Origin: Utricularia gibba
Lineage: Eukaryota > Streptophyta > Magnoliopsida > Lamiales > Lentibulariaceae
NCBI GenBank assembly: GCA_002189035.1
Contig: CM007989.1
Coordinates: 4,402,001-4,466,000, forward strand
Length of the DNA: 64,000 bases
Direction: 5' to 3'
The notes under the pieces are model-generated. The model was not told the origin of the DNA. It searched no databases and saw nothing but the letters and a program-made list of their open reading frames with translations. The translations under genes were made by a program, and so were the position numbers. Shown piece by piece: positions 1 to 64,000 of the stretch. How positions within the stretch are numbered: position 1 is the first letter of the stretch; the number at the start of each line of letters is the position of its first letter.

Positions 1-67
1 GCACAGCCTAATCCATGTCTTTGCTTCCATCATTTTTTCCTGTTCATAACAATCTCATTTGTCACAG

Positions 68-327
68 ATGAGAATACACAGGCTGGCTCATATCTGAACA
101 AGGAGGAGACTGATCCCTCCAAAACTTTGGGTGAAGGAAATTCCAGCAACTGGGATGATCATCTTACCCCTGCAGAGAGACGCTATATCGAACAAAGAGC
201 GAAAATTGATTCGCATAAGCTGGCAAAGACATCCAACAAATCACACCGTGACCGTATTCAGGATTTCAATCAGTATCTTGCAAACATGAGTGAGCACTAT
301 GACATTCCCAAGGTTGGACCGGGCTAA
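68..327 (+). CDS. FAM32A-like protein, C-terminal exon (5' part outside window)
   Basis: This is the last coding exon of a gene that begins before the window. It opens after a pyrimidine-rich acceptor ending in CAG at 65-67 and stops at TAA 325-327. The translation ends in the hallmark C-terminus of the eukaryotic FAM32A family: a basic helix with RRYIEQRAKIDSHKLAKT, then SHRDRIQDFNQYLANMSEHY and a final PKVGPG. FAM32A is a small nuclear protein found in late spliceosomes, where its C-terminal tail helps 3' splice-site docking; this role is known from the human protein and is inferred for plants. The tail is complete and conserved. The acidic stretch before it (NKEETDPSKT) is typical of the variable linker. 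The 3' UTR runs towards about 620 and converges on the kinase gene on the other strand. Confidence 0.88.
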
Positions 328-748
328 AAGTCTTCCATCCACATTGAACGTACCTGTAAGATCAAGTCCTTGATTCTGAAACTCCAGTTCGGTTCTATCT
401 GCACGCTTTTTCAAATGCATGTTATTGACCGGTTGGTTCTGTTTGATGGACAACTCTGTCATATTCAGTTAGTATTGTGTATGAGTGAATACATGCTTGT
501 TAGAGTTTTAGCCATAAGTTCGTTTCTTTTTAATGTGTTGCTCATGTTCCAAAACTGGTGGATTTGAATCAACCTGGAAGGTGGTCTAAAAATACAAAAT
601 TATTCACTGCTTTCCAGTAAGTAATTGCCCCCATTTCTCCTCAAATCCGAATGGATACATGTGTGCCTCTGAAGTTCTTTTGTCCTTATACCGCCGGGTA
701 AAAAAAAATCAGGAAAGAAGTGTTTTCCAAATTGAAGCAACTTGCTTA

Positions 749-3700
749 TTAGTAATATGAATCATCATCTCCATCATTTGTTGAACGAGATGCTCCAAAC
801 TCTTGTGTTGCTGGGTTATTCCTTGTATCTGATAGGCGAGCTAATGCCTGCACTACCTGGAAGATCTGTGGCCGGAACTCCGGTTCCGACTTAACAATCA
901 AGAGCAGAAAAATTAAGCAGTTTGTAATGAAGCAAGCTGGTATCTTATGTTTTGGTATCTTGGTACCTGTACACACTGAGAAATGATGTCGGCGAGGGCA
1001 GACAGAGCACTGGGAGGATACAAACCATGCATGGCAGGATCGGCCATTTTGGCCAATGCATCCATGTCATGGAGCTTCGGTGACGCCCAATGCACAAGGG
1101 ACTGTTCGAACTTGGGTTTCCGGTCATCGAACGGCATTCGCCCGGTCATCAGCTCGAGCATTACCACACCGAAACTGTAAACATCGCTCTTTGCGGAGAT
1201 ACTTCCATCGCTTGAAGTTTCTGGAGCACAATATCCAACTGCAGCTTTCTGGCCCTGACGCTGAATCATTAACCATTAATCCACACAATGTCATTCAGCA
1301 ACTTAAATGCAATGTAATTATTCCAACCTACCTCATAGAAGATGGCCAAACCACAGTCAGAGAGGCATGGATTCAAATCAACATCCGGTAGAATATTGGA
1401 GGATTTTATGTTCTTGTGAACATAAGGGGGTGAACATACTTCATGAAGATACCTGATTGCAGAACAGTTATTAGAGTCGCAACTTACGATAGACGATGAA
1501 TCTGAAAGTGTTTGATCATTTAAATGTTTCTCATACTCGATGGCACGGGCAGTTCCTAAAGCAATCCGCACTCGGGTGTTCCATGTCAATGGTTTGCTGA
1601 AGTCATCTGATAGATGGAGAAATTCATGGAGAGAACCATTTCTGAAGTAGTCATACACCAACATCTTGTTGCCTTTCTCTGAACAAAAGCCAACTAGTGG
1701 ACATATGTTCTGGTGGTAAAGCTTCGAAAGGAATGCTATAATTTCGGAAAATTCAGCATCCTCTTCCACATGGAAAAGGGATATGTGTATCCTTTTCACC
1801 GCAACAACCTACGGATGAATGGGCATGAAACTAGGAAATGCAACAAATCAAATTTGGATATGAGAATATGAAATATGCGCATACCTTCCCATCTGCATAC
1901 TTTGCTCGATACATGCAACCAATAGACCCTTCACCAAGAAGCCTACCAGTGGAGAAGTTACCAGTAGCCTTCTCCAAATCAGCTAGAGAGCAGGGAGAAG
2001 CCTGAACAGAACCTACCATTTTGTCCACATTGTTCTTTGGTTTCTCAATGCTTTTGGACGATCTCAAAACGTCAGGAGGAGGGGAGGCTTTTTCATCGAA
2101 GGTGATAACCGCAGACTCTTGGCTCTAAATGAAGAATTTCCATTAGATTTGAAGGACTTCATTTCTGCCACCAGGGTAAAAAAATTATGCCAAAACAAGT
2201 TGATCAACAAGCTTATAGTAAACGCTTGGGGGGTAGGAAAAGTTTCAAACTAACCACTCTAAAGCATATAGCACTGATTTGTTTTTTAATTGTATGCACT
2301 CACTCAAGTTACCTTGCAAGTCTATTCGCGATTCAGCAACACCAGGTAACTCTCTAGACGAAAATGGCTGCCTATGCTCACTAAGCTGATCTTCGTCAAG
2401 GAAATGTGATGGAGGTGGTGAGGATCTGCACTTCGTGAAGATAGTAATAACAAGGCCAATCACGACCAGAATGCTTAGGATTATTCCAACAACAGCACCC
2501 CAGTTTACGGCAGCTAATCCTTGGTTAATCCCAGGATCATAAGACCAAGCATTCCCACCAAACCTATTGAATAAAGGAAAACTCAGACTGGAGAGTACAT
2601 GAAACTCCAAAACTACTTGTATACATACAGTACCACTCACTTTATCTTGCTTATCTTCTTCAACTGTCCAGGAATCCCACCAGTGAAATTATTGTTTTCA
2701 ACATTCCTGTCAGCCATACATTGGATACTTTCAACGCATATGAAGTTGCAACATAAGCATAAATGAAAAGAAATGTTCCTTTCCTTACAACTTACAGATC
2801 ATCAAGAGGAAGATTAGCAAGTACATTGATTGTACCAGAGAATCGATTATTCTGCAAATGCCTACAAATAAAGATAACGGTGAGAACCATGGGTATGAAA
2901 TTGACTGATGAGCATAAGGGACATCCTTACAGAGTCCTAATATTCGTGAGATTCATGAAACTCTGTGGAAGATCACCTGACAGTGAATTAAAAGATAGAT
3001 CCCTGATTGTAATCTCAGTAGTTAGTAAAAAAAAAAAAATCACCAATTGAATGTTCACAAGCTCCTAGCTTTCTGATATTAACTGTATACGAATCAGATA
3101 CTTACATATCAGTGATTTTGGTAAGCTTTTGAAACATGTCCATGAGTTGTCCATTGAGCTTGTTATTACTAAGATATCTGCATAAATTAAAATAATAACA
3201 AAGAAACTCGACATCTATCTGGGTATATACAACAGAAAAGTATCTTACATCTCTTTGAGACGAACCATCTGGGAGATTGAGTAAGGAACAGCACCCTCAA
3301 ATTCGTTTTCCGATAGATCTCTGCATAGATTAAGATCTAATTTCTCATAACAAGTAACATGTAAGGAGATCCCAGCACTATATGTAGGAGAAGTTAGATG
3401 ATGGAGAGAAATGCTGTAGCATGCACTTACAATAGCTCAACATTTGGGGAAGTTGATAAGGAATGCTGCTCCTGAATTTGTTTTTGCTCACATCACTGTC
3501 AGTGACAATATGGATTAAATTCATAAAAAAGGAAGGGAAAGTACATAAGCTATCTGGATAACATGACACGAACATCCGAATTAATGTAAAACAGAATCCC
3601 AACTTTAGTGAAGAGCTAGTATGGCCTTACAAGCGGATAACTGATGTTAAATCTGATAGTTTGTAACCGATAGATCCAGTAAGTCCCAACCCAGCGATAT

Positions 3701-4406
3701 CACTGCCATCAATTATAACTTAAAATAGTGGGCAACACTTGCTTGTTGTTTTCATGTCAAGAAATACTCGGACAACATGCAAAAAAAAAAGACACTTCAA
3801 TTATTTGATTCAGCTGCAGTAGGTACATTTCAGTTACTTTTGATCCAGAGCATGAGACTCCTCTCCAAGAATCATCGCAAGGATCACCACCACTTGATTT
3901 CCAACCATCCAATTTTGAAGGAGAATTCATGGTGGCAAACATGACATTTAACGCAGAAACTGGGACACACAATACGATTCGTGAAACATTACCATAATTT
4001 GCAAATCAAAGTAAGAGTGCATTGCATGTGCAAAATTTGATTAAGTTTCTGTTTAACACTGTTCATCATATAGACATACTGAACCATAATCTTTTTGTTC
4101 TTTGGCATGCCTAACTCTGTAACATTTTATTATGTCTCCCAGATATAGTTCTCAGTTTTCGTGACATACATAGAACAAAACCAATTTATCGAGTTCGATA
4201 ACACCATAATCATCAACCAAATGTCCGGAAGAATTCTTTTATGTCCACTAATGTAAGTATGAAAATTAAAAAAAAAAAAGTAGAACTGAATTACCGTCAC
4301 TGGATTGAGTTTTGGAGGAGACCAAGACGGAGTTGAAAATCAAGCAGCAAGGAAGGGCATAGAACACTTTGACAAGGATATAAAATGACCATCCAAATTC
4401 CATCAT
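749..4406 (-). CDS. STRUBBELIG-receptor-family LRR receptor-like (pseudo)kinase
   Basis: This is a complete multi-exon gene. The start (ATG 4406-4404, a second ATG follows at once) gives a hydrophobic signal peptide (about 30 residues, [19 protein letters not shown]) and leads to the exon at 3827-3959 with the N-terminal LRR cap ([21 protein letters not shown]). Seven short exons follow between about 3710 and 2640, each about one LRR ([51 protein letters not shown] and others). A single membrane helix (about 2460-2510, [19 protein letters not shown]) precedes a Pro/Ser-rich juxtamembrane region and a kinase domain. The kinase keeps GEGSIG and the VAVK lysine, but the HRD triad reads HKN and DFG reads DCG, as in the atypical kinase STRUBBELIG. 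A splice inside 1490-1530 rebuilds [12 protein letters not shown]. The last exon ends GDDDSYY at TAA 749-751. The family acts at the plasma membrane in organ shape, cell-wall signalling and immunity. The exact SRF member is not assigned. Confidence 0.9.
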
Positions 4407-5479
4407 CACTCAGTGCCTCTTCTCTAATCCCCCAGGGGAAATCCAATTACGAGATCGCAACGGAAAACCACCATTTCTATTAACTACACTACACTCGTAC
4501 ACCGAAAACCCAGCATAAAGAAGAAGATACAGCGCAGGACAATCGACACCGCCGCGTCGCACTGGTTTTGATTCGATCGTAAGGTAGAGACAGCATTGCC
4601 ATCGCGATTCGCATCCAAAAGAAGGTTCCTGAGGTCCCGGATCGGGTCTCAGAGCCAGAAACGCAGAAAGTGGAGAACACATTCATTTGGGTGCCCTCCA
4701 TCAAACTCGCTCCCCCTTTCGTTAACTTTCCTCATTCGGCGCTTTCCCCAACGGCTACTCTCCATTTTTAAACCTAAGGTCAATTCGACAAAAATAATAG
4801 AAAGTTTATTATTTTTAACCAAATTTATTTTATTAGTATTTTTTTCTAATTACTAATTTTAAAAATTTATCTCCTAAGATTTCCTTGGTAAATCAAATAG
4901 TAAATGTAAATAAATTATATTATAAATTTATGATATGTAATTAATAAAAAATTGAAATATTTAAAATAACTTTTCTACAAAATTTAATTTAATTTATATT
5001 TATTATCGTATAAAATTATCACAATCAAATTAAATATAGAAAAAATATTCATATTTTTACAATCCGTTTTAATATTTACCAAAGGAGCACATAAACTGAG
5101 GTAAATTACAAAAATGGTCATCTGTGTGTGAAAAAAAAATTAACATAAAATTTTGTCTCAATATATAAGAAATAAAGTGACAGTGGTCACTTTTGTAAAA
5201 ATAACTTTAAACTATTATTTAAAATTTAATAAAAAAATAAACCGGCAAATTCAATATTGCACCCCAGACTCTAATGTCGGAAACGTGCTGGAATAACGTA
5301 TGCTTTTCTAATGTACGCTGATTAAAATAAAAAATATTTCGCATTAAAATGTATTTTCTGGTTTTCGGTCTAATATAAAAACATCTGTGGAGCCAAGGCT
5401 CAGTTCTGTAATCGGGTACCGGTTGCGATTTTGGGAACCCGAGTTGAAAGACGACCTTGGATCTTTAAATCTCCGGCGT
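4407..5479. promoter_or_regulatory. Shared divergent intergenic region between the SRF kinase and NAA30
   Basis: About 1.07 kb separates two start codons pointing away from each other. The 4410-4740 side is GC-richer and probably holds the 5' UTR of the kinase gene. The 4790-5340 centre is strongly AT-rich with many short A/T runs. The stretch 5380-5479 just before NAA30 is again GC-richer. A divergent promoter is inferred from gene orientation only. I could not single out a TATA box from the many AT tracts. Confidence 0.45.
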
Positions 5480-6301
5480 ATGGAGGGCGGCGGCGGCGGC
5501 GTTAAGGAGGAGTTCCAGTCATCGGAGATTGAATACTTGAGTTACGGCGGGGAGCACCATCTGCCGTTGATAATGGAGCTGGTGGATCAGGAATTGAGTG
5601 AACCCTACTCCATCTTCACCTACAGATACTTCGTTTATCTCTGGCCCAATCTCTCTTTTCTCGTAACCTCGATTTCCGCCACTTCTTTCTTTTTTTTTTC
5701 CGATTTGACATTGCTGAGATTTTTGAATTGATTCTTTTTTCTTTCTTATTTTTTTAATTATCTTCAGGCGTTTCACAAAGGGAAGTGTGTTGGGACGGTG
5801 GTTTGCAAGATGGGGGATCACCGCCATACGTTCAGAGGCTACATTGCGATGCTTGTTGTCCTCAGCCCTTATCGTGGAAGAGGAATTGGTGAGTGGCTAC
5901 TCCCGAATCTTGCGATTTCGTAGTGCCAACTGATATGACCGATGAATTGAATTCCGCGTGGTTGTTTTGCAACTGCAGCGACTGAACTCGTCTCCAGATC
6001 AATCAAAGTGATGATGGAATCAGGCTGTGAGGAGGTAATTTGAAGGATTCTTTTTTCTGCTGGCCATTTCAGTGTCGTCTCTACCATTTTGGATATCCAG
6101 GTGACCTTGGAAGCGGAAGTTACAAACAAGGGAGCACTTGCTTTGTACGGTAGGCTGGGGTTCGTAAGATCCAAACGGCTGTTCCGTTACTACTTGAACG
6201 GAGTTGATGCCTTCCGGCTCAAGCTCTTGTTTCCCAGACCGGAGCTGGATTTCGACGCCGATGCAGCAGCAGCTGCTGCTGCCGCTAATGAAGAGGCGTA
6301 G
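5480..6301 (+). CDS. NAA30: N-alpha-acetyltransferase 30, NatC catalytic subunit
   Basis: NAA30 (yeast Mak3) is the catalytic GNAT subunit of NatC, which acetylates N-terminal Met followed by hydrophobic residues on nascent chains. Four exons are readable: 5480-5662, 5768-5888, 5979-6034 and 6101-6301. The splices give [20 protein letters not shown], then WPNLSFL joined to [19 protein letters not shown], then [20 protein letters not shown] and [21 protein letters not shown]. The acetyl-CoA loop is the RGRGIA segment (Q/R-x-x-G-x-G/A). The start at 5480 matches the usual short acidic N-terminus; an upstream in-frame ATG at 5387 would add unconserved residues. A GC-rich run codes seven Gly/Gly-Val residues near the start, and a poly-Ala tract (about eight Ala) sits just before the stop TAG. 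All splice sites are GT-AG and the frame is intact. Confidence 0.95.
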
Positions 6302-7270
6302 ATGCTATGCTATGAAAACTTCGAGCAACAGGAAGTGGCTTTTCCCATTTGTTCATGTTTCATACTTTGATATGAGAGGAAATAATAGTGATAAGGATAG
6401 AAACAAGTGTAGAACTTTCTGATACAGGAACAGCTTTAAGGTGCAGTTTGCTTGAGTGTTAACTAAGAATTTAGGTGTTTGTAAAATTGTATTTTTATAA
6501 ATTTTTAAAAATAAGAATTGTTTTCTGATTTCTACAGTAGTTTGTATTTAATTTTTAAAAAATTGTTTATGAAACATTTGCCTAGAAGTCTAAATAATCT
6601 AAAAGAGTGTTTCATAAACTTTTTTCTATCCATTTTCACTTGTAGAAAAAGTGGAAAATAGAAATAAAATATTTAAAGTAGATCAACAACTAATTTATTA
6701 ATAATAAATATTCTGCACAAAAATATTTTTGATAATTTTGAAGATTGTGCTCTATTTTCAATGAATGTGATAGTATTATATTATTTTGATTCAATTTGTT
6801 TTGATAAGATATCATTGCATTGTTAATATATTTTATTTTCATAACAAACTTGGAACAAAATAGATTTTATTTGAAACACAATAGAAGTTGAAATATAAGT
6901 TAGAACTCTTAAAACAAAATATAAATTGAATTACAATAGAAATTGAAAATAAGAATTTTTGAAAAATAACAGAAATTTAATATCAACATCTAGTACATTC
7001 CAATTATATACATTCTAAAGTTGATCACAAATTAGGTGTCAAATCAAACTCCATTGAAGCTGACTAACTGACTAAGGTATCACTTCAATATTTTCAATTG
7101 GATCATAGGGTAGCTAGGTGAGTGAGCTAAGGTGGGATTGAAGTGATAGAGAGTATGAAAAAGAGGGATGGTTTAGGACTTGAGGAAAGCTTATTTGTTA
7201 ATATTTATGCAATTAACAACCATTGGAGGTAGATGATGGACATCTATGCTCCATTCAAGGACTATGCATG
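6302..7270. other. AT-rich intergenic region
   Basis: The first part (to about 6450) is probably the NAA30 3' UTR. The rest is AT-rich with no coding signal I can support. It borders the MULE relic and may contain its decayed 3' end. Confidence 0.5.
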
Positions 7271-7279
7271 ATTCGTAGT

Positions 7280-8560
7280 AATGACCCTTGCAAGGTGATT
7301 CATTGCTTGTGTATGCTCGAAGTCATTCATAAAGTAGGCAATCCTGTAAATAATCGCCAATATCTTTTTGGATTTTGATTTACCATGGTTTATGCAATTT
7401 TTTCGAATGCAAAAAACACAGAAATGATGAACACCATATGAGAGAACAAGCTCTTAGTATCGCATGTACATAGCTAACAGTCCAGATTCACGATCATTGA
7501 TGATACATACTCTTGTTCTTCTTCTGATTACATATCAAACTAATTGCTCCATAAATCAGATCCAATCCTCGACACTTTCACCATGCACGAATACATATCC
7601 CAATAGAATTATATGGTTACTTGCATCAATAGCAACTACTACAAGTTACTTGTAGTCGTAACTACCATATAAGTGCATAGCATCTATGCATATGACTGAT
7701 CAACAATGCATGAAAGCTTTTATTGAAAAGCCAAAAGCCTAGAAAACCTGCTTCAAGAGACGATCACCATGAACATGAGTCTCATGTTCCCATGTCACCA
7801 CTGTTCCTGAGTTTTGCTTCCGAACCTCTTCAAAATAGATAGGTCGTTGGGCACAAGAAGCTTGCCAGGTACCATAATGGAGTTCATAGGTTCGATACAT
7901 ACAAGCCCAAGCATACCATTTAGGCATATCATAGATAAACAGCTCTTTGATGATGCATTGAACACCTAGAGTCATTAACTTTGGACTTAAATACGGAATA
8001 AGCCAATGAGCAACATATCAGATGTTTAGGTTGGCATGGGTGGATGCTTTTGATATTAGTTCACAAATATGAGTTTCTATCAGCTTTATTATCTTCCACA
8101 TTCCTAATCTCTTTTGATAAGCTACTCTAAGCTTAAACGCACAATACTCCTTCTCACTATAAGTCTGCAGACACATCATCTCGATCGCTTTTGTATGTTC
8201 TGCATTCTCGCTGAGCAATGGTAAGATGCCACTTGACAACTGCATCCATGATAGTCTTACGATCCTTCAGTGTCATACCATGTTGAAAATTTCAGTTATC
8301 TCATCGTAATAATCTCCTGGAATGAATGCATCCATTGAATCAACATAAACATTTAGTTCGTTCTCTTCTTGTGTTGGTAAAGGGGCTCCTACCTATGTCC
8401 CATGAATTTTGATGTCCAGAGGCAAGTCAGGTAAATCTTAGATCATTAATTATGCAACAGGTTCCTCAAAATCTGGGTTAGCTGGTATATCATCATCAGA
8501 TAAATTATGTGCCTCATCTTCATACATGTCATCTCCAACTAGAAAGACATGCGAGTCATC
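7280..8560 (-). mobile_element. MULE (MuDR-type) transposase relic
   Basis: Reading the minus strand across frames gives a decayed Mutator-like transposase. An acidic segment near 8520-8450 (YEDEAHNLSDDDIPANPDFEEP) is followed by the zinc-finger-like DNA-binding part (CAFKLRVAYQKRLGMWKI, then ETHICEL) at about 8170-8060. Next come a YAWACMYRTYELHYGTWQ segment at about 7890 and the start of the MULE catalytic domain at about 7720-7560, recognisable across frames as the 'IDA-HLYG' block. A later HHFC-type segment lies near 7420-7300. At least five frameshifts or stops interrupt it, so it is non-functional. No terminal inverted repeats were located. Confidence 0.75.
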
Positions 8561-8989
8561 TTAATAGTCGTAATCCCTACCTTGATCATAATAATTAAAA
8601 AAAGGATCATGGCCAGAATGACCAAAATCATATTAAATCATTATACGAAAATTATTAACAATCTAAAAACTATTTTATTTATAATCAAAAAAACAAAAAA
8701 ATTAATTTTTGTATTAATTTCTTGTGAGTTTAATGAAATATTTTATTAAATTGTACTATATTTTAATGAAATCCATGCAAATATTGGTTTACATAAATAA
8801 ACAATGAATTTTATATGTTTATTTTTAAAATTAAATGGTTTTGATATATTTAATGTAACAAAAAAATTTTGATTATAAAATTGAAAATAGAAGATATGAT
8901 TGATAGGCTTAATTAAATTTGTACAAAAAAAGATTAAAAAATCTATAAATACAAATTAGTTAATTTCTTTTTAAAAATAAAAAAAGAAT

Positions 8990-9250
8990 TATATAAAATT
9001 CATAAAGATTAAAAGCAAATACTGACCTGAATAAAATGATGAACACCTTGATGAGTTATGTTGTGAGATTAATATTTCAATACCAAAATCAGATCTTTTG
9101 GGATCTATAATGAATGAGAAATTTGTTGAATCGTTTACATTAATATAATTTACAGTGTAGGAATTAATACTATAGAACTTGGCACATAATCGAACATTAT
9201 CGCAATCCACTTTGATGTCTAGCTCAATTTCAATAGTATCTAGTAGCTTA
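8990..9250 (-). pseudogene. Possible N-terminal part of the same MULE transposase
   Basis: A minus-strand open segment (IELDIKVDCDNVRLCAKFY, then FSFIIDPKRSDFGIEI) precedes the MULE relic in the same orientation. It resembles the PB1-like N-terminal region often found in MuDR-type transposases. The roughly 400 bases between it and the relic are extremely AT-rich and may be a later insertion. The link rests on position and general composition only. Confidence 0.3.
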
Positions 9251-9259
9251 TTCTAGGAA

Positions 9260-10560
9260 ATGTTTCGTTTCATCGCTAAAATTTTCACCGATTCCGAAGC
9301 ATACGTATGGTGGACTGATGAATCATCCAATATTGAGCCTCTAACATAGAATTTCATTGTAGCTTTGGTTATTGATTCAAGAATCCGGTAATTGAATGCA
9401 AAGTTTGGATTGAAAGTAGAGAAAACAAGAAAAATGAAAGAGAAGTAAATATAGAAAAACTAACAGGAATATCGAAAGAGGGGAGGAAGAAGGTAGTAAG
9501 AAGTAAACCTGAAAACTGAAAACCATTGAAGATAAAGTAAGTAAGAAGGAATTGATATTGAAGAAGGGTAGGCACACCTTCATTCAACTTTAATAATAAA
9601 GTATTTGTTGATAATTTTATAATTTAATTAAATGCTACTTGTGTTTACTCCATGATAAAATTACCCTACAACACTGATACACCCAAAGACACATGTATTT
9701 TATTGGTGGTAAGTGGATTATTTTTACATGCATGTGATTATGAGAATTTTTTAGTTTTTTACTGGTGGAGATAGATGGCTGATCCGTCTGGCCTTCCTCT
9801 GTAGCATGCGGTCGAACCCACTTTCAAGGTCCAGCATCCTCCTCGGTTGTTTTTTTCGCAGCTTTTTTACCTTCCGTTCACCCCTCGCCCCCTCCTTTCT
9901 TCCCCATCTCTCCACTTCAACACTCCATTGCAACACTAGTACATACTGAACACATGTATTTTACTAACCCTTATATTACCTTATGTATTTTATCAATACA
10001 TATTTTTTTAAATATGTATTTTGGTAACGCAGGCGTTTGAACAGATAGGTTTAGGGATGGCTATCCTTTACTTGATGGTTGACTCCTCTTTCCTTACACA
10101 CCTAATGCCATGCCTCCCAAGTACTCTTTATTTATAACCTTTAGTTTGGTCTAATGAGCATTTCCTAAGCTCATTGTGCCAATTCTACTCATTCTAACCA
10201 TCAAATCTTATCTTATATCAGGTGGTCCCATTTTTTAAAAAATATCTCATGAAAAAAATTAAATAACATGGCTCAATCCAAATGAGCTCAGCCGGCATAA
10301 TACCTATGCTTTTAACATCAATTTGTGAAACATTCTAATTATTTATGTATTTTTATATCATACCTTCTTATTATTATTATTTTTACTTTCCAAAATACCT
10401 CAGAATTAGCTGTGTAGCTGATGCAACATGGGAGTGGCCCTGTGCCAATGTCATTTTCAGAGGGGGTTAAAATCCAGCCCATTTAAAACTGTCAAATTAG
10501 CTTCTAAAGCTACTTAATCCGTTCTTCTCCCCTCTTCGGACGAAGCGAAAGCAACCGAAT
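9260..10560. other. Intergenic region upstream of the sialyltransferase-like gene
   Basis: Mixed-composition sequence without a supportable gene. A GC-richer block at about 9770-9910 gives only shadow reading frames. The last 100 bases before 10624 probably belong to the 5' UTR of the next gene. Confidence 0.4.
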
Positions 10561-10623
10561 CCAGGTGTGAAGCAACAGCCTAAAACTGTTCGACAATCTA
10601 CTGGCGCTGGAGAGTTGCTGGAG

Positions 10624-13303
10624 ATGCGAGCCCTGAGAAAGGCTCTCACGAGAAGGCCCGCTTTATTCCATGGCCTCTGCGCCGCCGCCTTTTTCACTCT
10701 CGTTGTGCTAGCAATTCAGTTTGCCTTTACAGGTAACCTTGCTTCTGTTTCATCTTCCATTTTCATTCACGAACTCATCTCTTAATTGCGGATCTGTGCT
10801 CCGTTTGCAGGAAGTCGCGGCATTGCGCATTATGTGGAGGTGGATATTGGTACTTTATCTGATTTCGAAACCAATGTTCAGCAGTGTGTGGTCAGTCTCA
10901 TGCCACTCTTGCAATGTCATCATTTCCTTTTGCATTACAGCATTTTCCGAGTGACTGATGTAACATTTTCTGCGGGGAAAAAATAGTCTTCGTATTTGTG
11001 TATGTTTGATCTTTGGAGCAAAATAAAAAAAAAAACCTTTCCGTTACCAAGATTTGCCTTAGGGGGGCGATCGATAATGTTTTTTTTTTTTATCGTGGTC
11101 TTCTGGGTGATGGTTTTCCTTCTTGCAGGCAGATAGAGGCCTTGGGCTTACTGCTCAGCCTATCGATCATTGTAATTTGGTTCTCAAGTTTCCAGAGGGG
11201 ACTAATAGCACCTGGGTTTGACCCTTAAGACTCAGATACTACAGATATTTATTTTGTTTCAATGTTTGATGTCCTGTAATTATTATTTCCTTCTCGCTTG
11301 GCAGTACAATGAACAATTCAAAATATTTGAGCCCCTGGAGTATAAATATGATATTTGTGAAGCATTGCTTCTGTGGGAACAGGTATTCATCATCCTATAC
11401 CAATATGCTGATCTGCTTCTTTGGACTTCAATCAAGCCTAAATGTATCTTGATTGCAGTATCGTAATATGACCACCGTGTTGACTAGGGAATACTTAGAT
11501 GCTCGTCCTTCTGGATGGCTAGAGTATGCTCCAAAAAGGATTGCACAGTTGTATGCTAACATTTTCTTTTCTTTTCAAGTTCTTTGAATGAAGCTGACAT
11601 TGCATTTCTACCTTTCCACTCTTTTGAGGCAAGTTGATCTCCCATAATTTTTCTTTTATGTTTATTTATTGTCTTAGAGGAGAGAAAAAATGCCACAACA
11701 AGACGCTGTGTGAGGATAATCTTAATATACTTTTACCAGCAAAACCTCCTTTCCATCCCCGTCAATTTGCAAGTTGTGCTGTTGTTGGTAACTCTGGAGA
11801 TCTTTTGAAGACTGAATTTGGCAAAGAAATTGACAGTCATGATGCAGTTATAAGAGACAATGAAGCCCCTGTAAATGAGGTAGATATTTGAATGTAACTT
11901 TTATCATTTGTTTTGTTATAATGTTAATACGTGTAAGAAGGGCATTTTCTAGATACTGCTGGCATTGTATTCCTGTGTGGTTATCTGGATTTTCAATTTC
12001 CCTTCCCCGTCTTCTTCTAAGAGGCTTCATTTGGAATATTGTTGTCGTGCATTGAGAGTACTGAGATGTAAGAAATGGTGTTAATTGTTTGTGTTCATGA
12101 TGATCACCTTTACATACTCCGCAGAAATATGCCAAGTATGTTGGCCTGAAGAGAGATTTTCGCCTTGTTGTTCGGGGTGCTGCTCGTAACATGGTTCCTA
12201 TTCTCAATGGATCAGGTCTGGTATATGCCGTTGAATTAAGTAATTCTAGTAGATTCAGTGTTGGTTTGTATTATAAAGATAAGAGACATTTATCAATGAA
12301 TCCGATGTTTCTTCCTATTCCTTTGGGGACAATGGGATCCAGAACTGATGCATTGCCTTTTATTTATTCAATTGCAGATGACGAAGTGCTTATCATAAAA
12401 AGCCTCACTCATAGAGAAATCAACGCAGTGATAAAGGTAGATATGGAAGATGATAACTAAATGTGTAAGCAGATTCGATTGTCTGCTGTGCGACATATTT
12501 TACGTGCATATATCTAAGAAGCCAATTCAAACTTATCTTGCCATCACTGCAGACTCTCCCCAATCCAGTTTACCTATTTCAAGGTATTGTACTTCGTAGG
12601 GGTGCCAAGGGAACTGGAATGAAATCGATAGAGCTGGCACTTTCCATGTGTGATATCGTTGACATCTACGGTTTCACCGTTGATCCTGGATATACCGAGT
12701 GGTCATACCATTTTTTCACTGTGCTGCTTCTTCGTTTTCCCGTCTCTCCGGCTAACATAAAACTTTCTCAATGGTTCAGGACAAGATACTTCTCAACACC
12801 AAGGAAAGGGCATAATCCACTTCAAGGAAGAGCTTACTACCAACTTCTCGAATGTCTTGGTGTCAGTTTCTTACTCTTTGGGGAAGTTCAGCTTTCTCAT
12901 CTACCCTTCTCAACCTCACTTCATTTCACATATGAAGGTTATTCGCATCCATTCTCCCATGCGAGACAAAAGGAAGCAAGACTGGTCTAGTATACCCACC
13001 CGAGCAGCAATTACCAGAGCTCATGCTGCGGCCGTGCGGTTGAAGGAGAGTTCAAGTGGGCGAGAGGGGGAATCAGGACAATTTAGAAGCTGTAAAGTAT
13101 GGGGACGATCAACTAGCGACCAGGTCTCCGGCTCACCGGACATGAGTGATCGCCGGAAGAAGTCGAATTACGCCAAATGGGAACAGATGCCATTTGAGCA
13201 GCTGAGGAAGGAAGCCCAGGATCATTTCACACAGATGGAGGGCGTGTCTCTGTACAAAATGGATGGTAACAAACTGGATGATCTCGTATGCGTCAGGCAT
13301 TAG
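10624..13303 (+). CDS. GT29 sialyltransferase-like protein (SIA1/MGP2-like)
   Basis: A type II Golgi membrane protein. The start at 10624 gives a short basic tail ([12 protein letters not shown]) and a signal anchor of about 20 residues ([18 protein letters not shown]). Eleven exons can be joined in frame: 10624-10732, 10811-10890, 11129-11215, 11305-11382, 11459-11550, 11678-11879, 12125-12215, 12378-12436, 12553-12701, 12780-12861 and 12938-13303. Sialylmotif L is [11 protein letters not shown]...[14 protein letters not shown] in exon 6, and sialylmotif S is [21 protein letters not shown] in exon 9. The end [18 protein letters not shown] closes at TAG. Plants lack typical sialic acid. Arabidopsis relatives are needed for pollen function, and one GT29 member, GALT29A, is a galactosyltransferase for arabinogalactan, so the substrate here is open. 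The SIA1 assignment rests on the long basic C-terminal domain ([19 protein letters not shown]) as I recall it. The frame is intact throughout. Confidence 0.87.
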
Positions 13304-14250
13304 TCCTCAGAGCCTTCATTCCCCCCTTACAAAAGAAAAAAAAAACCATATGTATTTTACAGGATGGTTGGTTCCGTCGATCCTGACATATGAACGTGGT
13401 TCTTTGCATCTAGAGATCTTTGAAAGTGATGGGTGGGGTGTTCTAAATTTCACCTATTTCGGATTTTGGTTTTTTTTTCGAAATGTATTTAAAAGTATGT
13501 TTATTTTATTAACTGAAAATAAATAAGAACACATAAAAGCAACAGAAAATTATATATTCTGTAATGATGGTTTAAAAATATTTCTAATCATTGAGTTGAT
13601 CAGGTAATTTTAAGATTCAAATAGTTCATTATAAAAGAATAAACATATTTTTATAAAATAGGAACAATCGAATAAAATACAATTCATTTTATAAACTTAG
13701 GAGATTTAATCAATTTTTTTATTTTCTAATCTTACATAGATTAGGAATTGATTGTAATAATCTAAGATTAAGTCAAATGTTGGATTATTTTCCTCTTCCA
13801 ATAATTCTGCTATTGTAATTAAAATATTACAACATTTTTTATATGGAAAATGTGAAATGTAAAATTTTTCTGAAATTCAAACATTGGTCTATTTACATAA
13901 AAAAAAAAAGTTAATATGATATAATATGTAAAGTATTTATATAATTTTGATGATCTTATTTTTCAAAATTATTTTTTTATATAAGTTCTTTTAATGGAAC
14001 AAAATTAATTTGAAAATATAATTTATTTTAAAACATATTTGTATAATTTAATTTTTTTTTATTTAAAAATATAATAAAAAATATAAATGATTCTTTAGGA
14101 TAATATAATATTTTTTAAAAAGAATTATATAATATTCATGTACGGAAAATGCGAAAGGTTCCTGGAGTTCCGTCCTTGAGGATGGTTAAATCCGATTCTT
14201 GACTACCAAATGAAGTCTGCAGAGAAGGGAGTTTAGACTTTGGATACAAC
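13304..14250. other. AT-rich intergenic region
   Basis: Strongly AT-rich (especially 13480-14120) with long A and T runs. I see no gene or repeat structure. The first 100 bases or so are the probable 3' UTR of the sialyltransferase-like gene. Confidence 0.5.
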
Positions 14251-14385
14251 AAATGCTACTGCTAGTGCTATGGCTAATTGGTAGTATTACGTTGAGGCTA
14301 GGAAGAGGGAAGGATTGGGTGAATTGGGTTTGGGCTTCGTCCTTTGTCTGCATTCACCCCCTTGTGTTTGGACCATTCCTTCTCA

Positions 14386-14410
14386 GAGACGAGACGAGAC
14401 GAGACGAGAC
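14386..14410 (+). repeat. (GAGAC)5 microsatellite in the leader of the NFRKB-like gene
   Basis: Five perfect GAGAC units sit upstream of the start codon at 15230. The leader appears to be split by an intron (a first exon around 14300-14500 and an acceptor shortly before 15220), so the repeat is probably in a transcribed 5' UTR exon. Confidence 0.7.
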
Positions 14411-15229
14411 GATGCCTTGTTCATCTTCATCTCTTCCTCTCCGCTAATTTTTTATCTATCTGATTCGGATTCTTAACCGCCCGCACTTGGTACGACTCTG
14501 TTCCGGTTTCCGTTCTGGTCACTAGGGCTTCTCCAATTCATGTAATATATTTGGATATATTCCCAGTTTCCCTCCTGATTTCTTTATTATTCTAATGCTT
14601 ATTATTTCGGGTTTCACTGTGCGGTGTGACAATCGGGGTCTGTGAGCATCCAAATGATTTTTGCATCCTGTTTCGCCAAGGCATCGAGTTTTTGTTGGCT
14701 TATTTAACACCCAGCTTAGATTTTTTTGAAAAATTGTGCGTCTTTCATCTTTTATGTACGCGATACATCAAATTCCATGAAAGTTAGAATCAAGATCAGT
14801 TTTTCCTTGACTGCAAAAACCTCCACAAGTTGGGTAGGTGAAATTAATGTCATGTGGTTTATCGCTAACTGGATGATATTTTTTTCCAGAAAAAAAATAG
14901 TTAATCTGATTTTATAGTCACTTTTGGGGGAATGGAAACTAAACGAAGTTTATTCTCTTCTTCTGTGAACTTTCTGAGGTCCTAACGCAGTTACTGGTGC
15001 TAGTTAATGGACCTTGTCCTTTTTTTCTTAATGCCTTACTAATAAAGTCAGGTTAGTGTATGTTACTCTTATTTCTGATTTCTATGTTATTTGCTATGTA
15101 ACTCCGCCCTTCACATTAATGATGATAGATCTTGTTATACCTTTGCATTGACTTGGCTTATCAAGTGAGTGAAGAAATGAAGTGATTTTTTCCGTGCGTT
15201 TTATGCAGTACCTGTAGTTGGGGCTAGGT

Positions 15230-18200
15230 ATGGCTAATAAGCAAAAGAAACGGTTGAATGTAACAGCCATAGTTGGATGCCCTTCGCGTGAGCAGTACAG
15301 GGTGAACAAGAAAAAATTTTGTGCGCGAAGACATGATCTTGAAATGAGTGCGAACATCTCCCTCGAGTGGGATGACAAGAAAAAAGGTGTATTTCCAAAA
15401 AGGGAGCAAATTAGCCTGATGCGAAGGCAGTTGATTCCATTTTTTGAGCCTGGATCATATGGTCACAATGCTTTGGCTGATGTCCTACCTGTGCCGAAGG
15501 GGATATTTGATTTAAAGGATCTCTCTGATGTGCTGTCATATGAGGTATAAAGAGTCCACGGGCTAAGCACGTTGAAATTTCTTTTAAATAGCCTCCAGTT
15601 TTCTTTTCCCGGGAATTGTACGCTCATATGGGACTGTTTGTAGGTCTGGCAGAGTCATTTGTCTGAAGAGGAAAGAGGACTTCTTTCATGCCTTCTGCCA
15701 AAGGGCCAAAGTCCTGATGCAGTCGTGCAGGCTCTGCTTGCTGGGGAAAACTTCCATTTTGGAAATCCTTTTATAAAATGGCAAGTTTTTTTTTTTTCTT
15801 TCAGTATTTTGATTTTACTTCAATGCATGCCTGAACGGAGACATAAACATCAGATCATGATAACAATGAGAAAACAAGTTTTTCTAGGAGAGGTGTAAGT
15901 TTGGGTGGCATGTTAACAAAAGCTGTAATCCTGCAGGAGTTCTTCTCTGTGTCACGGAGAGCTTCATCCTGATTATGTTCTTCAGGTGGAACGGTCCCGC
16001 AAAGGCCTAAAGAAACATTATAATGTGGATTTACATGAATATCATCATGAGTATGCTTTCATGTTTAACATTTTTGGTCCTCCGGATCTTTAATATCAGT
16101 TTAGCTGTCTTAGATGTTTAGACTAACTGAAATGTTTTCTTTTCTTAGCATGATACAGAATTTGCAGTTTTGGAAGGGAAAGTGGGCCAACTATAAATAT
16201 CCTGAAGTCGAATTTTTTCAAGATATTTGGCGGTTAAGTTCTTGTTCTATATCTCTGTGTTTATAATCTCTTTTATTCCTGTTCACTTTTGGATATCTGC
16301 ATGGAATGTAGCGTACTGTAATAACACCCAGTGGATGTAAGCATGAAGCATTTAGTTATTTTTAGGTTTTGGCTCGTTTAGATATTGGGTGCCATTTTAT
16401 CTTGTTCGCTGAACATTAATATTTCATTCAAATAAATATCTCATTGGAACATTGCAATGAGTGTAGTTTCACTGAGAATGCGAATGGAATGGAAGAAAAT
16501 GTAGCTGCAACACCTGAGCCTTGTTCCTTGGACGACTCCAAGCTGGTTGATAGTGGTGATAACCAGAATTCTGGAACCGCTCAGGGAGAGTCCAAAAGAA
16601 GGTAACTGAGAACTCTTTTTAATCTCGCTTAGCCTCTTTCTCAGCTAAACCTCCGCAGCAGGAGTTAGTGAAAATTGTGTAATTTTCTTGATTACACATA
16701 AAGGACATAACTTTTTTTTTTTTTTTTTTATGATTCCATGAATAGGCCAAAGTGGTGTTCAGTCCCCCAAAAAAGAGCAAAGCTACTGGAGCATGTCAAT
16801 GAGCTCGGAGACGGAGATGGAGCCAAGTATATGTCATATGTGAAGGTTGTCTTTACATTACAGATCTTTTTTGGCCTTCCCTTGATAATGAATAACGTGT
16901 ATGCCTGATGTGTTAAGAGAATTCTCACACATTTTGAAGTATATTGTCTATTGTGACGTATTAATGGAGCTTTTTTCTTTGTCAGTAGCTACTATTATAT
17001 TTTGCCTCCTGCACTTATCCCCCCCCCCCCCACCACTCCCCTCCTTCGTACATGATATTGATCTTTTGCTTCTTCTTTTTATAGTTGTGTGTACTGATTT
17101 GGTTCCTCAGGTCAGCAAAGAACAGCATGCGCGTTTTAGAAACAGCCTGAAGCTTGCTGGCAATGATGTTCCACCTAGCTCTTTAAGTAGTGTTCTAGGG
17201 ATTATTGACCCTCTGGATGTTCAACCATTTGAAAGGTTTGAGGAAGAGGAAAAAAAGAAGCTGCATGAATGCTGGTTAGTATTTTAGTTTTCTTTTCTTC
17301 TTCATCCTGAGGGGAATGTCTGTCCTCCTGAGACTTGAGTTCATTGCAACATAAATTGTTTAAGGTTGAAGATGGTGGATAAAGATATCCAAAATGCTTT
17401 CCTTCACATGAGAAAGAGACAATCACAGAAACAAGCAACGGCATGTTCTCTCGCAAAAGAAATGAGGCAAAAACTGATTGAGGTCTGCCATTTTGTTTTC
17501 GTACGTGATCTTATCCAAGTTTTCTGCCATTTCCATTCTCATACACACAACAATTTTTGGCTTCGATTTATGTGCAGGCACCTGGAGATGATGAGAAAGT
17601 ATTTTCACAAGACACACCAGTTGCAATTATCAATGACCGTGAAGGGCTTCAAAGTCTGTTTTCTGATGCAAATAAGGTTTGATCTGTTGCCCCTATTTCC
17701 TGCTTAACTGGGCATAGCATGGTCGGGGTTGTTACAACATGTTTCTTTTTCCGTATTTGCTAAATTTCTCGACATCCCACCCTTTTCTTTTTATGGAATC
17801 ATGGACTTGTATCACGGCATGTTTTTCTTTTTTTTTATTCTGATGTTTGTTTTTGTCTTGCAATACCTATGACGACTAACTGCCTAGGCATCTCCTTAGA
17901 GTTGGGTATCGATTTAAAAATGCTACAAGGACTTGGAATTGACTTCTTTTTTGGAGAAAGAAAAAAAGGAAATTTACAATGCGATCTCAAATTGCTTTGC
18001 TTTCTCCTGGGACCTAATTATGTGTTTTCATGTTTACGTTTTTGTCAGGGTGAAAAGGCAATCAGAAGTGACTCCATTCGCGAGGAGCAGGATCATGAAA
18101 ATGATGATGCCAACTATTTATCAGAGCCTGCTTCCATTCATAATCATAACCCGCTGAAGATTTCTTTCAGTGATGGCTCCCCAACGATTACTCTAGCCAC

Positions 18201-19343
18201 CTCTGCTTCTATCCATGGTCAGCAGAAGCCGCAAGCTTGTTCACGTAATAGCTATTGCCAGACTGATTCGGTTGAGTGCCTCAAAGATAAAAGAAGTGAA
18301 GCAGTAGAAAATGATTCTGCAAGTGTATCAGAGTATCCAAGGAATCTGAATCATGTTGATGTTCCAGCTGTGCAAGAGTACCCATTTCCATCAACTAGCA
18401 GTGGTTGGGTGGACGATGCTCATGGTTACTTTAACCCCACGGATGTCAATTCTGCGTATGCAGCACATCAAGATCTGTCAATTGGAAGCGAAAATTATTC
18501 CAGTGGCCAAACACTCAGAATCCTCAGGCTTGAAGCTGATCAGCAGGCTAAAGATGTGAAGAAGGATATGCTACAAATGAGAACCGATAATCTACCATTT
18601 TTCACGACGTACACGAACCCTGATTGCAGCGAACTCCTCCAGTCTGTCGTCAAGGATCAGAACAACCTACAATGTCACCATCAGGAAAAACAAACAGGTT
18701 TAGATTTCCAACCGGATAGCTATCCCATGATTGATAGAGGGAGGCTTCCTAGAGATATAAGGGTGAGTTGGTGCATCCATCAGTTCCTCTGGAGATGAGG
18801 CAGAAAAGGTTGGATGATGTATATATTCGAGAGAATGTGTATCCTGGTGGTTGCTTTGCTCTTCCTGGTCGTGTTCATCAGCAACCTCTAAATCAGGGCT
18901 GGGTAGGTAACATCAGCCCGGTGGGCATGCCAGTCATCCCAGAAACTCATTCTAATGGGGTGTTGGCTCAAGGTCTTCATGCATATGACAGCGGTTTTCG
19001 GCATGCTTGGCCTCCATTTGGTGTTGTTGATGGGCATCATAGCCTAAGCGCTGGAATCAACACGGATCAAACCCTTTACTCTGTTGTTTCAGAATGTGGG
19101 GAAATAAGTCCTCGAATCAATCACGAGGCATTGGTTTCTAACACTAGTTTCCTTTCTCCTGGAAATTTTGGTGGAATTGGTCGAGGGTCACCCTCCAGGG
19201 GCCTTTGCTCATCTCAGCCGTTGATTTACTCTAGTGACCATGAGCAAGCTACGAACGTCAAGCTCAGCAACTTGGGATGGATGACAATTCCACCGCAGAA
19301 TCCCAGGATACAGGAGCAGACCCTAAGGTCTTGGAATAAATGA
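15230..19343 (+). CDS. NFRKB-like DEUBAD-domain nuclear protein (apparent frameshift)
   Basis: This matches the plant 'nuclear factor related to kappa-B-binding protein' family (At5g13950-like). The start MANKQKKRLNVTAIVGC lies at 15230. The exons at 15230-15544, 15644-15780, 15937-16050 and 16149-16232 carry the DEUBAD-type helical region (IFDLKDLSDVLSYEVWQSHL, LLPKGQSPDAVVQALL). In animals this domain binds UCH37 in INO80 complexes. Further exons follow at 16467-16601, 16746-16845, 17111-17274, 17365-17482, 17578-17676 and 18049 onward; they encode a basic patch (KRRPKWCSVPQKRAKLLEH) and a long low-complexity Ser/Asn/Gln-rich tail ending LRSWNK at TGA 19341-19343. Intron 2 uses a GC donor. 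Between 18753 and 18798 the frame must shift by one base for the conserved block PSVPLEMRQKRLDDVYIREN to follow. A 21-base intron there would not repair the frame, so a missing base in the ATAAGGG run is the simplest reading. Function in the plant is not established. Confidence 0.82.
15781..15936 (+). other. GC-AG intron (intron 2 of the NFRKB-like gene)
   Basis: The exon ends ...AAAATG and the intron begins GCAAGTTTT and ends CTGCAG. Joining gives FIKWSSSLCHGELHPDYVLQ, which is the conserved family reading. No GT donor nearby preserves this frame. Confidence 0.8.
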
Positions 19344-20026
19344 GGATTCACCACTGAGTACACAAAACCGCGGGCAGAACATTGACACCATGTGAACCAA
19401 GAGTTTTGTGCATGAAACCTTGACTGGGAAGGAAGATTAGCTGTTGCAAGCTGCACTACCTGTATTCCCCTGGATCTTCCTATATCATGCCTTTTGTCAT
19501 CTGCATGTCGGGCTTCCTCTGACCTTGTTCTTCTGATAATTGTTGGGGGTAATGAAAGCCCTAATGTAGCACAGTGTACATAATAGATTCAGCGGCCTTT
19601 TTTCAATGCATATCAGTCAAAATAGTAAGTCAAGAACCGAAGTGAAGATAAATAGGCAGATGACTCGCAGTTACTTGTGCAAGGCTTACACAAGAAATTG
19701 GGAAACTAAAATTGGTAACACCTGCCAAAATTATGGGTGTACGAACTGGATATATTTTTTGCCTTATTTTGTCACTCTTATTCTCTCTACTACTCTAGAA
19801 TCTTGCAAAGCTCCCTTCGCTTTTTCCAGGGCATGTATTATTACACTGCTAATATTGCTTTGACTTCATTGGGGTAACTTGGTGTTGAATTGCATCAATG
19901 TATATACATGGCGGTTTTCACAGAGTCACTGAGTTGGATATAAATGTGCACAGAAGCAACCAGGGAAACAAAACAACCTGGAGGAAATGCTAACATTTGA
20001 GTGGCAGCTGCTGGTTGTTTTGTTTG
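19344..20026. other. Convergent 3' UTR region
   Basis: The 3' ends of the NFRKB-like gene (+) and the receptor-like kinase (-) face each other across about 680 bases. No separate gene is seen. The short reading frames on the plus strand here are not conserved families. Confidence 0.5.
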
Positions 20027-22227
20027 TTACTTGGAAGCCCTGAAAAGTTGGCTTCCCAGTGTAACAACTGGGGTTCCTTCTCCCATGATTATTGTTAAGC
20101 TCATCTCCTTCTCTAGAATTCCATCCAATTCCGATACCACTTGGTTCATCGATGGCCGCCTCTCGTTCGCATTCTGCAAACACAGCACCATCAGCTGCAT
20201 CAACTCTTCCATCCCTTCTCTTGTATAACAATTTCCCAATCTCTGGTCAACTATTCTGCTTCTATCCTCAATCTCTTCTCCCACCTGCCCACATGTCACT
20301 ATTCATTAGCCTTCATCACCTGGAGTTTTCAAACACACGTGTGTTATTGTAATATTTCACACCACAACATCACGCTGCAATCAAGTCCATCTGCTATCCT
20401 CTATGTAACAGACAACAAAAAGGGGTGTGATAATGTGCCATTCTGGAGTAAAGCAACCTAGAAGTGAAAGATTATATACCCACTCTGCTATGTCTTGGCC
20501 TAGAGCAAGTTCTGAAGGCACAACTTCCTTAGCTTGACGCCCACAAACTAATTCCAGAAGAAACACCCCAAAACTGTACACATCAGATCTGTCAGAAAAT
20601 CGTCTGGACTCTCTGACCCTGCAAAGAAGTGATCACTAATTAGTGCAGTGCAAAACTGTACCATGGTATTTCAAGTTTGTATGCTATTTGAGAGAGTAAG
20701 TGGTTTTTGGTCGGTTTCCCGAGTATATAGATGAAAGATTTTGGCCTGTAGAACAAGCCTGTGCATCTTAGTTGGAAAATGTGAAATAGGAAGCATGGTG
20801 TTTACTCTGGAGCAAGAAAAATATCATGAGGAGCATTCTCTTGAGAAGAGGGGCCTCCAGTATCATATCTCCCTAGAAAATCAAGTATCCCGGCATCGGC
20901 TACTTTGGGTACGAAATCCTCATCAACCAGGACATTAGCTGTCTTGAAATCCTTGTGGATTAACTTTGGACTAAGGGAATGCAGATGGTTCAAACCTTTA
21001 AAGAAAATTTAGAAAAGCATCAATTACGTGAAATGTTCAGGAGGTGAATTCAGAAGAGTGCATATTCTATTGTACCTTGTAAGTTGTAATAACGAACACA
21101 CAAAATAATACCAGGAAAACTTAAAATACTGACTGCCTTTGCAGAAGATCACCTCTAGCAGCTCCAAGAGCTATTGCCAGCCTGTGCTTGAAGTCCAGCT
21201 TAACTGGCGCAACCTGACTCGTACCTTGGATGTAGAAACAAGTGTACATTAGATTTTCTGGTGTTGGTTAACACAAATTCTGCATGCATTTAAAGAGATA
21301 ATTACCATACAAATGGGAAGAAACACTTCCATTTGAAATAAACTCATAGACAAGAACCTGCTGCTCATTTTCTTGGCAATAACCCAGAAGGGTCACAAGA
21401 TTTCGGTGTCGAATAAATGAAAGAGAGCGAACCTGATGTAATAAGCAACGTTGATATCATAAACTAGTAAGTTCAAATGAACAGCAAACAAAGACTGGAG
21501 GACACCTGAAATAATTTCAAGTTCAGGGAATCAACATATGTCAACAGCATTCAAGTTTCTGGGGTATTACTTGAAGTCGAATTTTAGTTTCAGCAAAAGT
21601 TGTTTGTTTTCCTTTTTTGAAATAGAGAATTAAATGAATCTTGAACTAAAGGAGGCCACACTGCAGAACAAGGCCATTTGTTATCTGCTGCTTGTGAGAC
21701 CAACACCTTGAACTTGAAGCTCGTGTATCATTTTTCTTGTTACAGTTGAAGAAATGTAATCCATGAGTGAGAGATACAGATACCTCATCTGCAAACTCCT
21801 GACTCGGGGATCCATGTCGCTTTTTTATTGCTACAAGCGTCCCATCATTCAGCAATCCCTTATAAACCTCCCCAAATTTTCCTACACCAATCAAACTTCT
21901 GTCATCAAAATTTCTTGTTGCTGATGACAATTCTTCCATCTCGTATCTCCTTGCCTCGGAGGAGGCAAACTCTGTCCCCAAACCACCGCCAACTACAAGA
22001 AATCAAGTTGCACCCATTCTTCTCAACATTGCTGATATGGTAATATTATTCTAAGAACATGAAAGGAAAGGTTTACTCTGAATAGATGGATCAGAAGAGC
22101 CTGTCCCGGATCTTCTTGAAGAGTTCCTTGCTTGAAAAATGAAATGCCAAAAAATAATAATCACTATGAACACCAATGCAATGGCTCCTGCAGCACCTCC
22201 TAAAATGGCTGCAAGGTTTCTTGACAT
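20027..22227 (-). CDS. Receptor-like Ser/Thr kinase without an ectodomain
   Basis: The start at 22227 places a membrane helix almost at the N-terminus (MSRNLAAILGG, then AGAIALVFIVIIIFWHFIF). A short basic/Ser linker (SSRRSGTGSSDPSIQ) and a kinase domain follow, so the protein has essentially no extracellular part. About seven exons join in frame. The glycine loop is GVGKFGEVYKG and the VAIK lysine is present. The catalytic loop reads HKDFKTANVLVDE (non-RD, catalytic Asp kept) and the Mg loop DAG in place of [17 protein letters not shown] is complete, and the tail MGEGTPVVTLGSQLF is the family's conserved end. The splice joining FLAPE to VRESRRFSDRSD and that joining AARG to LNHLHSLSPK both use GT-AG sites. 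I recall a conserved family of short plant kinases with this N-terminus and tail, but no established substrate. It is probably active as a non-RD kinase and anchored in the plasma membrane by inference. Confidence 0.85.
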
Positions 22228-23575
22228 TTGTTCTGGGAACTAGTCCAACTTTCTCGTTGATGTTTGGGATAAAAGAAAGGAAATAAACATGGGATTGGGA
22301 ATTGCAAGAACATCCAAACACGAGTACAATAATTTCATAGAAAGAGAGCTTTTCCACGAAGCAGGAAATACGGAAAACAAAACATGGAGTACAGAAAAAG
22401 ATCAGGGGCAGCACGTACAAAAAGGTGAACTATAGCAGGAGTAACTGCACCTAGGAAAAGAGTACAATGAAGAAAAAGCTTCCGACTTTTTTCACACAAG
22501 CTAAGCTGTGATTCTCTAAGCAAACCCAGCTTCAGTAAGCAGAGAATGTTAAAGGAGAGGGAGTTTCTGGGTCAGAAGAATTCACCCAACATCCCAACAA
22601 GAGCATAAAGAGAGAAAGAGAACCTGACATATATCAGGTGAGGTTTTCGGTTGACGCAATGGGTGTTGGTTAGTCTAATAACCTTGAAAATGATGCATCA
22701 TCAGCTCGCAAAAAGAACCAACGATTGCTAAAGGGGAATCATTATGAGGGCCAGTCAAGATCACCAATATTCCATACCAGCATTAGTTCCAGACAGACAA
22801 GAAGGTAACACCCAACAGCCGCCGACACTACATGAATTTATTTCTGCAACCCACGAACCGATTCATTATGAATGAATCTCATCCACATGCAAACTTTTTG
22901 TATACTAAGCGCTACAAAACTCTAAGTGTGGACAAGAAAGCGGGAAATGAAATCAATCAATCTCCTTTTTCCCCAAAAAAATAAAAAAACAACTCTAGGA
23001 GGGAGTTCGAGTGAGCATGCGCTGTAAAGCAAAGGAATAAGAGTTGCCAGCAGATACTGCAGCTGGGCAGCAGAATATATATTACACATTTTTTATATAT
23101 ATATCCTTCATTTTCCTCATCTCTTCAGATCCACAATTTGAGTAAGATTCTCGGTCCCGATTACCAACCATCCAAATGAACGTTTCCAGAAAAAAAAAAT
23201 CTGCAGTTGATTCACAGAAAATCACAATTTGCATGGAACTCAGGAGAAAATTAAGCTTGGATGTAATCAACTTTAAAGATATTATTAAATATATTGAACT
23301 ATAAATATACTCATTCACATCAAAATATTTTAGATAAAAATAAATATTTCACATTATAAACAGAAAAGAAATTTATAGATATTAATATTATTTTACTTTT
23401 CTATCTACTTAGAAACCTCAAAGCATTCGTTTTTTTTATTACGAATACGCTAAAAGATAATGGGTAAAATTGTAGTATAATTTGTTTGGATGAAAGTTTC
23501 ATATTAAAGAGAGTTTACATTATTAAGAATTAGATAAAACTTTATTTATAGATTTAAGATAAAATTATATTTGGT

Positions 23576-23577
<2 letters not shown>
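22228..23577. other. Upstream region of the kinase gene
   Basis: Probable 5' UTR (possibly with an intron) and promoter of the minus-strand kinase gene. Composition is moderate to about 23080 and then AT-rich. Short reading frames give no recognisable protein. Confidence 0.4.

Positions 23578-23609
<32 letters not shown>
23578..23609. repeat. (AT)16 microsatellite
   Basis: An uninterrupted run of 16 AT dinucleotides in AT-rich intergenic sequence. Confidence 0.9.
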
Positions 23610-23611
<2 letters not shown>

Positions 23612-23984
23612 AATTTATAATTATTTAAAAGAAAAATATATTATTATTCTTAATAAAAAATTTCTTTTTTTATTAATTAGATGAAAAAGTTAGAATTAGA
23701 AAAAATGAATCGTTGATATATTAAAATCAAGTTGATTTTAATATTGCAAGTGGATTTTGATAAATTCATATCTATGTATTTAAATAGGGTTTAGAAAATA
23801 TAATATAATTATTTTATACTTTAAATCAAATGCATATTTTTTATTAGATAATGTAGAACTCTTGTTACAAAACATCGGTAAGTCTTTGTCTGAAAATTGA
23901 AATTTTTCAATAACAAGTTTATATTATAAATTCAAGATCATAATTTATTAATATTATTTTTAATATTTCTTTGACATGACTTAT

Positions 23985-24610
23985 GACTCTGCGTTTTCAG
24001 ACACGATCTCGTACGAGGTTTTTGAGGAAGAAAATGGAATTACAACACATCACTAGGAGCAAGGGGCACAAGGAATTCACAGACGCCGGCGCAGTGCGCT
24101 GCCCCAACAAACAACCAGAAGGGTTTGGTTCTCAGGTATTTCGCCTGGAGGAGGAGTCCCCGGATCTGGTAATGCTGCCAACGCCCATTCTCGATGAGAG
24201 ATCGCAGCAACTTACGGCGACGTCGCCGGTTAGCTGCTGGTATTGTTTTCTCCACTTCACTCCGTGAAGCAGCAGCTTTTCTGCCCATTTCAATGTCTTC
24301 CGCCGTACCCTTTTCCATATTGGGACGCTACCTTGGCTCTGAAGTTGTTCTTTGGTGGAGGCATTACAAGCAACCAAGTACATTTGGCATCCTGCAATTT
24401 GGGTTCTCAAGCTGGAGACTTGAACTGTAGTAGTTCACTCGGTCGGTGAAACGATTGAGAAGCGGCGGAAAGTTGAAGTAAGCGGAGAAGAGAGCCTTGA
24501 GTTAATTGTGTATGCAATGGACCGGAAGAGACGCAACGGCTGGGGCAAAGGCCAAACAGTACTATTAGGCCTCGAAGATATGGAGTGGTCCATAAAAATT
24601 CCATCTTTTC
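23985..24610. other. Unassigned GC-richer island with overlapping reading frames
   Basis: This stretch is clearly less AT-rich than its flanks and has open frames of 65-94 codons on both strands in several phases. One minus-strand frame (24318 to 24040) begins MEKGTAEDIEMGRKAAASRS and is rich in basic residues. I recognise none of them and see no splice pattern linking them into a longer protein. It could be an exon of an unrecognised gene, a non-coding transcript, or an old gene remnant. Confidence 0.3.
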
Positions 24611-24849
24611 AACATTTGCTTTTTCGAATCAGCTGCGACGGGAGCTGTTGAGTTCGGATTCATGCTTCAGAAGTTTCACCATTTCAGTTGCCTTGTCATA
24701 AAAATGAAGGTCATAAGTTGCCTTCTTGTGTTACAAGACGATTCTATCAGGATCGTCTGTTTGCCAAATAACATGAAGATGGCAAACCAGAAAAAGTGTA
24801 AATGCCATGAATGAGAAATGCGCACGCATTTCCGTTGATGTTGCAGTTG

Positions 24850-26387
24850 CTATTGATCTCCCCTGTGAATTACTGGAGGAGTTGGGGCTCTCATGGCTTC
24901 TTCTTCGACCAAAAAAGTCTGGTTTTGCTCCAACTGAGGATGACTGTTTCTGTGTGAAGAAAGCTCGACATCTTCGCGTGGCAATGGGGAGATGGGACTT
25001 TTCTGTAAGAATCTATCTTCCACGATATCGTACGAGTTTCCGGTTCGAACTTCTTGTGCAACAGAGCACCAGCAGCAGAAGAGCCACAAAGCACAGTCAG
25101 TGACAGATGGTTGCCCACAACAAGATGTGTAAGATGGCAAATTGTATCTCTTCCTCATCTGAATTCTCCAAAACCCACCATAGAGTAAACCAAATGCACA
25201 TAGGCAAATCCCAGTGACGCCAAGTGCTCCCCTGAGCATCTCGTTGTCAAGGTTCAGAGCTGCTAACGTAAAAATCCAGAATGGAGCCATGCAAAACAGG
25301 ATGAAGGTTGCAATATGAACATACATATTGCCAAATCCAAGTCTCTCCATGTTCCATCCGAAGATGCAGAAGGTGCAGAAAAGGGAGAGATAAGCCACCG
25401 AAATGTCGTCCCATATGTCAAGGATGCCACCACCCCACTGCGGCCTGATCACAAGAGCTTTCTCCAAATCGCCAGATGCAAATGAGTACCTTTTTTCAAG
25501 TGATATTCTCCTATCACCAAGATGAGTCCCTTCGTCTGTCTCGGTTTCATAATCTTTCCCAAGTGGACTAAACATGGAGTAGACTCCAGCAAATGCAGCA
25601 GCACCAAACGCTACAGCTAAGCAGAGTCCAACTCCAATGGCAGGTCGATTAGATCTCCTGTATCCTAAGTTGAGACCACAGAGCGCATATTGAGCAAAAC
25701 AATTGAGATTGAGAAATAACACTACCACCATCATGTGCATCCATTCATTAGGCTTATAAGTTCCGTTCTTACAGTAGACTTTTCTGAGCTTCACAACATC
25801 TTCTGGCCTCCATCTCAGTAGCAGAGCAAGGTGATATAATCGTTTTGGGTGCTGATATAAACACATGAGGGTGAATAGCGCATTCAGGATTTGATTATTA
25901 ACCTCAAACCAAGTATCCCTTTGAGATCTCCGTGGGAGAACACGATTTAGCATCCCTGTCATGATCATAAAAAGGAAAGCACCGGAGACAGCAACACAGA
26001 TGATCCAAATGAAAAAAGCCATATTAGATGGATCCCTTATCCATTCCTTGCACATCCTCCAGAGAGAATCCCAGCCAATTTTCTTATGAATAAGCTTGCG
26101 GAAGCGTTCACGAATATGAAGATCTGTCGAAGAGGGTACAGCCCGCGACGCTTCATCTCTCTCATGAGCAAGGTTCTGAAATTTGGCGCTAGGTGATTCC
26201 AAGCTAGCAAATTGAAGGTATTTTAGCCTGTTAACGGCAGGCACACCACTTCTGCCCCACTCTGGGAATTTTCACCACTAATGAGACTTTTTTTTGATGC
26301 TGAGACATGCAGAGGAAGACGGCCTTTAGGTTCACCAGGCACAGACTCACTATCTCCACTTCCCCTACACTCATTATTGGACACCAT
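24850..26387 (-). CDS. PLAC8-domain membrane protein (apparent frameshift near the N-terminus)
   Basis: An intronless gene of about 510 codons. The conserved C-terminal PLAC8 (Cys-rich) domain has CCGQPSVTDCALWLFCCWC followed by SVAQEVRTGNSYD. Ahead of it are several membrane helices, for example MAFFIWIICVAVSGAFLFMI, WMHMMVVVLFLNLNCFAQY, VGLCLAVAFGAAAFAGVY and MYVHIATFILFCMAPFWIF. This long architecture matches the plant At4g23470-like branch, a family of unknown biochemical role (short PLAC8 relatives include cell-number regulators and metal transporters). The expected start is ATG 26387-26385, giving MVSNNECRG...LPLHVSASKKSLISGENS. The frame then has to change at the CCCC run 26255-26258 (GGGG on the coding strand) to reach GVPAVNRLKYLQFASLESP. 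One base appears to be missing there. The stop is TAG at 24850-24852. Confidence 0.83.
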
Positions 26388-28589
26388 TCTATGCTTCTTG
26401 ATTCTTTGTTGTGGCTAAGTGTCCTGAGCAAGTTATGTGCAGTTTTTTCTTCCCTGGACCATGCTAATGAAAGGCATAAATGTGTTAAAGCAGGAGAAGC
26501 ATTTTCAAGTAGCAGTCATCTAAAGGCATATCAAAACAGAAAATAAGATATTGAACTAAAGCATTATCTTATAGCATCAGGAACAGAAATCACAAACCCC
26601 ACTCCCAAAGAAACAACTTTACTCATGAAATTCAAACACCGAATTGAACCGCTACAGAATGCATAAGGAAGCAGTTTTTCAGAATACCCATGGTCGGGGA
26701 AAGACTGGACTGATATGCGAAGCTCAAACTTCATCAAAGATTGATCACCAGAAATTTCTTAAGCAGCCCCTCCCAAGCGCATAAAAAGCCAAGAGGCAGA
26801 GAGACACCGGAACAAAAAAAAATGGGATGTGATTTTCAGAGGAAAAAATCACCTGGGCATCACTAATTGCGAGTCATACCTTGGGATCTCTGAGCAAGGT
26901 CACGTCATCCCATTCTTTGAAACCTTGATAATCCCAGAATCAAGCTTATAAGTCTTTGTTTCAATGAAAAGAGTAAACAAGTCCTTGTTAACAAAGCAAA
27001 TGGCTATGAGATTCCATCCTAGCCATTCAAACTGCAATCGAGCTAACCCAAGCCAGGCGAAAATTGAAAGCCCATAATACAATTCAACGATTTAACTAGA
27101 ATCGAAAGGCTATTGGAAAGTTAGCTACGAAGAAAAAAACATCATTTTCTCCACAAAATCAGAAAGTCAAGGTGGCCATTGAAATGTATTTAACTCCATT
27201 GCCTCTTGCCTTTGATTATTCAAAAGCTTCTTATGATAACAATTTTAATAGCCGTTGTTGCAAATCGTATAGCCGTACAGGTCACTTTTATTTCGGATAT
27301 TTGTAATTTCTTGTATCTATTTTTAATTATAAATTTGAATCAAATAATATATAGGTACGGATGCAATGATTTGTCAATTTACGAATTCGGATATGCCGAT
27401 TCCTTATTTAAAAAATTATGAATATATTTGAGTAATTTCAATATATGATATTTAACTTATACTAAATTATTTTTAAAATATTAAAATAAAATAATTTTAA
27501 CTATGCAGGTAATGAAACTTCAAATATGCGTATTTCTCTTGAGATAGATTCAATTAAAGTTTTGAAAATAAAAATTCATAGATTATTAGAATAAAAAAAT
27601 ATTTCTATAATCATGATCAAATAAGAAATGAATATAAATAAATTAAAATTAAAAAAATCAATAACTTAAAAATATCCTAATATCATATTCACAAATCTAC
27701 AAATATAAATTCATAATAAAAAAAATTCAACATTAATAAAAAAATAGATAACTGATAAATAATGATTATTGAATTTTAAATAGAGGATGAGGAAAAAGGA
27801 TGAGTCATGATCTGGATATAAATATAAATGAATAATATTTATTAATAAAATCATTGACTAAAATATTAAATTTAAAATTAAAAAATAAGGTAGCATACCA
27901 CGAATATGTATGAGATTCACCCCATCACTCGGTGTGCTAGAATTACCTAAAAATATCAAATTCTAAGAATCATCGATTCGGTGATTCTTAGAATTTGATA
28001 ATATCATTTTTTATTTTAATTAATTTAAGTATTCTAAAACAAAATATATTAAATCTATAAAAATTATATACAAATTTTGTGATTTTTCTCTTGAATACAA
28101 AATATTAAGATATTTTTTTTATAATTGGTAAATGATATTAGATTTTTATAATAAAATACATTGTCATGATGTTAGTTTTGAAATAAATTATTAAGTATTG
28201 AATCAAGTTACTATAACAAAATTTTAAAATTGCATATACAAAAACTAAAAGTACAAATTATTATTTATTTTCAAACAAAAATGACATGTTTGTTATTTGA
28301 TATATATTTGTGAATGGATTGTCAGTGAAATTAAAATTGAGGTTTTTAAAATGATTTACAAAATAGAATTCGTAATATAAATGAGGTTTTGATTTTTCTG
28401 ATATAATTAATTCATTTCAGTAATAAAAGTTAAAATTTAATACCAAAAATAGAGATATTTTGAAAAATATCGTACCTAATTCAGTTGGGTCGCCCCGACC
28501 CGAGACGTAAAATCAAATTTTATTAATGGCCCGACTGAAAGGGCCCAAAGACAAGTATGAGGTGAGATTTGATCGTTCAGAGCTCTCCG
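26388..28589. promoter_or_regulatory. Divergent intergenic region between PLAC8 and HAD genes
   Basis: Two start codons point away from each other over 2.2 kb. The part near the PLAC8 gene (to about 27180) has near-average composition and probably holds a 5' UTR, possibly with an intron. From 27200 to 28480 it is very AT-rich with no coding signal. A perfect hairpin lies at 27954-28000. Confidence 0.4.
27954..28000. repeat. Perfect 19-bp inverted repeat with 9-nt loop
   Basis: The left arm 27954-27972 (tatcaaattctaagaatca) is the exact reverse complement of 27982-28000. The loop is 27973-27981. No gene end lies close by, so it is not an obvious terminator. It may be the core or a collapsed terminus of a small MITE-like element. 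Confidence 0.85.
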
Positions 28590-30938
28590 ATGAGAATGAA
28601 GGGCGCTCTCAGCGCCAGGGGATCTGCTCCAGTGCCCATAAGCGTGGCGCTGCGTCCTTCCCTTCGCGAAGCTAAACTGAGATTTCTGGTACCCAATTTT
28701 TTTTTTTTTTGGTTTGTTTTCGGTTAACTTTGATTAGAACCAAGGTATTGTGTGTGAACAGCGGTTTAGCCACTCAAGTTCAGGGATACAACATGGGAAG
28801 AACTGTCTGCGGATAACGAAAGCTTGCGTTTTGCCTGAAAATGGGCCGCTCAGTGGGTTCGATAATGCGCCCCGGAACGTTTTTTTAGAGGAGGTTTCTG
28901 CTGTCCTTTCGTTTTTGTGTGTGCATGTATGATCACGAAAGAGATGGAATGATTTATTCTTTTTGTGATTTTCGGTCACAAATGAAACTGGCACTCGAGT
29001 TTCCTTGGCCCTTTGCGGTATTTTTGAGTTATTCTGAAAATGCTAAAAAAAAGGGTTCGGACGATGCCATCTTTGGAGTTAATTCCTTGGTTTTCCGAGC
29101 AGGCAATTGGTGCAGAATATGGAGAGGGGTTTGAGACATTTCGGCCCGAAGGACCCTTAAAGTTGATGTGGTAAGCTTCAAGATGACCCCAAAAAGTTGT
29201 GTTTTTTAAATCATTTAATATTTCTTGAAATTAATTTTGGTTTTGCTGCCCCTGCAGGACTTTTTAAATGATAGGTTGCAAGAAGGATTTCTTCAGAGAA
29301 TTCGTTACGCCATGAAGCCTGACGAAGCCTATGGCCTCATATTCTCTTGGGAAAATGTTGTGGTGGGTGATTGAGTTGTATTGCGATTTCTCCCGCTGAT
29401 ATAAAGTACGCCAATTGTACAGACTCCTAACCAGGGAATATTATGTCATTGTTCAACAGGCAGACACTCGATCGCTGAAGTTGTCTGCATGGGAACAGCT
29501 TGCTTTGGAAAGTGGTATGCACATTTTGTTCCCATAGAGCATTTTTTGCGGAATGCTTCAAGGGTGATTCTTACCACGCAGAGTGGTTGGAAAGCTCCTC
29601 ATCATCTATAGATATTAGTTGGGATTCATCACCATTTACTGATGCGATTGTTGAGCACTTCCCCATAAAAATAATGCATTTTATTTATCATGCAGGAAAG
29701 TTGATTCCTGGAGATGTCAATGTGCAAAAATATTTGCTTCATGCAGATGTAGATCACGTCCTGAAAGAGGTACATGACGGTGCTATTTTTCTATGTTTAG
29801 CATCATCCATATATAGTGCCCGTGTTGTGGATCTTGGTTTAATGGTATTCCACTCGTACGTGTGAACGTTGAAGTCCTTGCCACTGAACTACTTTATGTT
29901 CGCTTCAGGTATTGCCTTGGGGAATTGGTGAGGATGATTTAACTGAATTGAAGTGCCGGCTTTCCCAAATATATCATGAAATGCTTCTCAATGTAACGTT
30001 CAAATCTCCATCTTTTAGTTTATTTTTTTCATTGAAGTACTAATTTATTGATACTTCTCAGCTTTCGGAACCAACGGAAGGATTAAAAGACTGGTTAGAA
30101 GCTGTAACCACTTCTCGCATCCCTTGTGCTGTCGTGTCAAGTTTTGAAAGAAAACACATGGTTGGCACTCTGGAACGCATGGGACTCAAAAAGTTTTTCC
30201 AGGTCATATCTTGGATGCCAATTTCCTATCACATTGTTCATGTGATCAAAGTTGACAAGAGATAAAACCTCTACGAAAAATTATTATTATTTTTATATTT
30301 GGTCATGCAGGCAATTGTCTCTGAGGAAGATGGTATGGAGTCCATAGCCCATAGGTTGCTTTCTGCAGCTGTGAAGGTTTGTCTAGCTTCATATATTATG
30401 TTTGAGTGGCATATGAAAATAGAAGTGACTTTTGGTTATGGTAGGAAGTATCTCTACTTCTTTTGTGATAGGATGCATATTTCATGCATAGTGTAGCATT
30501 GATATGTTGTCCCTGCACTCGAATAAGCAACCACATCTTGACTCTCCCAAACTTGCATCTCCTGTCACTTGTTTGGCAGCTGGACCGAAAGCCTTCCAAG
30601 TGTGTGGTGTTTGAGGATGACCCTAGAGGAATAACTGCAGCCCACAATTGTACAATGATGGCCGTCGCCTTAATCGGTGCCCATCCCGCGTAAGGATGAC
30701 AAATGTATAGAGCGTAGAGCGTCGTTGTTTTTATGCTGCCATTGTGATGATGCCTTGTTGCCCATGCAGATATCATCTCCGGCAGGCTGATCTCACCCTG
30801 TCGAGCTTCAGGGAGCTTTCGGTGATCAATCTACGCAGATTGTTCGCCGGAAAAGGTTCGGGGTTCATGGAGTTGCAGAAGCAAGTGACGGAGGGCACTC
30901 CGTCAAGGCGGAAGCTCACCATGGACACCATCTTCTAA
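28590..30938 (+). CDS. Plastid-type HAD phosphatase (PyrP2/CbbY-like), apparent frameshift
   Basis: Eleven exons are placed: 28590-28688, 28762-28893, 29103-29170, 29258-29362, 29460-29514, 29696-29769, 29909-29992, 30062-30202, 30311-30376, 30580-30689 and 30770-30938. The protein opens with a Ser/Arg/Ala-rich stretch like a transit peptide, then RIRYAMKPDEAYGLIFSWEN, IPCAVVSSFERKHMVGTLER, SEEDGMESIAHRLLSAA and CVVFEDDPRGITAAHNCTM, and ends KLTMDTIF. I recall this as the plant HAD group that includes the plastid riboflavin-pathway phosphatase; the exact ortholog is uncertain. Motif I reads FSWEN where most HAD enzymes have FDxDG. In exon 3 the frame breaks after GPLK at 29158-29162; one extra A or G would restore VDV before DFLNDRL. 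Exon 2 is taken to begin at 28762 because this keeps phase 0 with exon 1. Confidence 0.8.
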
Positions 30939-30967
30939 GCCTTGAATCACCATGGACACCACCTTCT
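30916..30967 (+). repeat. 21-bp near-duplicate spanning the HAD stop codon
   Basis: The 21 bases at 30916-30936 (beginning TCACCATGGACACCATCTTC) recur at 30947-30967 with one substitution, offset 31 bases. The second copy lies in the 3' UTR. It looks like a small local duplication. Confidence 0.75.
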
Positions 30968-32879
30968 CTTTGACTTGATGCCCTGCGCTGCTTAATATGT
31001 GTCAATGGCGTCGGATCTTCCGCCTTCTTTGGGACGAACATCCTGTGTACAGTCAACAGTGGTTGTCTGATGACGTGATTCTTTTGTAAAATCGTAGAAC
31101 GACGCACGCCGCACTGTCTTAAAATCGATCTCGATCCATTAAACGGTAAATCAATAGTTGAGATTCGACTAATTTAATTGATCAATCTAATTGTATTTTT
31201 ATAATATTATGACCCAATTTCAATTTATTGAATAATGTAATTAGGCTATTTTTTTATATTGAAATTGATTATTAGGTTTGAAGTATAGTTGATTTGTATT
31301 AAAAATACATACATTAAAAAAAATAAAGAATAATAGATATCTTAGTTGGTCACATAAAGGAATAGATATTTTCCTATCCACAATGATTAGTCTCCACCAA
31401 ATTGCCAAGGTCAGGCCCCCAACTAAGCGAATGACATGCATTCATTTTGAGAACATCAAACCAGATTTCATCTTTATATGTCTTGGCCACAGTGAATATC
31501 TGTTTGGTTAAATGGAAGAAAATAGATGAGTTTATTTTTATTTGGTATAAAAAATCCTTTGTTAACTCTTTTTAAGATTATTTTTATTCTTTGTTGCATG
31601 ATTTCAATGGATTGTTTTTTTACATACATATAATTTAATCAACCAATCAAACATACAAACAATATTTAGTTTCCTACCAAAACACTCCATATCAATCCAA
31701 CAAAGCACGTCTATAGTGATTCAAAAAACTTAATATCTTTTCTAGTTATACCACTTGATATGATACATCCCACATTTGGTTGGTGGATAGCGTCTAAACC
31801 TACATTTAATTTATTTGAATTTAAATAAATAGATGGATTTAGAAGATTATTCGTATTTAGTTGATAGATTTAATTTATTTGAATTTAGGATAATGAAGTT
31901 TTGAATGTGAGTATAAAATTAGATATATGATAAATGTATATATGAAATTAGCTATATATTACTTATCAAAAAAATCAATCATTTATGTAATAATGAGTTT
32001 TCCCACTTCCCAATAGACTCCATTTTTTGGTGTGTTCACTTGTTTGGATGTGGGACTGCCACCAGACGAGATCTTCAGCGTTCGATGCATGGGTTAGTTG
32101 TTAATTGTGCATGTTATTTCTTGTGTGAAGTTTCCTACTTAAAATTTTTTTATTTCAGAATCGATTAGTTGGTTTACGTGTTGTATGTTGTCACTGGTTT
32201 CGCTCTCTTCTTCCCCCCTGAAACCCACCACCTAATTTTCCTAACCAAATGTGCCCCCAAAGTTATGCTTCATTTGGTTATGGTTTCTTTATGCACAAAG
32301 TTATTGTAGTTGTCTTCATGATAATACATATTTTGCTAGTTATTTATATAATAAAATTTGGGTGTTTAATAATTACATTAATTATTTTATATATTATTTT
32401 AATAATTTTATAAAATCCATTTTTTTATTTTCCTAATTATTAATAACAATGTATTGAAATACATAAAATCTAATTTACATGCAAAAATTGTTGAAAGTGC
32501 AATATACGAGAAGAATACAAGATGTTCTCTTTCAATCGACCAGAATCTTTAAACTTTTTAGGTTTAAGAGATCTTAAGTCCTAACCTTGTGTTGGAAATT
32601 AGTGATCATGATCTAAGTCTTTTAAAAGATGGACTTGGATTGTAATAATATGGTAAAAGAGCAGTCAAACAAGGTTTCTTGATTGATGACTCCTAGAGTC
32701 AATAAAGAATATAAGATGGTTAGAAGAGGAACTCAAAAGTCATTAAGTATAGAATTGTCAAAGGAGTCGAGCCAAAAGTTGCGTGAAATAGAAATAGTGC
32801 CGAAGAAATCAACTTGGGTTGGAGGGGAAGAAAACATGGTGTTGGGGAACCCTAGGATAAATTCAAGCACTTGATCACT
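30939..32879. other. AT-rich intergenic region
   Basis: Beyond the HAD 3' UTR (to about 31130) the sequence is AT-rich with no recognised gene. From about 32500 to 32880 composition changes and an open plus-strand frame (32683-32874) may belong to the leader of the Gypsy relic that follows. Confidence 0.4.
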
Positions 32880-33031
32880 TGGTGCTAGAGGAAGGGCAAT
32901 TATACTATCCTATAACAGGTTGAACGGGAAGCGGCTGTGGAGGTTACGGTTCTCCGGCAAATCGTGACCACATCTGGGAGCAGCATCTTGAGGCGTAAAA
33001 AAACACATTCTAGGGATGGAAAGATTGTTGG
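32880..33031 (+). mobile_element. Gypsy gag relic, left part (interrupted by the Copia element)
   Basis: Immediately left of the Copia insertion, a plus-strand frame reads like a Gypsy gag start (REAAVEVTVLRQIVTTSG, then SRDGKIVG). The gag continues right of the Copia element at 39752. The five bases before the LTR (33027-33031, GTTGG) nearly match those after it (39752-39756, GTTAG). Confidence 0.5.
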
Positions 33032-33258
33032 TGTTCAAAGGTCGAGCAAATCTTGGGTGTAGAACGAATGCGAAGGCAACTAAAGAAAAACAATATATTC
33101 GTAATGAACTAGAACAATAGAGTAGTAGGGTACCCAGCTGTTTTATAGTTGGGTTCAATCTCGTGCTTGATGGTTAGAACTATCAAGTACAACTTACATG
33201 CTGGCACATACAATTAGTGAGATAGAGCAGTGCTTGACTTGTTATCAGTTTCTGAACA
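33032..33258 (-). repeat. Copia 3' LTR
   Basis: Bounded by TG...CA and matched base for base, without gaps, to 39525-39751. By eye there are about 24 substitutions in 227 positions (about 10-11%), so the insertion is not recent. Confidence 0.88.
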
Positions 33259-34500
33259 TTTTACCTCCCTTTCTGAAATCCATGAAGGTCCAACACCGTT
33301 GGAGGCTGAGCCCAATGGTAGAACGATGTTGGGGGAGGACTCAACCCAAGTTTTTCCATAATGGAAATGGAGATATGTTGAGAGACTTGGTAAAAACATC
33401 TGCGAGGTGTTGCTGAGATGATATGGGACGCAGCACCAAAAACCTCGTTTGTACTGATCTCGGACTATATGGCAGTCAATCTCTATATGTTTGGTTCGCT
33501 CATGAAAGATTGGATTGAAGGTAATGTAAATGGCAGACTTACTATCACAGTATAAGGAGATCGAAGTCACCATAAGGAGTCGCAAGTCCTTCAATTGGAG
33601 TCGCAGTAACCAAAAGGCTCCAAAGGCCGATTTACAAGATAGAAAAGATCGTGAGAAGCTGTGCGGGATAAGTACACCACAAACTGCAACCCAATTTCCA
33701 GGTGTGCTTCTGAGGGGTTTTGCATAAACTGTGAGAGCTGTTGAACGGGAAAAGCAATGTCTGGATGTGTAAAACTGAGGTATAATAACCGACCAATCAA
33801 GGCACGATAGGCATCTGAATTGGGAAAAGAAGGGCTGGTATCGGGGAATATGAAATTATGAGGGAGAGGCACAAGGATCTCTTGATTCCCAAAGTCATTC
33901 CCACCAAGAATCTGCACGATGTCCATCGTATACTTATGCTGCAAAAGTTGCAGCCTGTCACCTTTGCAAATGAGCTCAACACCAAGAAAATAGGTGGCTG
34001 GACCAATATCCTTAATAGTAAATTTCTGATGGAGCTGCTGCTTTAGCTCATTAATCGCCGCAAGGTCGGGACCGACAATTAAAATGTCATCCACATAAAT
34101 CACTTTAAGAAGCTGTTTGAAAAGCCTTGGAAAAACATGCAAGGGTCAGCAAGCGACTTAACCAAATCGAGAGAACATAGAAAACGGGTCAGCTCCAAGT
34201 TCCACTGTCAGGAGGCTTGTTTGAGCTCGTAAAGCAATCACTGCAGCTTGCAGACTAGGCCATTCTCAACCAAGAAAACATGTAAAAAAGCATTGTTAAT
34301 GTTAACCTGATGAATGAACCAGTTCTGTTGTGCGCTAAGAGTCAACAAAATGCGGACGGTGGTAACTTTGGTGATGGGTGCAAACTGGTCCGTAAAATCA
34401 ATCCGTTCAACCTATGTGTAAGTCGTACTTTATACCATACAATAGAGCCATTGATATTTCTCTTATCTTGTAAACCCACTTGCAATAGAGGCAAAGGAAC
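33259..34500 (-). pseudogene. Copia reverse transcriptase and RNase H (broken)
   Basis: The RT part shows the Copia active-site block VIYVDDILIVG near 34085 and then KDIGPATYFLGVEL and [20 protein letters not shown]. Upstream fragments at about 34180-34480 (NWFIHQVNINNAFL) are the N-terminal RT part with stops. The RNase H end near 33500-33420 has [11 protein letters not shown] and [17 protein letters not shown]. Frame breaks separate the pieces. Confidence 0.85.
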
Positions 34501-34539
34501 TAATGTTCATGTGCGGTTTTGGAGAAGCGCCTATAACTC

Positions 34540-35790
34540 CATTGTTGCGTGTCGTTTTCTCAATAAATTTTAAATATATAAAACGTAAAACACCAAAAAG
34601 CGTAGTACGAGTATCGATCTCAAGGAGTTGTTTTCGTGAAAAGTGTTTTGTAAGAAACTTCTACAAAATGTCACGGTTTTGTAAAAGGGGGTTTGTGAAA
34701 TGCAGAAATGAAAAATACAACATAAGTGATGGGTCTTGACTATGGGATGTAGTTCTTGGGAATGAGATTCTGTCTCTTTCCTTTGTCCATCCTTGCCTTG
34801 GTTTTTACTGATTTTTTCCGAATAGCTGGTTATAGGAGCAATGAATAGCCTACTCTCCCTTACACTCTGATTGATAAGAATCATGTGATTCCCCCTTGGA
34901 CGATTAAGAAGACAAGAGGATTGCCTTCAAAACCGAATTGCGTGCGTGTGCCCAGCTGTTACCAATGGCCAATGGCAGGTCCGAGATCACAACCTGTCCA
35001 CTGTCACGGTACCTAGGCCACAAACAATCCGCTACTTCCCTCGAACCGGTAGGGTTAAAGTTGGTGCTCTTCACCTTGATCTTCACCAAAATCCACGAGG
35101 AGTGGTCTGTTGCTTATGGGCCTTGACTAGGAGTCATTACAGAAAGACTGCAATAAGATGCATGAAAGTATGTAGAATCTGAAATGAATTCAACGAAGAA
35201 CCGAGTGTATTGGTCAAGACTTTGAAGGAAACTTTATCTTTTTTCAGAAACTAAAGGGTTTTAGTCACAAAGTGCCATGAAAACAGAAACAAAATTGGAA
35301 GCTAAGTGTTCTTCCTCAGAGTTCTAAGTCTCGAAATAAAGTGTCCAGTGTCCGAAACTAAGTGCTCTAAGTGGCTTTTATATCACTCCCCATGTGCATT
35401 AACTCCTTTGGGTACCCTTCCCATCATTCCTTCTGTCTTGCGTGCGCCAGCAGCTTTCTTTTGCGTGCAAGTTAGCGCACAATCATTGTTGCAGATTCTG
35501 ACATATCGTAAGTCAGGGGCCTTAACCAGTGTCAGTCTTCTACCCACAATTGTTTCAAGTCGCATATAAGGCACGAAAATCAGAGTTTGACCTCCTGCAA
35601 TACTCTTGCACACTCCATGATAGTGTCCTGACATGTCTCTGTTTAAATGCACGAAAAAAGGCAGAAAATATATACAAAATTGGAAAATAGGATTTTTCTA
35701 AGGAAAATCAATTACTTATCAATATAATTCATAATTGGGACTTAATAAATTCACACATAATAATACCTAATTATAAACTAGAAAATAACA
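34540..35790. mobile_element. Unclassified insertion within the Copia element
   Basis: Copia RT reading ends near 34500 and Copia-like linker sequence resumes near 35800. The intervening sequence has no Copia motif. Its left part has a block (about 34600-34660) that resembles sequence common near plant LTR ends. I found no flanking LTR pair, so the class is unknown. Confidence 0.4.
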
Positions 35791-36119
35791 CTTAACATCC
35801 ATCCTCCCATACGGGAACTCCCTTGGCCTGCACATAGGAAGAAGATTCATCAATCATAAAAACGGGTTCAGAAGAAAAATCCTCAACAGTCCGAATATGG
35901 AGCGCAACATAATCCTGCATCTAGCGAGGAGGATTAATAACTCGGGAACTGTGCCACCACCCCACCACCACATCAGATGCTGAATGGGAACGTGGAAGGG
36001 AACCCAAGGCAAGAGAATCAACATCCTCTAGAGTAGAACTTTCATGCAAATCACTCCAATTCACAGCAAACTCAAGGGGACACGAAAACTAAGACTTTCA
36101 TGGAAGTTCAGTTCAGTTG

Positions 36120-37020
36120 GGAGATTGAGCATTCACTTTCCTAGTTTTAGTTCAGACTTTTTTTTATCTCTCTAGAGGATTTTCCTCTAGCTTCTCTCTA
36201 TAACCTTGTCTTCATTTACTTAGTTTGTATGATTGGCTAGAAACTCCCGTTTCTGGGTTGAGAGACTCTCAGATCAATATTTCGTTAGTTGATCTTCATT
36301 TCTTCTTTGAATCCGAACGGGTTCTGTATGTCTTCATGCGACTATGTTACAGTCTTTCTGTAGCAGTCCCCTTATCCAAGATTCATGGTTAGCTGATCGA
36401 GTTTTGAAAAGGAGCAAGCTGCAAAGAACCAAGTCATGCTCTTTTTGCGGGAGGAATACAACGTTTTTTCTTTAACTGTACCTCAGGATCAATGGACATA
36501 TGGTGACCTCGTATTTGGACTCATTGGATCATTGGTAACACTTGGGCACACGTGCGCAATTCGACCGTGAGGGTACGATGACATAACCTCTCATCTTCAC
36601 GTTCATCCAAGGAGGAGCAACATCGGGCTATTCTCATGTCTTCTTGCAAAAGAGTGTAAGGGTGGATAGACAATTTCTTACTCATATAACCGAGTACTCA
36701 AAAAGATTAGAGAAGAGTGAATACACGATGAACGTAGCTAGGTAGGATTTTAATCCCACGAACATTCGCTTTATTTAAGATTAATCGCTTAATTTTATTT
36801 CCTGTTATTTATTTACAACCCTCCCTTACTTCATTACTCAAGCTTCATCACTTACGTTTCTTGCACATTTTACTCTACAAAACCGTTTACGAATCGCGAC
36901 AGTTGTATTTGACGTAACTTCACCTTTTATTGAAAACAACTCCCTGTGTTCGACACCCATACTATGCATTTGTGTTTTACAGGTTTTAAAAATATTTAAA
37001 ATTTATTATGCAAACGACAT
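36120..37020. mobile_element. Second unclassified insertion within the Copia element
   Basis: On the minus strand the Copia reading goes from the integrase end (FADLSYPPADKLAPWAC, about 37090-37030) to FHESLSF at about 36110. The intervening 900 bases have no Copia motif. They include a stretch near 36930 (ctccctgtgttcgacaccca) of a kind seen in plant LTR-type elements. Exact ends are not fixed. Confidence 0.4.
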
Positions 37021-37800
37021 GCATCAGGTAACCTAGCATGCCCACGGGGCTAACTTATCAGCTGGTGGATATGATAGATCTGCAAAACACACACAAACGA
37101 ATACTTTCAAATGATCCACAACCAGAGGTTTCCCCATAAACCTAGCAAATGGAGAATCCTATTGTAACATGGCAGTGGGGAGATGATTGATCAAATGGGT
37201 AGTAGCCAAAACTGCATCACTCCAAAAAACCTTCGGTAGCCCAGATTGGAACATAAGAGCATGGGTATCTTCGAAAAGGTGTTTATGTTTTAGTTCCACT
37301 CTACCATTCTGCTGAGCACGATTGGTGCAAGTGTACTGATGTAAAATCCCTTGGCTCAAGCAAAACTGATGCATCTGCGCACTAAGAAACTCACCTCCCT
37401 TGTCATTGTAGATTTGTTTCACGTCGCCCCAAACTACTTGTGGAATAAATGAAGCAACCTAGCAATGTGATCAACAGCCTCAGACTTGCATTTCAATAGA
37501 ATTGTCCATGTGCTCCATGTGTGGTCATCAAGAATGGTTAAAAAATACCATGTCTCATGAATTGTTTCAACCTTGTATGGTCCCCAAAGATTTCAATGGA
37601 AAAATAAAAATTTATCTGGAGAGAAGAAAGGCCTCTGGAATCGAGAGAATTCGTAGATTTCACAGGGGTGACCCTGAAGTCGACAAGAAATAGGCATGTG
37701 GGCTGCCTTTGAGTCTGATATATGACCCAATCGACAATGCCAAAGCAAAGATGCATCAAAGGGTAAAACTGAACCACAAAACAAGGCAGATTTAGTCCAC
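37020..37800 (-). pseudogene. Copia GAG-pre-integrase and integrase (broken)
   Basis: The pre-integrase zinc-binding segment reads LLWHCRLGHISDSKAAH near 37740. The integrase core shows YNDKGGEFLSAQMHQFCLSQ and QYTCTNRAQQNGRVELKHKH, with FWSDAVLATTHLINHLP at 37240-37170. The stretches are in different frames. Confidence 0.82.
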
Positions 37801-38379
37801 AAGACATAAAAAAAAAAGGAAAACGACCTAAGGAAGCATCAGCATGTCGTAGCAAAGCCTTGGTAGTGGCTGCTTGAAAATGAGGTAACCAAGACCTGTT
37901 CGACGTAAAGACCATCACGTACATGTCCCATGGCGAACACCCTACTGGAAACTTGGCCTTGTAGAACCTAGCCAGTGTCAAACAAACAAAAAGGGATCTT
38001 CATGTCATTGGTCAAGCGATGCATAGATAGAAAATTAAATTTGAAGAAGGGAACATAAAGAGTGTGTTGAAGTGTCATATCATCTTGAAAGCGCACTATC
38101 CTAACACTTATTACACTAGTCATAGAACCATCAGGCAGCGAGATCGTAGCATTCCCAATATTCTATACCAATTGAAGTTGATGCATGGTATAGCAAACAT
38201 GGGTGATAGCACCCGAGTCGATGATCCACTCCCAAGGTTTGCAAACGAAAGTATCAATCACCCGACTACTCATGAACAGCTCAATGGGAATTATACCTAC
38301 AAAATGCATTTGGCTCATATTAGCATGCTACGGGGAAGAGCCATGAATCATAGGGGCAGATGTGTGCCCTGAGGAGCAT

Positions 38380-39330
38380 AGTTTTCAAACTTTTAATTGC
38401 AAGGTCTGAAGCTCTTGTTGCAAGGAGTGGATGGTGGTCTCTGATGAATTTGCAGTCGAGGTGGAGTGAACTTCATCAATTGGGGTGTCAGCGTGCGTCA
38501 TCTGACAAGAATAATGAGCACTATATCCTAGAGCACGAGCAGCCTTAGCCTCTCCCCTAGTAGATTGACCAGTGTGCTTCACATTTGGTTCCCATTTCTT
38601 CCACCAAGAAGGATAGTTACCAGTGAGAATAAAACAGGTTTTGCGAGTGTGTCCCTACTTCTTGCAGTGATCACAAAAACGATTGTCATGTTTCTTAGCA
38701 TTACCGGTGAATGAATTATTAGAAGAAGGTTGACAAGCGACATTGGCATCAGGAAAGAGAGTATTTATAGCAGCATGAAGAAAAGTATCAACAGAGCTTC
38801 GTTTTTCCTACTCCACATTGAGAAGGATAGAGTAGGACTCATCTACGCTGAGTCCATCCATCTACGCTGAGTCTATCCATCACAAGTATCTGGTTCTTAA
38901 TCTAATCATATCGGTCATTTAATCCCCACAAGAACTGTGTCAATTTAATAGGAGCAAAAATAGTGACAGTAGGAACAATCACAGAACACTTTCTACATGT
39001 TATGTCAGATGTAACTGTCTCCAAATCCTTCCATAGTCTTCTAAGCTTCGTGTAATACTCAGCTAGGAATAGACTACCCTGTTTTAGGTGATAGAGATCA
39101 TGTTGTATCTGGTAGAATTGACAATGATTCAATCTACCATGGTGATTTTGAAGAGAAGTCCATAGATCATGTGAACTTGATGTATTATTGAAGCTAGAAA
39201 CTAGTCCTTTTGAAATTGAGTTTAATAACCAAGACATTACCATGTAATCGTTGTGAATCCAGAGATTATACGTCGGATCGGTGATCAGAGGGGCAACGAA
39301 TTTCACCATCAATGAAGGTAAGTTCGTTCT
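38380..39330 (-). pseudogene. Copia gag (UBN2-type) with zinc knuckle
   Basis: The reading from 39312 (LITDPTYNLWIHNDYMVMSW, SSHDLWTSLQNHHGR, KLRRLWKDLETV) is the plant Copia gag domain. Near 38680 the CX2CX4HX4C knuckle is present as CDHCKK-GHTRKTC with a stop codon in the middle. A coiled-coil tail (LQQELQTLQLKV) follows. Confidence 0.8.
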
Positions 39331-39524
39331 TCGAGCCTAACACCAAACGAATGTTTCGGCACCATTCAAAGTAGTTTAGCATGGTTAGAGGAGAGTTTAC
39401 CAAAGCCATGTTAGGATGATCGGTACCGCTCAACATCAACGGATCCGATCAGTCAATAAAAAACGTATCGGCACCGAAAACCGATGGTGCAGGTTCTCCA
39501 GAAGTCGCATTCATGTCCGCACCA

Positions 39525-39751
39525 TGTTCGAAGGTCGAGCAAATCTTGGGTGTAGAAAGAATGCGAAGGTAACTAAAGAAAAACAATCCATTCGTAATGA
39601 ACTAGAACAACAGAGTAGTAAGGAACCCAGCTATTTTATAGCTGGTTTTAGTCTCGTGCTTGACGATTAGAACTATCAAGTACAACTCAGATGCGAGCAC
39701 ATACAATTAGCGAGACAGAGCAGCGCTTAACTTGTTATTAGTTTCTGAACA
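39525..39751 (-). repeat. Copia 5' LTR
   Basis: Ungapped partner of 33032-33258. It begins TGTTCGAAGGTCGAGC and ends TTTCTGAACA on the plus strand. Confidence 0.88.
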
Positions 39752-40280
39752 GTTAGGACAACCGACTCCTCACTACCCAACATCAATAGGGGCTCGCATG
39801 AGGACAGAACCAAATTCTCCTGACTCTCTCAAGTTTAGCTCAGTTGATGTGGGAAAAAAACAAGATGGATGCTAAAGTTTGATGACTAATGACATAGGTC
39901 GCTGGGAATTCAGGTTTAAAATTGAGATTCCGGAGTTTCATAGAAGCCTTTAGGCAGAAGAGTTTTTGGATTGGTTGACAACAGTAGAAGAGGCATTAAA
40001 ATTTAAGAATGTACCAAATGAGCAAAGAATAGCTCTTGTTGCCACCAGATTCCGAGGATGTGCTTTAGCATGGTTGCAGCTCAAAATTTTCCGAACTCGT
40101 ATAGGGAAACAAAAAAATCCAGTCTTGGGGTAAGTTGAAAAAGCATATATGGGCTACTCGGTTACCATATAATTATCAATGTATTGTATTTCAATAACTA
40201 TTATCTTTGAAACAAGGAACGAGATCCGTTGACGAACATACCAAAGATTTTGGTATATTCGCACAAGTCATGGTTGTGAA
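39752..40280 (+). pseudogene. Gypsy gag relic, right part
   Basis: After the Copia 5' LTR a plus-strand reading shows the retrotransposon gag signature EFLDWLTTVEEALKFKNVPN, EQRIALVATRFRGCALAWLQ. Shifted frames then follow towards LKQGTRSVDEHT-like residues near 40215. Stops and frameshifts break it. With 32880-33031 it is one Gypsy gag split by the Copia element. Confidence 0.72.
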
Positions 40281-40559
40281 ATTTGCATCTTCACTATGGA
40301 GAACTTGGTTATTTGATTTTTTTCACCAATGAGGTGAAAAAGAATCAAAACAAGGAAAGCATAAAAAATAACAATGACTCCATGTGTATCTATTTTTTGC
40401 TTAATACTATATAATTTTGACATTTGATTGCATTTTTCAGTGAAATAAAGTCTTTTCATGATTTTTTTTGAATATTTTAATTAAATCGTGAAATGAGGTT
40501 TATATTAAAAAATATCAGCTAATCATATATTTGATAATAAATGAAATATAATACTATAA

Positions 40560-41110
40560 AATAAATTGTTGCGGGTGAAAATCGGCTTACGAGATGAGGC
40601 CGACTTTTGGGTTATAAATGCAACCGCAAATATCGCGCCTTGTTATGCTTTTTTGCGATTTGTTCGATTTGATCAACAGAAATAAAGGCAGGCAAAGATT
40701 TTCACGTGGAAACCGTCGTAAGACGGAAAAAACCACATAGCTGTCGGAGCTCGCCGGAAAAAGTTCTTACTAGACAGAGGTGGTAAAGAAAGTTATAGGA
40801 TGGGAGGCTTAGGGTCCAGCCTCTTCTCCGTTATGGTTTTTTTTATTTATAGAAGAGGCGATCTGACTGAATCATGAGTTCTGCTGGTGTCGGCTACTTT
40901 TTTATACTTGTACTGTGATCTTACTTTTCAAACGATAGCTGCCTGTCCTTCCATGACTCGACAACTTTTTAGTCTGTGCCATACGGTCATTGCCGTCAGA
41001 TCTCTGACATATATCGGTCTGTCGACTGGCATTATCCCGTCAGAACTCCTTTTGGCAGCCTTTTGGTAACCGATTATCTTCAGTCGATTTATACCCCATC
41101 ATAAATATTT
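40560..41110. repeat. Repeat unit A, possible solo-LTR-like sequence
   Basis: A GC-richer block in AT-rich surroundings. It contains a 'ttttcacgtggaaaccgtcgtaagacgg' type segment near 40698, of the kind found in plant LTRs. From about 40880 to 41105 it is alignable by eye with 41515-41740. Ends were not fixed. Confidence 0.4.
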
Positions 41111-41239
41111 TTTAATTTGTTTTAAATCTATAGTGATGATAAAATACAAATTTATTTCGAATTAGTTTAGATAATTACACAATAGGAAAATAATATATTA
41201 CTTTTATTACTTAAAAAACATTTTTATTCCAAATATTAT

Positions 41240-41740
41240 TATATGGTTAGAAATCGGCTTTAGGAAGGGAACCAATTTCGGAAGGTGAACATGGATCTGG
41301 TGTTAGTTTGTATTGATTTTGAGTCTATCGATTTACACGGAATATGGAAAAAGGGAGACAAGAGTTCTTATGTGTAGACTATGGAGTTGTCAGAGGTCGT
41401 CGAAAGAATGTGTTTCACTATTTGAGGAAAAAAAGGGTACAAGTTGAAATATAGAAAGTTCAATCCTTTCTTTTTTAAACTTTCTTATTTTTATAGGAAG
41501 AGTCAATCTGATCAAATTCTGTAGGTGTTGGTTACTTTCTGTGTCTGGTAGGCATACTGTGATCTTGCTGACAAATAACTGTCCATTGCTCTGACATTTT
41601 TGCAATTCACATTTCAGACTCTACAAAAAACGGCTGTTGTAGCTCAATGATGACATTTATCGGTTTGTCGACCTACAGTAGCTTGTCAAATCACGTTTGA
41701 GACCTTCCACAGCCGATTTCATCCATAAGACCAATATAGT
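41240..41740. repeat. Repeat unit B, diverged relative of unit A
   Basis: It shares the order of short matches with unit A: '(t)gtaggtgttggttactt', 'actgtgatcttgct', 'tatcggt-tgtcgac' and 'gccgattt'. It lies in the same orientation about 640 bases downstream. Divergence is high. Confidence 0.35.
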
Positions 41741-41744
41741 TATC

Positions 41745-43390
41745 TCCTCAACTTGCTGATTCTTACATATCTTCCCTTATATCTAGGTCGCACTTGTAGA
41801 TTTTCTACTCCATCAATTATTTTGTTCTTTTTCTTTTTGTCAATAAATGTATTATCTATCTTAAATCTTTTTTATTTAGATTTTGAACTATGTGTATCTT
41901 AAAATTCCATAGACTATTGTCTAAAATCAATATCCTATAAAAACTTCTGATAATTTCAATAATATTTTATTATAAAATTTTATAACAAGGGCATGATCAT
42001 TAATATTTTTTACAATTACATTTCCTAAGAAACGCACCAAGTATTTTCATATATGTCTTTTTCATGTAAACTAAACCTCCCAATATTTAGTTCTGAGAAA
42101 TTAAAAGGTTCTACTAAAGTAGACTCTAAGATGTTTTTAATATGATATTTAATTGATACTGTATTTGAATTATTTGTATTATATAAACAAAGTTAATGCG
42201 GTTAAAATCAAAATTGTATTTGATAGACATTTTATTAATGTGCATTGAAAATCTTATTATGTTTTGCAGATGTTCTTAGAACTAATGAAAAAAATTTAAA
42301 ATCAATTAATTAAAAAATTCAAGTGAGAATAATTACAAACAATATAATTGTAAAAACCTACTAAATAGGACCTAATGCTAACATGAAATGTCAGAACACT
42401 ATACTTACTTTGTTTTTTAATTAGTGATAGCAGATCTTTGGATGTAGACAATTGATTGCATTTGAAATGTAAGAAGGTCTAAAGACTGGAAGGACTCAAT
42501 TTATTTTTAGGGTAAATGAAAATAAAACTTATTCACTTAATGAGCTATTTAATCACCATAATTGGGCCATGTAAACATGTGATTGGATTACAGAATATAG
42601 CTATAATGGGCCAATAAAGCCGGCCCAGAGTACAACAGCCCAGCTATAAATTATTCTATCTCAAAAGTAACATATATAAAAACAGAACTTTGTATTAAAT
42701 AATATATGCTAATCATTGATTCAGAGAAAAACAATATTTAGTATTATTAATATCAAGGTAATACTTTATTTGTTATTTGATTTTATGTTGAAACACAAAT
42801 CAATGTTTTAGATTGATTAGGTTACTCTCGGGATACGAAATAATAATACTATCCCTCTAATAATAAATTTTGAAGGTATAATAACAAGCTATTTTTAAGA
42901 ATTTCGAACTATGAAATATTTAATATATTTATATAATATTTTAAAATTTTAATTATTTTTAAAAAAATTATGTTAGTTAACATGGAGATTTTTATAATGT
43001 TATATATAAAAGTGATAATTAATTTTTTTCTTCAAATAATATTTTCCATACGAGATATTATATTTTGTAAATAATTTATTCTTATGTAAATGAATTTTAC
43101 TTGCATCTAATGTCCAAGAAGTTATAATATTTTACTAAATCAAGACTTTGAGTATAATAGAAAAGGAGCCCCAATTCAACAATGAACTGTGCCAGCTCTT
43201 TGCTGGTGGCTTCATCCTTTTTCAAAAAAGAAAAATCCTAATTACATATGGAATATAAGTAAGAATATATGACTCTATTACACCTCTGACCTCCCTTCTG
43301 TTTGGGGCAAAGGTCTAAGCGGGCGAGGACCTGCCACGTCGGCAACAGAGTCACATATGTGTTTGCTTTCTTTCCATTGGGTAGTTATTG
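41745..43390. other. AT-rich intergenic region
   Basis: Very AT-rich sequence without coding signal. It includes the 3' flank of the expansin gene. Confidence 0.5.
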
Positions 43391-43396
43391 CACCGA

Positions 43397-44317
43397 TCAG
43401 AACTGGCCGCCCTCGAAGGTCTGGCCGAACTGCCAGCCCGGTGGCGCCACGTTGAGGCTGGTGACAGTGCGGCCATCGCTTGCGGTCACTTGAAAGGACA
43501 GCGCCTGGCCGTTGAGGAACCCGTTGCTCTGCCAATTCTGGCCCCAGTTCCGGGCCAGCTGCTGCCATCCCGTCCTGGAACCCTTGACGGCCACCGCGTG
43601 GATGTCCCCTGCACCGCCCACATTCGTCACCAGGACCAAGTTGAAGTAGGAGTGGCCATTGATGGTGAACCTTATCCCCCCTTCTTCACGCAGGGCACCC
43701 TTTGAGCATCAGAATGATTTTAATTAGAAATATTATACGAAGATTAGAGAATTATGTGCATCATTACTGCATCCTTGTTTACCTTCGGAAGGAAACGGGG
43801 ACGATTCCAGCGCGGTACTGAGCGATTTGCAAGTAAGCAGGTTCAGCAAGATCGAAGTGTTGGCGAGGGGGGTTGCACCAACCGCCGTTGTCGTTGGGGA
43901 GGGCGGGGTTGGGCGGGCAGAAGTTTGTGGCGGTGACGGTGATTGTTCCGGGGTTGCACCACCGTTTCTCGCCGGCGCAGGTCAGCTCGTAGCAAGCGCC
44001 GCAAGTGAGGCCATTGTTAAACAGAGCAGTGCTCAAGGCAGCCGTGCTGGTGCCGTAGCCCTGGCTATACAGATTCCCATACCCACACGCGCCCCCTGTT
44101 CACAACCATTCAAAACCCTAATCAGATTTTAAATTCTATGGTAAGTGGAATGAAAAACGGAGAAACATGTACCCATTGTGCCGGAGGCGTCGCCACCACC
44201 GTAGAAAGTCGCATGTGCCGAATCCCAACCGCCGTATTCACAAAACACAGGAGAAAAAGAGACACCCCAGATAATCAAAACGGCCAAGGAAGCAAGAGAA
44301 GAAGAAGAGGAAGCCAT
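43397..44317 (-). CDS. Alpha-expansin
   Basis: A secreted cell-wall loosening protein without hydrolytic activity. Three exons: 44317-44173, 44095-43783 and 43699-43397. The start at 44317 gives a 25-residue signal peptide ([17 protein letters not shown]). An in-frame ATG at 44386 would lengthen it by 23 residues and is less typical. Domain 1 (GH45-like) has [40 protein letters not shown], the conserved Cys residues and the HFD motif in [29 protein letters not shown] leads to the CBM63-like domain 2 with Trp residues ([20 protein letters not shown]) and the end [13 protein letters not shown]. The length of about 250 residues is normal and the frame is intact. It is GC-rich relative to its surroundings, which is natural for a coding island in this region. 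Confidence 0.95.
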
Positions 44318-44399
44318 TGGAGAAGAGAGGAGGAGGAGGATGAGGAGACTGAGGAGGAAGATGCCTTCATTTATACACAAGAACATGCATTCAAGTTTT

Positions 44400-47030
44400 G
44401 AAGGAAATCAACGAGCAGAAACAAGTGTCACATGCAAATGTTGGAGCTTGAACTATCACCTACCGATATGTTTGACCCTACATGCACATGCAATTATCTG
44501 ATGTTTCTTTATTCTTTTTCTATTGGAGAAAAAAAAAACAAAACAAAATAGAATACCAGTGAAGACAACCAACGTGAACCCAAAAAAAAAAAAAAAAAAA
44601 AAAAAGCCACCGAAAGCATGATTTCTCAAGGGGCAAGAAAAATCCCTCTGACGTTACAAGATTTGCCGGCTGGAGTTACACTATAAAAGCTGTCCGCTAG
44701 CCGCCTGCTTTTGAAATAATATTACCAAAATAGAAAGTAAAGCATTCTTGTAGCGGTTGAAATTGATAGCTTTTGGCGGACGTTATTGTTACATAATAAG
44801 CAGGAATCTTACTTTGTCACCTGTACCTGTATCCTTTTTTTCACTGCAAAAAATATAACATTTCAAAAAACTAGTTAATTCGTTTGGCATTTATAGTAAT
44901 GGAATGCAATTTTCGGCAGTGCGTGGGTGGGTTTGCTAGAGCTGTTATACAATATATTTGTGATTTCAAAACTCTGGTAGTGTTATTCCACATTGATTAT
45001 AGATGAAAGTATGATATACTTAAATAATAAGATACTCCTAATCTTGTACAATACTTTTTTTCATGAAAATAGAAAACGTAAAATTATGAGAATTAACTAT
45101 TTGAAACAAACAATATCGTATAAGTGGAGTGTAAGTGTTAACATGTTCATACATTAATCAAACACAATTACATTTTTAAATTGTAACGCATATTTGTGAA
45201 ATCTCATTATTAAATAAATACATGTTCAATTTTAAGCATCTAACGCATATTCATTGAAACACAAATAATTCAACTGAATAAATTATTAAATTATCAAAAA
45301 TGCCCTAGATGCTCATGTAATAAAACTTTCGTAATTTTAAAAAATAAATTATTTAAAATTGGTGTTGTTGAAAAAAAAAAAACGCAGGGCTTTTTTTTTT
45401 TTTTTTTTTTTGTAACCGAATGAATGCCTTTTGTGATAAGACAGGTTATCTATCGATCCTCCTTGAGCCACCCTCTCCAAATGGTGGACGTGATAATTGC
45501 CCAACCACCATGGTTGTGTTCGATAGGTGGATAACAATTTTGAGGATTTAAATTAATTAGATTTACGTGATGTTGATGTGCGCTCCACATTCACTTATTT
45601 CACATAAATTCAAGTATTAAATATGGGATTTTTAATAAAGATTAAAAATACGTGAAATATGTTCGTTATTTGCGAGTTGAATTCCGTTATTTTCCTTAGT
45701 TTCTTTTATTTGTTGTTCGCACTAATTAGTTTTTTATTTTTTCTGCTTACGTCATAGTTGATTATAATGAGCCATCTTCACGGGACAATAGTATTTATAA
45801 TAAATGTGTTTTCAATAAATAAATATTTATTTCAAATATGAATATTTAAATTTCATATGTCCCTGATCTGTGCATCCACTTGTGCCTCATAGGGAAAAGA
45901 ATGGTGTAGCAAATTTGAGCAAGTTTAAAAGAAAAAAAAAAGATTCTAACTTTTTTTGATCGGATTTCTCCAATACTGGGGGAGTAGACTCCATTGCATA
46001 AATTAATTTATTTTTTCCCACAATCTCAATATTAGTGAAACTTAGAAACCCAAATGGTATTATATAAACATAATCATTTAGGGGTATGTTTGGTTTTGAA
46101 TGAAAAATAAGATAAAATTTGATTTAACTGATATTTATAAATAGGATGGAATATGATTTTTAAATAATATATTTTTATTGAAAATTATTTAAGCGAGATG
46201 GAACTAAAATATTTTATTGAAATGTGAAAGAAATTTTTATTTCCCAAAAGGGTATGTAATCACTAATCCCATTTTAATGATAATGTAAATTCCTAAGAAA
46301 GGTTATCAATAATATTTTTAATTTACAGTTTTTTTGTATCTCTATGATTATAATGCAGTGGTCAAAACCATATAATATACACAGTATGCCATAACAAAAA
46401 TGTAATTAGTTTGATGAATTAAGATTAAATGGGATTAAGGATGGAGATGATCCGTGATCATTATCAATGCCGGGCAGTTGGTTATGGCATGGCATGGCAT
46501 GCCCCACCATGTTATGGTCACATGGGAGTCTGCCTCGGGGAATTCATGTGGGCCCATCTGTCACCCCCCTCCTTTTTTTTGTCTGGTTGCTCTTATTCTA
46601 CCTTGAGCAAAAAGTTGTTTTTTGAATATGCATTCAAGAATTCCACCGACACCGTGACAGCACGCGCGGTGAATTAAAGGCTAAATTTATACCGTACAGC
46701 AGTACCCTTTGCGTTATGGAAACCCGAAAATTATTCGAGATTTAGACATCAGAAGTAAATATAATATACTCAGAAAAAAATATAACTTATTTTATGAGTA
46801 ATTTAATTCAAAAAATAAACATTTGAAATTATTTAATAAACGGTTTCAATGAAAATTGAAGAATGAGAAATAAAAATATAAGTATATGTTTAAAACAGAA
46901 AAAAAGATGATTTAAAAGTAATTTGTGAATTATTTATACTTCAAAAATAATTAAAATATTTTTAAAAAAATTATTTTGTAATAAATTGAAATAAATAAAG
47001 CCTTGAATATTTGGAAGTGGAGGGAGTATC
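44400..47030. other. AT-rich intergenic region
   Basis: Upstream region of the expansin gene, with a poly-A run of about 20 or more near 44583-44606 and an A-run/T-run pair near 45370-45410. No supportable gene. Confidence 0.5.
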
Positions 47031-47039
47031 TGAAAAGAT

Positions 47040-47420
47040 GTTAGACAGAATAGAAATTTAGGTGGAGGTGGTGGAGGAGGTGGAGGGGCGTTACCGACTG
47101 GATGAGGAGTGGTCCATGAAGCAGGAGCAGGAGTTGATGTATTTTATTGCATGGAGGCCCTGGAAACTGCGATCCTAACAGCAACCTCACATGCGGAAGC
47201 CACGACGGTGGCATGTGCAATTTATGGCGCCCCCAACAGCGCATCTGCCTCTTGGGATTCAGCATCCCCGGACTCCTCCTCTTCATGTGTTCCCCTCCCA
47301 GACAGTGCACTTACAAATGCGCCCCCGCCCCCTCCATTCATCATTCATGGGGCCCCCCCAAGGAAAGGGACCGACCGACCTCCAATTGAATCAATTACAA
47401 AAATGATCATGTGTTATCAA
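47040..47420. other. GC-rich island, unassigned
   Basis: A sharp GC-rich block with open plus-strand frames in three phases (for example 47109-47429, ending in a Pro-rich NAPPPPPFIIHGAPP segment). It begins with a GGTGGAGGT-type purine repeat. I recognise no domain. It may be a gene fragment or part of a mobile element. Confidence 0.25.
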
Positions 47421-48479
47421 AAAACATAGTCATCTTATGAGAGTTTTTTGTATTAGTAAGTGACGATGATCACTTTTCCGAATGACTTCCTTGAATTTCG
47501 ATGTTCTCAACTCATCACCTAAACCCATGCCAAATGCTTGCAACACATACTTTTTGCAGTCAGGTGGAAAGGGCAGAGATGAATTGCATTGAAAATTAGG
47601 ATTCGGGAAATATTTTCATCGTTTAATGTAATGGTTGTTTGAAAGTGTTGTGTTTTTATTGGGTTAGGAGAGTTTAGCAGCATCGTCTAGCTAGCTGCCC
47701 AAAGTGGCCCATGAAATGTAGTCATGAAAATATAAGAAGATGACATGTAGTCATGAAATGAAGCACACTTGCCTTACATTCGATGTTTCTAGATTGTGGG
47801 CTACACGATTTCTTGCACAGTACGAGCTCGGCTTTGGTTGGCAACGAAACACTTAGCTCATCTTAGGTAGCACATAAAAAATTATTTTATAATAATTCAT
47901 GAGAATTGATATTTAATTAAAAAATAATAATTAATCTCGAATTGTGATGCAGTACAGTTTTGGTGGAAGCTAACTCTGGTGTGTGAGAGATATTGTACCT
48001 TGATGCTTAAGCCCTCGCTGTGTCATCAAGGGACTATGAGCTACGTGCGGAATTGGGGAGTGCACCCCCAATGGCAACGCGGCGAGGCCGCGGATGGTGA
48101 TGCCACATGAGCAATAAGTGGGGCCATTAAACTAGGGTCATGACAGCAACGCTGAGCATTCTTGCTCAGTGAGAGAGATGCCAAACGTGTGGGATTCTAT
48201 GTGGATAGGTGCAAGGACCAATCACGAGGGAGGCAAGCTCGCACAAGGGGCGAGCGGGGTCACGGGTGAGACTGTGGCGCCAACAATGAGTGCGAGAGAC
48301 TCATCGGATTAGAGCCAACCGTGCGTATTGTGTGGAAGGACATGAAGGTGTGGTGAGAGGGCTTACGGACTGATACGAGAAGATACGGAGATGCCGAGCA
48401 TGGGCAGCAAGTGATTACGAGATGTTACAGAGATACTCTATGTGGGCAGTGTGTTAGGGTGACAGCGAGACAATAGTGT
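47421..48479. other. Non-coding flank of the plus-strand Gypsy fragment
   Basis: From about 47940 composition becomes GC-rich with no open frame. It ends abruptly at 48490 in the middle of a Gypsy RNase H. It may be rearranged LTR or untranslated Gypsy sequence. Confidence 0.3.
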
Positions 48480-49577
48480 GCAAGGCCAATAGACTACACG
48501 GATGCCTCAGGTACGGGACTAGGGTGTGTACTGATGCAGGAAGGGAAGGAAGGGAAGGTGATAGCCTATGCATCCCGCCACCTCAAGACACACGAGAGGA
48601 ACTACCCAATACACGACCTAGAGCTGGTAGTAGTGGTATTTGTGCGGAAATTATGGAGGCACTACCTGTATGGAAGCTAGTGCAAATTATTCACAGACTA
48701 CCAGAGATTGAAGTACATCTTTACTGAAAAGGAGTTGAATCTGAGATAGGTTGGAATTAATTAAGGACTATGAAGTGGAGGTCCTGCATCACCCAAGTAA
48801 GGCGAATGTTGTGGCGGACAGTCTGAGTAGGGTTCACGCAAGGAAGGACGACGAGGCGCTGGAAGAGAAGCTCAAAGAATTGGAAGGGAGGATTGCCACC
48901 CTTCGGATCGACTCTAGCCTCCTACCAAGGATCAGCGAGGCACAAAAAGGCAGATAAGTCTTGGGATGAACTTGTGGCAAAGGCATCTCAAGGTGAAGAC
49001 GAGTACGAGGTATGTGGGGATGGTCTCATAACTTACCATGGCCGCATTTGGGTGCCTGCAGTAAAAGAATTGCGACAGGAAGTTCTTAGGGAGGCACACG
49101 CCTCTCAACTTAGTATCCATCCAGGGAGTATGAAGATGTACCTTGATCTTCGCCAAGGCTATTGGTGGGAAGGCATGAAGAAGGAGATCGCTCAGTGGGT
49201 ACTGAAGTGTGCGGTATGTTAATATGTGAAGGCCGACCATCAGCGGTCTATTGGAATGCTACAGCCGTTGGACATTCTAGAGTGGATGTGGGAGCACATA
49301 ACAATGGACTTCATGACTACTAAAGACAAGGGGCGGACTAGATGCAATATGGGTGATGGTGTACCGACTCATCAAATGTGCACATTTGCTCCCTATTCAG
49401 ACAAGTTGGGACATTGGTAAGCTGGCTAGGGTATACTTGCGTGAAGTGGTTAGGTTGCATGGCGTACCAGCAACTATCGTGTCAGATTGGGATATCAGGT
49501 TCACAGCACGTTTTTGGAAGGCATTGCAAGAGACCTTGGGGACCAAGCTGCTCATGAGTTCCGCCATGCACCCCCAG
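48480..49577 (+). mobile_element. Ty3/Gypsy pol fragment (RNase H and integrase)
   Basis: The reading starts inside RNase H ([38 protein letters not shown]). It goes on to EVEVLHHPSKANVVADSLSR and the integrase zinc-binding part (GRIWVPAVKELRQEVLREAH). The integrase core follows (ITMDFMTTKDKGRTR, YLREVVRLHGVPATIVSD) and stops at SSAMHPQT, where a hAT-like sequence begins. Several frame changes are present. It is the inverted relative of the fragment at 54940-58135. Confidence 0.85.
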
Positions 49578-49800
49578 ACTAGAGGTGGGTTCGGACGTAT
49601 GGTTTCCGTTCGGAACCGAATGGTTCTAGCAAACCATCGGTTCCAAAACCACGGTTCGCCATGGGTAACGGTTCCGGTTTTTGTTCGGAACCATATCCAG
49701 AAAGCTTGAACCGAATCGAAACCAGAACCATACGGACGGTTTCGATTCAAAATCGGAACCGAGATTTGCAAACCAAATTGCAACCGAAACCGCAGTTACT
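49578..49800 (+). mobile_element. hAT-like transposon terminus inserted in the Gypsy integrase
   Basis: It begins TAGAGGTGGGTTCGG right after the Gypsy HPQT codons. Over 200 bases it is packed with GGTTC/GAACC subterminal motifs in both orientations, typical of hAT ends in plants. The opposite terminus was not found, so the element may extend across 49.6-54.9 kb or be truncated. Confidence 0.5.
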
Positions 49801-50050
49801 GTTTGTAGGTGCTTTACAAGCACCCACATAAATCATTATGGGTGTCTAGAATTGAAATTTTCAGTAAATATTAAATATTTAAAGAATTGATTTTTATTTT
49901 AAATAAAATTAGTATATATGTCCGAAAAAATATTTTTTCAACTAAATTTCTAAATAATTGATTTTTATTTTAAATCTTTAATATTTCTAAATTTTTTTAA
50001 TTATTAAATAGTTTATACATATAAAGAATTTAATATTACAGTTTCATAGG

Positions 50051-50760
50051 AAAATGATACATAACAATTTTATATTAATATCGTTTGTAAAATAAGTAAT
50101 TTGGTGGGAGTTTAATATAATAATATGAAATAAATAAATTTTACAAGAAAAAAAATATTGTAAATATCTATTTTCTAATTTTCATAATTGTTTTTTATTT
50201 TCCATTTTATAATATTTTTAAAAAACATGATTTAATTATTAAAAAATTCAAAGCAATACTTATGCAATAAATAATTTGGTAGAAGTTCAATATAATAATA
50301 CAAAATAAGTTAATTTCACTAAAAAATAATACATATTGTTATTATTCATTTTCTAATTTGTATGATTGTTTTTTATATTCAATTTTATAATATTTTTAAA
50401 AAGCATGATTTAGTTATTAAAAATTGGAAGCGATATTTATGCATTAGAGGATTTCGTAGTACGTATAAAAAAAATGATACAAAAGAATTTTATAATAACG
50501 GCACCTATCAAATAAGTAATTTGGTAGGACTCCAACATAATAATACGAAATAATTTAATTTTACTGAAAAAAACAAATATTGTTGTTATCCCTTTTGTAA
50601 TTTATATGGTTGCTTTTATGTTTAATTTTATAATTTTTGTTTAAAGTGTCAATTAGTTATTAGAAAATTAAGTGACATCTGCAAAATAATTAGATTGTCA
50701 CGATTTAAATATAATACTACAAAATAAGTCAAATTTTTTGAAAAAAAAAACAATATTGCT
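50051..50760. repeat. Diverged tandem repeat, 420-bp period with internal sub-period
   Basis: The block starting aaaatgatac at 50051 recurs at 50471, and aataagtaatttggt at 50091 recurs at 50511: exactly 420 bases. Inside, the 'taatttggta' start also appears at about 50271 and a weaker one at about 50685, so sub-units of about 175 and 245 bases alternate. AT-rich and non-coding. Confidence 0.7.
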
Positions 50761-50814
50761 GCTTACTCTTTTCATTTTCTTCCATTTCTTTTGAGTATGC
50801 TCCTACCTTTTCCT

Positions 50815-51310
50815 TTATCTTTGTTTGTTCCCGCACTTGTAGAAGTTGTCTCTTTTTTGAGCCATTTCTATAACATCATTTTCATTCAATTGAGGTTGCA
50901 ATCTGTGAAGTTGTAATTCTTCCTCTAACACTTGTATTTTTTCCTTCAGGTTCATTATTTCCAATTGAAAGTTTGATAGGTTTTTATTGTTCAACAATCA
51001 ATTCATCGCCTTTGTTCAATTCAACCTTGTATATAGATTGTTGTGCTACCAAATTATCCATTATGTTTTTTTTCTTCTGAATTTGAAACTTGAGATTTTT
51101 TATCTAAAAAAGAAAAAAAAACTAAATTAGAAAATATAAACAAACAAGTATCACATGTATTAGTAAAATAAGTTTCATTTTTATTACCTCAATTTCTATT
51201 TGTTGAATGTGTTTACATTGGTTTAAAATAAGTTCTTTATCATGTTGTTGTGCAACCGAAAGCTCCTCATGAATACACACTTCAGCCTCCTCATGAATAG
51301 ACACTTCATT
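50815..51310 (-). pseudogene. Coiled-coil fragments inside the hAT-like region
   Basis: Two minus-strand open segments with heptad-like charge patterns (QLEIMNLKEKIQVLEEELQL; EELSVAQQHDKELILNQCKH). No family recognised. They may be part of a transposon protein or of the captured gene to the right. Confidence 0.3.
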
Positions 51311-51999
51311 CTCCTCATCTCCAGTTTTTTGTTCAAAATCATCCTATACAAAAAAGTTTTTATATTGCAGACTTTATTTATTTCAAAAAAATAAAAGAGT
51401 TAAATAATATTTCAATTTTATTTACCTGTTGTTTATTTCATGAACAACAACCTGATGACGATTTCGCCTTGATGTTAGTGTAGACCGCCACTCAACGACA
51501 CCATGAATGTTTTGAAGTGCTGTCATAGTGTTAAATAAATAAGTAAAATAAGATATTGAAAAAATAATGTAAATTAAAAAGACTTTAAATTTGAGCAGAT
51601 TTTGGGATAATGTATTCAGTCATATATCTTTTTTATGTTTTAGTATAAAATTATTTAAAATAATTATACATGAAAAAATATTTTTTATATTATGGATGCC
51701 AATTTTAATTGTAAATCATTTAATAAACAATTCACATTTGTAAGCACATTTAATAGTGTTTTCATAAATTATTTTGGCGGCCCTTACAAGAAACATTTTT
51801 ATGTATGTGCCCTCCTTATAAATTAATTTAAAAAATAAAAATAAGTGTATTACAACATAAATAAGTTGTTTTGTAGCTATTGTAAGTAATGTATTTATTT
51901 ATTTTAAAATAAATTCGTTGGGACAATCAAAATGTGACATTTCGTAAGTATTGTCAGTAATTTCTCTCTTTAATTGAAAATAAATGGGATGGCTCTTTA

Positions 52000-53060
52000 G
52001 AAATTAGAGGGTCTCTCTAACAATCTTGTAGACATGCATAATACTCACATAAGTCATGTCCTTCACGTATGAGAGGCTGTCCTATTCGGTTCTCATTAAC
52101 ATAACTTGAACATCATGAGCATACCGTAACCCTTCAAGGAAAGTCCGCATCTCACCATCAACATTTAGTGATGTATCATCCCTATTAGTATGTGAATAGG
52201 GACTTGGAAAAACAACATTATTTTCCTAAAAAATAAAGTGTTAGTTTTGATGTATAACCAAGTGTATGCTAGAGTACAATAGTAAAAATGACTTACCGGA
52301 TTTTTCATTGACTTGTGAGGCGAATCATCAATCAATAAGGCATTGCGACGATCATATCTTGCGTTCAATCCATTGTTGACAGCCCATACACAACTCAACT
52401 CCTTCATGTAGACCGTGTTGCTAGGATTGTTGTGAACACGTACGCCGATGTCCGTAGTCATGGTTTGGTCTCATACGAAAATGAGTTTATCGAATAACGA
52501 AGGTGGAAAGACCCATTTAGTAATCGCTTGTAGTTGCTCCCTACAAAATAAATCACTTGCAAGTATTTGCACAATTCTAAATACCAACAAAAAAAAAAAA
52601 AGATGCAGCACACTTACCCCCTACGGGATGATCATAAGGCTACATTAAAATTATCCAAACACTACCTAATAAAATCATAGGCATTTAGACGTAGAAATAC
52701 TACATAAATTGCACCAAAAATTACCTATGATATCTCACAAATCGTGAATGCATATAACACACAAAAATAAGTATTGTGATAACTTACCTGATTGGCCATA
52801 TATGATTTTATCTAGAGGGATTCATGACCTTGACGCTCCAGCCTTGTAAATGATGTCTGCGAGCACACCATTTACATCCAAGATAATCAGCTTTCGTTGA
52901 GGCTCAGAACTACTCGAAGAAGGTCTGGTATATGCCCAACGACTCTCATACCAATCTAACTTGTAGCGAAGCTCTTCATTCTACTTTGTTATAAATTCAA
53001 GTCTCTCATCCACATCATTGAGACTATAGTGAGCTCGTCCTTTTCAACATCATTCGCATC
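52000..53060 (-). pseudogene. FCP1/NIF-type HAD phosphatase gene fragment, captured
   Basis: On the minus strand, from right to left: a segment NEELRYKLDWYESRWAYTRP, then the HAD motif I block RKLIILDVNGVLADI (about 52900-52840), as in plant NLI-interacting-factor-like phosphatases. The middle of the catalytic domain is missing. It resumes at 52430-52310 with KELSCVWAVNNGLNARYDRR and NALLIDDSPHKSMKNP (motif IV region). Another exon-like segment at about 52195-52080 reads SLNVDGEMRTFLEGLRYAHD. Stops and lost domain parts make it a fragment. Retained intron-like gaps argue against a processed copy. Confidence 0.65.
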
Positions 53061-54939
53061 TTGTATCCTCTCATTCTTACACAAGTCTTCATTCTTTTAG
53101 GATACTCTAGGATTTTTCAACACACCACACTGTTTTGTCCCCGGTGTATCCACAAATGGTGGTAAAATATCAAAAAAACTCCTTTGCATACTTGAGAAGA
53201 GAAGTATAAGATTTTGTACATCTCTCTTGTACAAGATATCAAATACTGCAATAAAAGTAAATTTATTAACAATAGATTCAACAAAAATATTCAAAAAAAA
53301 TATTCAAAATGATTAATTTTGATAAGTATAAACTCGACACCAATAAGTTCAATCCACATATTCGAAAAGGGTATTGAATAAAAATATTCAATAAAAAAAC
53401 ATTCAATCATAATACATTCAATAAAAACATTCAATACAAATATTCAATAAAAATATGGAATATTTTTATTCATATTTCTTCTAGCAATACAATGAAAGAT
53501 TTACCTTTCGCCTTATCTACTTCCCTAAAATTACAATGCATTTGAGGAAATTTGATTTCCATTGGAGTACATATTCAAAAAAAACTTGTCAACAATTCTT
53601 CAAATCCTCTTCTCACATCTTTCACTAGTATCAACCCTTTTTTCCCCTTTAGGGTGTAGTGGTTCTTGTTTAGAGTCCTAGATCATACACTCACAACAAG
53701 AAAAATAACAAAATTCTATCTCAAGAGATAACTACTCACAAAGACTCACAAAGACTAACACATATGAGATAGATCTTGGAGCCAAATGAGATAAAGGAAT
53801 CTCTAAACATTCTAATATTTCTTCTAAAAAGGCCCTCATCGTCAAGAGCAGCACCAGAGCCCAGTTCAGCGCTACTATTCCGAGCTGTGAACAGTAGCAA
53901 CTGAGCGACAGAACAATCTTTATTTGCTTTTCGTTTTCTGAACGTTTCGAGTTTCTGTATTTGACTTGCTTAAAATGTTCTTATTATTTTCACCAACTTA
54001 TCTGAATGAAATCGTGTTTTATTTTTCAAGCATGAGTGGCTAAAGCCTTAAGGATATCTTAAGATGAAGTATGGTGGTGTGTGCTTAGGGTTAATAATGA
54101 TATTTAGGTTTCTTTCTTACCTCTTGATTCTATCAAGCAATAGGTAGATCTAAGGACGGAAACAAGTAGCTTCACAATTTAGATGCTTGATTTAGAGGTA
54201 GACCAACAAATCAAGACGGAAGCAGTAGGTGTTAATCCGGAGTAGAACCAGTAGAACCGAGTAGATCTAGTTCTATGTGCTTTGCATGCGGGTAGACCTA
54301 ATTGCAATGTTGGTTATGATATTGATGACTAGCTTAGTCGAAAATATGATGAATAACCTGAGTAGACTTAGGTTATTTGAAGTTGTGAGTGTAGGAATAT
54401 GGTACATCGAATTAGGCACCTTAGCATCACACTACTTGCAGATTCTTAAGGCATCTTCGTATTATTCTAAGTTAGAACCAGTACTTGTTACCTTTAGCGT
54501 TAAGACCTGATATTGTTTACTGATCTTGTTTACTGAACTTGTTTACCACTGTTGGTCCGAGTTTAGACTAAGACTTACCGTTACTTTGAATTCTGCATCT
54601 GCTGAAATACATGACAAGTGCAACGATATGCAAAAATTTACAAGCACAAGCTCCTTGTGATTAACCCCGACATCCACTATACAAGTTTTCTCAATTTGTA
54701 TTTTGTGTAAATTAGGGCTTATAAATGTATTTGATACAGAAGTTTGCTTTAATTGCAACGATGTGCTAAAATTTCCGTTTATCAGTATTTTAAATATATA
54801 CTTATGTATTGAAAAAAATATATACATAATGAAATGTTAAATTATTTTGTGAATTTTTGTTATTCTGTTTTAATATATAAATCTATTAAGTTATAGTTCA
54901 AGAAACAATCGATCACAAACAGCTTTGAGAACTCCTCGC
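53061..54939. other. Repeat-like intergenic sequence
   Basis: No gene recognised. Short direct motifs (gtagatctaagg / agtagatctagttc / gtagaccta) recur at 54140-54380. The left part continues the AT-rich transposon-like region. Confidence 0.35.
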
Positions 54940-57900
54940 ACACCACAGATTTGGGAACGTCGCCTCATCTTTACTTCTGCTTGCCCATTGCACCTTCACC
55001 GTGACTTTTGACTTGGTGGTAGTCACCCTACGGTCCAGGATGCGCACAGGCTGCGCTTGATATGTTAGGTTGTCTCTCAAATTGGTCTGGTTGGAGCAAC
55101 ACGTCTAGGTTTGCCACTGCCTTACTCAGTTGGGACACATGGAAGACATCATGCATTCCCTTCATAATTGCTGGTAGCTTCAATCTATATGCCACCTGCC
55201 CAATTCTCTCCAAGGGTCCAACCTACCTTGGTCCTAGTTTGCCAAATTTCTTCCCTCGCATTATGCCCTTCCAAGGTGACAATTTGAGGTAGACCGTGTT
55301 GCCCACCTCGAACTCCAGTGGCTTCCTTCGTACATCTGCCTAGCTTAGCTTTTCTGTCTATCACTTTCAGCCTTTCTTGTATGATGGCCACTGACTCCTC
55401 AGCTTGTTGCACCAAGTCAGGCCCTAGCATCTTCTTCTCGCCCACCTCGCTCCAGTGGAGGGTTGTCCTACACCATCGCTCATACAAGGCTTCATAGGGC
55501 GCTGTTCCCAGGCTTGGCTGCACACGAACTCCACCAAATAGACAAGTGTATCCTAGCCTGTGCGAAATTCCAGTGCACATGCGCGCAGCAGATCCTCCAA
55601 GGTTTGTATGATGCGTTCCGATTGTCCATCTCTCTTGCAGTGCCTTCCAAAAACGTGCTGTGAACTTGATGTCCCGATTTGACACGATAATTGGTGGTAC
55701 GCCATGCAACCTAACCACTTCACGCAAGTATACCCTAGCCAGCTTACCGATGTCCCAACTTGTTTGAATAGGGAGGAAGTGCGCACATTTGATGAGTCGG
55801 TCTACCACCACCCATATTGCATCTAGTCCGCCCCTTGTCTTTGGTAGTCATGAAGTCCATTGTTATGTGCTCCCACTTCCACTCTAGAATGTCCAACAGC
55901 TGTAGCATTCCAATAGGCCGCTGATGGTCGGCCTTCACATGTTGACATACCGCACACTCAGTGGGTCCACTGAGCGATCTCCTTTTTCATGCCTTCCTAC
56001 CAATAGTCTTGATGGAGATCACGGTACATCTTCGTACTCCTTGGATGGATACTAAGTTGAGAGGCATGTGCCTCCCTAAGAACTTCATGTTACAATTCCT
56101 TTACTGCAGGCACCCAAATGCGGCCACGGTAAGTTATGAGACCATCCCCACGTACCTTGTACTTGCCTTCACCCTGAGATGCCTTCGCCATGAGTTCATC
56201 CCAAGACTTATCTGCCTTTTGCGCCTCGCTAATCCTTGATAGGAGGCCAAAGTCGATCCAAAGGGTGGCGATCCTCCCTTCCAATTCTTTGAGCTTCTCT
56301 TCTAGCGCCACCTCATCGTCCTTCCTTGGGTGAACCCTGCTCAAACTATCCCCCACAACATTCGCCTTACTTGGGTGATGTAGGACCTCCACTTCGTAGT
56401 CCTTGATTAATTCAATTCCAACCATTTTGTTGTCTTAGCTCTTTCTTAGTAAAGATGTACTTCAAGCTCTGATGGTCTGTGAATAATTTGCACTGGAAGT
56501 TCCATACAGGTAGTGCCTCCATAATTTTAACACAAATACCACTATTGCCAACTCTAGGTCGTGGACTGGGTAGGCGGGATGCATAGGTTATCACCTTCCC
56601 TTACTGCATCAGTACACACCCTGTATCGTGTAGATCAAGTAGCCTACACGGGGTAAGGCCAATACAGGTGCCGTCATCAATTTCTCCTTAAGCCGCAGGA
56701 AGCTTTGCCCACATGCTTCGTCCCAATGGATGGCAGCCTCCTTGTATGTCAGTTGTGTCATGGGGCGTTCCACAAATCCCTTGATAATCGCTTATCCTTG
56801 CGAGACCAAGGAAGCTCTTAACCTCTGTGGAGGTCTTGGGGTGTCGGCCACAGTGATCTTCTTCACCTATTGATAACATGCCCAAGAAATGCTATACTTT
56901 TGAGGAAGAACTCGCACTTAGTCTTCTTGACAAACAACTTCTTCTCGCATAACACCTCCAAGGTCTGCCGAAGGTGCTGCACATGGGAGGCATCTGGAGA
57001 GTATACTAAGATGTTGTCAATGAGCACCACGAATTGGTTGAGGTATGGCTGGAAAACCCTATGCATAAAATCCATAAAGGCGGCTCATGGTGCCCATATT
57101 TGGTCCGAAACGCTGTCTTTGGGATGTTACTTTTCTTGATCTTCAGCTGGTAATATCCAGAATGCAGGTCTATCCTGGAGAATATGGATGCCCCTTGTAG
57201 CTGGTTGAACAAGTCTTCAATACGGGATAGGGGATAGCAATTCCTCACGATTACCTTGTTCAGCTTCCGATAGTCTACGCACCTTCTTCATGAATAGTAT
57301 AGCGGCTCCCCAGGGTGACACACTTGGTCTGATGAACCCTTTCCCGAGGTCTTCTTGCACCCTTTCTTGAGGTCTTCTTGCACCTTTAGTTCCTTCATTT
57401 CAGAGGATGACATCCGGCATGGTGCCTTGGTGATAGGTTCTGACCCCTCCAGTAATATGATCTCGAATTCTATTTCCCGGTCTAGCATGCATCCAAGGAG
57501 CTCTTCGGGGAACACATCTCCAAATTCCTCCAGCAAGGCTTGGACATCACCCTCGTGTCTGCGTCCCGTGATGGCCATGTAGGCTAAGACATAGAAGACA
57601 GCATGTTCACGTGCTTCCTTTTCCTTCCGTGCACATTTCCCCGTGTTGAGAATTCCCACCAGTGTCCTTGCAGCTCCACACCTTTCAGCACAACTGATTT
57701 GTGCCCCATGCTTCCCTAGCCAACTCAACCCCAGAATAACGTCAAACTCCCCAATCTCTACTTCATAGAAATTTGCCTTGCTAATCAGCCCTGTGTACTC
57801 TATGGCATGCAAGACTTCCACCACCAGCTACCTTAACTGACCTTAACTGACAGAGTTCCACCTAGACTCCTAACACAAGTCCTCGACACAAAACAATGAG

Positions 57901-58135
57901 TAGCTCCACAATCAAACAAAACAAATACGTTGTCGAGGAGTGTACTTGTGATGGTGCCACTGTCATCCTCAGCATCTTGCCTTCATGAGGTGAAAGATCC
58001 TAGCTCCAGCACGTCCCGTGGGTGGGTGCCTGTGTGATGTTGGCAGCAGCCCATTGAGTGGCATTCGCTCTGATAAGTGACACCCTAGACGCCCCCATCT
58101 TCCAAGGATCTACTGAAGACACCATGATGGGTGCG
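54940..58135 (-). mobile_element. Ty3/Gypsy retrotransposon pol (protease to integrase), degenerate
   Basis: From right to left on the minus strand: a gag/protease end with FDCGATHCFVS (aspartic-protease site, about 57930) and FDVILGLSWLGKHGAQIS; RT with [30 protein letters not shown] and LIDNILVYS (YxDD changed to IDNI); RNase H with [14 protein letters not shown]; the integrase zinc-binding part and core; and a C-terminal segment HDVFHVSQLSKAVANLD. All are broken by stops and frameshifts. The integrase lacks about 45 bases between ALQER and DGQSERIIQTLEDL. No LTRs were found at its ends. Confidence 0.87.
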
Positions 58136-58151
58136 TATCCCCCATCTTCCA

Positions 58152-58605
58152 TTCCGCATACGACCGGCGTGCATCATCGGCCCCCATTCGCTTCCCTACT
58201 GACAATTTCAAGCACTCTTTAACTCTCTTTTCAAAGTCCTTTTCATCTTTCTCTCGCGGTATTTGTTTGGTCTCTCACCCGTATTTAGCCTTGGATGGAA
58301 TTTACCATCCGATTGAGGCTGCATTCACAAACAACCCGACTCGCCGACAGCACCTTATGGTGGGATAGGGTTTGAGCACGACGAGACTGTCACCCTCTCT
58401 GGTGCCCCTTTCTAGGGGACTCAGGCCCGGTCCGTCGCTGAGGACACTTATCCAGACTACAATTCAATCAATAGGGTCGTGCGATTCTCAAGTTGGACTA
58501 TTCCCAATTCGCTCGTCGTTACTAGGTGAATCCTCGTAAGTTTCTTCTTCTCTGCTTATTGATATGCTTAAATTCAGCAGTTAATCCCGCCTGACCTGGG
58601 GTCAC
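58152..58605 (-). rRNA. 26S rRNA 5' fragment, degenerate
   Basis: The reverse strand from 58605 matches the start of plant 26S rRNA (gaccccaggtcaggcgggat, then taagcatatcaataagc). The conserved blocks 'gtagtctgga', 'cggaccgggc', 'ggctaaatacggg' and 'gatgaaaaggactttgaaa' follow, up to 'gaagcgaatgggggccg'. About 455 bases are present. Many differences from the canonical sequence are C-to-T or G-to-A, and a few bases are deleted, so it is a silent fragment, not an rRNA gene. Confidence 0.92.
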
Positions 58606-58735
58606 GAATGAGGGCGCCCCCTTTATCAAGGGGAGAGGGGGTGAGAGGGCTCACCAGCATTTCTTGTGGTTGGGTTGCTCGACAGGTGAGCATGCGCGCT
58701 TACGGGTCCCTTGAGCCTTCAGCTACGAGTGCCTG
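58606..58735 (-). other. ITS2-like sequence adjoining the 26S fragment
   Basis: The bases that precede the 26S start on the minus strand are GC-rich (for example gtgagccctctcaccccctc) and lie where ITS2 belongs. ITS2 varies too much for a match by eye, so this is by position. Confidence 0.5.
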
Positions 58736-58757
58736 CATCAATCAATGTGAAGGGCTC

Positions 58758-61700
58758 CTAGAGTCGAGCTAAAGGATACAGATGAAGGAAGCTGGGGGAG
58801 ACGCCGAATCCTCCTATTGAATTTGGAGCATCGATGATGGGAGAGTATGCTTTTGTCACTTTCCTCCGCAGCAAGTCCTGGGCATCCAGAATGTTAAAAA
58901 TCATATTAGTTGGAACAGCTCCATAGGTAAAAATGTTCTTCATTCTTCTAACGTGAAAAGCAGAAAGATGAACCAAGTTCTGTGTTCCTAAGACGAATGA
59001 GAACCATACCATGGGCAGTCCGGATCTATATGTTGATCTTGCTAACTCAATTGCATTATACACATCAAATGCTTGACTAGTATCCCGGGAACACTTTGTG
59101 GTGCGGGTTTGATCCTTTGCATTCTGGGGCAACTGATGGGTCTTGAAGCTGAGACTTATTATCAGACATTTGTTGTACAGATGAAAGGCTTCGGGATGAC
59201 AGGGTGGGTGATTCATTTTAGGGGCTGCTTCTGATCCTCCCATGTCACGCTCAATGCTCACCCGCAACCTCCTGCATGCAAGCGACAAAGAAGAAAAAGG
59301 TCCAAATTGGATCAACTGCGCCCAAAACTGAATCATCCACACTAGCAAAAAAACCAAAACTGATGGCGAGTTTTAACAAGCCTTGAAGGCAGTGTAATGT
59401 TTAATATTCCCTAGCAGTGAATAATGCAATATTAATCATGAAAATGTAGGCATCAAACTAAATAAACATGAAATGGTTCATATATCACGAGGTATCGCAC
59501 ATAATTACATGAACAGCATGACAAATTACATGAGGCTATGGTTTATCAACAATAGTGTAGTCATATTCAAGAGAACTTTCTAAACCTTTTTGTTCGCTCT
59601 TGAAACATCCAGAATGAAGAAACATGGTTGCCGGATGCAATATTTAAAATAAGAACAGGATCCTGACATACCAAAAAAGAAAAATGACACCGTTCAATGG
59701 TTTTTTTTTTTTTGTTTTTATCAGCAAAACAATTTCATTAGTAAAAAATTAGGGATAAGCCAACGTATAAACATGATTAAGATGACAAATAAATGAACAA
59801 AAAGAGATTAACTTTTCCATTACCCAACCACCTTGAACAGAAATCATTAGAAATATCGGATTGCGTATATCAGCAGAATAAATGTGAATCATCCCTCGTG
59901 CTGAAACCAAATCCTGCCCCCTTTCTATGTTTTTACCTTCTCTTAACCTTTCCCAGATTTTGAATTCTAAAGAACAAGGAAGTCTATTCTCCAACCTCAG
60001 AGGAGAACTAATACAATCAAATACAGGAAGACTAAGATCAGTATAAAGCATGGATGCATCAGTGCCAATAGAGAGCCAAAACAATTTTCCATTTGATCCA
60101 GCGCAACACCAAAGGATGCCCCTCTTCTCAAGCTGATCCAATCTTAAAGGATTAATTGATGCCTTAATTCCATGTCTTGAGGAACTCTGATGAGAAGGCA
60201 AGCCTTCAGCAGTAGATAAAGAACTGTTATTTACAGAAATCGGTTGGCCCCAAGAATATGATGTTTGAGAATTATCAATGAGTGGACGGAACTGAAGACA
60301 CTTAACAGAATTTATGGGCATACTACTCAAGGGAAGAGAATATGTGCATCCAGGGCATAACATCGTGTCAATGTTCTTTCTTATGGTGGAACCTTCATCA
60401 ACTGCTTGCCTTGTACGGATCCACCGCCTTCGCCACACCATATCATGTGCTGACTTTACTCCTGATCTCAGAGAATTTGGTGGCCACTTTAAACTTTGAA
60501 AATAAACCGCATAAGCCCATCCCTCAGCATCAACAAACTGAGATTTTTCAATAGCCCATGATGATGATTCAACCCACACCCATCCCATGGGAAGAGGAGG
60601 CTCAAAAAATTCCTTCAAGGAATCAATACAAGCAAATGTTACTGTAAGAAAAAAGTAAAATAGATGAAAGTCTAGGAGATGCTCACTTCAAAAGAATAAC
60701 TGAAATCTCTATTGCTCCAATGACCTACATCACATTCATTGCTTCCCCAGCCTAATACTGGATGATATTTTTTGGTTTTCAAAAATCTCTTCAACATCAA
60801 TGTTCTTATGGCATGTCCCGGCTGAACTATCATGACCCGTGACCATGGAGATGCTGCATGTCGTTATGTTCAATTTGACATCAGAATCATTTGAAACCAT
60901 GGCAAGCGTCCTGAAAACTGCATGCTTGATGCCATTTTTCATAGAAACCTCCATTGCCACAAAATCCTCTTGTACTTTCTGAGCATTAACTGATAGGGGA
61001 AGCAATGAGCGGAAACCATCCCATGGACCTTCGGGCCTTAGTGCAATCCAGAAACCCATCTCTTCACCTAAATGACTTCCATCAGTCTCACTAGGGTAGG
61101 CTGTTGTCACATTCTTCCCCACATAGCAAGTTGAGACAAAAAGGCAACACTGTGAATGTACTTCATCAAGCTCTCGGCCGTTGAAAGAGTCAAACCAAAA
61201 AAAAAAAAAAATTATACCATACTCAGCTAAGAGAAATAACAATGAATTTCTCTAAGTACCTTTCTTTTTAGTGGATAAGATATAAGGCCTTCACTATCGG
61301 ATGCTTCATGAAGTGATTTCACAGAAGTAACCTTTCTCAGCATGCTAGTGCTATTCACCACAGAGAAAGAACAAGACCCACAACCTCACCTAATATTCAC
61401 CAGCAATACAGTGTTAGTACAAATAGAAAGACCAAACAAAAAAAGCACAAAACAAAATGCAGTTTTAGTTAAACTTTCGAACTGGTACTAACACTTGACT
61501 AATCCAGTTCGAAAATTATGGGATAAGAAACAAAATAAATTATTTACGTGGATTAGAATACCATGAAAAAAAAACAGTAAACATCAAACTACCATCATTT
61601 GTCAGATGAAAATGAAAAGGAAATGCGGAATTTATGATAAGTGCCCACATCAAAGAGTGAAGCCATGGGAAAAAGAGTGGAAGAGTATTAATGAAAATCG

Positions 61701-64000
61701 AGATCTGGAATATTGACAATCTATGCACTACACACAATACCTTTACCAGCCTTAGCAGAAAGATTTGTAATTTCCACCTCCAGTTTAGCACTTGCCTGCA
61801 ACAATAAAAATTTCTCTTTGTACATAAGCACATACTGAAAGATCTATTGGAAAGATAACAAGCAATCAAGTACATGATATATAACACAAATAAATTATTA
61901 CATATTTGAGTTTTACTACAACTAAAACCATGTGCACAATTTGAAGCAACAAATGTACTTTGAAATTGAAAGAGCATTTGTGTATACCCATCATAGCAAC
62001 TGAACATCAAAGCCACTTAATCAAGATAAAAATTTTATTCTTCTATTTTTTTAAAAAATTGGCTGTAAATCCATCCAAATGTAAGATGAATCAGGATTCC
62101 ACTGTATTCCAATTTTCAGCACCCTTAAAATGGCTTGTTTTATCATAGATTAGTGTGCCTGAAGGCCAAAAAGCTTTCAAAATTATACCTTTTGAGGAAT
62201 TTAAAAAATGAACAATTCATTCCATTCAGCCGTGCCTTCATCCAAGCCATTCACTTCGGTAGTTGACATTTTGACACATTTTGTTCTTGCACTTTGAGGA
62301 AAAGGCTTTGGCAAATTTGCGTCTTGATTCTCAACCAGCAAACGCAAAGCACAGAAAATGTTTTGACTATTTCCATCATCAACAAGAGGTAAACCCTGAA
62401 AGGTCAAAAAATATAGAATCCAAATAAAGTTCACAACTATAAATTAAATGCTTTAAGTGACCAACCTTTGCTTTTACTACTTGGACACTGATATAGCATC
62501 TAGGTTCCCTTGATTCATCAGAAACATTTAACCTGTTAGAATACTTAGAGGGTGGCATACATAGAGTTGCATGATTATCATGATGTAGTAATTCAAAGCC
62601 TTTGAAGTCCTGCTGACTTTTCCTCAGATATAAATCACACCCAAGTTCATTTTGCACTATCACGGTCTGGAAATCATCTTCATCCAAAGCACGATAGCAT
62701 GACTTTGGTTCAGATATGTTTGGAACAGCAGAATCCTGAATGCATATAAACAATAAAAAACAGTACAAAAAGCATAACCTATAATCAGCACTAGAATGTA
62801 AGTTTTCTTGCAACCTCATACAGCATAATGGCTTTCTCTTCAAATTCCCTCTGTTTTCTCCAGGAATCCAATGTTAGACCAAAAGTATCAAAATTGGCAG
62901 CACTAAGATTCACATTAAGAATACTTGTCACAGCAATTCTCATTCTTTTATCAATTCTTGCTGATTGGCCTGAACTGTTATCGTACATTTCAATCCTACG
63001 ATATGAAACAATGATCGTTTAGAGTAGTAAGATTATGAATAGCATAGCATGAAATCACCAAAATGTGATGAATATAACTCAAATCCGAATGTAGAAAACT
63101 CAATAAGAGAAAGATAAAATGGGCCTATAATTCTTACTTCAAAATCCCATCAAATGGCTTGATAAGTGGCTCCCATGCTTCTAACTGAATATTAAAAATT
63201 GATGAGGCAAAAGAGGAAATCAGCACAGCATTCATTGCCTCAAGTCTTCCATGTGTTGCTAGTTTGATGTTTGTAATTGTGGCATCAAAAAGTGGAGTAA
63301 TCTAAAAAGAGCATACGAGACATAAAAGATCAACATATTGGCATTTCAAGAAAAAATCTAGATTAAGGACAATATTAATATGCGAAGAGCAACCATGCCA
63401 CACAAGCTGTCCAATATAGTCAAAGATAGGCATCTGATTTTCATCTCTGCTGTTATATTGTCCTTTGTTTTTGGCTTCGCTGAGTACCCTATAGAAAATG
63501 CTAATTTGTTTGATGGCTTCTTCAGATCTGATCGAGCAAGAAATGTGCTGGCCTGCAGAAATAATGGAAACTGGGATCAAGGGAAAAATGGATCTTCTGT
63601 TTAGTGGTAAACGTGACATAAATTAATAAAATCCATGAGGTCATGTGTCAAAAGCAATGATGCTGCTGATTGAAATCTAGTTTTTTTTATGGAGCTTACT
63701 TGGTTTCCAACTTTTCAAATACTCAAGGTCTGAGCAGCTTTTGAATTAGGTACTCTTGAGATAGGTGTGTCAACGATATCAGCTTGGTTGACTAAATCCA
63801 TTCTTGGACAGCACAACAATTCTAGAGATGGTGCTTCATCCTGTTGAGTCACCACACATCCTAGAGAAGCATAACCAGGAGGGGCAATAGGGTACCAGAA
63901 GAAAGCTTCCTTCTGGCCCCTCTTCCCAATTTGAGCAACTTTTGTAAATTGAACAAGTTTTGCAGAAATCTCAGAGTTATCAGACTTGAAAATGATGCCT
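58758..64000 (-). pseudogene. SHRUBBY-like VPS13 gene, 3' part, internally deleted
   Basis: VPS13 proteins are long bridge-like lipid-transfer proteins; SHRUBBY is a plant member linked to root growth. Exons read right to left: FFWYPIAPPGYASLGCVVTQ (63.9 kb); FLARSDLKKPSNKLAFSIG (63.5); ATITNIKLATHGRLEAMNAV (63.25); RIAVTSILNVNLSAANFDTF (62.95); GCDLYLRKSQQDFKGFELLH (62.6); FPQSARTKCVK and EWNELFIF (62.3-62.2); KLEVEITNLSAKAGKG (61.8); LRKVTSVKSLHEASDSEGL (61.3); EEMGFWIALRPEGPWDGFRS (61.05); then WAIEKSQFVDAEGWAYAVYF and RRRWIRTRQ (60.5), ending GMIHIYSADIRNPIFLM (59.87). The next recognisable exon, RRLRVSIERDMGGSEAAPK (59.28), is followed at once by CSRDTSQAFDVYNAIELARS and KVTKAYSPI, which belong to the extreme C-terminus. 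The conserved part between them is absent. A TGA at 63715-63717 replaces an expected Trp codon. The 5' part lies beyond the window. Confidence 0.83.

Follow-up and report, generated by a model that had tools for sequence, protein, structure and literature searches.

In plants, C2, PH and Vps62 domains are typical of VPS13M1 and VPS13M2 (At4g17140 and At1g48090, respectively), and At1g48090, also designated AtVPS13a, comprises 4132 aa (PMC7613979, PMC11712023). The C2 domain of this subfamily is inserted close to the VAB region, and Vps62 is a beta-tripod domain. SHRUBBY/VPS13S (At5g24740) has no accessory domains beyond those of yeast Vps13 and is devoid of C2 and Vps62 (PMC7613979). The PH domain, which resides in the RBG4/5 loop, is detected by Pfam in VPS13M1 only and by HHpred in both M1 and M2 (PMC7613979). 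With regard to gene loss in plants, short repeats have been found to flank gene deletions in maize (PMC2893956), and our literature search retrieved no paper on plant VPS13 pseudogenes. At the locus described here, located within a window of 64,000 nucleotides (the whole stretch of DNA that was analysed; Utricularia gibba contig CM007989.1, here C1, positions 4,402,001 to 4,466,000), sequence comparison strongly suggests the presence of a dispersed, intron-containing, DNA-level duplicate of a VPS13M/AtVPS13a-type gene, which would now be a pseudogene and whose founder would have been joined to rDNA, multiplied and eroded by deletions.

The original prediction had suggested a search for an intact copy elsewhere in the genome, and an apparently intact gene was indeed found at C304:901849-925958. 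For this locus our own simple Viterbi gene finder (self-trained and splice-aware, with small exons possibly misplaced) predicted 64 exons in a single open frame of 4119 aa starting with MFEAHVLHLLRKYLGEY, and the locus holds every part that is absent from the window copy. In the predicted protein, Pfam identified VPS13_N (residues 1-514), Vps62, VPS13_M, C2, VPS13_VAB and VPS13_C, all above the cut-off, scoring 307 bits for VPS13_N at the start, 68.1 bits for Vps62 (cut-off 22.1), 27.4 bits for C2 (cut-off 22), and 62.6 and 40.6 bits for VAB and VPS13_C near the end. Pfam, which is reported to find the PH domain in M1 only, did not identify one in the middle of this protein. The parent shares the VPS13 family, VAB and the C-terminal domains with SHRUBBY/VPS13S; however, the latter has a plain, yeast-like layout, and the presence of both C2 and Vps62 in a protein of about 4.1k aa argues for a VPS13M-like parent instead. 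Judged by domain layout and size against the published descriptions, it appears closest to VPS13M2/AtVPS13a, with which it has VPS13_N, Vps62, C2, VAB and VPS13_C in common, whereas the window copy, disrupted along its whole length, retains neither the N-terminal core nor the greater part of the C-terminal quarter. Thus, of the SHRUBBY-like VPS13 gene originally predicted, the VPS13 family assignment stands, while the SHRUBBY identity was dropped.

On the minus strand of the window, which carries all features of the copy listed below, an open frame of 204 aa at 58758-59372 reads RRLRVSIERDMGGSEAAPK, followed by about 33 residues that match nothing in frame and then by AKDQTRTTKCSRDTSQAFDVYNAIELARSTYRSG; a Pfam scan of this frame gave no match. 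Alignment to C304 revealed two junctions at which 1568 and 3174 bp of the parental gene are gone. The remnant of parental exon 51 (RRLRVSIERDMGGSEAAPK), the first 56 of 448 bp, occupies 59216-59271 and ends at 59216, where the first junction (59216-59219; 1568 bp lost) displays a 4-bp microhomology, AAAA. It is followed by 97 bp left over from exon 55 (59123-59219), with 97% identity to L004, and, across the second junction (59122-59123; 3174 bp lost, no microhomology), by the last 39% of exon 63 (AKDQTRTTKCSRDTSQAFDVYNAIELARSTYRSGLP; 59010-59122), which sets in mid-exon. The linker residues that separate APK from NAKDQ stem from this scrap of exon 55, whose reading frame is shifted. In gene-orientation coordinates of C304 the loss covers 28933-30500 and 30598-33771, that is, exons 51-63 minus the scrap of exon 55, and the coding sequence removed amounts to 88% of exon 51, exons 52-54, 82% of exon 55, exons 56-62 and 61% of exon 63. 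Summed over these exons, about 877 residues are missing relative to the parent, in good agreement with the 800-900 C-terminal residues and the genomic deletion that had been proposed. The supposed direct run into C-terminal residues does exist as one open frame, but there are two junctions with 97 bp of exon 55 between them. A small exon between GGWVMEK and RRLRV, previously regarded as absent, is actually present with normal AG/GT borders at 59586-59662 (exon 50; DPVLILNIASGNHVSSFWMFQERTKR). KVTKAYSPI is encoded by exon 64, the last one (ALLRRKVTKPYSPI... in the parent), which is located at 58741-58877, is preceded by a normal intron and carries a 1-bp deletion in the window copy. The 3' flank of the parental gene is included in the duplication at 58630-58740, and homology to C304 stops at 58630. 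In the part of the window from 59586 to 64000, remnants of exons 40-50 and the introns align to C304 at 95-97% DNA identity.

The window copy extends past the right edge of the window to C1:4477225, and in five aligned blocks its exons and introns are 95-97% identical to those of C304. As the introns are kept, a retrocopy was ruled out; homology continues from about 240 bp upstream of the ATG to about 110 bp past the stop and, together with a disabled frame and unconstrained coding change, this corresponds to a duplicated (unprocessed) pseudogene. Two further coding deletions lie beyond the window, at 11313-13556 and 20009-20886 in gene-orientation coordinates of C304. The former takes exons 4-11 (codons ~71-359), and the latter, with a 25-bp filler, removes exon 31 and part of exon 32, so that in total 1313 of the 4119 codons are missing. 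At least 12 indels shift the frame, in-frame stops occur at parental codons 2256 and 2584, and splice sites have been lost at three exons (21, 48 and 49). Exon 3 contains one extra G at its border, and the remnant of exon 4 runs into a TAG after five codons (parental codon ~73). Because of the latter two changes and the loss of the VPS13_N core and of most of the region from VAB to VPS13_C, a working VPS13 would be very unlikely to be produced from this copy.

To place the copy within the genome, the assembly was searched (100 Mb in 516 contigs, with C1 covered to exactly 8.5 Mb and the assembly therefore possibly incomplete). A search with the C-terminal piece identified related places on C451, C66, C460 and C304; searches with exons 55 and 49 identified places in the same set and one diverged VPS13 gene on C98, and parental exons 32-33, used as a DNA query, matched the five places of parent and copies and no others in the assembly searched. 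A search of the assembly for the VPS13_C family yielded a single exon only, from another VPS13 gene, since matches come exon by exon. The copy on C451 (3399.6-3418.1k) is without 1118 codons and that on C460 (141.3-156.4k) without 1212 codons, and the positions of the deletions differ among these two and the window copy. The 44-kb contig C66 matches C451 at 99.7% identity and probably represents its other haplotype. The copies on C1, C451 (with C66) and C460 all pass into nuclear rDNA at one and the same base (58630 of the window), the form on C460 being shortened by a deletion, and in the junction alignment this fusion is absent from the C304 parent. In the window, the nuclear rDNA fragment spans 58095-58629 on the minus strand and comprises the end of ITS2 and the 5' part of the LSU (Rfam LSU_rRNA_eukarya, 274 bits for 58095-58581). 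It is a degenerate insert fused to the 3' end of the pseudogene. Beyond it, a patchy retroelement-like flank at 54912-57938 (minus strand) is common to the C1 and C451/C66 copies.

The three copies also allowed a comparison of substitution rates. On their branches, coding and non-coding sites have changed to virtually the same extent (170/4613 vs 127/3339, that is, 3.7% vs 3.8%; ratio 0.97, p = 0.81), whereas on the branch between parent and founder the coding rate is halved (44/4613 vs 63/3339; ratio 0.50, p = 0.0005), as expected if one gene is under constraint while three pseudogenes evolve freely. Similarly, rough dN/dS estimates are 0.73 on the branches of the copies and 0.25 on the branch connecting C304 and the founder, and the mix of silent and replacement changes differs between the two sets of branches (p = 0.003). 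The value of 0.73, still below 1, may reflect a short period of early constraint or errors in the gene model.

Two readings would assign the locus a different status. A truncated VPS13 variant that has been kept for a new use might be considered, as the frame stays open across the double deletion, from exon 51 to exon 63. However, since the rest of the copy is broken by frameshifts, stops and lost splice sites, openness at this position is most likely a matter of chance; the disruption affects many upstream exons, exons 4-11 are absent, a TAG occurs early, and coding sequence has changed as fast as non-coding sequence on the branches of the copies. We therefore give this possibility hardly any credence. 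Only marginally less improbable is an assembly artefact in which the window locus would be the C304 parent or an allele thereof, its exons having been dropped by collapse or misassembly. Haplotype duplicates are probably present in the assembly, as the near-identity of C66 and C451 indicates, but in the stretches common to all four copies the window copy has 48 coding and 34 non-coding sites private to it, it possesses its own 5' flank and a set of deletions unlike that of every other copy, and an allele or collapsed version of C304 would be without the rDNA join.

As for the spread of the copies, the common VPS13-rDNA junction points to one founder, and sites that group any two copies number only 7, 5 and 3, compared to 82-120 private sites per copy, which argues for a near-simultaneous, star-like split. 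Most probably, a single founder duplicate became fused with rDNA and retroelement sequence, and the resulting block would have reached at least three places nearly simultaneously, through duplication that was either segmental or element-mediated. Transport of the VPS13-rDNA-retroelement block by a gene-capturing mobile element, such as a Helitron, would be compatible with a pseudogene and would account for its occurrence on three contigs with one common 3' junction and a near-simultaneous split. However, precise ends on both sides and common termini, as expected for such elements, were not observed: in C304 orientation, 5' homology starts at 9799 in C1, at about 9705 in C451 and at 14251 in C460, the surroundings of the whole block showed neither element ends nor target-site duplications, and the common 3' flank is patchy. 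Capture is hence an unlikely, though not negligible, route. Slightly less likely again is that the composite of the 24-kb gene, rDNA and retroelement itself was the duplicating unit, reaching at least three places nearly at once in a manner other than ordinary tandem or segmental duplication. On the 5' side, the flanks of the copies gave only matches to repeat families at 68-85%, with no common ancestry seen. The rDNA flank is 14-20% divergent between copies, compared to about 3% in the VPS13 part, and 72-83% of the changes are transitions; this excess would be explained by a faster, transition-biased decay, as fits methylated sequence. The feature is an ordinary decaying duplicate, the shared rDNA join being mildly curious.

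Following multiplication, each copy would have been shortened at short direct repeats, either through end joining or through illegitimate recombination, and the gap of 877 residues would be the result of two such deletions. Among the three copies, 11 simple deletions showed a mean microhomology of 2.8 bp, compared to 0.74 bp expected for randomly placed breakpoints of similar deletion size, and none of 20,000 simulations reached the observed mean. Such an excess is commonly left behind by end joining or illegitimate recombination, as described for gene loss in plants (PMC2893956). The process resembles maize fractionation in that deletions remove exons and are bordered by short repeats (PMC2893956). 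In contrast to the whole-genome homeologs of maize, the copies here are dispersed duplicates, and while deletions of 5-178 bp are typical in the maize study (PMC2893956), several of those described here are 1-3 kb in size. The three copies provide a small natural record of the erosion of a large duplicated gene, consisting of one starting sequence, three independent sets of microhomology deletions and an open parental reference. Their main relevance, however, is for annotation hygiene, since they might be listed as short VPS13 genes and then taken for functional variants.

Further observations concern the copy on C451 and other VPS13 genes. At C451:3399697-3400382, within the 5' flank of the copy on C451, we observed an insert of about 685 bp that resembles a non-autonomous hAT element: its ends read TAGAGCTGGG...ACCTCTA, it contains tandem repeats, and 8 bp of target sequence (CTTGCCAC) are duplicated. 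A Helitron-like precise 5' end, considered as the starts in C1 and C451 seemed to lie within 13 bp of each other, was discarded because homology in C451 resumes past this insert. Within parental exon 14 of the same copy (~C451:3402166-3402239) there is a tandem duplication of 72-74 bp. More diverged VPS13-type genes are located at C98:974-995 kb, C451:578-597 kb and C510:59.4 kb, and one of these may be the true SHRUBBY/VPS13S.
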